NCBI GenBank assembly: GCA_018814405.1
Contig: JAHIZO010000010.1
Location: forward strand, 62,001 to 126,000
Length of the DNA stretch: 64,000 bases
DNA from: Gammaproteobacteria bacterium
GTDB taxonomy: Bacteria > Pseudomonadota > Gammaproteobacteria > Burkholderiales > Gallionellaceae
Direction: 5' to 3'
Below the pieces are notes generated by a model. That model saw only the letters and a list, made by a program, of their open reading frames with translations. It was not told the origin of the DNA and searched no databases. Numbering within the stretch: position 1 is the stretch's first letter; each line of letters begins with the position of its first letter. Positions 1 through 64,000 of this stretch are shown here, one piece after another. Made by a program: the position numbers and the translations under genes.

Positions 1-366
1 ATGCGGCGTAGCAAGTTCGCATACTGTTTTGAGAACACTCTAGGGCCGGATAACTACATCACGGAAAAGATATTCGATAGTTTCCTGAGCGGGTGTGTGC
101 CAGTGTACTGGGGTGCTGAGAACGTGCTGGAGCACATCCCGGAAGATTGCTTCATAGATCGCAGGGACTTTGAAGGCACAGCGGGAGTTCACCATCACTT
201 GCTGCAGATCGGGTCTGAGCGGTATGCAAGTTATCAAAAGGCGATCACGAACTATTTGCACAGTGACCAGGCACAACGATTCAGCGCCGGCCAGTTCGTG
301 TCGCGTATCGCAGAACATATAATGCAGGACTTGAAACAGCATCCTGACTACGAGACGGACCAATGA
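1..366 (+). CDS. GT10 (alpha-1,3-fucosyltransferase-type) glycosyltransferase, C-terminal part
   Basis: This is the C-terminal 121 residues of a family GT10 glycosyltransferase, which moves fucose or a similar 6-deoxyhexose from a GDP-sugar to a glycan. The conserved GT10 donor-binding block is visible at residues 5-38: KFAYCFENT, then YITEKIFDSFLSG, then CVPVYWG. Family members run to roughly 300 residues or more, so the true start lies left of the window and the ATG at base 1 is probably an internal Met. The stop overlaps the next gene by ATGA. GDP-sugar genes downstream (7106-9216) fit a GDP-6-deoxysugar donor. Confidence 0.85.
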   Translation: MRRSKFAYCFENTLGPDNYITEKIFDSFLSGCVPVYWGAENVLEHIPEDCFIDRRDFEGTAGVHHHLLQIGSERYASYQKAITNYLHSDQAQRFSAGQFVSRIAEHIMQDLKQHPDYETDQ

Positions 367-1235
367 GCGACATCGTCATCTTTTGCAAAAGCTACCACCG
401 TGACCTTGAGCGCGCAGTGGTCATGGCGGAGAGTGTGCGTCGCTACAACCGGGAAGGATTGCCGCTATATATCTCGGTGCCGCAGTGCGACCTTAATTTG
501 TTTCAGCGACGCATCGGCACGCAGGGAATCAACTGGCTGTGTGACGAAGACGTCATCCGCGCTAATCCCTCTCTTGATATGCAGGCCTATCTTGCCTTGC
601 CGGGACACATTTCCCAGCAGGTGGTGAAGGCGGAGTTCTGGCGCGTCAATCCCGCGCCCAATAGTGTTTGTATCGATTCGGACTCGCGTTTCATCCGTGA
701 TTTCTTTGCCAGCGATTTCCTGGCACCTGACGGCACGCCATACACCATATTGCATGAGGGAAAGCCCTTCATCGAATTTTGCCTGACGCACGGCATACGC
801 GAGACGGAACGGCATTTCGAGGCCTTGTGTGAAGATATGCGCAAGGTGTTCGGGCGGGTAGGTCCCTCCTACGCATTCAATCCCTTTCCGGTGATCTGGA
901 GTCGCAAGGTGTGGCAGGATTTGCAGGTGCAGCTGGAAGAAGAGGGCAGCGATATCATGCGCGCCATCGTCGCCCACCCCTATGAGTCTTCCTGGTATGG
1001 CGAGGCGCTACTGAAACATCGTTCTATACCACTGCTGCCAAAAGAGCCGATCTTCAAAGCGTATCTGTACTTCGAGGAATACGAGCGCGACAAGCGCGAC
1101 GGTATGACAGAGGAGATGCTCGCGCGCTTCTATCTGGGCGTGGTCTACCAGTCGAACTGGTATCCTCACCGCCTGAAGTTTCTGAAACGTATTGCCTATA
1201 AGTTGAAGCGGCGTATGCAACGCTATCGCAACTGA
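363..1235 (+). CDS. DUF6492-type putative glycosyltransferase
   Basis: A 290-residue soluble protein that begins [18 protein letters not shown], matching the opening of DUF6492 proteins found in polysaccharide clusters and thought to be GT-A-like transferases. An acidic [12 protein letters not shown] segment near residues 98-109 could be the nucleotide-sugar/metal-binding DxD site (inference). The ATG overlaps the stop of the upstream GT10 gene by 4 nt, so translation is coupled. The C-terminus is strongly basic ([16 protein letters not shown]), which suggests peripheral membrane association. Substrate is unknown. Confidence 0.6.
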
Positions 1236-1255
1236 CAAGTACACAGAGGTATCCA

Positions 1256-2026
1256 ATGAAAGCAGTCATTCTTGCAGGGGGTCTAGGCACACGCATCAGC
1301 GAAGAGACTTCGCTGCGCCCCAAGCCCATGGTGGAGATCGGCGGCAAGCCGGTGCTGTGGCATATCATGAAGATGTATTCGGCCCATGGCATCAACGAGT
1401 TCGTCGTTTGTTGCGGCTACAAGGGCTATCTGATCAAGGAGTATTTCGCCAATTACTTCCTGCATACATCCGATGTCACCTTCGATATGCAGCACAATCA
1501 GATGGAGGTGCACCAGCGCTTTGCCGAGCCGTGGAAAGTGACGCTGGTCGATACCGGCGAGAACACCATGACCGGTGGGCGGTTGAAGCGGGTGCGCGAC
1601 CACCTTGGCGAAGAAGATTTCTGTTTTACCTACGGTGATGGCGTGAGCGACGTGGACATCACGGAATCACTTTCCTTCCACCGCCGCCATGGCCGGTTGG
1701 CGACGCTGACGGGTGTACAGCCGCCGGGACGCTTTGGCGTGCTCAACATCACGGGTGATCATGTGACGAGCTTCGAGGAGAAGCCGCACGGCGATGGAGG
1801 CTGGGTGAATGGCGGATTCTTTGTGTTATCCCCCAAGGTGATCGACCTGATCGAGAACGATACGACTGTCTGGGAGCGCGGCCCGATGGAGCAGCTGGCA
1901 CGGGAAGATCAGCTCTCGGCCTACCTGCACCATGGATTCTGGCAGCCCATGGATACGTTGCGTGACAAGAACCATCTCGAAGAGCTGTGGCAATCCGGCA
2001 AGGCGCCATGGAAGATGTGGAAATGA
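1256..2026 (+). CDS. rfbF: Glucose-1-phosphate cytidylyltransferase
   Basis: Makes CDP-D-glucose from CTP and glucose-1-phosphate, the first step of CDP-3,6-dideoxyhexose synthesis. The 256-residue length is typical. The N-terminal nucleotidyltransferase signature [19 protein letters not shown] is followed by [19 protein letters not shown], and YGDGVSDVD supplies the metal-binding acidic site. The WNGGFF-type motif ([12 protein letters not shown]) is present. An AGAGGTATCC stretch just upstream of the ATG supplies a Shine-Dalgarno. The stop overlaps the rfbG start (ATGA at 2023). Also called ddhA or ascA in other systems. Confidence 0.95.
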
Positions 2027-3087
2027 ACGTCGAATTCTGGCGCGGCAAGAAGGTGTTCCTGACCGGCCACACCGGCTTCAAGGGCGGTTGGCTGAGTCTG
2101 TGGTTACAACAGCTCGGAGCAGAGGTGACCGGCTATGCTTTGCAGCCACCGACAAATCCAAGCCTGTTCGAAGTCGCGAACGTTGCGCAGGGTATGACCT
2201 CAATCATCGGCGACATCCGTGACGCGGAAGCGCTGAGCAAAGCCATGCGTGACGCAGAACCCGACATCGTCATTCACATGGCCGCGCAGCCGTTGGTGCG
2301 CTACTCCTATGTGAACCCGGTAGAGACCTATTCCACCAATGTGATGGGCACGGTACACCTGCTGGAAGCGGTGCGGCAGACACCTTCGGTGCGCGCCGTG
2401 GTGAACGTCACCAGCGACAAGTGCTATGACAACAAGGAATGGGTGTGGGGTTATCGCGAGAACGAAGCCATGGGCGGCTTCGACCCTTACAGCAACAGCA
2501 AGGGTTGTGCTGAGCTGGTGACCTCGGCATACCGCAATTCATTCTTCAATCCAGAGAAATATGCAGACCATCGCGTGGCGCTTGCGACCGGCCGCGCCGG
2601 TAACGTCATCGGTGGCGGCGATTGGGCGGACGACCGTTTAATCCCCGATATCCTGCGTGCCATCAGCGATAACAAGCCGGTCGTGATCCGCAGTCCGCAT
2701 GCGATCCGCCCCTGGCAGCATGTGCTGGAGCCGCTGTCCGGCTATCTGCTATTGGCGGAAAAGCTGTACACACAAGGAGTCACTTATGCCGAAGGCTGGA
2801 ACTTTGGCCCAAGTGACGAGGACGCGAAACCAGTGCAGTGGATCGTCGAGCAACTTACTGCGCAATGGGGTGAAGGTGCGAGCTGGCAACTGGACGCGGG
2901 TGAGCATCCACACGAAGCGCATTACCTCAAGCTGGATTGCTCCAAGGCCCGGATGCGCCTCGACTGGCAGTCGCGCTGGCATCTGGACCATACGCTGGAG
3001 ATGATCGTCGCTTGGCAACAAGCATGGCTGGCGCAGCAGGATATGCACAGCTTCACCCTGAAACAGATCGAACAATACGCACAGTGA
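2023..3087 (+). CDS. rfbG: CDP-glucose 4,6-dehydratase
   Basis: NAD-dependent SDR that converts CDP-D-glucose to CDP-4-keto-6-deoxy-D-glucose. From the ATG at 2023 it is 354 residues and opens [22 protein letters not shown], with the Rossmann glycine motif TGHTGFKG. The substrate-fixing [10 protein letters not shown] and the catalytic YSNSK ([10 protein letters not shown]) follow. An in-frame ATG exists at 1987, but that would extend the protein into rfbF. The ATGA overlap at 2023 and alignment with known RfbG N-termini favour 2023. Confidence 0.94.
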
Positions 3088-3097
3088 GAGAAACATC

Positions 3098-4414
3098 ATG
3101 AGCACCAAAGAACAACTCCGCAGCCAGATCGCAGATCTCGTCAAACAATATGCCGACCTCGCCTATGCGCCCAGCGCATTCGAAGCGGGCAAGCATGCCG
3201 TGCCGCCTTCGGGCAAAGTACTCGGCGCTGCCGAACTGCAGAACATGGTGGAAGCTTCGCTCGACGGCTGGCTGACGACCGGCCGCTTCAACGACGCTTT
3301 CGAGAAGCGCCTCACCGAATTCCTTGGGGTGAAGCATGCGCTCACCACCAACTCCGGCTCTTCCGCCAACCTGTTGGCTTTCACCGCACTCACCTCGCAC
3401 AAGCTGGGCGAACGCGCCATCCAGCCGGGCGACGAAGTCATCTCGGTGGCGGCGGGTTTCCCCACCACGGTGAACCCCATCCTGCAATTCGGTGCAGTGC
3501 CGGTGTTCGTCGATGTGCAACTCGGCACCTACAACATCGACCCGGCCAAGCTCGAAGCGGCGATCACACCCAAGACCAAAGCCATCATGCTGGCCCACAC
3601 TCTGGGAAATCCCTACGACTTGGGCGCCATCACCGCGCTGGCCAAGAAACACAATCTGTGGCTGATCGAAGATTGCTGCGATGCGCTGGGTTCCACATAC
3701 AACGGCAAACTGTGCGGCACTTTCGGCGACATCGGCACACTGAGCTTTTACCCCGCCCACCACATCACCATGGGCGAAGGCGGGGCGGTGTTCACCGACA
3801 ACGACCAGCTGCGCCAGATCGTCGAATCGATCCGCGACTGGGGCCGCGACTGCTACTGCCAGCCTGGCAAGGACAACACCTGCGGCAAACGCTTCTGCCA
3901 GAAACTGGGCGACTTGCCCTACGGCTACGACCACAAGTACACCTATTCCCATTTGGGCTACAACCTGAAGATCTCAGACATGCAGGCCGCCTGTGCACTG
4001 GCGCAGATGGACCGGGTGGAGGAATTCATCGCCGCGCGCAAGGCGAACTTCGCATACCTGAAGAACGGCCTGAAGAACTGCGAAGAATTCCTGCTGCTGC
4101 CCGAGGCGACGCCCAACAGCGATCCGTCCTGGTTCGGCTTCCCTATCACCATCAAGGCGGACGCGGGCATCAACCGCGTCGACCTGCTGCAATACTTCGA
4201 CCAACACAAGATCGGCACGCGCCTGCTTTTCGCCGGCAACCTGACGCGTCAGCCCTACATGCAAGGTCGCAACTTCCGCATCGCGGGCGAACTGACCAAC
4301 ACCGATATCGTGATGAACGATACTTTCTGGATCGGCGTGTATCCGGGATTGAGTCGTGAGATGCTGGACTTCGTCATTGAGAAGCTCGAAGCGTTCTTCG
4401 GTCTGAACTTCTGA
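3098..4414 (+). CDS. rfbH: CDP-4-keto-6-deoxyglucose 3-dehydratase (E1, PMP and [2Fe-2S] dependent)
   Basis: Removes the C-3 hydroxyl of CDP-4-keto-6-deoxyglucose. 438 residues, aminotransferase fold. Two diagnostic features are visible. The PLP-lysine of normal aminotransferases is replaced by His ([14 protein letters not shown], His221). The iron-sulfur ligands form C194-X57-C252-X1-C254-X7-C262, exactly the spacing known for the Yersinia E1 enzyme. The gene starts 10 nt after rfbG with GAGAGAAACATC upstream. The partner reductase E3 (ascD/ddhD) is not in this window. Confidence 0.95.
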
Positions 4415-4430
4415 CACGACAGGACCTGCA

Positions 4431-6140
4431 TTGAAAGCCTCCGACGCACTCGCCAGATTCCTGATCGCCCACCGGGTGCATACCTGTTTCGAGCTGGTGG
4501 GCGGCATGATCACCCACATGCTCGACAGCTTGGCTGAATCCGGGCAGTTCAACATCATCTCAATGCATCACGAGCAGTCAGCGGCTTTTGCGGCCGAGGG
4601 TGTGGCCCGCTACAGCAAAGGCAAGACTGTCGCCGTTGCCATGGGCACCAGCGGGCCGGGTGCCACCAATATGGTCACCGGCATCGGCGATTGCTGGTTC
4701 GATTCAGTGCCATGTCTATTCATTACCGGTCAGGTCAATACGCGCGAACTTAAGGGCGAGCGCGTTATCCGTCAGCAAGGCTTCCAGGAGCTGGACATCG
4801 TCGAGGTGGTGAAGTCGCTGACCAAATACGCGGCACGGGTGGAAAGTGCGGAAGCGCTGCTGCCCGAGCTGCACAAAGCCTTGTCGGCGGCGTTGAGCGG
4901 GCGGCAGGGACCGGTACTGCTGGATATCCCCAACGACGTGCAGCGGACCGAGCTCCCGGATGCGCTGGTCGAGAAATGGTTGGCCATGCCGCTGGATATT
5001 GCGCCGGCCTCGCAAGTGTCGGCGGGGGATCTGGAACAGATAACAGCCCTGTGCAAATCGGCCAAACGTCCGCTCATCTGTGTCGGAGGCGGCGCCCGCT
5101 GGTCCGATGCCATGGATGACTGGCTGGCGCAGGCAGACCGGTTCGGCATCCCCTGCGTGGCTACGCTCATGGGGCATGAGCGTGTGGTGGCGCGCGGCAA
5201 CTACTTCAACATGATCGGCAGCTACGGCAACCGTGAGGCGAACTGGGCGGTGCAGAACTGCGATCTGCTGATCGTGCTGGGGGCGCGGTTGGATGTGCGG
5301 CAGACCGGATCGGATGTTGAGGATTTCGCCCGTCATGCGCGTGTCATCCAGGTCGACATCGATCCCGCGCAACTGAACAATCGCGTGCATGCCGACCTGA
5401 GCGTCTGTGCGACGGTTGAGAGTTTCTTCCAGACATTTCCCCTGCGGGACGATGTGTTCCCAAGCTTGGACAATGGCTGGTTGACCGAGCTTGAGCGTCT
5501 GCGCGAGATGGCAGGCGCAAATGAATATGCAGACTGGAAGATCAGCCCGAGCGAGCTATTCAAGAAACTGAACAGGATTCTGGCTAAGCGGCCGGTCGAC
5601 TACGTTTGCGATGTTGGCAACCACCAGATGTGGGCCGCGCAGAGTTTGCGCTTGTCGCCCGAGCAGGCTGTCCATTACAGCGGCGGCATGGGCGCGATGG
5701 GCTTCGCTTTCCCGGCCGCATTGGGCATCGCGGTCGAATCCAGGGGCAAGGTCGTGGTGATCACCGGCGATGGCAGCTTGCAGATCAACATCCAGGAACT
5801 CGATACGCTAAAGCGCATGGACCTGGATGTGACCATCATCGTCTTGAACAATGTCGTACTAGGCATGGTCAAGAATTTTCAGGACATGTATTTTGACGGG
5901 CGCAACCAATCGACCCAGAAGGGTTACAGCAGCCCCGACTTCACGGATATCGCCAGAGCGTACGGAATCGCCGCGCAACGTATCAGCAGCGCCGCTGACA
6001 TGGATCGGGTGCTGCCGTTGATCGCCGACCACAAGGGGCCGCTACTCATCGAAGTGATGATGGAAGGGGCGACGGAATGCCGACCGCGTCTGGCATTCGG
6101 GTCGAAGCTGGACGAGCAGTATCCCAAACTGGCCGACTGA
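4431..6140 (+). CDS. ThDP-dependent carboligase, acetolactate synthase-like (YerE-like)
   Basis: 569-residue thiamine-diphosphate enzyme of the acetolactate-synthase fold. The activating glutamate is in MHHEQSAAFAAEG (Glu48), and the metal/ThDP motif is GDGSLQIN (446-449), followed by VIVLNN-type residues near 465-475. In Yersinia pseudotuberculosis O:VI, YerE transfers a two-carbon unit from pyruvate to CDP-4-keto-3,6-dideoxyglucose; its place directly after rfbFGH suggests the same job here (inference). It starts with TTG at 4431 behind AGGACC. A biosynthetic acetolactate synthase is less likely because no ilvN/ilvC neighbours are present. Confidence 0.75.
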   Translation: MKASDALARFLIAHRVHTCFELVGGMITHMLDSLAESGQFNIISMHHEQSAAFAAEGVARYSKGKTVAVAMGTSGPGATNMVTGIGDCWFDSVPCLFITGQVNTRELKGERVIRQQGFQELDIVEVVKSLTKYAARVESAEALLPELHKALSAALSGRQGPVLLDIPNDVQRTELPDALVEKWLAMPLDIAPASQVSAGDLEQITALCKSAKRPLICVGGGARWSDAMDDWLAQADRFGIPCVATLMGHERVVARGNYFNMIGSYGNREANWAVQNCDLLIVLGARLDVRQTGSDVEDFARHARVIQVDIDPAQLNNRVHADLSVCATVESFFQTFPLRDDVFPSLDNGWLTELERLREMAGANEYADWKISPSELFKKLNRILAKRPVDYVCDVGNHQMWAAQSLRLSPEQAVHYSGGMGAMGFAFPAALGIAVESRGKVVVITGDGSLQINIQELDTLKRMDLDVTIIVLNNVVLGMVKNFQDMYFDGRNQSTQKGYSSPDFTDIARAYGIAAQRISSAADMDRVLPLIADHKGPLLIEVMMEGATECRPRLAFGSKLDEQYPKLAD

Positions 6141-6150
6141 GCGGGGTGAG

Positions 6151-7086
6151 ATGAAGATAGCGATACTGGGAGCGACCAGCCAGATAGCCAGAGACCTCAT
6201 CCTCTCGTTCTCGCACGAAGCTGGGAAGCAGTTGTTCCTGTTCGCCAGACGCCCAGCGGAGGTCGAAGGGTGGCTGGCAACCAATGGAATCAAAGGCCGT
6301 TACCCGGTCGCCGATTTTTCCGGATTCGGTATGCAGGACTTTGATGCGGTCATCAATTTCGTCGGCGCAGGAGACCCGGCACAGATCGCATCCATGGGCA
6401 GTTCCATTCTGGACGTCACACTGCGCTTCGACGAGATGGTGCTGAGCTACCTGGAATCGCATCCTGCCTGTCGCTACCTGTTCCTGAGCAGCGGGGCAGC
6501 CTATGGTTCGAACTTCTCCGAGCCTGCCAGCCGCGACACACCAGCTATTATCAAGATAAACGACCTTGCGCCGCACGAGTGGTACGGTGTGGCGAAGCTG
6601 CATGCCGAATGCCGGCATCGGGCGCATCCCAGCCTTTGCATCTTCGATATCCGCGTGTTCAATTACTTCAGCCGCACGCAGGACATCGAAGCGCGTTTCT
6701 TGATCACAGATATGCTGCGCGCCATCCGTGATGGCTCGGTGTTGAAGACGAGTGCAGACTACATCGTGCGCGACTATCTGCATCCATCTGACTTTCACTC
6801 ACTGGTGAATGCTCTGTTATCCGCCCCTGCGAACAACACAGCGGTGGATTGTTACAGCAGGGCCCCAATAGACAAATCGACCCTGCTGGCTGCCATGCGT
6901 GATCACTTCGGGCTAAGCTATGAAGTGGTCGGACAGTCTGCCACTGTTAACGCGACTGGCAGCAAGCCGCATTACTATGCTGTGAATCGGCGTGCAGCAG
7001 AGTTTGGGTATTTGCCCGTCTGGACCTCGCTGGAGGGCTTGTTGAGCGAAGCAGAACTTATTCTGGACAAAAGTAAGCAGATTTGA
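6151..7086 (+). CDS. NAD(P)-dependent SDR epimerase/reductase (YerF-like candidate)
   Basis: 311-residue extended SDR. The N-terminus MKIAILGATSQIARDL forms the Rossmann turn, with Ser where a second glycine is usual. LSSGAAYGS and WYGVAKLHAE supply the Ser and YxxxK catalytic residues, and FDIRVFNYFS is the substrate-binding NxY/F-type region. It begins 10 nt after the carboligase behind GGGGTGAG. In yersiniose synthesis YerF reduces the ketone on the newly attached two-carbon branch; position and fold suit that role, but the exact substrate is inferred. Confidence 0.7.
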   Translation: MKIAILGATSQIARDLILSFSHEAGKQLFLFARRPAEVEGWLATNGIKGRYPVADFSGFGMQDFDAVINFVGAGDPAQIASMGSSILDVTLRFDEMVLSYLESHPACRYLFLSSGAAYGSNFSEPASRDTPAIIKINDLAPHEWYGVAKLHAECRHRAHPSLCIFDIRVFNYFSRTQDIEARFLITDMLRAIRDGSVLKTSADYIVRDYLHPSDFHSLVNALLSAPANNTAVDCYSRAPIDKSTLLAAMRDHFGLSYEVVGQSATVNATGSKPHYYAVNRRAAEFGYLPVWTSLEGLLSEAELILDKSKQI

Positions 7087-7105
7087 CTACGAACGGAAGC
7101 GCTAT

Positions 7106-8047
7106 ATGACGTTAAACAGAACAGCAAGGATATTTGTCGCAGGTCATCGCGGTATGGTGGGCGCAGCCACGTTGCACCTTCTGCAGCAGCAGGGCTTTAC
7201 TAACCTTGTGACCGCAGGAAGCAGGGAGCTTGATCTGACCAACCAACTCTCCGTCAACGACTTCTTCTGCAATGAGAAGCCAGAGGCAGTAATCATGTGT
7301 GCGGCCAAAGTGGGAGGTATACAAGCCAATATTGAAAACCCGGCCACATTCTTGCTCGACAACCTGCAGATGCAGAACAACGTGATGGCTGCATCACTGA
7401 AGCATGACGTGAAGCATTTCGTCTTTCTTGGTAGTTCCTGTATCTATCCAAGGGAATGTCCGCAGCCTATGAAAGAGGAGTATTTGCTCACCGGGAAACT
7501 TGAACCGACCAACGAAGGCTATGCCATAGCCAAGATTGCTGGGATAAAGTTGCTCGAAGGGATGCACAAGCAATACGGCTTCAACAGCATCAGCTTGATG
7601 CCGTGTAACCTGTATGGTCCCAATGACTCGTTCGACCTGCAACACTCGCATGTACTGTCCGCGCTGGTGAAGCGCTTCGAGGACGCACGGATGGCTAACG
7701 CAGCCTCGATTACCCTCTGGGGAACGGGGATCGCACGGCGTGAGTTCATGCATGTGGATGATATGGCACGGGCGATCCTATTCATGATTGAGAACTACAA
7801 GGAGAGTCGCTTCATCAATATCGGCGTCGGGGAAGACATCAGCATCAAGGAGTTGGCCGAAACGGTGGCAGCCATGACCGGTTTTATGGGCGAGATACTA
7901 TGGGATAATTCCAAGCCCGACGGTATGCTTAAAAAATGCATGGATGTCAGCCGCATGAAGGCTTTGGGATTCATGCCTCAGATAACGCTGAATGCAGGAA
8001 TTGGGCAGATGATAGAAATATACAGAGGACTGAAAGCCACGCCATGA
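7106..8047 (+). CDS. GDP-L-fucose synthase or GDP-L-colitose synthase (epimerase/reductase)
   Basis: 313-residue SDR very like Fcl/WcaG. It has FVAGHRGMVGAA (NADP-binding), GSSCIYPRECPQPM with the catalytic Cys, YAIAKIAG (YxxxK), and NLYGPND with a following SHVLSAL His. Fcl makes GDP-L-fucose from GDP-4-keto-6-deoxymannose; ColC, a close relative, makes GDP-L-colitose after 3-deoxygenation. Its stop overlaps the ColD-like gene (ATGA at 8044), which favours ColC, while GT10/GT11 neighbours also suit fucose. gmd and manC are not seen in the window. Confidence 0.85.
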   Translation: MTLNRTARIFVAGHRGMVGAATLHLLQQQGFTNLVTAGSRELDLTNQLSVNDFFCNEKPEAVIMCAAKVGGIQANIENPATFLLDNLQMQNNVMAASLKHDVKHFVFLGSSCIYPRECPQPMKEEYLLTGKLEPTNEGYAIAKIAGIKLLEGMHKQYGFNSISLMPCNLYGPNDSFDLQHSHVLSALVKRFEDARMANAASITLWGTGIARREFMHVDDMARAILFMIENYKESRFINIGVGEDISIKELAETVAAMTGFMGEILWDNSKPDGMLKKCMDVSRMKALGFMPQITLNAGIGQMIEIYRGLKATP

Positions 8048-9216
8048 TTCCATTGATGAAGAATGCGTTCCTTAACGAATATGAAACTAAGAAGGCGCTG
8101 GCGGAATTCATCCTGCAAGCGAGCCGCCTTAGTATGGATGCTGAATGTCTCAAATTCGAGCGCAAGTTCGCTGAATACCAAGGCCGCAAGGAGGCCGTGC
8201 TGTTCAACAGCGGGGGGAGCGCCAATCTGGCTATGCTCCAGGCTTTGAAGAATCTTGGGCTCCTGAAAGAGGGTGACAAGGTCGGATTCTCGGCTCTGAC
8301 TTGGTCCACCAATACAATGCCTATCATCCAAATGGGGCTGGTGCCTGTCGCAATCGATTGCGAGATTTCAACGCTCAACGTGATGTCTCATAATCTTGAG
8401 GCACGATTGGAACAGACTGAGCTCAAGGCACTGTTCCTGACCAATGTTCTTGGCTTCACCGGGGACATTGAACGCATCCAGACGATCTGTCGCGAGCGTG
8501 GACTCATTCTTCTGGAGGACAATTGCGAATCACTCGGCACGGAACTTCCCTGCGGCAAGGCCGGTAACTTCGGCATGGGTGCCAGCTTCTCCTTCTTCGT
8601 CGCGCATCACATGTCGACCATTGAAGGCGGCATGGTTTGTACGGACGATCAGGAATTCGCTGAGATGTTGCGCATCGTTCGAGCCAATGGGTGGGACAGA
8701 AACCTCACCGCACAGCAGCAGCACAAATGGCGCCAGAAATTCAAAATCACCTCGGAATTCGAGGCTAAATATACTTTTTATGACCTCGGCTTCAATCTCA
8801 GGCCCACTGAAATTACAGGGTTCCTCGGGCAATATCAGATGCAATTCCTCGACCAGAACATCAAGTGCAGAGAGGATAATTACTTGCGGCTTGAGAAGTT
8901 GGTTCTGCAGAATGATGACTTGGTCCCGCTGAATCATGCTCACATCAATACGTTGTCTACTTTCGCCATCCCCGTTGTGTGCAAGACGCCGCAACTGCGC
9001 AATCAATACCTTGCCAGATTTTCAGGGGCGGGCATTGAGATACGCCCCATGATCGCAGGCAACATGCAACGCCAACCCTTCTTCGGGAAATATGTGCAAG
9101 AGCGCTACGAGCTGCCGGGCACGGATTTCCTGCATGACAACGGCTTTTATTGCGGAAACTATCCAGAGCTTTCTGAAACCGATCTCGAAACCATTTCGAG
9201 CTGCCTGTATTCTTAG
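8044..9216 (+). CDS. colD: GDP-4-keto-6-deoxy-D-mannose 3-dehydratase (ColD-like)
   Basis: 390-residue DegT/DnrJ-family PMP enzyme that removes the C-3 hydroxyl of GDP-4-keto-6-deoxymannose on the way to colitose. The start at 8044 overlaps the upstream stop (ATGA); a longer in-frame extension to 7936 would lie inside that gene. The catalytic lysine is replaced by His (FFVAHHMSTIEGG, His188), the same residue number as in E. coli ColD (388 aa). Other ColD-like blocks are ALTWSTNTMPIIQ, LLEDNCESLG and IRPMIAGNMQ. No iron-sulfur CxC motif is present, unlike RfbH. Confidence 0.82.
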   Translation: MIPLMKNAFLNEYETKKALAEFILQASRLSMDAECLKFERKFAEYQGRKEAVLFNSGGSANLAMLQALKNLGLLKEGDKVGFSALTWSTNTMPIIQMGLVPVAIDCEISTLNVMSHNLEARLEQTELKALFLTNVLGFTGDIERIQTICRERGLILLEDNCESLGTELPCGKAGNFGMGASFSFFVAHHMSTIEGGMVCTDDQEFAEMLRIVRANGWDRNLTAQQQHKWRQKFKITSEFEAKYTFYDLGFNLRPTEITGFLGQYQMQFLDQNIKCREDNYLRLEKLVLQNDDLVPLNHAHINTLSTFAIPVVCKTPQLRNQYLARFSGAGIEIRPMIAGNMQRQPFFGKYVQERYELPGTDFLHDNGFYCGNYPELSETDLETISSCLYS

Positions 9217-9252
9217 CAGTGCAGCCTGCATGTTGTACTGGAGCCGCTATCC

Positions 9253-10062
9253 ATGAAGATTCCCAAGATATTTAGACGATCACGTACGGATGAGTACTTG
9301 CCCACTGTGGTCATCTTCGCTGGCGGCATGGGTACGCAGATCATTCAAGCTGCGACATATTTCTCGCTGAAGGAAGCCGGCCAACCTGTATTCGCAGACA
9401 TGTCGTATTTCGACACTGAAGCCCGAATGGCGGAGGTCGGCAATGCTGGGCAGCTCACTCACTGGTTCTGGCAGCTGGACCAGTTCGGCCTGACACAGGA
9501 ATCATTCGAAAAAGCTTCGGGGCTAAACAAACGGAACGCAAATCTTTTGGCAGATGGCCCACGGATGATGGAACTTGGTCTGGCGGCGCTCAAGCAGCCT
9601 TCGATTCAGAATCGATTCGGAAATTCAGCTGATGTAGGTGATGTTCTATCACCTGACGTACTAGCTAACTTCCTTTGCATCCATATTCGGCGCGGTGATT
9701 ATGTCAACGTGGCAAGTCATCTGATAGCAGACGAAGAGTTTGTCAGGCTTATGAAAAAATTTTCGGGTTTAGTTAGTCATGCTGTGATTTTGTCTGATTC
9801 ACCGATACCAGAAGATTTCCGTGCTGCGGTTACTCCCTACTACAAGTCTGTATCGTTCCTTGACAACATAGATCCGTATAAATCACATCAAATCATGCGA
9901 AGTGCACGTACCTTGATTTGCTCCAACAGCACCTTCAGCCTGACTGCCGCAATGCTTAATCCTGAGGCATTGGTCGTGATACCCAAAAAGTGGTATGGGG
10001 GAAATGATTCTGAAGTGGAAGCCCCGATACAAGCATGCTGCACGTTTCAGGTCATGAAATGA
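9253..10062 (+). CDS. GT11 alpha-1,2-fucosyltransferase-type (possibly colitosyl) transferase
   Basis: 269-residue inverting glycosyltransferase of family GT11. Signatures are the N-terminal FAGGMGTQIIQAATYFSL, the donor-binding HIRRGDY at residues 144-150, and the C-terminal ICSNSTFSLTAAML. Family enzymes transfer L-fucose from GDP-fucose; some O-antigen members act with GDP-colitose, which the adjacent colD would supply (inference). Coding sequence around 9600-10000 is visibly richer in A/T codons than its neighbours, suggesting separate acquisition. It overlaps the next gene by ATGA at 10059. Confidence 0.83.
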   Translation: MKIPKIFRRSRTDEYLPTVVIFAGGMGTQIIQAATYFSLKEAGQPVFADMSYFDTEARMAEVGNAGQLTHWFWQLDQFGLTQESFEKASGLNKRNANLLADGPRMMELGLAALKQPSIQNRFGNSADVGDVLSPDVLANFLCIHIRRGDYVNVASHLIADEEFVRLMKKFSGLVSHAVILSDSPIPEDFRAAVTPYYKSVSFLDNIDPYKSHQIMRSARTLICSNSTFSLTAAMLNPEALVVIPKKWYGGNDSEVEAPIQACCTFQVMK

Positions 10063-11381
10063 CGGCGGCTAGTCAGTTGAATCTGGCCGAGAAGCATGAT
10101 GTTGAAGCGAGGCAGCATTGGCTCATCCTTTCCCACTGTTTCAACATGGATGGCCGTGCTGCCAGCCAGACCATCACCGACAAGTTGCCGCATCTGATGG
10201 CGCGTGGTATCGAGCCTATCGTTCTGAGCGGGGTGTCCGGCAGTCGCGATGACAGGTTCATGCATCTGCAACTATTGCCATGGGGCCCAGCCGGGCTGCG
10301 TTTCGACATGCGCCATGTGGTGGCGATGCATTTCGGTCGCGGCGTCGTTTACCGCGTCCTGACGCTAATCATCAGCCTGCTGCTTGCACCATTTATCGCG
10401 CTGGAACGTCTGATGTTCGGCTTGCAGAATCACGCGTCCTGGGTGTTTCCGGCAACGATCCGCTCTTTACTGCTGATACGGAAATACAAACCGACCGTCA
10501 TCTATTCAACCGGTGGGGCATACTCGGCACACTTGTCAGGATACTGGCTGAAGAAGCTCACAGGGTTGCCGTGGATTGCTGAAATACACGACCCGATGGT
10601 GATAGAGGGGCAGACCAAGAGCCGTAATGCCCGCTTCATGGCGAAGCTGGAAGGCATCATCTGCAAACATGCCGACCTGGTCTGGTGGTTCACCGATGGG
10701 GCTCTGGAGATGGCACGCAGACGGCATCCTCAGTTGGGTGAGCGGGGTATCGTCGTGCTGCCGGGGGCGGAGCCGCCCCGATCCGAGGTGGTCTACCAGC
10801 GCGGAGAGCAGATGGCGATCTGCCACTTCGGTTCTCTGGCAACCACGCGCTCGTTACTGCCTGTGGTTCATGCTTTGGATTCAGTTTTTGCGAAAGAGCC
10901 AGAGTTGCGTGCGTTCGTGCGTGTGCACGTGTATGGCGGGAAGATAGATCCGGTAGCTGTGCGCGCCATTGAGCAAAGAAAGTTGCAGGATGTGTTTGTC
11001 TCGCACGGAAGGCTGGAATACTCGGCAGAAACAGGACGCACGGGACGCGAGAGAGTGGTCGACCTGATGCATCAGGCCGACTGTTTACTGTTGGTACACG
11101 GGAGTATCGATGATTGCCGTGAATACATACCGTCAAAACTATATGAATATTTCTGGGCCAAGCGTCCGGTCATCGCCCTGACACACGAAAATGCACAGCT
11201 TGATTCGATGGTGCTCGAGCGTGGTGGTTATGTCGCCCCCTATGTCGATGAAGGTGCGGCGGAACGTGTGCTCAGGCAGGCCATACAGGATTGGCAGAAT
11301 GACCAACTGGTGGCCAGTCCGGTACAACCGCTGGGTGTAGAGCAGGCCGTTGAGAGAATCATTTCGGCATTGCAGCGATAA
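10059..11381 (+). CDS. GT4-like glycosyltransferase
   Basis: About 440 residues from the ATG overlapping the upstream stop (10059); an earlier ATG at 10035 would overlap the GT11 gene by 28 nt. The N-terminal half has a hydrophobic stretch near residues 100-120 (ISLLLAPFIALERLMFG), then WIAEIHDPM, a donor-fold element seen in GT4 enzymes. The C-terminal half carries CHFGSLATTRSLLPVVHAL and YIPSKLYEYFWAKRPVIAL, the GT-B donor-binding end. It probably adds a sugar to the repeat unit or lipid-linked acceptor. It is the last gene of the sugar operon. Confidence 0.75.
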   Translation: MTAASQLNLAEKHDVEARQHWLILSHCFNMDGRAASQTITDKLPHLMARGIEPIVLSGVSGSRDDRFMHLQLLPWGPAGLRFDMRHVVAMHFGRGVVYRVLTLIISLLLAPFIALERLMFGLQNHASWVFPATIRSLLLIRKYKPTVIYSTGGAYSAHLSGYWLKKLTGLPWIAEIHDPMVIEGQTKSRNARFMAKLEGIICKHADLVWWFTDGALEMARRRHPQLGERGIVVLPGAEPPRSEVVYQRGEQMAICHFGSLATTRSLLPVVHALDSVFAKEPELRAFVRVHVYGGKIDPVAVRAIEQRKLQDVFVSHGRLEYSAETGRTGRERVVDLMHQADCLLLVHGSIDDCREYIPSKLYEYFWAKRPVIALTHENAQLDSMVLERGGYVAPYVDEGAAERVLRQAIQDWQNDQLVASPVQPLGVEQAVERIISALQR

Positions 11382-11395
11382 GGCGATTCAAGCTT

Positions 11396-12217
11396 ATGTC
11401 CATCTATGCCATAGGCGACATTCAAGGCTGTTACAACGAGCTCCAGCAACTGCTGGAGCAGATCCACTTCGACCCTGCGCAAGACCATCTTTGGTTCGTC
11501 GGCGACCTGGTCAATCGCGGCCCCGGTTCGCTGGAGGTGTTGCGTCTGGTGAAGTCGCTGGGCGACAGTGCGATCACGGTGTTGGGCAATCATGATCTGC
11601 ATTTGCTGGCAGTGGCAGAGGGAATCGGCAAGCTGCACAGCAGCGATACGCTGGATGGGATATTGAATGCGCCGGATCGTGACGAGCTCCTGCACTGGCT
11701 GCGCCATCAGCGCCTGATGCATGCGCAAGGCGAACATGTGCTGGTGCATGCGGGGCTGTTGCCGCAATGGTCGGTGAAGCAAGCGCTGACATTGGCGCAG
11801 GAAGTTGAAAGCGCGTTGCGCAGCGATGAGTACGCGGTATTCCTAGAGAAGATGTACGGCAATGCGCCGCACGGCTGGGAAGACGATCTGCAGGGTTACA
11901 AGCGCCTGCGTGTCATCGTCAATGCGTTCACGAGGTTGCGCATCTGCACCCCGCAGGGCGAGATGGAATTCAAGTTCAAGGGTGAGGTTGGGAATATCCC
12001 CGAGGGCTATTTGCCGTGGTTCGAGATGAAGAAGCGTCGCAGTGCGGACGCCACGATCATATTCGGGCATTGGTCCGCGCTGGGGCTGAAGCTCGAACCG
12101 AACATCATCGCGTTGGATACCGGTTGCCTGTGGGGCGGGCCGATGACGGCAATACGGCTGCAAGATCGGCGCTTGTTCCAAGTGCGCTGCAACACCCCCG
12201 TCGCAAAACACTGGTGA
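11396..12217 (+). CDS. apaH: Symmetrical bis(5'-nucleosyl)-tetraphosphatase
   Basis: Hydrolyses Ap4A to two ADP, removing a stress-linked dinucleotide and, in enterics, RNA 5' caps. 273 residues with the metallophosphoesterase set in order: GDIQGCYNE (residues 7-15), FVGDLVNRGPGS, LGNHDLHLLA, LVHAGLLPQW and FGHWSALG. It starts 14 nt after the glycosyltransferase gene, so it may be co-transcribed with the polysaccharide operon. The stop is followed immediately by a shared terminator hairpin. Confidence 0.96.
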   Translation: MSIYAIGDIQGCYNELQQLLEQIHFDPAQDHLWFVGDLVNRGPGSLEVLRLVKSLGDSAITVLGNHDLHLLAVAEGIGKLHSSDTLDGILNAPDRDELLHWLRHQRLMHAQGEHVLVHAGLLPQWSVKQALTLAQEVESALRSDEYAVFLEKMYGNAPHGWEDDLQGYKRLRVIVNAFTRLRICTPQGEMEFKFKGEVGNIPEGYLPWFEMKKRRSADATIIFGHWSALGLKLEPNIIALDTGCLWGGPMTAIRLQDRRLFQVRCNTPVAKHW

Positions 12218-12253
12218 AAAAAAACCGGTGACGCGCGAGGCATCACCGGTTTT
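12218..12253. terminator. Bidirectional rho-independent terminator between apaH and infA
   Basis: An 11-bp inverted repeat pairs 12221-12231 (AAAACCGGTGA) with 12243-12253 (TCACCGGTTTT), with an 11-nt loop. On the + strand the stem ends in TTTT. On the - strand an 8-nt T run follows the stem. It can end both apaH and the cspA-infA transcript. Confidence 0.85.
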
Positions 12254-12270
12254 CTCAGCAATTACACTGA

Positions 12271-12528
12271 TCAGTATCTGCGCTTTTGCGGCACGAAAGC
12301 ACTGCGTCCTTCGATATGGCGGAACGTGATCCGTCCCTTGCTCAAATCGTAGGGCGACATTTCCAGCGACACCTTGTCACCGGCGATGATTCGGATGTGA
12401 TTCTTCTTCATCTTGCCGGCGCTGTAAGCGATGAGCTGGTGACCGTTCTCTAGTGTGACGCGATAGCGAGAGTCCGGAAGGACCTCGTCCACCACACCAT
12501 TCATTTCGAGCAGTTCTTCCTTTGCCAT
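12271..12528 (-). CDS. infA: Translation initiation factor IF-1 (long form)
   Basis: 85-residue S1-fold IF-1 that binds the 30S A site. The core [37 protein letters not shown] and [21 protein letters not shown] is typical. The usual 72-residue IF-1 ends soon after this; here a tail ([15 protein letters not shown]) adds about 13 residues, as in extra betaproteobacterial IF-1 paralogues. It follows the cold-shock gene by 3 nt, so the two form an operon and may serve cold adaptation (inference). A canonical ribosomal-operon infA would lie elsewhere. Confidence 0.93.
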
Positions 12529-12531
12529 AAA

Positions 12532-12735
12532 TTAAGCAGCGCGGATGTTAGACGCCTGCTGACCTTTAGGGCCGGCGACGATGTCGAATTCTACGGTCTG
12601 ACCTTCGGTCAGAGTCTTGAAACCCGAGCTTTGAATTGCGGAAAAGTGTGCGAACAGATCATCGCCGCCGTTAGAAGGCGTAATGAAGCCGAAGCCTTTG
12701 GAATCGTTGAACCACTTAACTGTACCTGTTGCCAT
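12532..12735 (-). CDS. cspA: Cold-shock domain protein, CspA family
   Basis: 67-residue single cold-shock domain that binds single-stranded RNA/DNA and melts mRNA structure. RNP1 is KGFGFITP and RNP2 is DLFAHFSAI; the start [11 protein letters not shown] is standard. The ATG at 12735 follows AGGAGATTCATC. The reading frame stays open upstream to 12912, but family length fixes the start. The next gene (infA) begins 3 nt after its stop. Roughly 170 nt lie between this start and the next upstream gene. Confidence 0.95.
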
Positions 12736-12908
12736 GATGAATCTCCTGATAAATTTAGGGCATACGCCCTGTTGGGAGCGAACTTCAAGACGGCACACAG
12801 ATGAAGGAGAAATACCGCAGGAAAGCGGATACAGAACCAAACAACAACGACAGACTTGAATCGCGGGGCGCACTATGTACTGTCTTGGCGAGAAATGCAA
12901 ATAAAAAA
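12736..12908 (-). promoter_or_regulatory. Long 5' leader of cspA-infA
   Basis: About 173 nt without a gene separate the EAL-protein stop from the cspA start. It has an A/T-rich end (12899-12909) and a T-rich stretch near 12840-12855. Long structured leaders act as thermosensors in E. coli cspA. I cannot fold it here and see no clear -35/-10 pair, so the regulatory role is inferred. Confidence 0.4.
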
Positions 12909-15900
12909 TCAATCCTGTGTGAAAGAGGATAAGGAGGCTTCGAATTGGGCGATCGGCACGGGCTTGCTGAACAGATAGCCTTGATAGTGCGGGCAGCCAT
13001 GCTTCATCAGCAGGTCACATTGTGTCTGCGTCTCCACCCCTTCTGCGATCACATCCAATTCCAGACTGTGAGCCATGGCGATGACGCTCTGCACGATGGC
13101 GCGGTCGCTGCTGCTCACTGCGATGTCACGAATGAATGACTTGTCGATCTTGAACTGGTCGAGGGGCAGGCGCTTCAGGTACTGCAGGGACGAGTAGCCC
13201 GTGCCGAAATCATCAAGGGAGAGCTTGATGCCAAGCTGCTTCAGGGCTTCCATGGTGGCGATGGTCTCGTCGACGTTCTCCAGCAGCATGCTCTCGGTCA
13301 GCTCGAGTTCGAGCTTGCCCGGATCGACGGCATGGTGACGTATCGCATCGCTGACTTGGGTGACGAAGCCGGCTTGGTGGAATTGTTTGGCGCTCACATT
13401 GATCGAGAGGCACAACCCGCTGGTCAGTGGGGTGTCCTCCCAGGCCTTGAGCTGGGCGCAAGCGTTCTCAAGCACCCATTCACCGATCGGCAGGATCAAT
13501 CCGGTCTCTTCCGCCAGCGGGATGAAATGGTCCGGCGAGACGAGGCCGCGTTCAGGATGGATCCAGCGGATGAGTGCCTCGGCGCCGAAGGGGCGATAGT
13601 TCTCATCGACTTGCACCTGGTAATACAGGCTGAACTGGGCGCGGGTCAGTGACTTGCGCAGATCGTCCTCAAGGGATGCTTTGGCATTCAGGCTTTCCTG
13701 CATCTGGGGATCGAAGAATCGCAGCGTGTTGCGTCCGGCCTTTTTCGCCTGATACATCGCGATATCGGCCTGCTTGATGAGCTCGTCTATGCTGTCTCGT
13801 CCCTCGCTGAACAAGGTGGCGCCGATGCTGGGGGAGTTGTGATATTCGTGGTGACCGAGCTGATACGGTTTGTTCAGCATCTCCATGATCTTTTCTCCCA
13901 CCCCTTCGGTCTGGGAGGCGGCCTCCAGCGCGTGGGGACTGAGGTCCTCAAGCATCACCACGAACTCGTCGCCGCCGAGACGGGCGACCGTGTCGCCTTT
14001 GCGGATGCACAGCTCGAGCCGGCGGGCGACTTCCTGCAGCAGCAGGTCGCCCTTGTCATGTCCCAGCGTGTCGTTGAGGGATTTGAAATTGTCCAGATCC
14101 AGGAACAGGACAGCGCCGAACTTCTTGCTGCGGCCGCAGGAGGACAACGCCTGCTGCAGACGGTCCAACATCAACCGACGGTTGGGCAGGCCGGTCAAGG
14201 GGTCATAGAACGCGAGGCTGCGGATCTCGTTCTCTGCCGCTTTGTGCAAGGTGATGTCTGTGACAGAAGCCACATAGTTGACGAGCTTGCCGTGCTCGTC
14301 CTTCAGGGCGGTGATGGTCAGGCGCTCCGGGTATATCTCGCCGCTCCTGCGCCGGTTCCAGATCTCTCCGCTCCAGCTGCCGTGGGTTTTGATCGCGTGC
14401 CACATGGCGGAATAGAACACCGCATCGTGTCTGCCTGATTTCAGGATGCGCGGATTCTGCCCGACGACCTGCTCCGGCTCATATCCGGTGATCTCGGAGA
14501 ACGCCTTGTTGACGCGCAGGATGTTGCCCTCGGCATCGGTGACCATGATGCCGTCCTGTGTCTCGAAGGCGGTGGCTGCGATGTGCAGTTCGGCTTCCGC
14601 CTGCTTGCGCGCGGAGATATCGCGCGAGGAATTGAAGAGTACCGGCTTGCCATCCAGCAGCAGCGGGATGCCGCTGATCTCCACATCGAAGACAGAGCCG
14701 TCCTTGCGCCTATGCTTGGATTCGAATTCCGAGCGCCCTTTGTATTCGAACTGACGTCGCAGGGCCATCCTGATCTCTGTGCTGTCCATGCTGGCATCCC
14801 ACTGCGAGACATTCATTCCGATGACCTCATCGCGCGTATAGCCGAGCATGGAACAGAAGGCTTCACTGGCTTCCATGACGTTGCCATGCTCATCCAGGAT
14901 GTGTATCCCGTCACTGCCGTTGTGCAGCAGCGCGCGATTCTTCTCGCTTTCGTGTTTCAGCGCCTGTTCGGCACGCTTGCGTTCAGTGATGTCGTTGCCG
15001 ACGGCGATGAAATGCTCGGGTTCTCCATTCCGGTTACGCGAGACCGCCACAGAGAGGGACAGGTCGTACAGGCTGCCACCCTTATGGCGATTGACCACTT
15101 CGCCATGCCAGAATCCCTTGCCTAGCACCTCCCCCCACATTTGCACGTAGAAGGCGGCGTCCTGATGATGGGAAGAGAGCAAGTCCACCGGGTTCTGCCC
15201 TAAAGCGTCCGCCTTGCTATAGCCGGTGATCCTTGTGAAGGAGGGATTGATGGAGATGATGCGGGAATCGGCATCGGTGATGACGATCGCATCGCTGCTC
15301 GTCTCAAAGACTTTGGCATTGATGCCTTGCTGGCGCTCAACCTCTGAGCGTTGTTCTGCGATCTGCATCTGACGCCGGTAGTAGGTGATAGACAAAGCGA
15401 TGATCAACAGCAGCGAACTCCCCGCCACAGCCAGCAAGGTCTTGGCACTGGTCCACCAGGGTAGCAGCACCCTGGCTTGCTGGAGGTGCGTGACCACCAC
15501 GACGGGATACAGGCTGGATGCGCGGAACGAAGTCAGGATAGCCTGCTTGTCGCGATCCGACGACGCGTATTCCCCATGCTCACGCTCCGGCAAGCGGAAT
15601 GCCTGCAGCAGATGGTTGAGCTGCATCCCCGCGCGGGTGGCGAGTGCGGAATCGATCAGTACGGTGCCGTCATATCTGAGCACTTGGACCGAGCCTTCCT
15701 CGGGCCCGAGTTTCTGCATGACGTGATTGGAGAAATAATCCGGATTGATGGCGAACAGCAACGTGACATGTCGCTTGCCTACCAACAGGTCGCGCGCAGC
15801 GGGGATGAAACTGTGCTCGTTCGGATCGGCGGCAGTCTGGGGTGTCGTCTCCCTGCCGTCCGAGAAATCCCTGCCTTCCCATGGTCTGCCGATGCGCAAG

Positions 15901-16313
15901 ATCTCCGATCGAAGCGGAGCGGGCGGAAGGAAATCCTGCATGGAGATGCCGAGCCCGATGTTGGCCGGGTTGGAACTGGCAAAGATACGTCCCCTCTCGT
16001 CAAGAAGCGACATCGAGCGCAAGAACGGCGCATGCCGCAGAAAATCGACGAAGTGCGCATTGGCGGGATGGTCTTTCGAAGTAGCGGCAGCCTGGATATC
16101 AAAGTTGTCCCCGACCAGTTCGGTGACATGCAGGTTCTGGGTCAGGAAGTCCTCGAAGCTGCGGGTATGCATGGCGGACATCTGCAAGCCGCCCTTGATG
16201 GCATCGACGCGCAGCTGCCACAGGGTGAAGGCCGTCACGCCGCTAAGGCTGACGACCAGCAGCAGCAGGGCGGCGAAGAAACCCTGCCGCAATTGCTGTT
16301 CGCGTGAACTCAT
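12909..16313 (-). CDS. Membrane sensor with dCache, PAS repeats, GGDEF and EAL domains
   Basis: 1134-residue c-di-GMP turnover protein. A transmembrane helix near residues 11-31 and a second near 285-305 bracket a periplasmic dCache-type sensor. Three PAS domains follow (about 335-690), each with [11 protein letters not shown]-like or [13 protein letters not shown]-like cores. The diguanylate cyclase site is intact (RLGGDEF, 780-784). The phosphodiesterase domain is also intact (EAL at 912-914, [16 protein letters not shown]). Both activities are possible. Its ATG overlaps the stop of the binding-protein gene by 4 nt, so a shared signal is likely. Confidence 0.93.
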
Positions 16314-17110
16314 TGGGAAACGATCATTTCCAGCTTGTGTCGTTTGGCGGCGGCCATCAGTCGACCATCACGTTTGATCTCTCCGACGAAGCGGTCGACT
16401 CTGGCGCGCCAGGCCTCATCGCCCTGTTGCATGGCGTAGGCATAGGGCGTGATGTGGTAGGTCTCGGACGGCGAAACGAGCTTCGCCCAATCGTTGTTGG
16501 CAAGGAAGCGCTGGCTGTAGGGGAAGTCGGTCATGAACACATCGGCACGACCCGAGGCGACTTCCTGTTCACGGGCGAACGGAGTGTCCAATACGAGCAG
16601 CTTCGCGGCAGTGAGCTTGGCTTTCATCACCGGTTCATGCAGCGTACCCTTGGCCACGGCCACCACTGTTCTCGCCTTGTCGATATCCGCCCAGGTTTTG
16701 ATGCGACGATTGGCTTTGCTGGTGATGGCGTAGATGTCACTGGCAAGATGCGGCTGGGTGAACGCCAGGCTCTTCGTCCGGATCGGTGTGACGCCGATAG
16801 CGAACATGGCGACATCACAGCGATCCTGGGTCACATCGTCGATCAACTTGGCAAATGAGCTGTCAACGAAACGGACGGGGACGCCCAGATCCTGGCCGAG
16901 CGCTTGGGCGAGGTCGATATCGATACCGCTGAGCTGCTGGGTCTTGGGATTGCGAAAAGTGATGCTGTAGTAATCCGGCCAGATGCAGACGCGCAATTCC
17001 TTGTTGGCAAGTACACGGTCGAGTCGACTCATGGCGGGGGGCTGAGCTACGGCAAGGCCGTAGTGACCCACTAACAGGAAACAGGACAGGAATATCGAAG
17101 CTATGCGCAT
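16310..17110 (-). CDS. Periplasmic amino-acid-type substrate-binding protein (SBP_bac_3)
   Basis: 266 residues with a Sec signal peptide (MRIASIFLSCFLLVGHYGLAVAQ, cleavage near 22-23). Typical type-II SBP blocks follow: LRVCIWPDYYSITF, GIDIDLAQALGQDLGV, VAMFAIGVTPIRTKSLAFTQPH and VAVAKGTLHEP. No permease or ATPase genes lie nearby. Instead it overlaps the GGDEF/EAL sensor by ATGA, which suggests it presents a ligand to that sensor rather than to a transporter (inference). The Shine-Dalgarno AAAGGAGGTG is near perfect. Confidence 0.88.
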   Translation of the reverse strand: MRIASIFLSCFLLVGHYGLAVAQPPAMSRLDRVLANKELRVCIWPDYYSITFRNPKTQQLSGIDIDLAQALGQDLGVPVRFVDSSFAKLIDDVTQDRCDVAMFAIGVTPIRTKSLAFTQPHLASDIYAITSKANRRIKTWADIDKARTVVAVAKGTLHEPVMKAKLTAAKLLVLDTPFAREQEVASGRADVFMTDFPYSQRFLANNDWAKLVSPSETYHITPYAYAMQQGDEAWRARVDRFVGEIKRDGRLMAAAKRHKLEMIVSQ

Positions 17111-17132
17111 AACACCTCCTTTTGTTGACCGG

Positions 17133-17148
17133 GAGCATTCGAATGCTC
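17133..17148. promoter_or_regulatory. 16-bp perfect palindrome upstream of the SBP-GGDEF/EAL operon
   Basis: GAGCATTCGAATGCTC is a perfect inverted repeat 22 bp upstream of the ATG at 17110. It could be a dimeric operator or, as RNA, a short stem with a UCGA loop just before the Shine-Dalgarno. Which of these applies is not decidable from sequence alone. Confidence 0.45.
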
Positions 17149-17233
17149 TCTCAGAATCGGGGCTGTGGAATGGCGCAACCCCGGTACAGGATTGTATAGG
17201 TTTAGCCTGCGCTGGAACCGGCAGAATCGCGGA

Positions 17234-18133
17234 TTAACCGAGTGGGCTTCTCGGCCATGCGGCGTCGAGCAATTGCCTGCTCAGATGTTCGGCCTGCCTG
17301 ATATACGCGCCGCCGAACAGATTGGCATGATTGAGGATGTGGTAGAGGTTGTACAACTCGCGCCGTTGCGCATAGCCCGCATCCAGCGGCCAAGCAGCTT
17401 GGTAGCCGGCATAGAACTCAGCCGGATAACCGCCGAAAAGTTCGGTCATCGCAAGGTCGCATTCGCGGTCGCCGTAGTAGCATGCAGGATCGAAGATGAC
17501 CGGCGTGCCATCTGCAAGAAAGCCATGATTCCCGCCCCACAGGTCGCCGTGCAGTAAAGAAGGTTGCGGTGTGTAGCCGTCAAAGAAAACAGGTAGTGCA
17601 TCCATCAACTTCTCGCCGAGTCTTTGCAGTTCACCGCCATAGCCGTTGTTTGCGGCTAGGCGAAGCTGAAAGCCCAAACGCTGCTCACGCCAGAAATCCA
17701 GCCAGTCATCTGTCCAAGCATTGGGTTGAGGTGTTGTGCCGATGAAGTTGTCCTGCGCAAAGCCGTATCGATCTGCGGTGTTCCGGTGCAGTGCGGCGAG
17801 TTGCTCGCCAAGCAGTTTTGCATTGTTCCGCCCACCAAGCGGCAGGTGTTCCAGCACCAGAAAACTGATCCCCTCGGATGCGCCGTGGGTGATGACCTGC
17901 GGTACGCGCAGCGTATTAGTGGCGGCAATGGCTTGCAGTCCCGCCGCTTCAGCAATGAACATCGCGTGCTGCCGGGCAGCGTTTAGCTTGAGGAAATACA
18001 GAGAACCGTCGCTACCTTCCAGACGGAAAGCCTGATTGATATCGCCGCCACCTACCGACGTGGCGCGCAACAAATGAAACGGGCGCTGTGTGGCATCGCC
18101 GATGGCAGATGCGACAGCGCCCGGTATCTTCAT
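17234..18133 (-). CDS. Fructosamine kinase family protein
   Basis: 299-residue protein of the fructosamine/ketosamine-3-kinase family, which phosphorylates sugar-protein or sugar-amine Amadori adducts so that they fall apart (deglycation). Motifs: VGGGDINQAFRL near the N-terminus, LVLEHLPLGG hinge, the catalytic loop LLHGDLWGGN and the metal-binding DPACYYGDRECDLAMTELFGG. It starts 3 nt after the PfkB kinase stop, so the pair is one operon. Confidence 0.92.
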   Translation of the reverse strand: MKIPGAVASAIGDATQRPFHLLRATSVGGGDINQAFRLEGSDGSLYFLKLNAARQHAMFIAEAAGLQAIAATNTLRVPQVITHGASEGISFLVLEHLPLGGRNNAKLLGEQLAALHRNTADRYGFAQDNFIGTTPQPNAWTDDWLDFWREQRLGFQLRLAANNGYGGELQRLGEKLMDALPVFFDGYTPQPSLLHGDLWGGNHGFLADGTPVIFDPACYYGDRECDLAMTELFGGYPAEFYAGYQAAWPLDAGYAQRRELYNLYHILNHANLFGGAYIRQAEHLSRQLLDAAWPRSPLG

Positions 18134-18136
18134 GCT

Positions 18137-19075
18137 TTACAGCTTGATGGAAAAGCCGAAGTTCTTCTCGAACAGTTCCATGATCTCGGCGCGCGAGTGC
18201 TTGTGGTTCTGACCGCCACGGCTGGCGATCTTAAGCGAGCCTATGAGTGAGGCAAGACGGCCCGTGGTCTCCCAATCCCAGCCGGACTGGATACCGTACA
18301 GCAGACCCGCGCGGTAAGCATCGCCGCAACCGGTCGGGTCGACGATGGCTTTCGGTTTGGGCGTGGGGATGGCGATCTGCTTGGCGTCGGCATAGATCAT
18401 AGAGCCGTCACCGCCCAGGGTGACGATGAGCGCGGAGACGCGCTGCGCGATATCGGCCAGCGACTTGCCGGTCTTCTCCTGCAGCATCTTGGCTTCGTAG
18501 TCGTTCAGCGTGACGTAGTTGGCAAGATCGACCATCTCCAGCAGTTCTTCGCCGGAGAACATGGGCATACCCTGACCGGGATCGAACAGGAAGGGGATGC
18601 CCGCTGCGTTCAGTTCGCGCGAATGCTGCAGCATGCCGTCGCGACCGTCCGGCGACACGATGGCCAGTGTGACTTCTTTCGCATCCTTCACATGGTTCAG
18701 GTGAGACATGCTCATCGCGCCGGGATGGAAGGCGGTGATCTGGTTATCGTCTAGGTCGGTGGTGATGAATGCCTGTCCGGTGAAGTTTCCATCGACATGT
18801 TTGATATGCGTCTGTGGCAAACCAAGATTCTGCAGGCGCGTGGCATATGGGCCGAAGTCGTCGCCCACCGTTGCCATGATCAGCGGATTGCCGCCGAGCA
18901 TCTGCAGGTTGTAAGCAATATTGCCGGCGCAGCCGCCGTACTCGCGACGCATCTCGGGCACCAGAAAGGCGACGTTCAGGATGTGGATCTGCTCGGGCAG
19001 GATGTGTTTCTTGAAGTGGTCCTTGAACACCATGATGGTGTCGAAAGCCATGGAACCGCAGATCAGAGTCTTCAT
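18137..19075 (-). CDS. PfkB-family kinase (adenosine kinase/ribokinase-like)
   Basis: 312-residue ATP-dependent small-molecule kinase. The N-terminal GSMAFDTIMVF and YGGCAGNIAYNLQMLGG (substrate lid, GG motif) and the C-terminal DPTGCGDAYRAGLLYG (anion hole and catalytic Asp) define PfkB. This variant is usually annotated as adenosine kinase in proteobacteria, but the substrate is not certain. I chose the ATG at 19075 because it matches family N-termini (MKTLICGS); an in-frame start 12 nt earlier has no better ribosome site. Confidence 0.85.
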   Translation of the reverse strand: MKTLICGSMAFDTIMVFKDHFKKHILPEQIHILNVAFLVPEMRREYGGCAGNIAYNLQMLGGNPLIMATVGDDFGPYATRLQNLGLPQTHIKHVDGNFTGQAFITTDLDDNQITAFHPGAMSMSHLNHVKDAKEVTLAIVSPDGRDGMLQHSRELNAAGIPFLFDPGQGMPMFSGEELLEMVDLANYVTLNDYEAKMLQEKTGKSLADIAQRVSALIVTLGGDGSMIYADAKQIAIPTPKPKAIVDPTGCGDAYRAGLLYGIQSGWDWETTGRLASLIGSLKIASRGGQNHKHSRAEIMELFEKNFGFSIKL

Positions 19076-19107
19076 GTTTTTCCGCAATGTGTGATTGAGA
19101 TGTGTGC

Positions 19108-19113
19108 GGATTA
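19108..19113 (-). promoter_or_regulatory. -10 box (TATAAT) for the pfkB-fructosamine kinase operon
   Basis: The - strand reads TATAAT followed by CCGCACA, about 33 nt before the PfkB ATG. No convincing -35 is seen at 16-18 nt. The same box plus G/C-rich discriminator recurs before other genes in this window. Confidence 0.5.
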
Positions 19114-19153
19114 TAACAGTGCCTTGCTATACGGCCGCAGCAACTCAGGTGCC

Positions 19154-19717
19154 TTAAGCCTGTTCCTTAGCTGGTTCTCGTCTTCGTTGCCGTCGTCGTC
19201 GCCGCCAGGCCAGCGTTATCTTCAGACGCCACACGCCCATGATCAGCAGGTAGGTCAGCACGCCCGCCGAACAAGCCACGATGAGCAGGCCCAGCAGCAA
19301 GGGCTTGCCCAGCGCCGTGATGCGCACGATCCAGCTTCCGGCTTCCCCGCTATCTTGCTCCTGCGTTTGTGCAGCCTCGAAATCGGGCGGTGGCGATCCA
19401 TTGCCGATCAACGCCGTGCCGATGTGATACGCGCCGTAATAGATCGGCGCGAAGGTGATCGGATTGGTGACCAGGGTGCTGGCGATGGCAGACGGAAGAT
19501 TGGCGCGCAATAGCACGGCCGCTGCGGCGGACAGCGGGATCTGTGCGACCGGGACCAGCAAGCCGAAAAAGATACCGAGCGCCACGCCGAGTGCCACGCC
19601 GCGCCGGGTGATGTGCCACAGTTGCGGGCGAAATAGCGTCGGTCCGAGCCAGTGCAACCAACGGTTGCCGCGCACGTAGTCGGCATTCGGCAATAACCGC
19701 TTCAATCGCTGTTTCAT
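19154..19717 (-). CDS. DUF2062 membrane protein
   Basis: 187-residue inner-membrane protein of the DUF2062 family. The diagnostic block GVALGVALGIFFGLLVPVAQIPLSA, then LPSAIASTLVTNPITFAPIYYGAYHIG, forms two to three helices; another helix is near 145-170, and the tail is very basic (RRRRRQRRREPAKEQA). Its start overlaps the stop of the Na/Pi-cotransporter gene by 4 nt, placing it at the end of the Mrp-ATPase operon. Function is unknown. Confidence 0.85.
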   Translation of the reverse strand: MKQRLKRLLPNADYVRGNRWLHWLGPTLFRPQLWHITRRGVALGVALGIFFGLLVPVAQIPLSAAAAVLLRANLPSAIASTLVTNPITFAPIYYGAYHIGTALIGNGSPPPDFEAAQTQEQDSGEAGSWIVRITALGKPLLLGLLIVACSAGVLTYLLIMGVWRLKITLAWRRRRRQRRREPAKEQA

Positions 19718-21329
19718 GCGGGGGTACTTTCTGTCTCATGCGGCACGTTCGTCTTTCCATCATTGAGCATGATCGCCGCTTTGACCGCTTGCTCGATCGC
19801 GCGGCGCATCATGCTGGCCGCCCGCAAGCGGGATTCCATCTCCATCACCGGCAGCTCACCGCGCACGCCCGCCGCCAGCAGGTGGGATTTCAGCGACTGA
19901 TAGTGTGCTTCGAGTGAGTCAAGGGCCTGGTCGATGACAAGCCGGTCGCGTATGGCGGTGTCCGGATCGATCTCTTCCAACAATGCCTCAGCCTGCGCGT
20001 TGAATTTTCCGACTTCGACGGGGACCGGGGTGGTGTTCTCGCGCAGCGCCGTAGACAGCTCCACTGCCAATTCGGAAAGCGTCTCGTAATAGCGCGCGAT
20101 ACGCAGGATGTCGGGTAAACGCTGTGCGCTAGCGGTCGACATCTCGGTGCGACTCAAGCGCATGATGAAATCAGCGATGGCATGGTTCAGCCCGACCACA
20201 GCGCGTTGCGCGCGCACCAGCTTGTCCTGGGCTTCTCCGCTCGCCGCATCGCGCAGCATGCGCATGGCAATCGATCCCATGCGCCGCACTTCCTGATGCA
20301 ATGCGTCCAACGCCAGTGTGGGTACACCCAGCACGTTAGCGTCCAGATGATGCGGCCTAGCTTCGTCCTCTTCAGCCGTACGGAAGCGGCGTTCCAAGAA
20401 GTGCGTCAGACGATTCACCAGTGGCCACATCAGCACTACGCCCAGCAGATTGAACACGGTGTGGAACAAAGCCAGAAAGGCGGCGGGTGCTGTATCCAGT
20501 TGCAGTAAGTCGCGCAACACGGCGATCATGGCGATCAGTAGTGGCAGCATCAGCAGTGCGACGATGCCGGTCAGCGCGTTGAACAGCACGTGTGCACTGG
20601 CGGCGCGCTTGGCATTCGGCGTGGCACCGATGGCCGCGATCAGCGCGGTGACTGTGGTGCCGATGTTGGCACCGATCACTGCCGCCGCCGCACTTTCTAT
20701 GCCCAGCAAGCCACCTTGCGTCGCAGTGAGTACGATGGTCAGTGACGCGCTGGAGGACTGCATCAACACCGTCATCAGCAGGCCGGACAGCACCATCAAC
20801 AACAGGCCGGTCAGGCCGTCGAATTCCTGCAATGAGAAATCGGTCGTGAATCCGGAGAACGCGATCTGCAACATATCGATGCCAAGGAACAGCACGCCGA
20901 AGCCGGCCAGTGCCAGTCCGGCTGCGCCGCGTCGGCTGTGCTCGCCGGAAAGCCGTAGCGCCATGCCGATGCCGATCAGCGGCAGGGCGAGCAGATCGAT
21001 CTTGAACTTGAGCCCGACCAATGCCACCAGCCAGCCGGTCATGGTGGTGCCGACATTGGAACCGAACAGTACCCACAGTGATTGCCCCAGCGTCAGCAGA
21101 CCGGCGTTGACGAAACCGATGGTCGCCACCGTCACCGCACTGGAGGATTGCACCAGCGCCGTCAGCAGTGCCCCCGATGCCAGACCGCGCATCCGCGTCT
21201 TGGTGGAATAGGTGAGGATGCGCCCGAGGGCGGGGCCGGCGGCGAGTTTGAGCCCGTCCGTCATCAGACTCATGCCGAGCAGGAACAGTCCGATGCCGCC
21301 CAGCAAACCACCGATCGCAGACCAGTCGT

Positions 21330-21333
<4 letters not shown>
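19714..21333 (-). CDS. Na/Pi cotransporter family protein with PhoU-like tail
   Basis: 539-residue NptA/SLC34-like membrane protein. Two repeats with the family QSSSA signature are seen (LVQSSSAVTVATIGF and LMQSSSASLTIVLTA), each with a GSNVGTT or GANIGTT motif. The C-terminal ~200 residues are a helical PhoU-like domain. The frame is open upstream to 21432, but the ATG at 21333 overlaps the P-type ATPase stop (ATGA) and fits the family. It could couple phosphate or another anion to Na+ (inferred from context with the Mrp Na+/H+ antiporter). Confidence 0.9.
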
Positions 21334-24026
<2,693 letters not shown>

Positions 24027-24039
24027 GCCTACCTCCGGT

Positions 24040-24348
24040 TCATTGGTCTGCATCATCCTTACCTCGATGCAGTGCAGCCTTGGCTAGCAGATGTGCCGAC
24101 ACCGGCGCGGTGATGAACAGGAACATCATCACCGCGATCTCGTGCAGGCTCAAACCCGGCTGCGTGGTAGTGAAATATAGGGCTGAGGCCAGAGACATCG
24201 CGCCGACGCCCAGCGTGGTGGCCTTGGTCGGACCGTGCAGGCGGGTGAAAAAATCCGGCAAGCGCGCCAAGCCCACCGAGCCCAGCAGCGCGAACAGTGC
24301 GCCGAGCAGGATCAGTGCTGCGACAAGGAATTCGATGGCGGGGTTCAT
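24040..24348 (-). CDS. mrpG: Mrp Na+/H+ antiporter subunit G
   Basis: 102-residue subunit of the multi-subunit (CPA3) antiporter, also called mnhG or phaG. Three helices; FALLGSVGLARLPDFFTRLHGPTKATTLGV is the family signature. It is the last of six Mrp genes and is separated from mrpF by 85 nt containing a hairpin, the only sizeable gap within the Mrp set. Confidence 0.94.
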   Translation of the reverse strand: MNPAIEFLVAALILLGALFALLGSVGLARLPDFFTRLHGPTKATTLGVGAMSLASALYFTTTQPGLSLHEIAVMMFLFITAPVSAHLLAKAALHRGKDDADQ

Positions 24349-24374
24349 TGTAAAAACCTTGATGCGTCTAGGAC

Positions 24375-24400
24375 AGACACGAAACAGTTCGTTCGTGTCT
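24375..24400. repeat. 9-bp hairpin between mrpF and mrpG
   Basis: AGACACGAA at 24375-24383 pairs perfectly with TTCGTGTCT at 24392-24400 across an 8-nt loop. On the operon (-) strand no T run follows, so it is not a classic terminator. It may be an mRNA processing or stability element that sets the level of mrpG and downstream genes. Confidence 0.5.
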
Positions 24401-24433
24401 TGCCGTGTATTGCGCGGACGAAGGATTGTAGGC

Positions 24434-24703
24434 TCATTCGATGATATCTCCGCGTAACAGATATTTGCACAGCGCCACGGTGGCGACGAAGCCCATCGCC
24501 GCTAGGATCAGCGCGCCCTCGAAGTAGGCGCCGCTCGCCTCGCGGATGCCGTACAGCACCAGTAAAGCGATGGCATTGATGTTGAGTGTGTCGAGCGCGA
24601 GGATGCGGTCGGTGATGTCCGGCCCGCGCAACAAGCGCCACAGGTTGAGCAGCATGGCAAGGCCGATCAACACGAAACCGCTCTCGATGGCGAAGTTCAG
24701 CAT
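24434..24703 (-). CDS. mrpF: Mrp Na+/H+ antiporter subunit F
   Basis: 89-residue three-helix subunit (mnhF/phaF). Family residues: RLLRGPDITDRILALDTLNINA in the middle, with an acidic DITDRILALD stretch near the second helix. The start overlaps the end of mrpE by 7 nt, implying tight coupling. Confidence 0.94.
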   Translation of the reverse strand: MLNFAIESGFVLIGLAMLLNLWRLLRGPDITDRILALDTLNINAIALLVLYGIREASGAYFEGALILAAMGFVATVALCKYLLRGDIIE

Positions 24704-25188
24704 GCGAATATCTCCCGTATGGGTGCTTCATAGCGTTGCTTGATCTCGCGCACCAGCGCCTGCGGGTCGGGTGCGTCGAGTGCGTGGACTTGCAACACCC
24801 AGCGCTCGCGGTCCACGTCGATGGACACCGTGCCCGGGGTCAGCGATACGACGCTGCCTAGTACCGTGGCGGCGAACGGGTCGCGCAGGTCCAGCGGCAC
24901 GTCGACGAAGGCCGGATGCAATGCCGCCACCGGCCCGACCACGCGTCGTGCCACCGCCCAGTTGGCGAGCAGGATGTCCCAGCCGATGCGCGCGGCGAAT
25001 CTCAGCGCAAGCGTGGGGCGCTGGATGTGCAGCGCATCCGGCCAGAACGGCGACACGATGAACGGCAATAACACCGACAACAGTGCGCCCAGCAGCAGGC
25101 TGGCGAGGGAGGCAGCATTGCCCAGCACTGCCCACAGCAGGAACAGACTGATCGACAAAGCAGGTCGCGGTAAGAGGCGGCGCATCAT
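24697..25188 (-). CDS. mrpE: Mrp Na+/H+ antiporter subunit E
   Basis: 163-residue subunit (mnhE/phaE). Two N-terminal helices (ISLFLLWAVLGNAASLASLLLG and LLPFIVSPFW) precede a cytoplasmic part with LGSVVSLTPGTVSIDVDRE, the family hallmark (SLTPGT). ATG codons stand at 25188 and 25185; 25188 overlaps the mrpD stop as ATGA and is preferred. Confidence 0.94.
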   Translation of the reverse strand: MMRRLLPRPALSISLFLLWAVLGNAASLASLLLGALLSVLLPFIVSPFWPDALHIQRPTLALRFAARIGWDILLANWAVARRVVGPVAALHPAFVDVPLDLRDPFAATVLGSVVSLTPGTVSIDVDRERWVLQVHALDAPDPQALVREIKQRYEAPIREIFAC

Positions 25189-26714
25189 GGTCTGCTCTCC
25201 CGTTGGACGGTTACGTGATACTCGCCGAGTACCGCTGCGATATAGGCGTGCGGTTGATGCAACTGTGTTGCAGCGCGTGCCGCGTAATCCGCCACCGGTC
25301 GCGCGAACAGTGCTAGCAACAGCGCGGGCGACACCAGCAGGGTGACGGCGATGGCACGATGCCAGCCGATGGGGACCGCGATGGCGTGCGGATGGTGCGG
25401 GCTGCGTTCCCAGAACAGCCGTCCCCCGTTCTTGGCCAGTGCCAGCATCAGCAGCAGACCGGCGAACAGCAGCACGAACCAGATCGCCGCCGCCTGACCG
25501 CTGTCACGCAGTGCGCTCAGCAACATCAGCTTGCCCAAGAAACCGGCGAATGGTGGCAGTCCGACCGCACTGGCGGCAGCCAACAGGAAGGCCAGCGCCA
25601 GCCAGGGCGCATGCAGGCGCGGCCCGCTCTGGAACAGGTCGGACAGTGCGCCGCGTCGTTCTGCGACCAGTGCCGCGACTAGGAACAGTGCGGCGGCGAC
25701 GAAAGTGGATTGCAGCAGGTAATACAGTGCCGCAGCCGAGACCTGTGCCTGCGGGAAAACAAGCGCGATGAGCAGCGTACCGGCGGACACCAACACCAAC
25801 CAAGCCGTCAGGTCGCGCAGACGCGGGGCAGCGAGCGCACCCAGCGCGGCGAACAGCACGGTCGCCAGTGCCAGCGGCAATAACCAGCCCTCGAGCAGAT
25901 CGGCCGTGGCGGTGGCCGGCGCGAAGGCGATGGCCTGCACACGCATGATGCTGACGATGCCGACCTTGGTCATGATGACGAACAATGCAGCGACCGGTGC
26001 GCCGGCGGCGGCATAAGCCTGCGGCAGCCAGAACGACAGCGGTAACAGCGCCGCTTTTAATGCGAACACCGCGATCAGTGATATGCAGGCCAAGCGCGCC
26101 AGTGCGTGGTTGTCGTCCAGCGTTTGTAAGCGCAGCGCGACATCGGCCAGATTCAAGGTGCCCAAGGTGCCGTACAACATGCCCAGTGCGATGAGGAACA
26201 GCGCCGATCCGGCGAGGTTCAGCACCACGTAGGCCAACCCGGCGCGGGTGCGTGCCAGTCCGCCACCGTGCGCTAGCAGCACATAGGAAGCGAGCAGCAT
26301 CACCTCGAAGAACACGAACAGATTGAACAGGTCGCCGGTGAGGAAAGCGCCCTGCAAGCCGACCACCTGCAACTGGATCAACGGATGGAAATGGCGCCCG
26401 CGCTGGTCGAATCCGGCACTGGCATACAGCAAGGCGGCAGCGGACAGCAGAGCAGTCAGCAGCACCATCATTGCGGCCAGTCGGTCCACCGCCAGCACGA
26501 TGCCGAACGGTGCCGCCCAGTTGCCCAAGGCATACACCAGCACGCCGCCCGTATCTGCCTGCCACACCAGCCAGCTCGCGGCGCACACACCGAGCAACGC
26601 GGCGACCAGTCCGATGGCGCGCTGGGTGGCGATACCGAAACCCTTCGCCGCCATTTGCAACAGCGCGGCGGCGAAGGGGATCAGGATGGGCAGGATGGCG
26701 GCGTGCTGGCTCAA
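25185..26714 (-). CDS. mrpD: Mrp Na+/H+ antiporter subunit D
   Basis: 509-residue proton-channel-like subunit related to complex I NuoM/N. Around 14 helices. The family region LLPLSFWLPQAYAAAGAPVAALF includes the conserved Lys/Pro stretch, and LFVFFEVMLLASYVL carries a membrane Glu. The start overlaps the mrpC stop (26711-26714). It works with subunit A to exchange Na+ (or K+) for H+. Confidence 0.95.
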   Translation of the reverse strand: MSQHAAILPILIPFAAALLQMAAKGFGIATQRAIGLVAALLGVCAASWLVWQADTGGVLVYALGNWAAPFGIVLAVDRLAAMMVLLTALLSAAALLYASAGFDQRGRHFHPLIQLQVVGLQGAFLTGDLFNLFVFFEVMLLASYVLLAHGGGLARTRAGLAYVVLNLAGSALFLIALGMLYGTLGTLNLADVALRLQTLDDNHALARLACISLIAVFALKAALLPLSFWLPQAYAAAGAPVAALFVIMTKVGIVSIMRVQAIAFAPATATADLLEGWLLPLALATVLFAALGALAAPRLRDLTAWLVLVSAGTLLIALVFPQAQVSAAALYYLLQSTFVAAALFLVAALVAERRGALSDLFQSGPRLHAPWLALAFLLAAASAVGLPPFAGFLGKLMLLSALRDSGQAAAIWFVLLFAGLLLMLALAKNGGRLFWERSPHHPHAIAVPIGWHRAIAVTLLVSPALLLALFARPVADYAARAATQLHQPHAYIAAVLGEYHVTVQRESRP

Positions 26715-27037
26715 GATTTTTCCTTCGCATCGACGTGATCGTCGCCGGATTCGCCCAGTGCGCGCAGCGCCAGCATCACCAGATAGGCGGTCATGCCGAA
26801 GCCGATGACGATGGCGGTCAGCACCAGCGCCTGCGGCAGCGGGTCGGTGTAGCTCGCGCCGTCACGGATCAGCGGCGGGGCATCCATTTGCAAGCGACCG
26901 CTGGCGAACAGGAACAGGTTCACCGCGTAGGACAATAATGTCAGTCCCAGCACCAGCGAGAAAGTGCGCGGACGCAGCATCAGAAAGACGCCGCAGGCGG
27001 TGAGCAGACCGATGGCAATGGCGAGTAAGGCTTCCAT
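26711..27037 (-). CDS. mrpC: Mrp Na+/H+ antiporter subunit C
   Basis: 108-residue, three-helix NuoK-like subunit (mnhC/phaC). Residues LGLTLLSYAVNLFLFASG and DPLPQALVLTAIVIGFGMTA are typical. Its start coincides with the last base of the mrpAB stop region (27037), so translation is coupled. The C-terminal tail GDDHVDAKEKS is charged and cytoplasmic. Confidence 0.95.
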   Translation of the reverse strand: MEALLAIAIGLLTACGVFLMLRPRTFSLVLGLTLLSYAVNLFLFASGRLQMDAPPLIRDGASYTDPLPQALVLTAIVIGFGMTAYLVMLALRALGESGDDHVDAKEKS

Positions 27038-29832
27038 CAGCTTTTCACTCCTTCATGTTCGGATAGTTTGCCAAGGTCAGCCAGCACCATCAGCACCACG
27101 CTGACCACCACCAGATAAACGCCGAGATCGAAGATCAGGGCACTGGCCAGTTCGATGTCGCCGAGCCAAGGCAGCGTGAAGTGACCGTGTGCGGTGGTGA
27201 GGAAGGGGAAGCCGAGCAGCCAGCTCGCCGCGCCGATGCCGCCCGCGCAGGCGAGTCCGGCAGCGAGGAACAGGGGCAGACGTTGCGGCAGGCGCGCACT
27301 GGCGAAGCCGATGCCGCTGGCGAGGTATTGCAGGATCAGTGCCACGCCGGTCACCAGTCCGGCCACGAAGCCGCCGCCCGGCAGGTTATGTCCGCGCAAA
27401 AAGATGTACACCGACACCATCAGCGCCAGCGGCAGTAGCGGGCGCATCAGCATCTCAAGGAACAGCGGGTGGCGCTCGCGTACCCAGCGACGCCCTTCGC
27501 TGTCGTGCATCGGTGCTTTGAGGATCAGCTGGTCGAGCAGCGCATGCGCCGCCAGCCCCACCATCGCCAGCACGGTGATCTCGCCCAGTGTGTCGAAGCC
27601 ACGGAAGTCCACCAGGATCACGTTCACCACATTGCTGCCGCCGCCACCCGGCACGGCCTGTGCAAGATAGAAGCCGGAGATCGTTTCGAAAGGCGAAGTC
27701 AGCAGGGCGTAACTGGCCGCGCCCAGTCCGACCCCGGCGGCAAGCGCCAGCAACGCATCGCGCACGATGCGCGGCAAACTTTCTTCGGCGGGCGAGGTCG
27801 GCGGCAGGTAATACAGCGCCAGCAGCAACAGCACGATGCTGACCACTTCGACCACCAGTTGTGTGAGCGCAAGGTCGGGCGCTGAGAAGCGCACGAAGAT
27901 GAGCGCCACGATCAGGCCGATCACGCTGGTGAAAACGATGGCGGTGAGCCGCTGGCGGTGCTGCGACACCACGCCGAAGGCAGCCAGCATCAGCATGCCC
28001 AGCGCAACCAGACTGGCGGCATCGGCGGTCTGTGTCACGACAGTCGGTGCGGCGTACGGGGCAGACCACCACGCCCAGCCGCCCAGTGCCAGCACGAAAG
28101 CGAAGAACAATGCGAGGTAGCGTTGCAGCGAACCATTGTCCAGCCACGCGACCAGTGTGCGTGCGAGCGCCACCAGCTTCTCATAGCTACGCTCGAACAC
28201 GATGCTGGCATGGATGGTCGGCAATCGGTCATAGAACGCATACAGCGGTTTGCGCATGACATACAAACCGATGCCGCCCGCCAGCGCGAGCAGGCTCATC
28301 ATGAACGGCGCATTGAAGCCGTGCCAGATCGCCAGATGGAATGGCGGCAGCGGTTGTTGCAACACCGCTCCGGCCGCGACGTTGAGGATCGGCGCGATGC
28401 TCCATTGCGGGAAGATGCCGACCAGCAGACACATCGCCACCAGCACCTCGACCGGCGCACGCATCCAGCGCGGCGGCTCGTGCGGCTTGCGCGGCAGATT
28501 GACAGGATCGCCGTTGAAGAACACGTCGTGGATGAAGCGCGAGGAGTAGGCCACGGCGAGGATGCCGGCCAGCGTGGCGAAGGCGGGCAGCAACCAGCTC
28601 ATCTCGTCGAACACCGGATGGCCAACCGTTTCGGCGAAGAACATCTCCTTGCTGAGGAAGCCATTGAGCAGCGGCACACCCGCCATGGAACCGGCGGCGA
28701 CGATGGCCAGCGTGGCGGTGATCGGCATGAACTTGAACAGACCGTTGACGCGGCGCATGTCGCGCGTGCCGCATTCATGGTTGACGATGCCGGCAGCCAT
28801 GAACAGCGACGCCTTGAAGATCGCATGATTGATGATGTGGAACACGCCGGCCACCACCGACAAGGCTGTATCCAATCCGAACAGCAGTGTGATCAGGCCG
28901 AGGTGGCTGATGGTGGAATAGGCCAGCAGGCCCTTGAAGTCGTAGCGGTAGAAAGCGAGGTAGGCGGCATACAGCAGGGTAACCGCGCCGGTGCCGCTGA
29001 CCAGCCAGAACCACAGGTCGCTACCGGACAGTGCCGGATACAGGCGCGCCAGCAGGAACACCCCCGCCTTCACCATGGTGGCTGAATGCAGATAGGCGGA
29101 CACCGGGGTAGGTGCGGCCATCGCCTGCGGCAACCAGAAATGGAAGGGGAACTGCGCCGACTTGGTGAACACGCCGAGCAGCACCAAGATCAGCATGATC
29201 TCGTACAGCGCGTGGGCGCGAATCTGTTCGCCTGCCGCCAGCACCTGTGACAGTTCGAAACTGCCGACGATATGACCGAGCAGCAACACCCCGGCGAACA
29301 GTGCCAGCCCGCCGCCACCGGTCACCGCCAGCGCGATGCGTGCGGCCAAACGCGATTCATAACTTTCGCGCTTGTAGGAGATGAGCAGGAAAGACGACAG
29401 ACTGGTCAGTTCCCAGAACACCACCAGCAGTAGCAGGTTCTCCGACAGCACCACGCCCAGCATGGATGACATGAACAGCAGCAGCAGGGTGTAGAAGCGG
29501 CCAAGCCGGTCGTGCACGTCGAGATAGTAATAGGCGTACAGCGTGACCAGCAGGCCGATGCCAAGGATCAGCAACGAGAACATCAAGCCCAGACCATCGA
29601 GGCGGAAGGATAGCGCCAGCCCCCAGTCAGGCAGCCAGGAGAAACTCGCCAGCAAGGTCGTACCATTCATGACGGCGGGAACCAAGGGGAGCAGCAATGC
29701 CAGACAGGCTGACATCACCAGCACCGTGGCCAGTGCAGCATAGCCGCGCCCGAAACGCTGCATCAGCAGCGGCAGCGGACTGGCAGTGAGGGCAATGGCG
29801 AGGATTGCAATCAGGGAAGAGGTCGGGTCCAT
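27037..29832 (-). CDS. mrpA: Mrp Na+/H+ antiporter subunit A fused to B
   Basis: 931-residue fused AB subunit as in group-2 (pha-type) operons. The NuoL-like part has FWELTSLSSFLLISYK, FHFWLPQAMAAPTPVSAYLHSATMVKAGVFLL (proton-channel helix with Lys) and YSTISHLGL. The MnhB-like part starts near residue 795 and has YIFLRGHNLPGGGFVAGLVTG. The ATG at 29832 has no clear Shine-Dalgarno. It is first in the operon mrpA-C-D-E-F-G. Confidence 0.95.
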   Translation of the reverse strand: MDPTSSLIAILAIALTASPLPLLMQRFGRGYAALATVLVMSACLALLLPLVPAVMNGTTLLASFSWLPDWGLALSFRLDGLGLMFSLLILGIGLLVTLYAYYYLDVHDRLGRFYTLLLLFMSSMLGVVLSENLLLLVVFWELTSLSSFLLISYKRESYESRLAARIALAVTGGGGLALFAGVLLLGHIVGSFELSQVLAAGEQIRAHALYEIMLILVLLGVFTKSAQFPFHFWLPQAMAAPTPVSAYLHSATMVKAGVFLLARLYPALSGSDLWFWLVSGTGAVTLLYAAYLAFYRYDFKGLLAYSTISHLGLITLLFGLDTALSVVAGVFHIINHAIFKASLFMAAGIVNHECGTRDMRRVNGLFKFMPITATLAIVAAGSMAGVPLLNGFLSKEMFFAETVGHPVFDEMSWLLPAFATLAGILAVAYSSRFIHDVFFNGDPVNLPRKPHEPPRWMRAPVEVLVAMCLLVGIFPQWSIAPILNVAAGAVLQQPLPPFHLAIWHGFNAPFMMSLLALAGGIGLYVMRKPLYAFYDRLPTIHASIVFERSYEKLVALARTLVAWLDNGSLQRYLALFFAFVLALGGWAWWSAPYAAPTVVTQTADAASLVALGMLMLAAFGVVSQHRQRLTAIVFTSVIGLIVALIFVRFSAPDLALTQLVVEVVSIVLLLLALYYLPPTSPAEESLPRIVRDALLALAAGVGLGAASYALLTSPFETISGFYLAQAVPGGGGSNVVNVILVDFRGFDTLGEITVLAMVGLAAHALLDQLILKAPMHDSEGRRWVRERHPLFLEMLMRPLLPLALMVSVYIFLRGHNLPGGGFVAGLVTGVALILQYLASGIGFASARLPQRLPLFLAAGLACAGGIGAASWLLGFPFLTTAHGHFTLPWLGDIELASALIFDLGVYLVVVSVVLMVLADLGKLSEHEGVKS

Positions 29833-29927
29833 GTGACTATGTTAGCCAAGCTGGCGAAACGTGTGCATGGAATCGATGCGGCGGATATGTTATGCGCAGC
29901 GTCCGCTTTTGCGAGCCACGCACCGTG

Positions 29928-31439
29928 TTAGCCGAGGCGGTTATCCGCCGGATGGTAATGCGGGTCTTCCAGCACATTCACTTCGACCATGCCGCGCGCC
30001 TTGCCGAGCAGCTCCAGACAGTCCGGGCTCAAATGGCGCAGGTGCAGTTTCTTGCCGAGCTGGGTGTAGCGTTCGGCCAGCTGGTCGATGGCCTCCAGAC
30101 CGGAATGATCTTTCACGCGCGCATGCTTGAAGTCGATCACCACCTCTTCAGGATCCGTCTTCGGGGTGAACAGGTTGAGGAAGCTCTGTGAGGAAGCGAA
30201 GAACAGCGAACCGTGCAGGTCGTAGACTTTCCAGCCGTGTTCCTCGGTGGTCACGTGCACTTCCATGCTCTTGGCATGTTCCCAGGCGAAGGCCAGTGCA
30301 GAGATGATGATGCCGACTATCACCGCGACGGCTAGGTCCGTCAGCACGGTCACCACGGCCACGGTGATGCCGACCACGATGTCTGTCTTGGGCACTTTGC
30401 CGAACAGATGGAAACTGCCCCATTCGAAGGTCTTCTCGGACACCACGAACATCAGTCCGATCAGCGCGGCCAGCGGGATCATCTCGATCCATTCCGACGC
30501 GAACAGGATGAAGGTGAGCAGGAACAGCGCGGCGGCGATGCCGGACAGGTTCTTCACTGCACCGTTGGTGACGTTGATCATGCTCTGGCCGATCATCGCG
30601 CAACCTCCCATGCCGCCAAAGAAGCCGGTGACCACGTTGGCCACGCCCTGACCGATGGAGGCGCGATTGGGCTTGCCACGCGTATCGGTCATGGTGTCGA
30701 TCAGGTTCAGGGTCAGCAGCGATTCGATCAGGCCGATGGCGGCGAGGATCAGGCTGTAAGGAAAGACGATCTTCAGCGTCTCCCAGTTCAGCGGCACCTC
30801 GGGCAGATGGAATTGTGGTAGCCCACCGGCGATGGAAGCCATGTCACCCACGGTCTTGGTGTCGATGCCGGCAAAGATCACCAGTGCGGAAGTGGCAACG
30901 ATGGCGGCCAGCGTGGAAGGGATGGCGTTCGTCAACTTGGGCAGCAGATAGATGATGACCATGGTCAGCGCGATCAGGCCGAGCATGGTGTACAGCGAAC
31001 CACCCTGCATCCATTCGCCGTCAGGCGTTTTGAAGTGTCCCATCTGCGCCAGGAAAATGACGATAGCCAGGCCATTGACGAAACCGAGCATCACCGGGTG
31101 CGGCACCATGCGAATGAACTTGCCCAGTTTGGCCAAGCCGAAGCCGATCTGCAACACACCCATCAACACCACCGTGGCAAACAGATATTCCACGCCGTGC
31201 TGTACAACCAGCGCCACCATCACCACTGCCAGCGCACCGGTCGCACCCGAGATCATGCCGGGGCGGCCGCCGATCAGCGAGGTGATCAGACCCACCATGA
31301 AGGCGGCATACAGCCCGACCAGCGGATGCACTTGCGCCACGAAGGCGAATGCGATGGCCTCGGGCACCAGCGCCAATGCAACGGTAAGACCGCTCAAGAC
31401 ATTGGTCTTGGCTTCGGGAAAATTCTTGATGTCCATCAT
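29928..31439 (-). CDS. SulP/SLC26 inorganic anion transporter with STAS domain
   Basis: 503 residues from the ATG at 31439 (GGAG six nt upstream); a TTG at 31451 is an alternative. Twelve or more helices with [20 protein letters not shown] and GPFG-like SulP motifs, then a STAS domain from about residue 385 ([21 protein letters not shown]). Substrate could be sulfate, bicarbonate or a dicarboxylate. In an autotroph beside Na+-motive-force genes, Na+-coupled bicarbonate uptake is an attractive but unproven option. Confidence 0.88.
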
Positions 31440-31589
31440 GTGTTGCTCCAAAAGATCGCGCCGTCCATCAATTGGACGGGAAAGATATTTACTCGGAAAT
31501 GAATGTGGTGATCGTCTTGCGGCTGGCAGATGGAAAGTACCTTACATCGAAGGCTGCCGAGCTGATCGAATCGTGCGGCGGATTATACC
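31440..31589 (-). promoter_or_regulatory. Leader of the SulP gene: TATAAT box and 7-bp hairpin
   Basis: This 150-nt gap holds a - strand TATAAT at 31582-31587 followed by CCGCCGCAC, and a perfect hairpin CCGTCCA/TGGACGG (31461-31467 with 31473-31479, 5-nt loop) shortly before the Shine-Dalgarno. No gene is visible. The hairpin could affect translation of the transporter. Confidence 0.45.
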
Positions 31590-32504
31590 TTATGCCTGCG
31601 GCGTGATCGCCAGAGGGAACTCGGTGACTTGCACCGAGGGAGCGGCGATCTTCACGCGGCCTTCGGTCTTTTCGAATTCGTCCAGGATGGCGGAGAACAG
31701 TCTGTCCTTGGTGGTGCGGCGGCGACTGTAATCCACCAGATAGCGCAGCGTGAACTCTATCCAGTTGGCGTCGAAACTCATGGTCACCACCACATCCAGC
31801 CGCGCGTCCTCCGCACGATGATGCAACATGAAATGCGACCAGTATTGTTGCGCGGCAGCCATGGTGTCGCCCTGTTCGCGTTTGCCGACAGCCAGCAGGA
31901 TGCTGCGCGCCAGCCTATGGTCGCTATCGGTGCGTACCGGCACCACGATCTCGTCCCACAGGAAGGGGAAATCCACGCTGTAGTTCTGCACCTGCTCGCG
32001 CAGCATGATGTTGTTGGGCAGATACACCACGCGACCGTTGTACAGGTCGGACTTTACCCAGTCGCCGCATTCCATCACGGTGGTGGTGAGCGGGCCGATG
32101 TCCATCACGTCGCCCATCACGCCGCCGAGCTTGATGCGGTCGCCCGGTTTGTACAGATTGCCGAAGGTGATCACCGCCCAGCCGATCAGGCTCTGGATCA
32201 ACTCCCGCAGCGCAAAACCGAGACCGACGCCGAGCAGACCGATCAGCACCGGCAGATTAGCCAGCTGGTTGCTGAAGATGACGATGGCAATGATCAGCGA
32301 CAGGACATAGCCAGACAATCCAAAGGCTTTGCGTGTCTTGTAGCGCAGATCCTTGTTGTCGATATTGTTGGTGGCGATCAGTTTGGCGAAGCGCACCAGC
32401 AGGAAGATGAAGAACAGGCTGATGCCAAGCTCGGCCAGCTTGGTGAACATCGGGTGCGAGATCAGTCCCTGGAACAGTTCTGTCATATTCATATCGTCTA
32501 GCAT
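31590..32504 (-). CDS. MscS-family mechanosensitive channel
   Basis: 304 residues. Helices near 25-40, 65-82 and 85-110; the pore helix and beta-domain start read LIGLLGVGLGFALRELIQSLIGWAVI and FGNLYKPGDRIKLGG, then VVYLPNNIMLREQVQNYS. Such channels open under membrane tension to release solutes. Its ATG shares one base with the stop of the antiporter gene (TGATG), so it is translationally coupled to Na+/H+ exchange. Confidence 0.9.
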   Translation of the reverse strand: MLDDMNMTELFQGLISHPMFTKLAELGISLFFIFLLVRFAKLIATNNIDNKDLRYKTRKAFGLSGYVLSLIIAIVIFSNQLANLPVLIGLLGVGLGFALRELIQSLIGWAVITFGNLYKPGDRIKLGGVMGDVMDIGPLTTTVMECGDWVKSDLYNGRVVYLPNNIMLREQVQNYSVDFPFLWDEIVVPVRTDSDHRLARSILLAVGKREQGDTMAAAQQYWSHFMLHHRAEDARLDVVVTMSFDANWIEFTLRYLVDYSRRRTTKDRLFSAILDEFEKTEGRVKIAAPSVQVTEFPLAITPQA

Positions 32505-33886
32505 CAGTGGTGTGCGCCCTCGGCCAGCTTCTCGGTACGGAATACTTCTTTGTTGCGTCCGATGATCAACAGCAGCGCGCCGGAATAGAGGAAAGTGGAC
32601 AGCATGATAACGCCGATGACCACCGCCTTAAACATTTCAAGGTGCGGATAGTCGGCGGGGATCATGGTGATCATCACGATGGACAGGCCGCCCTTGATGC
32701 CGGCGAAGGTCAGCACGCTCCACCAGCGCAGGCTGATGTCGACCATCTTCGTGGTGCGATTGGCGACGGCGGCGAACAGTCCCATCATCGCGCCGCGTAT
32801 CACGGTGGTGGCGAGGAACATCACCAGGATCTCGGTCTTGTATTGCCAAAGTAGTTTGAGGTCGATCATCTCTGCCATGGCGATGAACAGGATGGTGTTG
32901 GCGACCAGCGCCAGCAACTGGATATCTTCCTTGGTGCGCAGATGGCGATCACGTTCGGCAAGCGTGGCACGCAAGCGCCCCAGCGTGCTACCGAACAAGC
33001 CGGCCGGCGTGCTCTGGTTCATCGATTGCAGCGCCGCTTCGTCATCATGGATGCGTTGATCTTCTTTTTCTACCGCCTGCATCATCACGTGATTGACCGT
33101 GATCACGGCGAAGATCACAGCGAGGATGCCGGACAGGTGCAGGTGCGAATGTCCGCCCAGCAGATTCAGGAAGACATAGAAATGTTCGGCGATCTCGAAG
33201 GCGCCGTAACCGGCGATGAGCAGCACCATCATCTCGGCGAAGCGGTTATGGGTGGATTTCATCAGCATCAGGCCGAGGAAGCCGACCAGCATGCCGACCG
33301 CCACCGAACCGAGGATCACTTCCGCACTGATGCCCAACACATAAGCGGTGGATATCTCGTTGCCGCCCAGTGCGTACAAGCCGACGAAGACGAAGGCGAT
33401 CAGCGCGGTGGCGTCGTTCAACAGGCTCTCGCCCTCAGCCAATATCTTCAGCCGATGCGGCAGTTCGAACTTGGAGAAGATGCTCACCACCGATACCGGA
33501 TCGGTCGCCAGCACCATGGCGAACAGCACGATCACGGCAGCGGTCGATAGTTCATACTCCCCGAACAACCAGTCGGAGATGGCCAGTGCGGTCAGTACCG
33601 ACAGGATGATGGAGACCACCGCGAGATGCAGCAGGCTCCAGGCATGTTCTTTCAGGTCGGCGACCTTGAGTTCCAGCGAATCGGAGATCAGCAACACCGG
33701 CAGCAGGAAGATGACCAGCGCGGCGAAGTGTTCCGTGTCGCCGGTGAGGACAGGCACCTGTTTGAATACATAGTGCGCGATAAAAGAAAGCAGGATCAGG
33801 CCCAAGGGTGATGGCACGCGCAGTTTTTCCTCCAACTGCAGTGCGAGGAAAAGAATGGTGGCTATCATCAACAATGTCGTAATCAT
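32504..33886 (-). CDS. Na+/H+ antiporter, CPA1 (NhaP-like)
   Basis: 460-residue cation:proton antiporter with about 12 helices. The ion-binding signatures VLATDPVSVVSIFSKF (with Asp) and LAEGESLLNDATALIAFVFV (GESLLND) are typical of CPA1 exchangers. A charged loop near residues 265-310 (EKEDQRIHDDEAALQSM) separates two halves. It exports Na+ or K+ in exchange for H+. It is coupled to the following MscS channel. Confidence 0.92.
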   Translation of the reverse strand: MITTLLMIATILFLALQLEEKLRVPSPLGLILLSFIAHYVFKQVPVLTGDTEHFAALVIFLLPVLLISDSLELKVADLKEHAWSLLHLAVVSIILSVLTALAISDWLFGEYELSTAAVIVLFAMVLATDPVSVVSIFSKFELPHRLKILAEGESLLNDATALIAFVFVGLYALGGNEISTAYVLGISAEVILGSVAVGMLVGFLGLMLMKSTHNRFAEMMVLLIAGYGAFEIAEHFYVFLNLLGGHSHLHLSGILAVIFAVITVNHVMMQAVEKEDQRIHDDEAALQSMNQSTPAGLFGSTLGRLRATLAERDRHLRTKEDIQLLALVANTILFIAMAEMIDLKLLWQYKTEILVMFLATTVIRGAMMGLFAAVANRTTKMVDISLRWWSVLTFAGIKGGLSIVMITMIPADYPHLEMFKAVVIGVIMLSTFLYSGALLLIIGRNKEVFRTEKLAEGAHH

Positions 33887-33958
33887 GCGTGTTCCTTATT
33901 GAATGCGTTCATGGCTCGCGCCTGTGGCGGATGCCGGTCTGGTTCGTCCGATACCGGC

Positions 33959-35227
33959 TCAGGCGTCGGGCGGTGGGACGAATGCCGGGACTTTAACGGT
34001 GTCGCCCGGCGGTTTGCCCAGTATGCGCGAGTAGAAACTGCGCACCAAGGGCGCGGGGTAGGCCATCACCAGTAGCGCACTGAGTGAGATGCTGAACAGC
34101 ACCACCATATAAGTGGTGTCGCGGATCGCTTCACCGCCATCGATGCCATATTGTAAAGGCAGCGCGGCGAGTACCGCAGCCGCCAGTCCTTTGGGGGCCA
34201 TCATCGAGGTGATGGCCGTGTCACGCAGGGTATAGGCCGGGTCGCGGAACACCACGCGCGTCAGGAGCAGCCGCAACACATAGACGATCAATACCATCAC
34301 GATGGCGACCGTGGCAGGCAGCACGGCACCGAAGTGGATGGAGATACCCAGATACACGAAGAAGTAGGTCTTAAGCAGGAACACTGCTTCGCGATAGAAG
34401 ATCAGGTCGACCTCGTTCAGCGGTTCGATGCCCTTGTCGAGATTGGGGATGCGGTCCAGACCGAATTTATGGAAGTTGGTCAGTGTGACGCCCAGCGCCA
34501 GCGCGGCGATGGCGCCGGAGAAGCCCAGCACTTCGGTGGCACCGTACACGATGAACACATAGGCCAGCGTGGATGAGATGGTGTTGGGGAAGTCGCGCAC
34601 TTTGCCCAGTACCAATAGCCAGCCGATGCCGCCCACCACACCGAACACGGCAGCGAACACCAAGGCTGCGATGACACTGCCCACGACCTTGCCGGCCGCC
34701 ACATCGCCTTGCGTGAGTATCTGTAGCAAGGCGAACACGCCCACGATACACAGCACATCGGTCAGCGCGGATTCCAGCACCAGCACGGTGGCCGGTTTTT
34801 CGGACAACTTGAGTGCGCTCACCATCGGGATCACCACGGCGGATGAGGTGCCGCCCAGTGTCAATCCCAGCAGCAGCGCGGGCATGAGATGCAGTTCGAG
34901 CATATACATGCCGACTGCCGTGATCACGATGATGGTCAGCACGAAACAGGCGATCGCCAGAAAGCCGGTGGTGCCGATGGAGTGGCCCAGCACATCGAGA
35001 TCGAGCGAGGTTCCACTCTCGAACAGGATCACCACCAGTGCGATGGTGGCGAGCAAGGAACCGACCTTGCCGAAATCATCGGGCGACACGATGCCCAGTA
35101 ACGGGCCGAGCAAGATGCCGATCACCATCAGCACCAGAACGTCGGGAATGTTGGTACGACTGAATTGCAGCGACAAAAAGTGCGCAAAGAACACCATCAA
35201 GCCGATGACGAGTATGGTGGTGGACAT
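33959..35227 (-). CDS. Cation:proton antiporter (CPA family)
   Basis: 422-residue antiporter distinct from its neighbour. Motifs: NIPDVLVLMVIGILLGPLLG, VILFESGTSLDLDVL, LGGTSSAVVIPMVSALKLSEKP and LVLESALTDVLCIVGVF (Asp in helix). The ATG at 35227 follows AGGAGCATTC. It lacks a TrkA-N (RCK) tail. A gap of 72 nt separates it from the next antiporter gene, so the two may be one transcript. Confidence 0.9.
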   Translation of the reverse strand: MSTTILVIGLMVFFAHFLSLQFSRTNIPDVLVLMVIGILLGPLLGIVSPDDFGKVGSLLATIALVVILFESGTSLDLDVLGHSIGTTGFLAIACFVLTIIVITAVGMYMLELHLMPALLLGLTLGGTSSAVVIPMVSALKLSEKPATVLVLESALTDVLCIVGVFALLQILTQGDVAAGKVVGSVIAALVFAAVFGVVGGIGWLLVLGKVRDFPNTISSTLAYVFIVYGATEVLGFSGAIAALALGVTLTNFHKFGLDRIPNLDKGIEPLNEVDLIFYREAVFLLKTYFFVYLGISIHFGAVLPATVAIVMVLIVYVLRLLLTRVVFRDPAYTLRDTAITSMMAPKGLAAAVLAALPLQYGIDGGEAIRDTTYMVVLFSISLSALLVMAYPAPLVRSFYSRILGKPPGDTVKVPAFVPPPDA

Positions 35228-35254
35228 GAATGCTCCTGCATTGAATGGGGCGCG

Positions 35255-35260
35255 ATTATA
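35255..35260 (-). promoter_or_regulatory. -10 box (TATAAT) for the antiporter operon
   Basis: The - strand reads TATAAT then CGCGCCCC, about 28 nt before the ATG at 35227. No clear -35 is seen. Confidence 0.5.
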
Positions 35261-35297
35261 CCCGAGTCATCATGACAGCCATTCGTGCGGCATGCGT

Positions 35298-35303
35298 TAG
35301 AAT
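35298..35303 (+). promoter_or_regulatory. -10-like box (TAGAAT) for the divergent MscS gene
   Basis: TAGAAT followed by CGATCAC, 30 nt upstream of the ATG at 35333, back to back with the TATAAT box of the - strand antiporter. Confidence 0.35.
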
Positions 35304-35332
35304 CGATCACTCATAAAGCACCGGAGTCCGGC

Positions 35333-36217
35333 ATGGAAAACATATCCTTCATCGATCATCTGCATGTGCCGACTGAGTTGCTGCGCGTGATCCTGACGCT
35401 GATCGCCGCCTGGATCCTTATCATCGTGAGCCGCAAGCTGATCCGCGTGTTCAGCGACTATGCCCGCCAGGGCATCCAGTCTGCCGAGGAAGGACGGCGC
35501 GTCGAGACGCTGGCCAGAATGCTGCGCTACATCTTCAACGTCGTCATCATGATCGTCGCGGCAGTTCTGCTGTTGAGCGAGTTGGGCGTCTCGGTCACCC
35601 CTATACTCGGCGCGGCCGGGGTGGTGGGTATCGCAGTCGGCTTTGCTGCCAAGAGTCTGATCCAAGATTACTTTACAGGCATCTTTCTGCTGTTGGAGAA
35701 CCAGATACGCCAAGGAGATGCAGTCGAGATATCCGGCAAGTCGGGCGTGGTGGAAGACATCACACTCAGGTATGTCGCCTTGCGCGACATCGAAGGCAAT
35801 GTGCATTACATCCCCAACGGACAGATCACCATCCTGACCAATAAATCGCGCGGCTATGCTTATGCGCTGATCGAATTCGGCGTCGCCTATCGCGAAGACC
35901 TTGAAGAGGTCTATCGTGTCACGCGGGAGACCGCTGCCGAATTACGCAATGACCCTGTGGTCGGCCCGAAGATACTTGAGGACTTGGAGATACAGGGTGT
36001 GCAGAGTTGGGCAGATTCCGCGGTGCTCATTCGCTGTAGATTCAAGACCGAGGCGCTGGAGCAATGGGACGTTAGGCGCAACTTTCTCGGCTGGTTAAAG
36101 AAAGCCTTCGACGCGCACGGTATCGAGATCCCTTATCCCCACCTCACCCTCTATGCGGGACAGGACAAGCAGGGCAATGCACCCGCGCTGCGCATCATGC
36201 AGCAGCCTGACAAGTGA
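35333..36217 (+). CDS. MscS-family mechanosensitive channel (second copy)
   Basis: 294 residues; ATG at 35333 follows GGAG by 6 nt, while a longer frame from 35285 has no such site. Helices near 12-32 and 65-85; then the pore helix GAAGVVGIAVGFAAKSLIQDYFTGIFLLLENQIRQGDAVEI and the family VHYIPNGQITILTNKSRGYAYA. It differs clearly from the channel at 31590, so it is not a recent duplicate. It protects against osmotic downshift and sits divergent to the antiporter genes. Confidence 0.9.
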   Translation: MENISFIDHLHVPTELLRVILTLIAAWILIIVSRKLIRVFSDYARQGIQSAEEGRRVETLARMLRYIFNVVIMIVAAVLLLSELGVSVTPILGAAGVVGIAVGFAAKSLIQDYFTGIFLLLENQIRQGDAVEISGKSGVVEDITLRYVALRDIEGNVHYIPNGQITILTNKSRGYAYALIEFGVAYREDLEEVYRVTRETAAELRNDPVVGPKILEDLEIQGVQSWADSAVLIRCRFKTEALEQWDVRRNFLGWLKKAFDAHGIEIPYPHLTLYAGQDKQGNAPALRIMQQPDK

Positions 36218-36230
36218 CAGGGCAGGCGCA

Positions 36231-36530
36231 ATGCGTATCGCATCCATCATCTTGGGTTTGTTGCTGGCAGGTCAGGCGCAAGCGCAAACAGCGCACTGCA
36301 GATTCCTTGAGCAAATCGTTTTGATGGAATACGGCTTGGCCGAAGGTCAGGCTTGTCATGCGCTATATCTGGACTGTTTGGCGCATCCTTTTGTAAAAGA
36401 CGATGCGATCCCCAAGACGCGCTGCATCGAGATCCTCCGTTGCGGCGCCAAATTTTGGGTGCCTATTCCGCATGGCGTCTCTAGCGTCTCCAATCTGGAA
36501 ATATTCAAGCAGGACTGCGAGCCGGAATAG
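36231..36530 (+). CDS. Small secreted protein with six cysteines, function unknown
   Basis: 99 residues; ATG at 36231 follows AGGGCAGGCGCA. The N-terminus MRIASIILGLLLAGQAQAQ is a signal peptide, with cleavage probably after AQA near residue 17-19. The mature part (about 80 residues) has six Cys, including YLDCLAH, RCIEILRCG and a final DCEPE, so up to three disulfides are possible. I recognise no family. It follows the MscS gene by 13 nt and may be co-transcribed. Confidence 0.6.
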   Translation: MRIASIILGLLLAGQAQAQTAHCRFLEQIVLMEYGLAEGQACHALYLDCLAHPFVKDDAIPKTRCIEILRCGAKFWVPIPHGVSSVSNLEIFKQDCEPE

Positions 36531-36545
36531 GCTCGCAGCATAGTC
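36511..36545. terminator. Hairpin between convergent genes, candidate bidirectional terminator
   Basis: CTGCGAGCC at 36515-36523 pairs with GGCTCGCAG at 36530-36538 over a 6-nt loop, and outer bases (GGAC with GTCC at 36541-36545 side) can extend the stem past a bulge. It spans the stop of the + strand gene and lies just beyond the kamA-like stop. There is no strong T run. Confidence 0.5.
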
Positions 36546-36550
36546 CAGCC

Positions 36551-37936
36551 TTATTCGAAATCGTCCGCCGTGCTGGTGTCGTTGCGTTCGTGGAACAGTT
36601 GCTCCAGCTCTTCCTCGAAGAAGAACTTCTCTTCTCCGAAGGCGGGCTTCAGTTCGTCGAGCCAAGTGGCCTGCTCGTCGTATTTCGCAAAGAACGGACG
36701 TTGCACCCAATCTGGGTCACGGCCTTGCAGGAAGCGCATCACCAGCACTTTCTCGCCGGCCACATCGCTCACGCCCAGTACCTGAACCTTGCCGGGGTTG
36801 GCTGACATGCTGGGGCCGCGTACGGTGCGCGCCAGGCCGGATACTTGCTGATACGCCTCGCGGAAGATCTGCCAGGCGCGCACCAGCGGCACGGAAAAGT
36901 AATGCTGCGCGCCGGTATCGCGCGCGAGGAACATGTAATACGGCACACATCCCAGCTTGACCTGCTCTTCCCACATGCGCGCCCACAATGCCGGGTCGTC
37001 GTTGATGTGGCGCATCACCGGTGACTGGCTGCGGATCATCACATTGGCTTCACGCAGATTACGGATGGCTTGGCGCACGGTGTCGTTCTCCAGTTCGCGC
37101 GGATGGTTGAAATGCGCCATCAGTGCCAGCTGCTTGCCACTGTCGGTCACCTTGCGGAACAGTGCCAGCATCTCCGGCGTGTCGTCGTCGTCCACGAACT
37201 TGTGCGGCCAGTAACCCAGCACTTTGGTGCCGATACGGATGTTGACCAGATTCGGCAGGTCGGCAGAAAGCAGTGGCTCGATGTAGGCGGCCAGATTCTT
37301 GGCCGTCATGATCATCGGATCGCCGCCGGTGAACAGGATGTCGGTGATCTCGGGGTTGCGCTTTACGTACTCGACCAGCTTCTCCACTTCGCGGCTGGCG
37401 AACTTGATGTCGGTCATGCCGACGAACTGCGGCCAGCGGAAACAGAAGGTGCAATAGGCGTGGCAAGTCTGGCCCTGGCTGGGGAAGAACAGGATGGTCT
37501 GCCGATATTTGTGCTGCATGCCATGCAGGCGCTCACCGTCCATCTCGGGCACATTGTGGTCAGCCTGACCGGCAGGGTGTGGATTGAGTTGCATGCGGAT
37601 GCGATTGGCAACGTCCTTGATCTCGGCCTTATCCGCGCCGCGCGCGAGCAGTGCAGCCATCTCGTCGAAATGTTCCGCGCTCAGCATGTCGCGCTGCGGG
37701 AAGGTGAGCGCGAAGATCGGATCGTTGGGCACTTTGTCCCAGTCGATCAACTGGTCGATTACATAGTTGTTCACTTTGAACGGCAGCACATTGCCGACGA
37801 CCTCGATATCCAGTTGTTGCTGTTCGGTGAGCTTGGCGACCTGCGGGATGTCGCGGAAATTGTTCAGATTGTAGGACCTGAACTGGGGCTTGCGCGCCGA
37901 ATAAATGGGGATATGGGTCTGGCGTGTGTTGGTCAC
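36551..37936 (-). CDS. Radical-SAM lysine 2,3-aminomutase family protein
   Basis: 461 residues from a GTG at 37936 with AGGAG eight nt upstream; an in-frame ATG at 37984 is the alternative. The radical-SAM cluster ligands are CHAYCTFC (Cys158, 162, 165). ILFTGGDPMIMTA is the SAM-binding GGDP-type motif. The KamA subfamily is PLP-dependent and makes beta-lysine from lysine; here no ablB acetyltransferase or lysine-fermentation gene is near. The very acidic C-terminus (EEELEQLFHERND) is unusual. Substrate is therefore uncertain. Confidence 0.82.
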   Translation of the reverse strand: MTNTRQTHIPIYSARKPQFRSYNLNNFRDIPQVAKLTEQQQLDIEVVGNVLPFKVNNYVIDQLIDWDKVPNDPIFALTFPQRDMLSAEHFDEMAALLARGADKAEIKDVANRIRMQLNPHPAGQADHNVPEMDGERLHGMQHKYRQTILFFPSQGQTCHAYCTFCFRWPQFVGMTDIKFASREVEKLVEYVKRNPEITDILFTGGDPMIMTAKNLAAYIEPLLSADLPNLVNIRIGTKVLGYWPHKFVDDDDTPEMLALFRKVTDSGKQLALMAHFNHPRELENDTVRQAIRNLREANVMIRSQSPVMRHINDDPALWARMWEEQVKLGCVPYYMFLARDTGAQHYFSVPLVRAWQIFREAYQQVSGLARTVRGPSMSANPGKVQVLGVSDVAGEKVLVMRFLQGRDPDWVQRPFFAKYDEQATWLDELKPAFGEEKFFFEEELEQLFHERNDTSTADDFE

Positions 37937-38013
37937 GGTGGCTGCTCCTGTGCGATTAGATGGAGGCATCGATACGCGCGGCATCGTGCTTCTCGAATTA
38001 GATGTGGGCCGCG

Positions 38014-38019
38014 TTTATA
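38014..38019 (-). promoter_or_regulatory. -10-like box (TATAAA) for the aminomutase gene
   Basis: The - strand reads TATAAA then CGCGGCCC, about 78 nt upstream of the GTG start (30 nt from the alternative ATG at 37984). Confidence 0.35.
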
Positions 38020-38132
38020 ACACAGCGCGCACAGCGCATCAAAGCCAGAGCAGGATGGCCGCAGATGCGCGAGATTGAGTGCGCAATTGATAACGTAGAC
38101 AGCATTTGAGATAAGTAGGGCGTTATTTCGTG

Positions 38133-38138
38133 TATAAT
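38133..38138 (+). promoter_or_regulatory. -10 box (TATAAT) for the sucrose operon
   Basis: TATAAT preceded by TG and followed by GCGCAC. Transcription would start near 38145, leaving a leader of about 58 nt before the ATG at 38203. The ATG at 38137 lies inside this box and so cannot be the fructokinase start. No good -35 is present at 17 nt. Confidence 0.55.
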
Positions 38139-38202
38139 GCGCACATTACGCGGCATTTTGTTCATTGCAAAACCAATAGGGCGACTCTTGCGAAATAGAC
38201 CA

Positions 38203-39165
38203 ATGACAGAAAAGGCGAACGAACCACATCACGCTTATAAATCCCCCTCAACCGTTAAGCGCAGCGGGGCCACAGTTGCGCTGTTCGGCGAGGTGCTTGC
38301 GGATGTATTCCCTGATCGCAGTGTCCTTGGTGGTGCGCCATTCAATGTCGCTAGGCATCTCAAGGCTTTCGGCCTCAATCCTGTTCTTATCACCCGCACC
38401 GGCAACGATGCCCTGCGCGCAGAGCTGCTGGATGCGATGGCTGCCTGCGGTATGGATACGATGGGCGTGCAGTGCGATCAGAACTACCCGACGGGGCAAG
38501 TGAAAGTCCATTTCGAGGGCGGGACGCATCGCTTCGAGATATTGCCGGATCAAGCCTACGACCATATCCATGCCACGGTTGCACGCATGGTCGCCTTATC
38601 CATCCATCCTGAATTGGTCTATTTCGGCACGCTAGCGCAACGCCATGCTGCGTCCAGAAGTGCTTTAAAGACGTTGCTGAAGCATTCCAGCGTGCCGACT
38701 TTCTTTGACGTGAACCTGCGCTCGCCATGGTATGACGCGTCAGTATTGAGAAAATCTTTGCAGCATGCCGATACGGTCAAGCTGAACGACGAAGAGATGT
38801 CGATCATGGCCGAGCTATTTGGCTTGCCGGGCGATACGTTGGCCGATCGTGCCCGTTCTTTTATACGGGTGTTCGGTATAGGACAAGTGTTGGTGACTTG
38901 CGGTGCCGAAGGTGCTTGGCTGGTACAGCGCGACGGTTCCGAAGTGAGCATGATGCCGAAGGGGGCTCCGATAACAGTGGCGGATACGGTTGGTGCCGGT
39001 GATGGATTCTCAGCGGTGTTCATGTTTGGCCAGTTGCAGGGCTGGCCGGGCGAGCAGATACTTGCCCGGGCGCATGAATTTGCGGCGGCGATATGCACCA
39101 TACGGGGCGCAGCCCCTGAGCAGGCTGATTTTTACGAACCATTCTTGAGGGCGTGGCAATCATGA
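38203..39165 (+). CDS. Fructokinase, PfkB family (sucrose cluster)
   Basis: 320 residues. PfkB landmarks: VALFGEVLADVFPDRSVLGGAPFNVARHL (substrate-binding GG motif) and the C-terminal VADTVGAGDGFSAVFM with GAGD. It phosphorylates fructose released by sucrose breakdown; equivalents (fruK) are linked to sps, spp and ams in methylotrophs such as Methylomicrobium. ATG 38203 is chosen since a TATAAT box covers the earlier ATG. The stop overlaps the sps start by ATGA. Confidence 0.85.
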   Translation: MTEKANEPHHAYKSPSTVKRSGATVALFGEVLADVFPDRSVLGGAPFNVARHLKAFGLNPVLITRTGNDALRAELLDAMAACGMDTMGVQCDQNYPTGQVKVHFEGGTHRFEILPDQAYDHIHATVARMVALSIHPELVYFGTLAQRHAASRSALKTLLKHSSVPTFFDVNLRSPWYDASVLRKSLQHADTVKLNDEEMSIMAELFGLPGDTLADRARSFIRVFGIGQVLVTCGAEGAWLVQRDGSEVSMMPKGAPITVADTVGAGDGFSAVFMFGQLQGWPGEQILARAHEFAAAICTIRGAAPEQADFYEPFLRAWQS

Positions 39166-41300
39166 AAAAATCACCACTCTTTATCGTGTTGGTCAGCGTG
39201 CACGGATTGATCCGCGGGCACGATCTGGAACTGGGTCGTGATGCAGACACCGGCGGACAGACCAAATATGTCGTCGAGCTGGCGCGTGCCCTGGGCGAAC
39301 GCAAGGATGTGGAGCGTGTGATCCTGCTGACGCGACGTGTGCCGGACGAAAGTGTCAGCCCGAACTATGCTGAGCCGATCGAGGTGCTATCGGATAAAGT
39401 CGACATCGTGCGTATCGATTGCGGCGAGCCGGTGTATCTGCGCAAAGAGAAGCTGTGGGACTCGCTGGAAAGTCTTTCCGACAACGCTTTGGCCTTTCTC
39501 AAAGCGCAGCCCCGTTTGCCGGATGTGATCCATGGTCACTATGCGGACGCCGGTTATGTTGGCTCTCGTTTGTCGCATCAGCTGGGCATCCCGCTGGTTT
39601 TCACCGGCCATTCACTGGGGCGCAGCAAGCGCAAGCAACTACTGGCCAGCGGGGTCAAACGCAGCGAGATCGAGGACACGTATCATATCTCCCGCCGCAT
39701 CGAGGCGGAGGAGGATACGCTGGGCGTGGCCGAGCGCGTGATCACCAGTACCAAGCAGGAAGTTGAGCAGCAATATGGCTTGTATGACTTCTATCAGCCT
39801 GCGCGGATGCGCGTGGTGCCGCCCGGCACCGACCTGAAACAGTTCTATCCGCCGCAGGGGGACGAGAAGCAAAGCGCCATCGCACAGCAGCTCAAGCGTT
39901 TCCTGAAAGAACCGAACAAACCTATCATTCTGGCCTTGTCGCGACCGGACCCGCGCAAGAACATCGTGGCGCTGATCGAGGCATATGGACAGTCTGCAGA
40001 ATTGCAGGCCATTGCCAACCTGGTGGTCGTGGCCGGTAACCGAGACGATATCCACGAGATGGAAGACAGCTCGGCGGGCGTGCTCAACAGCATTCTGCTC
40101 GCTATCGACAAATACGATCTGTACGGCAAAGTAGCTTACCCCAAACATCACGCACAGGAAGAAGTGGCGGTGATGTACCGTTTGGCAGCTGCGACGCGCG
40201 GCGTGTTCGTCAATCCCGCACTGACCGAGCCGTTCGGCCTGACCCTGATCGAAGCCGCCGCCTGCGGCCTGCCCATCGTGGCGACCGAGGATGGCGGCCC
40301 CATCGACATCATCGGCAACTGCAACAATGGTCATCTGATCAATCCGCTGGATCGGACTGCGATGGCGCAGACGCTGCTCGACACGCTGACCGACAAGCCG
40401 GCGTGGCGTCGTCTGGCGAAGAACGGCATCGAGGGGGTGAATCGCCATTATTCATGGCAGGCGCATGTGGAGAAGTATCTGAAGGTGATCCGTCCCTTGG
40501 TCGAGCGCTCCGAGACGGTGGCACCGATCACCAGCAGTCGCCGCCCGGGGATGTTTCGCAATCGAGCGATCTTCACCAGCATCGATCTGAATCTGATCGG
40601 TGATGATGGAGCACTGAGAGAGTTCCTGCGGCTGATGCATGAGAACCGCAAAACGACCATGTTCGCCATTGCCACCGGCCGCCGACTGGATGATGCCTTG
40701 GCCAGACTGCGCGAATACAACATCCCCAAGCCGGACGTGCTAATCACCGGACAGGGCACGGAGATCCATTACGCACCGGCTTTGACACGCTCCGAGAGCT
40801 GGGTGCGTCACATCAATCATCGCTGGAGTCCGCAGGAAGTGAGGGATGTGCTGGCCGAGGTGCCGGGCCTGACCCTGCAAGCGAAGATGCACCAGAACCC
40901 GTTCAAGATCAGCTACTACGTGGATCATGCTTTGGTGAATGCGCACGAGGTTCGCCAGACCCTGTTGCGCCACGAGCAGGCTGTGAATGCGGTGTTCTCC
41001 TTCGGCCAGTTTCTGGATGTGGTGCCGGTGCGCGCTTCAAAGGGATTGGCCATGCGCTGGTGCGCGGAGCAGTTGGGCTTTCCGCTGGAGAACACATTGG
41101 TGTGTGGCGCGACCGGAGCCGACATCGACATGCTGATGGGCAACACGCTGGGTGCGGTAGTGAGTAATCGCCACTTGGATGAGTTGGCCGATGTGGCGGC
41201 GATCGACAGCATCTATCAAACACAGCAACAAAATGCAGCCGGTGTATTGGAGGCGATCGCACACTATGATTTCTTCTCTAAGAGAGGAGACGGTACATGA
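39162..41300 (+). CDS. sps: Sucrose-phosphate synthase with degenerate C-terminal HAD domain
   Basis: 712-residue GT4 enzyme that makes sucrose-6-phosphate from UDP-glucose (or another NDP-glucose) and fructose-6-phosphate. N-terminal HGLIRGHDLELGRDADTGGQTKYVVEL, VIHGHYADAGYVG, FTGHSLGRSKRKQLL and C-terminal-half ALTEPFGLTLIEAAACGLPIVATEDGGP are SPS signatures. From about residue 465 a sucrose-phosphatase-like HAD domain follows, but its first motif reads SIDLNLIG (Asp475-Leu-Asn), lacking the second catalytic Asp, so it is probably inactive. Start 39162 (ATGA with the upstream stop) rather than GTG 39153. Confidence 0.94.
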   Translation: MKKSPLFIVLVSVHGLIRGHDLELGRDADTGGQTKYVVELARALGERKDVERVILLTRRVPDESVSPNYAEPIEVLSDKVDIVRIDCGEPVYLRKEKLWDSLESLSDNALAFLKAQPRLPDVIHGHYADAGYVGSRLSHQLGIPLVFTGHSLGRSKRKQLLASGVKRSEIEDTYHISRRIEAEEDTLGVAERVITSTKQEVEQQYGLYDFYQPARMRVVPPGTDLKQFYPPQGDEKQSAIAQQLKRFLKEPNKPIILALSRPDPRKNIVALIEAYGQSAELQAIANLVVVAGNRDDIHEMEDSSAGVLNSILLAIDKYDLYGKVAYPKHHAQEEVAVMYRLAAATRGVFVNPALTEPFGLTLIEAAACGLPIVATEDGGPIDIIGNCNNGHLINPLDRTAMAQTLLDTLTDKPAWRRLAKNGIEGVNRHYSWQAHVEKYLKVIRPLVERSETVAPITSSRRPGMFRNRAIFTSIDLNLIGDDGALREFLRLMHENRKTTMFAIATGRRLDDALARLREYNIPKPDVLITGQGTEIHYAPALTRSESWVRHINHRWSPQEVRDVLAEVPGLTLQAKMHQNPFKISYYVDHALVNAHEVRQTLLRHEQAVNAVFSFGQFLDVVPVRASKGLAMRWCAEQLGFPLENTLVCGATGADIDMLMGNTLGAVVSNRHLDELADVAAIDSIYQTQQQNAAGVLEAIAHYDFFSKRGDGT

Positions 41301-42133
41301 GCCGGCATCTGTTGTGTACCGATCTGGATCGCACCTTGATCCCGAATGGCGAGCAACCCGAATCGACGGGCGCGCGCGAAACGTTCCATCGTCTGGTTGA
41401 GCGTGATGACGTGCAGCTGGCCTATGTGAGCGGGCGTGATCGCCAACTGATAGAGCAGGCCATTGCCGAATACGATCTGCCGCAACCGGATTTCGTCATC
41501 GCTGATGTCGGTTCGACGCTGTATCAGGTCGAGCAGAGCGGCTGGCGGCGACGAGATGAATGGGATGAACAGATCGCGCCCGACTGGGGCGATCTGTCAC
41601 GGGAAGAGTTGGCGAAGTTGCTGCATGTCTTCGGCGATCTGCGATTGCAGGAGCCCGCCAAGCAGAACCGGCACAAGTTGAGTTTCTATGTCGATCTGTC
41701 AGTAGATGCCGCTGTATTGCAAGCGCAGATGCATCGCTTGCTGGACGAGCACGGCATCAAAGCGAATCTGATCTGGAGTATCGACGAGGCCGCGCATGTC
41801 GGTCTGCTGGATGTGTTGCCCGCATCCGCTAACAAGCTTCATGCCATCGAGTTCCTGATGCAGCAGCAGGGATACGGCAGGCTGGATACCGTGTTCGCGG
41901 GAGACAGCGGCAACGATCTCGATGTATTGAAGAGTGATGTGCCGGCGGTGCTGGTCGCCAATGCAACGCCCGAATTGAAACAGCAAGTAGCGCATCTCCA
42001 CAAAGCATCACTTTGCACCGCACGCGGCGGTTTTCTCGGCATGAACGGCAATTACAGCGCGGGCATCCTTGAAGGTGCGGCGTATCATTGGCCGGAGATA
42101 GAAGCCTGGCTGCTGGAAACCAACGAAATTTAG
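41297..42133 (+). CDS. spp: Sucrose-6-phosphate phosphatase
   Basis: 278-residue HAD-IIB phosphatase that hydrolyses sucrose-6-phosphate to sucrose. The catalytic motif is intact: CTDLDRTL with Asp9, Asp11 and Thr13. SGRDRQLIEQ is motif II, and FAGDSGNDLDVL supplies the acidic motif IV. It overlaps sps by ATGA. It compensates for the degenerate HAD domain in the synthase. Confidence 0.93.
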   Translation: MSRHLLCTDLDRTLIPNGEQPESTGARETFHRLVERDDVQLAYVSGRDRQLIEQAIAEYDLPQPDFVIADVGSTLYQVEQSGWRRRDEWDEQIAPDWGDLSREELAKLLHVFGDLRLQEPAKQNRHKLSFYVDLSVDAAVLQAQMHRLLDEHGIKANLIWSIDEAAHVGLLDVLPASANKLHAIEFLMQQQGYGRLDTVFAGDSGNDLDVLKSDVPAVLVANATPELKQQVAHLHKASLCTARGGFLGMNGNYSAGILEGAAYHWPEIEAWLLETNEI

Positions 42134-42140
42134 GAATCAG

Positions 42141-44093
42141 ATGTACGAACAAGCCTCACATGCGATGTTGAACGAGATCCTGGTCGAACTGAATCCGGAG
42201 ATCGGCAAGCAGCGTTTGCGTCATTTTTATACTCGCCTCGGTGCGAACTTCTACAACATCTACACTCTGTTCCATCACCTGTATGGCGATCGGCCGGACT
42301 TCAAAGCGCATATGGTCAGTCTGGTCGAGACGCTGGCGCTGCGATATATCGAACGTGCGCCGAGCCTGCGCAAATCCGATCTGGCGCGCGAGCGCGACTA
42401 CAACTGGTTCCTCAGCCAGCAATGGGTGGGTATGGCGCTTTATTGCGACCGTTTTGCAGGGGATCTGAAAGGCCTGCGTGCGAAGTTACCGTACCTGCAG
42501 GAATTGGGCGTGAACATGGTGCATGTGATGCCGATTCTCGACTGCCCGGAAGGCGCCAGTGATGGTGGCTATGCAGTGCGCGATTTCCACAAGGTGGATG
42601 CGCGCTTCGGCAGCAACGCCGATCTGGAAGCGCTGGCAGCCACGCTGAAGAAGCGCGATATGTTGCTGGTGCTGGACGTGGTGGTGAACCATACCTCGGA
42701 CGAGCACGTCTGGGCGAAACTGGCACGTGCGGGTGACAAGAAATTCCAGGACTACTTTTACGTGTTCGATGATCGCGAGACGCCGGATGCTTTTGAAGAA
42801 GGTATGCCGGAGATATTCCCCAATACCGCCCCCGGTAACTTCACTTGGGACGAAGAGATGGGCAAGTGGGTGATGACGGTGTTCAACAACTACCAGTGGG
42901 ACCTGAACTATCGCAACCCGGCCGTGCTGATCGAGATGGTGGACATCATCTTGTTCTGGGCGAACAAGGGCGTGGACATCTTGCGCATGGATGCGGTGGC
43001 TTTCCTGTGGAAGAAGATCGGCAGCACCTGTCAGAACGAACGCGAAGCACATCTGCTGTTGCAACTGATGAAGGATTGCTGTCAGGTGACTGCGCCCGGT
43101 GTGCTGTTCATCGCCGAAGCCATCGTCGCACCGGGTGAGATCAGCAAGTATTTCGGTGAAGACGCCATCATGGCCAAGGAATGCGAGATCGCTTACAACG
43201 CGACATTGATGGCCCTGTTGTGGGATGCGGTCGCGACCAAGAACGCCAAGCTGCTCAATCTGGGTGTGCAACATCTGCCCGCCAAATTGGAGCGCGCGAC
43301 CTGGCTCAACTATGTGCGCTGTCACGACGACATCGGTCTAGGTTTTGCGGACAAGGATGCGGCACTGGCCGGCTACGACCCGCATAGCCATAGACGCTTC
43401 TTGATCGATTACTTCACCGGCCGCTTTGAAGGTTCGCCCGCACGCGGCTTGCCTTTCGGCGAGAACCCCAAGACTGGCGATGCGCGCATCTCCGGCTCAC
43501 TCGCTTCGCTGGCCGGGCTGGAGTCCGCCATCGAATCCGGCGACGAAGGCGCGATAGACGACGCCATCCGCACCATCCTGTTGCTGCATAGCGTCATACT
43601 CTCATTCGGCGGTATCCCCTTGCTGTATTACGGCGACGGGATAGGGATGCTCAACAGCGTAGAGTATCTGGCCGATCCCGCCCAGCGCGATGATTCACGC
43701 TGGGCGCACCGTTCCAGGTTCGACTGGAAAAAGGCCGAGTTGCGTCTCAAACAGGGGACAGTGGAGCAACGCATCTTCAACGGTCTGAAGAAGATGATCG
43801 GGCTGCGCAAGGAGCTCTCTGCTTTCTCCGACTTCGACAACCGGCAGCAGGTGCTGGTGGATAACCCGAATCTGCTTGTCTTCGTGCGCAGCGACCCGGC
43901 ATCGCCACGTAACCGGGTGTTGGTGGTGGCCAATTTCAATTACGAAGCGCAGACGCTGCCTTTGGAATTGCTGCGTCCTTACGGATTATTCCAGCATGGC
44001 CCGATGCGCGAATTATGCAGTGGCATGAGTGTCGAGGTCGCGGAAGATAGCATCAGCATTCCCGCGCTGACCTGCTGCTGGCTGGCCGATTAA
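42141..44093 (+). CDS. ams: Amylosucrase (GH13_4)
   Basis: 650-residue glucansucrase that breaks down sucrose, moving glucose onto alpha-1,4-glucan and releasing fructose (for the upstream fructokinase). GH13 motifs: LDVVVNHTSDEH (region I), DILRMDAVAFLW with nucleophile Asp284, LFIAEAIVAPGE with acid/base Glu326, and YVRCHDDIGLG with Asp396/397. The helical N-terminal domain (about 1-90) is also present. Length and residue positions are close to the Neisseria enzyme. It starts 7 nt after spp. Confidence 0.95.
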   Translation: MYEQASHAMLNEILVELNPEIGKQRLRHFYTRLGANFYNIYTLFHHLYGDRPDFKAHMVSLVETLALRYIERAPSLRKSDLARERDYNWFLSQQWVGMALYCDRFAGDLKGLRAKLPYLQELGVNMVHVMPILDCPEGASDGGYAVRDFHKVDARFGSNADLEALAATLKKRDMLLVLDVVVNHTSDEHVWAKLARAGDKKFQDYFYVFDDRETPDAFEEGMPEIFPNTAPGNFTWDEEMGKWVMTVFNNYQWDLNYRNPAVLIEMVDIILFWANKGVDILRMDAVAFLWKKIGSTCQNEREAHLLLQLMKDCCQVTAPGVLFIAEAIVAPGEISKYFGEDAIMAKECEIAYNATLMALLWDAVATKNAKLLNLGVQHLPAKLERATWLNYVRCHDDIGLGFADKDAALAGYDPHSHRRFLIDYFTGRFEGSPARGLPFGENPKTGDARISGSLASLAGLESAIESGDEGAIDDAIRTILLLHSVILSFGGIPLLYYGDGIGMLNSVEYLADPAQRDDSRWAHRSRFDWKKAELRLKQGTVEQRIFNGLKKMIGLRKELSAFSDFDNRQQVLVDNPNLLVFVRSDPASPRNRVLVVANFNYEAQTLPLELLRPYGLFQHGPMRELCSGMSVEVAEDSISIPALTCCWLAD

Positions 44094-44171
44094 GCAACAC
44101 CGGCAGCCGACAGATTTTGATGCCGAAACTCACGGGAAGATACAGGGCAAAGCGACTTGCTCATGCAAGCA

Positions 44172-44471
44172 TCAGCTAAGTTTTTCCCTGCGGAAGTAAT
44201 ACCAGAGATAGTAGAAGCCGATCGCGGTGCCGACCGGGAAAGAGAAGATCGACAGCGCGGCACACGGCAAGCCGATGCGCCAGGAGCGCGGCCAGTTGGA
44301 CAGCAGAGCGAAGCCTGCTACGGCATAGGTCAACCCGACCAGAACACCGACGAAAGTGATGCGGGTATCGGTGTGGTTGAAGTTCACCGCCAATAGAGAC
44401 AGAATCAGCGCGCCGAACAGCACCCAGCAGACGCCGATGATGCGCTTGTGTATGTTCATACCTGCCGACAT
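44172..44471 (-). CDS. Small membrane protein, function unknown
   Basis: 99 residues with three predicted helices (near 10-28, 37-58 and 66-90) and a basic tail YYFRREKLS. ATG at 44471 has AAGGG six nt upstream, whose bases overlap the tpx stop region; a second ATG at 44459 is possible. It begins 9 nt after tpx and is the last gene of the gcv operon. No family recognised. Confidence 0.6.
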   Translation of the reverse strand: MSAGMNIHKRIIGVCWVLFGALILSLLAVNFNHTDTRITFVGVLVGLTYAVAGFALLSNWPRSWRIGLPCAALSIFSFPVGTAIGFYYLWYYFRREKLS

Positions 44472-44480
44472 CTATCGCCC

Positions 44481-45002
44481 TTAGCGCAACACATCCAGCG
44501 CCGCTTGGTAGTTCGGCTCGTGGGTGATGTCATCCACCAGTTCGGCGTGGACGATCTTGTCCTTGTCATCCAGCACCAGCACGGCGCGCGCCGTCAATCC
44601 GGCTAATGCAGTGTCGGCGATCTTCACGCCGTAGTTGCGCATGAAATCGCGACCGCGCATCAGCGACAGGGTGACCACGTTCTCCAATCCTTCCGTCGCG
44701 CAGAAGCGGCTCATGCCGAACGGCAGGTCGGCAGAGATCACCAGTACTACCGTGTTGTTCAGTTTGCCGGCAGCTTCGTTGAACACGCGCGCGGAAGCCG
44801 CACAAACGGCGGTGTCCAGACTGGGTACGATGTTCAGCACTTTGCGCTTACCGGCGAAGTCTTTCAGCGAGACATCGTTCAGGTCTTTACCCACCAGCGT
44901 GAAATCCGGTGCGAGCTGGCCGACGACGGGGAAGGTGCCGAACAGGGTGACGGGCGCACCCTCTAGCGTAACGGCAGTCTTGTTGCTGGGATCTTTAGCC
45001 AT
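44481..45002 (-). CDS. tpx: Thiol peroxidase (atypical 2-Cys peroxiredoxin)
   Basis: 173-residue periplasmic/cytosolic Tpx that reduces H2O2 and alkyl peroxides using thioredoxin. The peroxidatic Cys is in [16 protein letters not shown] and the resolving Cys in [13 protein letters not shown]. The N-terminus has [22 protein letters not shown], as in Tpx. No signal peptide. It lies 10 nt after gcvP, so it is likely expressed with glycine cleavage, an unusual link. Confidence 0.95.
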
Positions 45003-45012
45003 GATGGGCTCC

Positions 45013-47865
45013 TTAAATGTATGAGGTGATGGGCGGACAGGCGCAGATCAGGTTCTTGTCGCCATACACATTATCCACCCGCGCCACGGCTGGCCAGAAC
45101 TTATTCTCGCGAATGTAAGCTAGCGGGTACGCAGCCTGTTCACGCGAGTAAGGACGAGCCCACTCATTGGCACTAACGGTTCGTGCGGTATGCGGTGCAT
45201 GCTTGAGGATGTTGTCCTTCTTGTCCACTTTGCCCGTGATGACTTCCTCGATCTCTTTGCGGATGGCGATCATCGCGTCGCAGAAGCGATCCAGCTCGGC
45301 TTTGGATTCGCTCTCGGTCGGTTCCACCATCAGCGTGTCCACCACGGGGAAGGAGGTGGTCGGTGCGTGGAAGCCGAAGTCCATCAGGCGCTTGGCGATG
45401 TCCGCCACTTCCACGCCTTCCTTCTTCCACTCGCGGCAGTCGAGGATCATCTCGTGCGCGCAGCGACCGTTGCTGCCGCTGTACAGCGTGGCGTAATGGT
45501 CTTTCAGCGTTTCTTTGATGTAGTTCGCATTCAGGATCGCCATCTTGGTTGCTTCGGTCAGTCCCTTGCCGCCCATCATCTTGATGTAGCCGTAGGAGAT
45601 CAACAGGATCAGCGCGCTGCCGTAGGGTGCGGCGGAAACTGCATGGATGCCCTGTGTGCCGCCGACCTTGACCAGCGGGTGCGAAGGCAGGAACGGTGCG
45701 AGATGCGCGGCCACGCCGATGGGGCCTGCACCCGGCCCACCGCCGCCGTGCGGGATGGCGAAGGTCTTGTGCAGGTTGAGGTGGCACACGTCCGCGCCGA
45801 TATTGCCGGGGCTGGTGAGGCCGACCTGCGCGTTCATGTTCGCGCCGTCCATATACACTTGGCCACCGTTGGCATGGATGATGGAAGTGATGTCCTTGAT
45901 GCTCTCCTCGTACACGCCGTGCGTGCTGGGGTAGGTCACCATCAGGCTGGACAGGTCATCCTTGTGCTCTTCCGCTTTGGCGCGTAAGTCGTCCACGTCG
46001 ATGTTGCCGCGTGCATCGCACTTCACGATCACGATCTTCATGCCGCACATCGCGGCGCTGGCCGGGTTGGTGCCGTGCGCGGAAGAGGGGATCAGCACCA
46101 CATTGCGCTGCGCTTCGCCGCGCGAACGGTGATAGGCCTGGATCACCAGCAGACCGGCATATTCGCCGGATGCGCCACTGTTGGGCTGAAAGCTCATCTT
46201 GGCGAAACCGGTGATCTCGGACAGGTCTGCATCCAGACCGGCGATTAACTCGGCATATCCTTCTGCCTGTTCCAGCGGCACGAAGGGATGCAGATTGGCA
46301 AACGCCGGCCAGGTCAGACCCAGCATCTCGGACGCTGCGTTCAGCTTCATGGTGCAGGAACCGAGCGAGATCATGGAGTGCGTGAGTGACAGGTCTTTGT
46401 TCTCGAGGCGCTTGATGTAACGCATCATCTCGGTCTCGGTGTGATACGCGTTGAACACCTCGTGCGCGAGAATGGCCGAACTGCGCGGGGTGAACATCAA
46501 CGCGCGGGCGATGACTTGTTCACGGGTCACGCTGGGCGATGGCTTGTCGGCAGCTTGTGCGAACACAGCGAGGATAGCGTTCAGGTCGGTGACCGATGCC
46601 GTCTCGTCCAGCGACAGCGTGATGCCATCGGCAGTGTAGCGAAAGTTGATCTGCGCCGCTTCGGCCAGCGCGTGGATCTTCACGTTGTCGGTGTTCAGCA
46701 GATGCAGTGTGTCGAAGAACGCGCCGTCGGCGAATTGGTAGCCCAGCTTCTGCAATTCATCCGCCAGCACGGCCGTTGCCTGATGCACGCGGCGCGCGAT
46801 GCCGCGCAGACCTTCCGCGCCGTGATACACCGCATACATGCCGGCCATGATGGCCAGCAATGCTTGCGCGGTACAGATGTTGGAAGTCGCCTTCTCGCGG
46901 CGGATATGTTGCTCGCGGGTCTGCAAGGCCATGCGCAAAGCGGGGTTGCCGTCGGCATCCACCGACACGCCGATGATGCGGCCCGGCATCGAGCGCTTGT
47001 GCGCATCGCGGCAGGCGAAATAAGCGGCGTGCGGGCCACCGTAGCCCATCGGCACACCGAAGCGCTGGGTGGAACCGAACACCACATCCGCACCCCATTC
47101 GCCCGGCGGAGTGAGCAGCACCAGACTGAGGATGTCTGCGGCGACCGCGATGCTCATGCCGTTGGCTTTGGCGCGTGTCACGAAATCGGCATAGTCATGC
47201 ACCGTGCCGTCGGCGGACGGGTATTGCAGCAATGCACCGTACAGTTTGTCGTTCAGCGTGACGGTCTTGAAATCACCGATCACCAGTTCGATACCCAGCG
47301 GCTTGGCGCGCGTCTTCAGCAGCTCGATGGTCTGTGGATAGCATTCGTGTGACACGAAGAAGCTGTTCTTGCCTGCTGCCACATCGTCGCGCGAACGCAG
47401 ACCATGCAACATGGTCATCGCTTCCGCTGCGGCAGTGGCTTCGTCCAGCAGTGAGGCGTTGGCGATCTCCATGCCGGTCAGATCCATCACCATGGTCTGG
47501 TAGTTCAGCAACGCTTCCAGACGACCTTGCGCGATCTCGGCCTGATACGGCGTGTACGCGGTATACCAGCCTGGGTTCTCCAGCACGTTGCGCTGGATCA
47601 CGGCCGGCAGTACGGTGCCGTAATAGCCGAGGCCGATATATGTTTTGTAAAGCTGGTTCTTGGCGGCGATGCCACGCAGGTGGTCGAGGAACTCATGCTC
47701 CGACATCCCGTCCGCCAGATTCAACGGCTGCTGCAAACGGATTGCCGCAGGTACGGTCTGATCGATCAGCGCGTCCAGCGATGGCGCGGCTATCTTGTGC
47801 AACATGGCTTGCACGTCTTGTTCGTTGGAACCGTTGTGGCGAGAGACGAAATGGTCGGTGTTCAT
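45013..47865 (-). CDS. gcvP: Glycine dehydrogenase (decarboxylating), P protein
   Basis: 950-residue PLP enzyme of the glycine cleavage system that releases CO2 from glycine and loads the aminomethyl group on GcvH lipoate. It is the long, fused form. The PLP-lysine is in [18 protein letters not shown]. The N-terminal half has [29 protein letters not shown]-type residues. It is separated from gcvH by 82 nt containing a terminator-like hairpin. Confidence 0.97.
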
Positions 47866-47897
47866 GGTGAGCTCGGTATGTCAGGAGTGATTGAAAA

Positions 47898-47936
47898 CGC
47901 CACTGCGAGCACAGAGATCCTGTGTCCCCAGTGGCG
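47898..47936 (-). terminator. Intercistronic hairpin with TTTT between gcvH and gcvP
   Basis: CGCCACTG at 47898-47905 pairs with CAGTGGCG at 47929-47936, with an inner stem CACAG/CTGTG (47910-47914 with 47920-47924). On the - strand the outer stem is followed directly by TTTTC. This looks like a partial terminator that would lower gcvP, tpx and the last gene relative to gcvT and gcvH. Confidence 0.6.
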
Positions 47937-47947
47937 ATGGTTCTGGT

Positions 47948-48337
47948 TTAGTGCGCTTCGCTGTCTACATGTGCCTGATAGGCGGTTGCATCCATCAGGG
48001 CGGCGACATCGGCAGCATTGTCCGGCTTCATCTTGAAGATCCATGCCGCGAAAGGTTCGTTGTTGATGGCTTCCGGCGCGTTCTCCAGATCGGCATTGGC
48101 GGCAGTCACTTCTCCGGCCACAGGGGCGTACACATCGGCAGCGGCTTTAACCGATTCCACCACTGCACATTCTTCTCCGGCATTCAGCTTGCGGCCTGCA
48201 ACAGGCGGCTCGACGAACACCATGTCGCCCAGCAGTTCTTGTGCGTGCTCGGTGATGCCGATGGTGATCGTGCCGTCTGCTTCGGTCTTCACCCATTCGT
48301 GGGAGGCGGTGTATTTCAGGTCGGTCGGGTTGCTCAT
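47948..48337 (-). CDS. gcvH: Glycine cleavage system H protein
   Basis: 129-residue lipoyl carrier. The lipoylated lysine is in [21 protein letters not shown] (ESVKA). The start [22 protein letters not shown] matches the family. It shuttles the aminomethyl group between P and T proteins. A gap of 20 nt follows gcvT. Confidence 0.97.
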
Positions 48338-48357
48338 GGTCTAGTCCTCAAAGAAAA

Positions 48358-49440
48358 TTAAATCAGGCCTTTGCCGTTACGGGCAAACGGATATTTCACG
48401 ACTTGCGCAGCCAGCATCTTATCGCGGATCACGACTTGTACGGCGTCGCCGATCTGTACGTCTTTCGGCACACGTGCCAATGCGATGGATTTCTCCAAAG
48501 TCGGAGAGAAGGTGCCGCTGGTGATCTCGCCTTCGCCGTGGGTGGTGACGACTTTCTGATGGCCGCGCAACACGCCGCGATCCAGCAGAACAAGGCCGAC
48601 CAGTTTCTTCGTCGGCGGGTTGGTCAGCAAGGCAGCTTTGCCGATGAAGTCGCGCTCGCTCTTCAGATCGACAGTCCAAGCCAAGCCGGATTCCAATGGG
48701 CCGACGGTCTCGTCCATGTCCTGACCATACAGGTTCATACCCGCTTCCAGACGCAAGGTGTCGCGCGCGCCGAGGCCGATGGGCTTCACGCCGACCTTGT
48801 TCAAGTCGTACCAGAATGCTTCAACCTTCTCTTTCGGTAGCATCACTTCGAAGCCGTCTTCGCCTGTGTAGCCGGTGCGCGCAATGAAGTATTCGCCGCA
48901 ATCTGCCGCTTGGAAATTCACCAGATTCTCGGTCGCCGCTTTGGTTTGCGGCAACACTTGCCATACCTTGGTGCGGGCATTCGGGCCTTGGATGGCGACC
49001 ATCGCCAGATCGTCACGCGAAGTGATGGTGAGGTCGGGTGCGTGTGTCGCAGCCTGTTCTTTCATCCACGCGATGTCTTTGTCTGCGGTACCCGCGTTGA
49101 CCACGATGCGGAACCACTGCTCGGTCATGAAATAGATGATGAGGTCGTCGATCACGCCGCCTTCGGGACGCAGCATGGCGGAATACAGTGCCTTGCCGGG
49201 AATGGTGATCTTGTCGGCGTTGTTGGCCAGTAGATAGCGCAGGAAGGCGCGCACGCCGTCGCCTTTGGCATCGACCACGCGCATATGGCACACGTCGAAC
49301 ATGCCGCTGTCGTTGCGCACCTGATGGTGTTCGTCGATCTGTGAACCGTAGTTCACCGGCATGTCCCAGCCGCCGAAATCCACCATCTTGGCGCCCATGG
49401 CGCGGTGGGCTGCATTCAAAGGAGTCGTCTTCAGAGTCAT
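48358..49440 (-). CDS. gcvT: Glycine cleavage system T protein (aminomethyltransferase)
   Basis: 360 residues. Transfers the methylene group to tetrahydrofolate and frees ammonia. Key blocks: [38 protein letters not shown] and [13 protein letters not shown], plus [20 protein letters not shown] near the C-terminal half. Start at 49440 fits the family; an in-frame extension to 49476 would run into the riboswitch terminator hairpin. Confidence 0.96.
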
Positions 49441-49458
49441 GTAAGTTTTCCGGGCGAT

Positions 49459-49490
49459 AAAAAAGGGCGAGGCCACATAGCCTCGCCCCC
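49459..49490 (-). terminator. Riboswitch expression-platform terminator before gcvT
   Basis: GGGCGAGGC (49465-49473) and GCCTCGCCC (49480-49488) form a perfect 9-bp stem with a 6-nt loop. On the - strand a run of six T follows (49459-49464). It lies between the glycine aptamers and gcvT. Confidence 0.88.
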
Positions 49491-49650
49491 ATCTGTCCTT
49501 GGTACCTGAGAGATTGCAACTCGCGTCGCGTGCCCCTTCGGTGGCTGACTCAACAGCACTCTCCAGATTTGCCTGTCCCGATAGTTCCTTTAGCCTGAGC
49601 GGTTGCGGGTGTTACGCCTTCGGCGGTGCTTTGCAGCACACTCTCCCATC
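49491..49650 (-). ncRNA. Tandem glycine riboswitch
   Basis: The - strand shows two glycine aptamers in series. The first has GGGAGAGTGTGCTGC, then GCCGAAGG; the second has CTGGAGAGTGCTGTTG, then CACCGAAGGGG. The pairing of a GGAGAG box with a CCGAAGG box twice, separated by a short linker, is diagnostic. It precedes the gcvT-H-P operon, the usual target, and glycine binding normally turns expression on. Confidence 0.93.
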
Positions 49651-49668
49651 GGTTTGAACGGCGGGCGG

Positions 49669-49674
49669 ATTATA
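49669..49674 (-). promoter_or_regulatory. -10 box (TATAAT) for the gcv operon
   Basis: The - strand TATAAT followed by CCGCCCGCCG, about 19 nt before the first aptamer core, so transcription would start just upstream of the riboswitch. Confidence 0.6.
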
Positions 49675-49684
49675 CCGGAAGTCT

Positions 49685-50638
49685 TTACAGAGGGTAGAAC
49701 AGCAGCAGTCGATAGCCACTCGGGCGAAGGTCGGTAGTATCCAGCCTTAAAGCGATCTCTCGCTCACGGCTGTGTCCGATGCCGAGTTCCAGTTCATCCT
49801 CGTTCTTAAGATAGGCCGCAGGATGGAAGGTGCGGCGGGCGATGACGTCGTCACGCGAGTCGGTGAGGGTGAGTTCAAGGCTGGGCCAGGCTTGGGCATA
49901 TCTGGCGCGGTTGTGCAGCAATGCGTGCAGGGTGATCACGTTCACCAACTTGGCATCCGCTTCCAATTCGGAAGACTCGATAGACAGCAGCTCTACATCG
50001 CGCGGCAATTCGACGGTGCAGTCGAGTTGTCCACAAAGCTCGACCAGCAAAGGCTTGAGCCCTGGCAGTTTCACTGCCAGTGCATCGCGGAAGTGATAGG
50101 TCGCTTGGGCGGTCAGCAGCAGGAACAGTGTCACGCCCCAAAAGGTAGCAAGGTGGTGCTTGGGCTTGGGAGCTACGGGTTTGTCTTCATCAGTTGGATC
50201 GTCCACGAACTGTACTTGTTGTGCCAGCGTGGTGGGTTCGTCTTCCAGCTCCGTCAAATTGGGGATGGGGCTGAGGTCGGGCTGGTCATGCGCTTCATCT
50301 TCAGCTGATGTCTCGTTAGAGCTGGCGGGAGTATCTGAGCCACCGGTTTCACCGGGCGTTGTCTCGTCCTGTGCCGCCTCGGAGATGTCTTCCTGCGTAG
50401 CCAAGGTATTGATAGTGCGTTCACCAGTGTCGTCACTGGGACCTTCGTCAGCGTGAGAAGGCTCTTCATCAATCAGCAGGCTCAGCTGCGGGCTGGGCTC
50501 GTCATCCTGTAGATGTTCGCGCGCATTGAACACGTTCTGGCAACGGCCGCAGCGCACCAAGCCATCATGCGCGTCGAGTTGTTCTTCGCTTACCTTGAAG
50601 CGGGTGGCGCATTGCGGGCAGAGCGTGGTGTCGTTCAT
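49685..50638 (-). CDS. Zinc-ribbon and DUF3426 domain membrane protein
   Basis: 317 residues; ATG at 50638 overlaps the prmA stop (ATGA). The N-terminus MNDTTLCPQCATRFKVSEEQL and RCGRCQNVFNARE form a four-Cys MJ0042-type zinc ribbon. A long acidic, low-complexity segment (about 45-160) leads to a single helix near 185-205 and a DUF3426 domain at the C-terminus. This gene commonly follows prmA in betaproteobacteria. Function unknown. Confidence 0.85.
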   Translation of the reverse strand: MNDTTLCPQCATRFKVSEEQLDAHDGLVRCGRCQNVFNAREHLQDDEPSPQLSLLIDEEPSHADEGPSDDTGERTINTLATQEDISEAAQDETTPGETGGSDTPASSNETSAEDEAHDQPDLSPIPNLTELEDEPTTLAQQVQFVDDPTDEDKPVAPKPKHHLATFWGVTLFLLLTAQATYHFRDALAVKLPGLKPLLVELCGQLDCTVELPRDVELLSIESSELEADAKLVNVITLHALLHNRARYAQAWPSLELTLTDSRDDVIARRTFHPAAYLKNEDELELGIGHSREREIALRLDTTDLRPSGYRLLLFYPL

Positions 50639-51525
50639 CGCTTCACTCCGGACAGGCAACACCAGCCGTCTTCGATCACCGCCGGTGCGAAGTCGAACCA
50701 TTGCGCATAGATGCGCATCACTTCATCCGCCTGCTCGGCGAGGATGCCAGACAATACGATGCGTCCGCTAGGCTTGGCCGCGTTCGACAACAGTGGCGCC
50801 AGCGCGCGCAAAGGATTGGTGAGGATGTTGGCGACCACCACATCATATTGTGTGAGCTGGACGCCATCCGGGATGAAGAAATCAGCTTGAACATGGTTGG
50901 CTTCGGCATTGTCGCGGCTGGCGATCACCGCTTGCGGATCGATATCCACGCCCACGGTGCTGCTTGCGCCCAGTTTCATTGCGGCGATAGCGAGGATGCC
51001 GGAACCACAACCGTAATCCAGCACCGTTTCACCGCCTTGAATGTGGCTGTCCAGCCAGCGAAGACACAAGCGCGTAGTGGGATGGCTGCCGGTGCCGAAA
51101 GCAAGCCCCGGGTCTAATGCGATATTGATAGCGGAAGGGTCGCTGGCTTCGTGCCAGGTTGGCACGATCCATAGTCGGTCGCTGATTCGGATAGGGTCGA
51201 ACTGTGACTGGGTGAGACGCACCCAGTCGTTCTCTTCCAGTGTCTCTATACTGTGCTCGGCTGGTGCGGTGATGCCCAGTTCATCGTAGCAGGTATGCAG
51301 GATGGATTCGACATCGGCATCTGCTTCGAACAGGGCATTGATCAGGTTGTGCTGCCACACGCTGGAGGTCGGCTCGCCGGGTTCGCCGAAGATGGCCTGT
51401 TCATCCGGCGTGTCGGCATCGGCATCGAGCATGTCTACCGACAACGCGCCATGCGCCAGCAGCGACTCGCTCAATGCCTCGGCATGACTGGCTTCCGCCC
51501 GGACTGACAGCGTTAGCCAAGACAT
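50635..51525 (-). CDS. prmA: Ribosomal protein L11 methyltransferase
   Basis: 296-residue SAM-dependent enzyme that trimethylates L11. The SAM-binding motif VLDYGCGSGILAIAAMKLGA and VVANILTNPLRALAP (NPPY-like position NILTNP) are typical, as is ALDPGLAFGTGSHPTTRLCL. It starts 3 nt after the accC stop within the aroQ-accB-accC-prmA block. Confidence 0.96.
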   Translation of the reverse strand: MSWLTLSVRAEASHAEALSESLLAHGALSVDMLDADADTPDEQAIFGEPGEPTSSVWQHNLINALFEADADVESILHTCYDELGITAPAEHSIETLEENDWVRLTQSQFDPIRISDRLWIVPTWHEASDPSAINIALDPGLAFGTGSHPTTRLCLRWLDSHIQGGETVLDYGCGSGILAIAAMKLGASSTVGVDIDPQAVIASRDNAEANHVQADFFIPDGVQLTQYDVVVANILTNPLRALAPLLSNAAKPSGRIVLSGILAEQADEVMRIYAQWFDFAPAVIEDGWCCLSGVKR

Positions 51526-51528
51526 GCC

Positions 51529-52884
51529 TTATTTACCTTTGGTTCGTTCCGCCAGCTTGTGTTCCAGATAATGGATGCTGGTACCGCCACGCACAAAAGC
51601 TGCGTCGTTCATCAGCTCCTGATGTAGCGGGATGTTGGTCTGGATACCTTCCACTACCATCTCGGACAGGGCAGTGCGCATACGTGCGATGGCCTGATCA
51701 CGGGTGTCGCCATAGGAGATCACTTTGCCGATCATCGAATCGTAATGTGGCGGGATGAAGTAGTTGTTGTACACATGCGAATCGACGCGGATGCCGGGGC
51801 CGCCCGGCACATGCCAGTTGGTGATGCGACCCGGCGACGGTACGAAGGTGTAAGGATGTTCGGCATTGATGCGGCATTCCACAGAGTGGCCGCGGAACTG
51901 GATGTCCTTCTGGCGGAACGGTAGCTTCTCGCCGGCCGCGACACGGATCTGCTGCTGCACGATGTCGACGCCGGTGATCATTTCTGTAACCGGGTGTTCG
52001 ACCTGCACGCGGGTGTTCATCTCAATGAAGAAAAATTCGCCGTTCTCGTAAAGGAACTCGAAGGTGCCTGCGCCACGGTAGTTGATCTTGCGGCAGGCTT
52101 CGGCGCAACGTTCGCCGATCTTGGCGATCAGCTTGCGGTCGATGCCCGGTGCAGGCGCTTCCTCGATCACCTTCTGGTGGCGGCGCTGCATGGAACAGTC
52201 GCGTTCTCCCAGATACACGGCATTGCCATGCTGGTCGGCCAGGATCTGGATCTCGACGTGGCGCGGGTTCTCCAGGAACTTCTCCATGTACACCATGGGA
52301 TTGTTAAAGGCCGCAGCGGCTTCGGTCTTGGTCATGGTCACGGCATTCAGCAGCGCCGCTTCGGTGTGTACCACGCGCATGCCGCGTCCGCCGCCGCCAC
52401 CGGCTGCCTTGATGATCACCGGATAACCGATGAACTTGGCGATCTTGATGATCTCTGCAGGGTCGTCAGGCAGTGCGCCGTCCACGCCGGGCACGCAGGG
52501 TACGCCTGCTTTCTTCATCGCGTTCTTGGCGCTGACCTTGTCGCCCATCAGGCGGATGGTCTCGGCGCGGGGGCCGATGAAGACGAAACCGGATTTCTCA
52601 CAGCGTTCGGAAAAGTCGGCGTTCTCGGACAGGAAACCGTAGCCGGGGTGGATAGCCTGCGCGTCGGTGACTTCCGCCGCGCTGATGATGGCGGGGACAC
52701 TCAGGTAACTCAGGCTGGAAGACGCAGGACCGATACATACCGACTCGTCGGCCAGCTTCACATATTTGGCTTCTGCGTCGGCCTCGGAGTGTACGGCGAC
52801 GGTCTTGATGCCCATTTCGCGGCAGGCGCGCTGGACACGCAATGCGATCTCGCCGCGATTGGCGATAAGGATCTTTTCAAACAT
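51529..52884 (-). CDS. accC: Acetyl-CoA carboxylase, biotin carboxylase subunit
   Basis: 451 residues. Uses ATP and bicarbonate to carboxylate biotin on AccB, the first step of fatty-acid synthesis. Motifs: [21 protein letters not shown], the ATP lid [33 protein letters not shown] and [18 protein letters not shown]. The ATG at 52884 follows GGAG and gives the usual length; the frame is open to 52935. Confidence 0.97.
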
Positions 52885-52941
52885 AACGGGCTTCTCCGGC
52901 GCAGTCGTTCGGGGTTTACGTTCGAACACGGCCATGATGTG

Positions 52942-53394
52942 TTAACCGACGATGAACAAAGGTTGGCCGAATTCGACCGGCTGACCGTTTTCGACCAGCA
53001 CGGCTTTGATGACGCCGCCCTTGTCGGTTTCGATCTCGTTCAGCAGCTTCATCGCTTCGATGATGCATAGGGTGTCGCCGGCATTCACACTGGAGCCGAT
53101 GTCGACGAAAGACTTCGCGCCCGGGGACGGTGCGCGGTAGAAAGTGCCGACCATCGGCGACTTGACCACGTGGCCTTCCGGTTGGGCGGGCTCGGCGGGG
53201 GCAGCAGCTACAGCGGGTGCAGCGGCAGGTGCGGGGGCATGCTGAGGCGCGGCGGCATATACATGCTGCATCGGTGCGGCGATGGAGCTGGCGCGCGAGA
53301 TGCGCACGTGCTCTTCGCCTTCAGTTAGTTCCAGCTCGGCGATGCCCGAGTTCTCTACCAGTTCGATCAGTGTCTTCAGTTTGCGCAGATCCAT
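52942..53394 (-). CDS. accB: Acetyl-CoA carboxylase, biotin carboxyl carrier protein
   Basis: 150 residues. The biotinylated lysine is in [13 protein letters not shown]. An N-terminal helical part ([18 protein letters not shown]) is linked by an Ala/Pro-rich hinge (about 50-75) to the biotinyl domain [20 protein letters not shown]. It follows aroQ by 3 nt. Confidence 0.97.
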
Positions 53395-53397
53395 TTT

Positions 53398-53841
53398 TTA
53401 GCTCCTTACAGAATGTTGTAGTGCGAATTGCAAAGCGAGTTCGTAACCGGTTGCCCCTAGACCGCTGATCACGCCGACGGCGATGTCAGAGAAATACGAT
53501 TCCTTGCGGAACGCCTCACGGGCGAACACATTGGAAAGGTGAACCTCGACGAAAGGGATGTCGACTGCCGCCAGCGCATCGCGCAGGGCGACGCTAGTGT
53601 GGGTGAATGCGGCCGGGTTGATGATGATGAAGTCTGTGCCGTCAGCTCGCGCCTGTTGTACGCGGTCAACCAGCATACCTTCGGTATTGCTCTGGAAGTG
53701 ATCCAGCTTGACACCGCTCTTTTCAGCTTGTGCCGTCAACTTGACGTTAATATCACTCAACGTGACGCGACCATAAACTTCCGGCTCGCGTGTGCCGAGC
53801 AGGTTCAAGTTTGGGCCGTGAAGGACGAGGACGTGTTTCAT
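53398..53841 (-). CDS. aroQ: 3-Dehydroquinate dehydratase, type II
   Basis: 147 residues. Third step of the shikimate pathway. Signatures: [55 protein letters not shown] (with catalytic His) and [16 protein letters not shown]. Family length fixes the ATG at 53841 although the frame runs open to 53952. Confidence 0.97.
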
Positions 53842-53908
53842 GGCGCGCAGTTTGCCGCAAAATAGGGAACTTTGTCCATCAGTTCGGTGAAGTTGAGCGT
53901 AATCAGGA

Positions 53909-55693
53909 TCATAGGCCCGCGCTAGAGAGTGAGTTGCCGAATTGTTGTGCATCCTGATAACCGATCACCCGCTGATCGGCTTGCTCGCGTCCCTGTTTAT
54001 CGAAGAACAGGATGGCCGGCGGGCCGAACAACTGGAAGTGCTGCAGCAGGGCTTTATCCTCCGCATCGTTGGCAGTTACGTCGGCTTGTAACAGTAAGGC
54101 TTTACTCATGCGCGACTGGATGGCTGGGTCGCTAAAGGTGAAACGCTCCATCTCTTTGCACGAGATGCACCAATCGGCATAGAAGTCCAACATCACCACC
54201 TTGCCTTCTGCCTGTGCCACACGCGCTTGCAGCGCGGCTAAACCTTTCACGCGTTCGAAGTGGCTGGAGTTATCGGTCGCCACCACTGTGCTTGCACCTG
54301 TTTGCAGCGTACCCAGCGGACGTAGTACATCGCGCGCACCCGACAGCGCCCCGATCAGATAAGCCACGCCCAGCAGTAAGGCGAGGATGCCGAGCGCCTT
54401 GCCCAGCTTCTTGAGGCCACGCGCATTGACCGGCAGCGGATCCAGTGCGTGCAGATGGATGGCGCAGAAGATCAGCAGTGCCGCCCAGGCCAGCATCTGC
54501 GCGGCGACAGGGATGACCGGCGCGACGATCCAGATCGCCAGTGCCAGCATCAGTACGCCGAAGAAGCGCTTCACGGATTCCATCCACGGTCCGGCCTTGG
54601 GCAGCAGGGTGCCTGCGGAAGTGCCGATGATCAGCAGCGGTACGCCCATGCCCAGTCCCATCACGAATAGGGCGCTACCGCCCAACACGGCATCATGTGT
54701 CTGGCTGATATAGAGCAAGGCGCCCGCCAGCGGAGCGGCGACACAGGGGCCCATGATGATGGCGGACAATGCGCCCATGGCGAACACGCCGGTGAGGTGG
54801 CCGCCATGCAGCCTGTTGCTGGTGCTGGTCAGCCTGCTTTGCAGCGCGGCAGGCAGTTGCAATTCATACAGGCCGAACATGGACAGTGACAGCACGACGA
54901 AAATGGCGGCGAAGCCACCCAGCGCCCAAGGGGTTTGCAATGTATTGGAGATCAGCTCTCCGGAATAACCGGCAGCCACACCCGCTACAGCATAGGTGAT
55001 GGCCATGCCCAGCACATAGGCCAGCGACAGCAGGAAGGCATGGGCGTGGGTGATCTGGTGTCCGCGACCGACGATGATGCCGGACAGGATGGGGATCATC
55101 GGGAACACACAGGGCGTAAGCGACAACAGCAGGCCGAATCCCAGAAAGCTGGCGATGATCAGCCAGAAGTTGCCGTCTTTGAACAAGCGCGCGATCTGTG
55201 AATTCTCATTCTCGGTGATGGGGGCGAGAGGGGTGGATGCGGCGCTGACAGTAGTCAGCAGTTCAACGGTAAGCGTCTTCTCGATGGGTGGGTAGCACAG
55301 ACCCTCATCGCTACAGCCCTGATAGCTGGCGTTGAGCACCAATGGCAACTTGGGGTCGACACCCTCCAGTGCGATCTCGGCCTGGAAGCTGTTATGGAAC
55401 ACTTTCATCACGCCAAAGTTGGGGTCGTCCTTGGTCTCACCTTGCGGCAGAGAGACTTGCGCGATCTTGGCCGCGCCTTCTCCCAAGCTGAAGGTGGTCT
55501 TGTCGCGATACAGGTAATAACCTGGCGTGATGTTGAAACTGGCGATCAAAGTGCGTTGATCGAGCGGGCGCACTTCCAGCTTGAAAGCCTGATCAGGCGG
55601 CAGAAATTTTGGCTTGCTGCCGAACGAGAGCATATCGGCTTGTACCAGTGGTGCGATGCATAACAGAGCTAGCAAAAACAGACGACGTAACAT
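53909..55693 (-). CDS. dsbD: Thiol:disulfide interchange protein DsbD
   Basis: 594 residues. Carries electrons from cytoplasmic thioredoxin across the inner membrane to periplasmic DsbC, CcmG and others. Signal peptide (1-19), N-terminal domain with [14 protein letters not shown], eight helices with [12 protein letters not shown] and [11 protein letters not shown] redox Cys, then a thioredoxin-like end with [13 protein letters not shown]. It starts 3 nt after cutA. Confidence 0.96.
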
Positions 55694-55696
55694 TCT

Positions 55697-56026
55697 TTAT
55701 CCTTGGTTTAGCTTGGTTTCCTGAGTCACCCAATCCAGATAGAGCGGCAAGCCGGCTGTCACCGGCAGCGCGACGATCTCCGGCACATCGTAGGGATGCA
55801 TGCTGCGTAAAGTCTCTTCCAGTTTCGCATAGGTGTCGCGTGTGGTTTTGATCAGCATAGGCACTTCACCCGCACGTTCTATCTTTCCCTGCCAGCGATA
55901 GACCGAAGTGCATGCGGCCAGCACATTGACGCAAGCCGCAACGCGGGCTGTGACCAGTGCTTCGGCGATTCGTTCCGCCGTGGCGCGATCCGGCAATGTG
56001 GTGACCACCAGCAACACTTCGCTCAT
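55697..56026 (-). CDS. cutA: Divalent-cation tolerance protein CutA
   Basis: 109-residue trimeric PII-like protein. AACVNVLAACTSVYRWQGKIE, EVPMLIKTT and HPYDVPEIVALPV are family motifs. The ATG at 56026 overlaps the holA stop (ATGA). Adjacency to dsbD is conserved in many proteobacteria. Its cellular role remains loosely defined. Confidence 0.95.
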   Translation of the reverse strand: MSEVLLVVTTLPDRATAERIAEALVTARVAACVNVLAACTSVYRWQGKIERAGEVPMLIKTTRDTYAKLEETLRSMHPYDVPEIVALPVTAGLPLYLDWVTQETKLNQG

Positions 56027-57036
56027 CGCGCACCCGCCCGTGCGCAACGCACGCCGAGCTGAAGCAACTCATCCCACACATCGCCTTGGCGCAGACCTTT
56101 TACCAGACGGTCGATCAGGGCGGCCTGCTTCAACGCACGCTCGGCGAAAGTCGGGTTGAAACGGCGTGCCGCTCGCTCCACCAGTTTCTGGCGAATACCC
56201 CACACCCGTGCTTCACGTAAAGCACTGGATAGATTGCTACCCTGCTGCACCGCACGAGATACTTTGGCTAGCGCGCGGATATCTTCTGCCACTGCCCACA
56301 AGATCAACACAGTCGCCGTACCTTCGGCGCGCAGACCTTCGAGGATGCGCACATAGCGTTCCGCATCGCCCGCCAGCATCGCTTCGGATAGCTTGAATAC
56401 GTCGTAGCGCGCCACGTCCATCACCGAGTCCTTCACCTGTTCGAAGCTGAGCGGTCCGGCAGGGAACAGCAAAGCCAGTTTCTGTATCTCTTGGAACGCG
56501 GCCAGCAGATTGCCCTCGACTTTTTGCGCAAGAAAGGCCAGCGTGTCGGCATCGGCACTTTGCTCCTGACGCTTCAGTCGACCGGCGATCCAAATAGGGA
56601 GCGCATTGATAGCCACTTCATCCGCACTGATCACGGTGGCGTGCTGGGCCAGTGCGGTGAACCATTTGCTCTTCATGGCCGTGCCGTCCAGCTTGGGTAG
56701 CGATATCAGCGTCAATGTGTCGGCGTTCAGATTCTCGCAATGATCCTGCAAGGCTTGCGCGCCTTCCACGCCGGGTTTGCCGGTGGGGATGCGCAGATCG
56801 ATCACTTTGCGCGCCGAGAACAGCGACATGCTTTGTGCGCTATTGCGTAACGTTGACCATTTGAAACCCTGGTCGGCGATCAGCACCTCGCGTTCATCGT
56901 AGCCGGCGGCGCGCGCGGCGGCGCGAATGGCATCGGCCGCCTCAATGGCGAGTAATAAAGCTTCACCGTGGATCACATACAGCGAACCCAAGCCCTTGGC
57001 CAGATGACGCGGCAGATCCTCACTGGAAATATTCAC
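56023..57036 (-). CDS. holA: DNA polymerase III delta subunit
   Basis: 337-residue clamp-loader subunit that opens the beta clamp. The N-terminus LYVIHGEALLLAIEAADAIR and the KVIDLRIPTGKPG stretch are typical. The gene sits between lptE and cutA in the usual leuS-lptE-holA order. Start MNISSEDLPRHL follows GAGGTTCCCGTG-like bases. Confidence 0.94.
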   Translation of the reverse strand: MNISSEDLPRHLAKGLGSLYVIHGEALLLAIEAADAIRAAARAAGYDEREVLIADQGFKWSTLRNSAQSMSLFSARKVIDLRIPTGKPGVEGAQALQDHCENLNADTLTLISLPKLDGTAMKSKWFTALAQHATVISADEVAINALPIWIAGRLKRQEQSADADTLAFLAQKVEGNLLAAFQEIQKLALLFPAGPLSFEQVKDSVMDVARYDVFKLSEAMLAGDAERYVRILEGLRAEGTATVLILWAVAEDIRALAKVSRAVQQGSNLSSALREARVWGIRQKLVERAARRFNPTFAERALKQAALIDRLVKGLRQGDVWDELLQLGVRCARAGAR

Positions 57037-57049
57037 GGGAACCTCATGT

Positions 57050-57559
57050 TTATTCTTGCGGCTGTGGCTTGGCCCGCATCAAGCGGCGTACTGTCTGTGC
57101 CACAGCATCGGCGCGCATGTCTTTGTACAGTTGCGCCTCTTCTTGCTGTTTAGCCAGAATCACCGCGTCGTCATAAGCCAGCACGCGATTCAGTTGCACA
57201 TCGTCCGGCGGTAACCATTCGACTTGTTGCAGGTCATAGGCGCGCATGGAGACGCGATATCCCAGCTGATATTCACGCACACGACCACTGCCGGACAGCG
57301 AAAGGATCTGCTTGGTGGTGTTCTCGGACACGACCTCCAGGATCAGCTCGGCCTGATCTGGCGTGGCGACAGGTTCCATCTTGTTCTTGCTCAAGGTGCG
57401 GCGCAGTTCAATGACAAAGGGCGTTTCGCCCTGCGTCTTGAGATAGACCGATTTGAAACCGAAGCGCACATCCTGCAGGTCGCTACCGCGCAGATGGAAG
57501 CCACAGGCGGCCAGCGTCAGCAGCGAAAGGGACAACAAGACATTGCGCAGGGATTTCAT
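57050..57559 (-). CDS. lptE: LPS-assembly lipoprotein LptE
   Basis: 169-residue outer-membrane lipoprotein that plugs LptD and helps insert lipopolysaccharide. The lipobox is LTLAACGFHLRG, with the lipidated Cys near residue 19. The ATG at 57559 comes 2 nt after the leuS stop; a TTG at 57565 is a weaker alternative. Confidence 0.94.
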   Translation of the reverse strand: MKSLRNVLLSLSLLTLAACGFHLRGSDLQDVRFGFKSVYLKTQGETPFVIELRRTLSKNKMEPVATPDQAELILEVVSENTTKQILSLSGSGRVREYQLGYRVSMRAYDLQQVEWLPPDDVQLNRVLAYDDAVILAKQQEEAQLYKDMRADAVAQTVRRLMRAKPQPQE

Positions 57560-57561
57560 AT

Positions 57562-60200
<2,639 letters not shown>

Positions 60201-60250
60201 GCGACAACGACGTGCCACCGCCGCACCTCGCTACCGGAACCGAAACAAGG

Positions 60251-60256
60251 TAGAAT
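60251..60256 (+). promoter_or_regulatory. -10-like box (TAGAAT) for prk
   Basis: TAGAAT followed by CCGCTTCC, 46 nt upstream of the prk ATG, divergent to the leuS box. Confidence 0.4.
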
Positions 60257-60302
60257 CCGCTTCCAAAAATTTTATCCATATCGTTTTCAGGAGAGAGAAC
60301 CT

Positions 60303-61202
60303 ATGTCCACCAAGCACCCAGTCATCGCCGTCACCGGTTCTTCCGGCGCCGGTACAACCACCGTTAAGCGCGCATTTGAGAACATTTTCCGCAGAGAAAA
60401 GATCAGCGCCGCTGTGATCGAAGGCGACAGCCTGCACAGCCTGGACCGCATGGCTTTCCGCGCAGCGGCAGCCGAAGCGACCAAGGCCGGCAATCACAGC
60501 TTCAGCCATTTCGGCCCTGAAGCCAACCACTTCGACAAGATCGAAGAGATGTTCAAGCAATACGGCGAGACCGGCATGTGCAAGCGTCGCTACTACGTGC
60601 ACAGCGAACCTGAAGCCGTTGAGCACAACAAGCACTTCGGTCTGACTGATCTGACACCCGGCGTGTTCACACCTTGGGAAGATATCGAATCCGGTTCTGA
60701 CCTGTTGTTCTACGAAGGTCTGCACGGTCTGGCCAAAGATGAAGCCAAGGGCGTTGACGCTGGCAAGTTTGTCGACCTCGGCATCGGCGTGGTGCCGGTG
60801 GTCAACCTCGAGTGGATCCAGAAGATCCATCGCGACAAGGCAGAGCGCGGCTATTCCGCCGAAGCGACTGTGGATACCATCATGCGTCGCATGCCGGACT
60901 ACATCAAATACATCACCCCGCAGTTCACCCACACTGACATCAACTTCCAGCGTGTGGCGACCGTGGATACTTCCAATCCTTTCATCGCGCGCGACATCCC
61001 GACTCCGGACGAAAGCTTCGTGGTCATCCGTTTCCGCAACCCGAAAGGCGTGGACTTCCCTTACTACCTGTCCATGATCCCCAACTCTTTCATGTCCCGT
61101 GCCAACACCATGGTGGTGCCCGGCGGCAAGATGAGCCATGCGATGGAGATCATCCTCTCGCCGATCATGCACGAGATGATCGAGAAGAAGAACAAGAAGT
61201 AA
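60303..61202 (+). CDS. prk: Phosphoribulokinase
   Basis: 299-residue proteobacterial (octameric type I) phosphoribulokinase that makes ribulose-1,5-bisphosphate for RuBisCO. The P-loop is GSSGAGTTTVKRAF (from residue 12); IEGDSLHSLDRMAFR and HFGPEANHFDKIEEMF follow, and LFYEGLHGL holds the Walker-B-like acidic pair. A strong AGGAGAGAG site precedes the ATG. It marks the Calvin cycle; no other cbb gene is in the window. Confidence 0.97.
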   Translation: MSTKHPVIAVTGSSGAGTTTVKRAFENIFRREKISAAVIEGDSLHSLDRMAFRAAAAEATKAGNHSFSHFGPEANHFDKIEEMFKQYGETGMCKRRYYVHSEPEAVEHNKHFGLTDLTPGVFTPWEDIESGSDLLFYEGLHGLAKDEAKGVDAGKFVDLGIGVVPVVNLEWIQKIHRDKAERGYSAEATVDTIMRRMPDYIKYITPQFTHTDINFQRVATVDTSNPFIARDIPTPDESFVVIRFRNPKGVDFPYYLSMIPNSFMSRANTMVVPGGKMSHAMEIILSPIMHEMIEKKNKK

Positions 61203-61231
61203 GCAACACGATTCCAAGCATCACACAGGCG

Positions 61232-61262
61232 GGGAAGCAGAGATGCTTCCCCGTTTTGTTTG
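61232..61262 (+). terminator. Rho-independent terminator after prk
   Basis: GGGGAAGC (61232-61239) pairs with GCTTCCCC (61246-61253) over a 6-nt loop, followed by GTTTTGTTT. An ATG at 61243 lies inside the loop/stem, arguing against that codon as the uvrD start. Confidence 0.85.
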
Positions 61263-61299
61263 GGGGGAAAGGCACGCTTGGCTGTGGGATAATCTAAAG

Positions 61300-63465
61300 A
61301 TGAATTCTTCCCTGCTTTCCGGCCTCAATCCCGAACAACGTGCCGCCGTCGAACTCCCTGCCCAGTCTGCGCTGATCTTGGCAGGCGCGGGCAGCGGCAA
61401 GACGCGCGTGCTGACTACGCGCATTGCTTATCTCATCAGTAACGGGCAAGTCTCGCCGCACGGTTTGCTGGCGGTGACTTTCACCAATAAAGCAGCCAAA
61501 GAGATGGTGACACGCTTGTCCGCGATGTTGCCGATCAATACGCGCGGCATGTGGATCGGTACTTTCCACGGCCTGTGCAACCGCATGCTGCGCGCACATC
61601 ACCGCGAGGCGAACCTGCCGCAGACTTTCCAGATCCTCGACTCGGGCGACCAACTGTCTGCCATCAAGCGTCTGATGAAGTCGATGAACGTGGACGATGA
61701 GAAATATCCGCCGCGCGAGATGCAGCACTTCATCAGCGGCAGCAAGGAGCAGGGCCTACGCGCGCATGAAGTGGAAGCCTACGATCCCTACACGCGGCGC
61801 AAGGTGGAAGTGTTCGCCGAATATGACGCGCAATGTCAGCGCGAAGGCGTGGTGGATTTCTCCGAGTTGCTGTTGCGTTGCTACGAGTTGCTGGCGCGCA
61901 ATCAGGCACTGCGTGAGCACTATCAGGAGCGTTTCAAACACATTCTGGTGGACGAGTTCCAGGACACCAATCCATTGCAATACCGCTGGCTGAAGTTGCT
62001 GGCTGGGCAGAGCAATGCACTGTTTGCAGTCGGTGACGACGACCAATCCATCTACGCTTTCCGTGGTGCGAACGTAGGCAACATGCAGGAGCTGTTGCGC
62101 GACTTCCATGTGGAGAGCGTGATCAAGCTGGAACAGAACTATCGCTCGCACGGCAACATCCTCGATGCGGCGAATGCACTGATCGCCAACAACCGCGAAC
62201 GCTTGGGCAAGAACCTGTGGACCGACGCTGACAAGGGCGAGCAGATTCGCGTGTACGAGGCGGGCACCGATGTGGACGAAGCCGCCTTTATCGTGGAAGA
62301 GATCAAGCAGCTCAACCGTGAAGGCGTGAACCTCACCGAGATGGCTTTGCTGTATCGCTCCAACGCGCAATCGCGCGTACTGGAACATGCGCTGGTATCG
62401 GCGGGCCTGTCGTATCGTGTGTATGGCGGGCTGCGCTTCTTCGAGCGGCAAGAGATCAAACACGCGCTGGCATATCTGCGTCTGATGGAGAACACCGACG
62501 ACGACAACGCATTGCTGCGCATCATCAACTTCCCCACGCGCGGTATCGGCGCGCGCAGCATCGAACAATTGCAGGAAGCCGCCAAGCAATACAACACCAC
62601 TTTGTGGGACGCGGCGGCACGCGCGGGCGGCAAGATAACCGCCTTCGTCGGCATCATCGAAGCCTTGCGCAGCGCGACCAAAGGTCTTCCGTTGCCCGAA
62701 ATCATGGAGCATGTGCTGGAGCACAGTGGCTTGGTGCCGCACTACCAGAACGAGACCGGAGCCAAGAAACGCGAGGCGCAGGAGCGGTTGGAGAACCTGA
62801 ACGAGTTGATCAACTCGGCCACGCTGTTCGTGCACGAGAACGAAGACGATAGCCTTACCTCTTTTCTCACGCATGCCTCACTGGAATCGGGCGAGCATCA
62901 GGCGGGCGACAGCGAGGATGCATTGCATCTGATGACGGTGCACGCCGCCAAAGGTCTGGAGTTCCACACCGTGTTCATCACCGGACTGGAAGAAGGCCTG
63001 TTCCCGCATCAGAACAGCATCGACAACGGTGACCTGGATGAAGAGCGGCGCCTGATGTATGTGGCGATCACGCGCGCACGTCGCCGTCTGTATCTCACTT
63101 GCGCGCAGAGCCGCATGTTGCATGGGAAAACGAACTACAGCACGGTATCGAGCTTCTTGCGCGAGCTGCCGGAAGAGCTACTGCATTGGATCACCCCGCG
63201 CTTCACCGCGCGCAAGACCTTCGATAACGGTCGTCGCGAGACCGAGAGTTATATCTCCGCATTCGGTGGTGCGCCCAGCATTCCCGCCCCCCCTTCACCC
63301 AAGTCTGCATGGCGCATCGGCCAGGCGGTGTTCCACCAGAAGTTCGGCGAGGGCGTGGTGACTGATACGGAAGCCAGTGGCAACGAAGGCCGCGTGCAGG
63401 TCAATTTCAAACGTGCCGGCAGCAAATGGCTGGCACTCGAATATGCCAAGCTCACGCCCATCTGA
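61300..63465 (+). CDS. uvrD: DNA helicase II (UvrD/Rep family)
   Basis: 721-residue SF1A helicase in nucleotide-excision and mismatch repair. Motifs: Walker A ILAGAGSGKTRVLT, VTFTNKAAKEM, HILVDEFQDTNPLQY, VGDDDQSIYAFRGAN, LEQNYRSHGNILDAAN and LMTVHAAKGLEF. The C-terminal part has VTDTEASGNEGRVQVNF, typical of UvrD/PcrA tails. The ATG at 61300 gives the standard ~720 aa. There is no good Shine-Dalgarno, but GATAAT lies at 61288-61293, so a leaderless mRNA is possible. Confidence 0.95.
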   Translation: MNSSLLSGLNPEQRAAVELPAQSALILAGAGSGKTRVLTTRIAYLISNGQVSPHGLLAVTFTNKAAKEMVTRLSAMLPINTRGMWIGTFHGLCNRMLRAHHREANLPQTFQILDSGDQLSAIKRLMKSMNVDDEKYPPREMQHFISGSKEQGLRAHEVEAYDPYTRRKVEVFAEYDAQCQREGVVDFSELLLRCYELLARNQALREHYQERFKHILVDEFQDTNPLQYRWLKLLAGQSNALFAVGDDDQSIYAFRGANVGNMQELLRDFHVESVIKLEQNYRSHGNILDAANALIANNRERLGKNLWTDADKGEQIRVYEAGTDVDEAAFIVEEIKQLNREGVNLTEMALLYRSNAQSRVLEHALVSAGLSYRVYGGLRFFERQEIKHALAYLRLMENTDDDNALLRIINFPTRGIGARSIEQLQEAAKQYNTTLWDAAARAGGKITAFVGIIEALRSATKGLPLPEIMEHVLEHSGLVPHYQNETGAKKREAQERLENLNELINSATLFVHENEDDSLTSFLTHASLESGEHQAGDSEDALHLMTVHAAKGLEFHTVFITGLEEGLFPHQNSIDNGDLDEERRLMYVAITRARRRLYLTCAQSRMLHGKTNYSTVSSFLRELPEELLHWITPRFTARKTFDNGRRETESYISAFGGAPSIPAPPSPKSAWRIGQAVFHQKFGEGVVTDTEASGNEGRVQVNFKRAGSKWLALEYAKLTPI

Positions 63466-63895
63466 TGCACGTCTGCGGCTGATCGCGGAGAGTTTTCAGC
63501 GCCTGACCGGTAAACCGTTACTACCAGAGATGCCGCTTGACGAGCATGCATTGCGCGAAGCAATGTGGCATGCACCGTTCGCCATCGTGGCGCACGGCAC
63601 GGAAGCCGATCCCATCTTCTTCTACGGCAACCGATATGCCTTGCAGCATTTCGAGATGAGCTTCGAGGAATTCGTGCAATTGCCTTCGCGCTTATCTGCT
63701 GAACCCGTGGCACAGGAAGCGCGTGAGCAGGCTTTGGCCAAGGTTGCGCAGCATGGATTCATAGACGGTTACTCAGGTATGCGCGTAGCGAAGAGCGGTC
63801 GCAGGTTCATGATCACCGATTGCACGATATGGAATTTGCTGGATGCGGAAGGCATGTATAAGGGTCAAGCAGCTGTATTCGTGAAGCAAGACTGA
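63443..63895 (+). CDS. MEKHLA-domain protein
   Basis: 150-residue PAS-like protein. The central WHAPFAIVAHGTEADPIFFYGNRYALQHFEMSFEEF block and YSGMRVAKSGRRFMI fit the MEKHLA domain. The frame is open to 63377 inside uvrD; I take the ATG at 63443, which overlaps uvrD by 23 nt. No other ATG gives a usable start nearer the uvrD stop. It may bind a small molecule as a PAS relative; function unknown. Confidence 0.72.
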   Translation: MPSSRPSDARLRLIAESFQRLTGKPLLPEMPLDEHALREAMWHAPFAIVAHGTEADPIFFYGNRYALQHFEMSFEEFVQLPSRLSAEPVAQEAREQALAKVAQHGFIDGYSGMRVAKSGRRFMITDCTIWNLLDAEGMYKGQAAVFVKQD

Positions 63896-63925
63896 TAGAC
63901 AGATGATTCAACCGAGGAGATGGTG

Positions 63926-64000
63926 ATGAGCAAATCGTACAAAGAGATCACGCGTGGCATCAGCAAAGAGCTGACCACCTTCCGCAAAGAAGCGCAGACG
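63926..64000 (+). CDS. Partial CDS at right edge, candidate carboxymuconolactone decarboxylase-family protein
   Basis: A 25-residue N-terminus (MSKSYKEITRGISKEL, then TTFRKEAQT) runs off the window. A strong AGGAG site lies 8 nt before the ATG. The opening resembles AhpD/CMD-family proteins that often accompany MEKHLA genes, but 25 residues cannot confirm this. Confidence 0.45.
   Translation, partial: MSKSYKEITRGISKELTTFRKEAQT

Follow-up and report, generated by a model that had tools for sequence, protein, structure and literature searches.

The question raised by this locus is whether five adjacent genes at positions 1256-7086 of the window, i.e. the whole stretch of 64,000 nucleotides that was analysed, encode synthesis of a branched 3,6-dideoxyhexose of the yersiniose type, or whether the ThDP-dependent enzyme among them is an acetolactate synthase. 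The five open reading frames were found on the + strand, at the coordinates and in the order given by the first-pass annotation. They are listed here with the frame that opens the window:

1..366, + strand: 3' end of a GT10-type (fucosyltransferase-like) glycosyltransferase, labelled by eye; the frame runs in from upstream of the window.
1256..2026, + strand: rfbF/ddhA, glucose-1-phosphate cytidylyltransferase (TIGR02623, 482 bits, cut-off 300).
2023..3087, + strand: rfbG/ddhB, CDP-glucose 4,6-dehydratase (TIGR02622, 533 bits, cut-off 278).
3098..4414, + strand: rfbH/ddhC (E1), CDP-4-keto-6-deoxyglucose 3-dehydratase (NF011936, 764 bits, cut-off 423).
4431..6140, + strand: yerE, predicted ThDP-dependent carboligase of the ketone-accepting YerE type, with a TTG start and three TPP-enzyme Pfam domains; the label rests on the 5ahk match, the tree, the pocket residues and an 8-residue insert.
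6151..7086, + strand: yerF, an extended SDR predicted to reduce the 4-C-acetyl branch (Pfam Epimerase; invariant Ser113/114, Tyr145 and Lys149).

The spacings within the set are -4, 10, 16 and 10 nt, so that the range of 10-17 nt reported earlier applies to the last three junctions, while rfbF and rfbG overlap. The earlier view of the five genes as one unit is not borne out by the sequence: the same-strand run goes on beyond the SDR with spacings of 19, -4, 36 and -28 nt, and the sequence therefore shows no five-gene boundary. Upstream of rfbF the same-strand run passes through many glycosyltransferase-like frames (named by eye). The region is a long polysaccharide region rather than an isolated five-gene unit.

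The supply genes for CDP-4-keto-3,6-dideoxyglucose, rfbF, rfbG and rfbH, all exceed their curated cut-offs. RfbH has His at the aminotransferase Lys site (221/222) and keeps Cys 194, 252, 254 and 262, as do all 70 RfbH rows aligned. The proposal that these three genes make CDP-4-keto-3,6-dideoxyglucose has to be corrected: the three would not suffice, as RfbH also needs the reductase E3, which is unlinked here. The gene arrangement was compared with that of 80 loci found with patterns derived from the window protein (the best 80 of 110), giving 81 places with the window included; since the loci were found in this way, the counts describe the relatives of the window YerE and not all YerE. Matches to RfbF, RfbG, RfbH and YerE occurred within the fetched stretch in 66 of the 81 places, the four genes stood in the window order with gaps below 300 nt in 44, and an SDR followed next in 34. 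With such repetition the five-gene arrangement is not due to chance.

Genes 1256-7086 very probably encode a CDP-yersiniose-type pathway within the large polysaccharide region. The basis is the family membership of the five proteins, their order, the conserved catalytic residues and the separation of the carboligase from acetolactate synthase. The known pathway proceeds from CDP-glucose through 4,6-dehydration, 3-deoxygenation, addition of two carbons at C4 by YerE and reduction of the branch (PMC12247030, PMC4753412). We infer every reaction in the window by analogy: RfbF would make CDP-glucose, RfbG would convert it to CDP-4-keto-6-deoxyglucose, and RfbH, with PMP and a [2Fe-2S] cluster, would remove the C3 hydroxyl to give CDP-4-keto-3,6-dideoxyglucose, its electrons presumably coming from a reductase coded elsewhere. 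YerE would decarboxylate pyruvate, the presumed donor, on ThDP and transfer the resulting two carbons to the ketone at C4, and YerF would reduce the acetyl branch to 1-hydroxyethyl, giving CDP-yersiniose with the predicted stereochemistry of either yersiniose A or B. A glycosyltransferase of the surrounding region would then pass the sugar to a surface polysaccharide, both the exact sugar and its place there being predicted.

Among solved structures, the window YerE matched 5ahk with 591 bits over 566 residues and all others with at most 278 bits. The two share the same insert and the same C-terminal ECRPRL motif. The TTG start of yerE is supported, since the start MKASDA is common to 5ahk and six loci with inspected frames. 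We take 5ahk to be PpYerE of Pseudomonas protegens; the YerE of Pseudomonas canadensis (L060), which lies in a ddhD-rfbFGH-yerE-yerF cluster, matched it with 925 bits. A structure of PpYerE is available (PMC12247030). In a quick maximum-likelihood tree of 85 rows, which took 78 of the 81 places (L046, L081 and L082 were dropped as short or truncated), the window YerE belonged to a 66-row clade with the Yersinia, Pseudomonas, Vibrio and other YerE (SH-aLRT 99). The IlvB of the same genome and E. coli IlvI, IlvB and Gcl fell outside this clade, in a tree that gave long-branch warnings and has long outgroup branches. Clustering with IlvB had been named beforehand as the result that would speak against the proposal; the ThDP protein grouped with YerE instead. 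Within the tree it sits in a separate clade of 37 rows.

The window YerE was ca. 50% identical to the YerE of Yersinia similis and P. canadensis, and 31-33% to three IlvB-type enzymes. The ThDP-binding GDG...NN motif starts from residue 446, and the activating Glu48 was present in 78 of 78 rows. Of three pocket positions, the first was Phe and the third Tyr in all 78 YerE rows, while the second was Ser in 53, Ala in 24 and Thr in one. The corresponding residues were Trp, Met and His in the IlvB of this genome and in E. coli IlvI, and Gln, Met and His in E. coli IlvB. In acetolactate synthase II the positions are presumably those of Trp464, Met250 and the His that follows. The 8-residue insert after the GQV motif was filled in all 78 YerE rows, and the acetolactate synthases (n=3) filled three of its eight columns. 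As the YerE rows were collected with the window protein, it is the contrast with acetolactate synthase that is informative here. Judged from these comparisons, the ThDP enzyme is by family a YerE, distinct from acetolactate synthase. For the YerE-like enzymes, an established family, more than 200 members have been predicted (PMC12247030), and the window YerE is a further one.

The SDR lies directly after the carboligase, in the YerF place as the first-pass annotation had it, and is 41-52% identical to the YerF proteins of Yersinia- and Pseudomonas-type clusters; from its sequence and position it is the predicted YerF. Ser113/114, Tyr145 and Lys149 were invariant in 15 aligned YerF. No NCBIfam model was reached by the product of 6151-7086, and its sequence gave no match among solved structures at 0.001. 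The AlphaFold model (mean pLDDT 88, pTM 0.89) was an extended SDR. Foldseek ranked a UDP-glucuronate 4-epimerase first and the NADP-dependent CDP-glucitol reductase 8v4h third; by Z, 8v4h was first (31.3, rmsd 2.7 over 303 residues, 14% identity), with the next different protein at 29.7. The structure search thus points to a general nucleotide-sugar SDR fold, which would fit a CDP-sugar reductase. A modelled fold match at 14% identity is no proof of the YerF reaction, and this counts against the yersiniose reading. The ketoreduction step of yersiniose synthesis was called uncharacterised in 2016 (PMC4753412), and among the matches listed in a literature search for CDP-yersiniose and YerF there was by title no paper on the YerF enzyme. 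A YerF of at least 200 bits was absent from 34 of the 81 places, some of them at contig ends, and YerE alone therefore does not imply yersiniose.

The alternative that survives best, itself unlikely, is another branched 3,6-dideoxyhexose, formed if YerE used a longer or hydroxylated 2-keto acid so that the product would not be yersiniose. The donor varies within the family: ErwE, a YerE-like enzyme, is described as not using pyruvate and taking longer hydroxylated donors, and JanthE as taking both short and long ones (PMC12247030). The identity of the window YerE to the Y. similis and P. canadensis enzymes, just ca. 50%, leaves room for such variation, and none of the residues compared speaks against a longer 2-keto acid. 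Val480 aligns with PpYerE Val479 by our own count, and Val is found at this position in acetolactate synthases too. Against the alternative stands, circumstantially, the YerF-type SDR directly after yerE, as in the Yersinia and Pseudomonas clusters.

Also the source of electrons for RfbH bears on the CDP-yersiniose pathway. The intermediate formed by E1 (RfbH) must be reduced by E3, a reductase dependent on NADH, FAD and [2Fe-2S] (PMC8987622). No match of at least 150 bits to E3 (DdhD/RfbI) was found in window positions 1-15000, and in a whole-genome search the sole match at 0.001 on contig C4 scored 19 bits and lay at position 224513, some 98 kb past the downstream end of the window. The unlinked E3 gene counts against the reading as a yersiniose pathway. 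A full-length E3-like gene, 40% identical to P. canadensis DdhD, was found on contig C1 beside genes that by eye are hemY-, SDR- and ubiX-like. A second match, on C9, was weaker, with 27% identity along part of a frame of 571 aa. The name DdhD is our assumption, based on the place of the gene before rfbF; NCBIfam gave only BenC-type scores, below cut-off, for DdhD and the C1 protein alike.

Clusters of the Yersinia, Pseudomonas, Vibrio and Comamonas types have an E3-type gene (ddhD) about 1 kb before the rfbF match. Places were scorable when rfbF was present at least 1.3 kb from the start of the fetched stretch (64 of the 81), and unlinked meant no 150-bit match to two DdhD queries in that stretch, with a flank of at most 10 kb. 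An exception was made for the window, whose rfbF starts at 1256; its unlinked status rests also on the whole-genome search. By this measure E3 was linked in 28 of the 64 scorable places (from the best 80 of 110 loci and the window) and unlinked in 36. In the 37-row clade of the window, all 26 places that could be scored, the window among them, were without a linked E3; the other ten unlinked places form a distant group of Legionella, Bacteroidota and Ignavibacteria. On the YerE tree the pattern needs two changes, and the counts fit gain and loss alike.

The C1 gene was not accepted as a dedicated partner of RfbH, because E3-like matches at 1e-40 occurred in 96 of 100 genomes searched, the host's own included, against ten with YerE at 1e-100, also with the host's own, and because five of the 27 genomes with unlinked clusters had no E3-like match at 1e-50. 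Not all of the 96 matches are orthologous (the best in G030 was 34% identical). The five genomes belong to four methanotrophs (L032, L047, L048 and L049) and one zetaproteobacterium (L037), and their best homologues were 28-30% identical to the P. canadensis DdhD query. In the other 22 the best match was 55-96% identical. All 28 genomes with linked clusters matched too, which their own ddhD would lead one to expect; an additional match of 52-54% was present in three, two Comamonas and Pseudomonas Irchel s3f7. No other linked redox gene emerged as a substitute for E3 when 26 loci and the window were compared all against all: judged from their length and window member, the 25 largest families held only sugar genes, genes of polysaccharide type and shadow frames, either antisense or out of frame. 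The related 3-dehydratase SpnQ is served by ferredoxin/flavodoxin reductase pairs (PMC8987622), and for this reason a non-dedicated donor for RfbH would be the simplest, unproven reading.

That the cluster does not work in its host, E1 being left without an electron donor, appears improbable. The absence of E3 from the cluster would agree with it, as would the distribution of the C1 gene, which in comparison with that of YerE does not suggest a gene kept for this pathway. However, none of the five genes is disrupted and they are conserved (against sister strain L015, 96% identity for RfbH and 90% for YerE), the Fe-S cysteines of RfbH are kept in 70 of 70 rows, and general reductase pairs can serve a 3-dehydratase, as with SpnQ (PMC8987622). 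Weakest of all, and hardly credible, is the idea that the ThDP gene encodes another acetolactate synthase large subunit and lies in the polysaccharide region by happenstance: its best NCBIfam model is indeed that of the acetolactate synthase large subunit (TIGR00118) and its nearest solved relative, 5ahk, was deposited as 'acetolactate synthase II, large subunit', but this identity was rejected on scores (434 bits, below the cut-off of 538), on the tree and pocket residues that set the protein apart, and on neighbours, as the next gene is an SDR and not a small subunit, a complete ilvB-ilvN-ilvC set lies on contig C6, and the gene shares its fetched stretch with rfbF, rfbG and rfbH in the 66 of 81 places counted above (best 80 of 110 and the window).

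The genes directly after the putative CDP-yersiniose set differ from those of the sister strain. DNA alignment to L015 covered positions 1-2022 and 2035-7052 and resumed from 10111; as the alignment breaks there, 7053-10110 is either an insert here or a loss in L015. This stretch holds three genes:

7106..8047, + strand: second Fcl-like epimerase/reductase, candidate for a GDP-colitose synthase role (NF047922, 422 bits, below the cut-off of 500), outside the core five.
8044..9216, + strand: ColD-like sugar 3-dehydratase, with the catalytic His kept and without the Fe-S cysteine motif (ColD 2gms 186 bits, E1 145 bits).
9253..10062, + strand: GT11-family glycosyltransferase, fucosyltransferase-like (PF01531, 39 bits, cut-off 23.9).

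ColD is characterised by an active-site His in place of Lys and by the lack of a [2Fe-2S] motif (PMC8987622), and in the alignment the product of 8044-9216 has both features. Its identity to four proteins that are ColD or ColD-like was 32-35%, and among 100 genomes searched only the host's own matched it at 1e-60. The product of 7106-8047 was 47% identical to the other Fcl-like protein of the genome, and Gmd is encoded on the same contig as the window (614 bits). The ColD/Fcl-like pair together with Gmd could yield another 3,6-dideoxyhexose, for instance colitose. Matches to Gmd, ColC and ColD occurred in the same fetched stretch as yerE in 12 of the 81 places (best 80 of 110 and the window); that the window pair is the same as the genes near the yersiniose genes in these 12 other places was rejected, with identities of 32-33% (ColD) and 37-40% (ColC).

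It is possible, at rather less than even chances, that the whole clade (26 of 26 scorable places, from Gallionellaceae and other betaproteobacteria, methanotrophs and a zetaproteobacterium) has lost or never gained an E3 gene of its own and keeps the Fe-S cysteines of E1, which would be supplied with electrons by general reductases of the cell, in the manner of SpnQ, and that the same organism may make a second 3,6-dideoxyhexose with the unusual adjoining ColD/Fcl-like pair. No description of unlinked E3 across a whole clade was found in a literature search of more general aim.

The genome of the host is 2.38 Mb in 10 contigs and 98.7% complete. Its nearest named YerE among the best 80 of 110 loci, 90% identical, is that of Sideroxydans sp. 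LH_M3 (L015), and judged from the nearest relatives the host is close to Sideroxydans. Members of Sideroxydans are iron-oxidising lithoautotrophs, and a RuBisCO large-subunit gene (403 bits, over the cut-off) fits the earlier description of the host as autotrophic. The predicted pathway would extend yersiniose-type sugar synthesis to relatives of Sideroxydans, the pathway itself being known from other bacteria. Among the papers listed in searches of the open PMC literature there was no report of surface sugars of this type in Sideroxydans relatives; a 2024 survey of more than 200 YerE-like enzymes, which may list Gallionellaceae, lay outside this search. A set of carboligases diverged by ca. 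50% from the Yersinia and Pseudomonas YerE might be of use in tertiary-alcohol synthesis. The missing E3 raises the concrete question of whether an E1-type 3-dehydratase can run on general reductases, which, if true, would couple sugar deoxygenation to cell redox metabolism.

In comparison with known systems, the window resembles the yersiniose pathway of Yersinia pseudotuberculosis in having rfbFGH followed by a ThDP carboligase and an SDR. Y. similis (L061) served for the comparison; its genes stand in this order, with YerE 50% and YerF 41% identical, but it also has an E3-type gene directly before rfbF that the window does not have. In comparison to 5ahk, presumably PpYerE, the insert and the ECRPRL motif are the same, whereas about half of the residues differ. 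Yersiniose and colitose occur together in Y. pseudotuberculosis O:6 (PMC6436433); in place of the colitose genes the window has the divergent ColD/Fcl-like pair. ColD is the closest solved enzyme to the product of 8044-9216 (186 bits), which likewise has the catalytic His and no Fe-S motif, and the ColD of Y. similis and L017 are 32-33% identical to it. Its partner at 7106-8047 is nearer to Fcl (46-50%) than to ColC (37-40%).

Directly downstream of the yersiniose-type genes, the window carries a stretch of 3 kb with further sugar genes, and a second group of genes lies upstream of the window on the same contig:

window 7053-10110: Fcl-like, ColD-like and GT11 genes
G000:C4:18000-37999 (fetched stretch L103, window's contig, upstream): ManC-, ManB-, Gmd-, Fcl-, ABC-exporter- and pseudaminic-acid-like genes

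The gene names in L103, except Gmd, were assigned by eye. The 3 kb stretch had no counterpart at the corresponding site in the sister strain Sideroxydans sp. LH_M3 (L015), and among the 100 genomes searched a ColD-like match at 1e-60 was found in the window's own genome only. A Gmd-ColC-ColD set, which is of GDP-colitose type, was present together with yersiniose-type genes within one fetched stretch in 12 places (L017, L018, L019, L027, L032, L034, L035, L039, L050, L061, L075 and L077) of the 81 compared, i.e. the window and the best 80 of 110 YerE relatives. The hosts of these sets include betaproteobacteria, one methanotroph, Yersinia, Vibrio and others.

A reductase gene resembling E3, the partner of RfbH, was located on another contig of the genome:

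L095:1465-2484, (-) strand: E3-like flavin/Fe-S reductase, adjoining hemY- and ubiX-like genes

At 1e-40 this reductase was matched in 96 of the 100 genomes searched, while YerE was far rarer, being found, at 1e-100, in ten.

The layout differs in the Legionella-type YerE loci (L084, L085, L086, L087, L090 and L091): no RfbH match there reaches 400 bits, and rfbF occurs along with an RfbH-like frame on the opposite strand. Two Pseudomonas clusters (L057 and L080) include a second, distant ThDP enzyme directly 3' of yerE, 610 aa long and 28-30% identical to the window YerE. Four other clusters (L026, L030, L037 and L064) lack a YerF of 200 bits, and yerE is there followed by a frame of 356-385 aa with weak similarity to Fcl or RfbG, after which come frames of roughly 310-320 aa and, in some of the clusters, others of 460-469 and 337-339 aa; perhaps these four clusters specify a different branched sugar.
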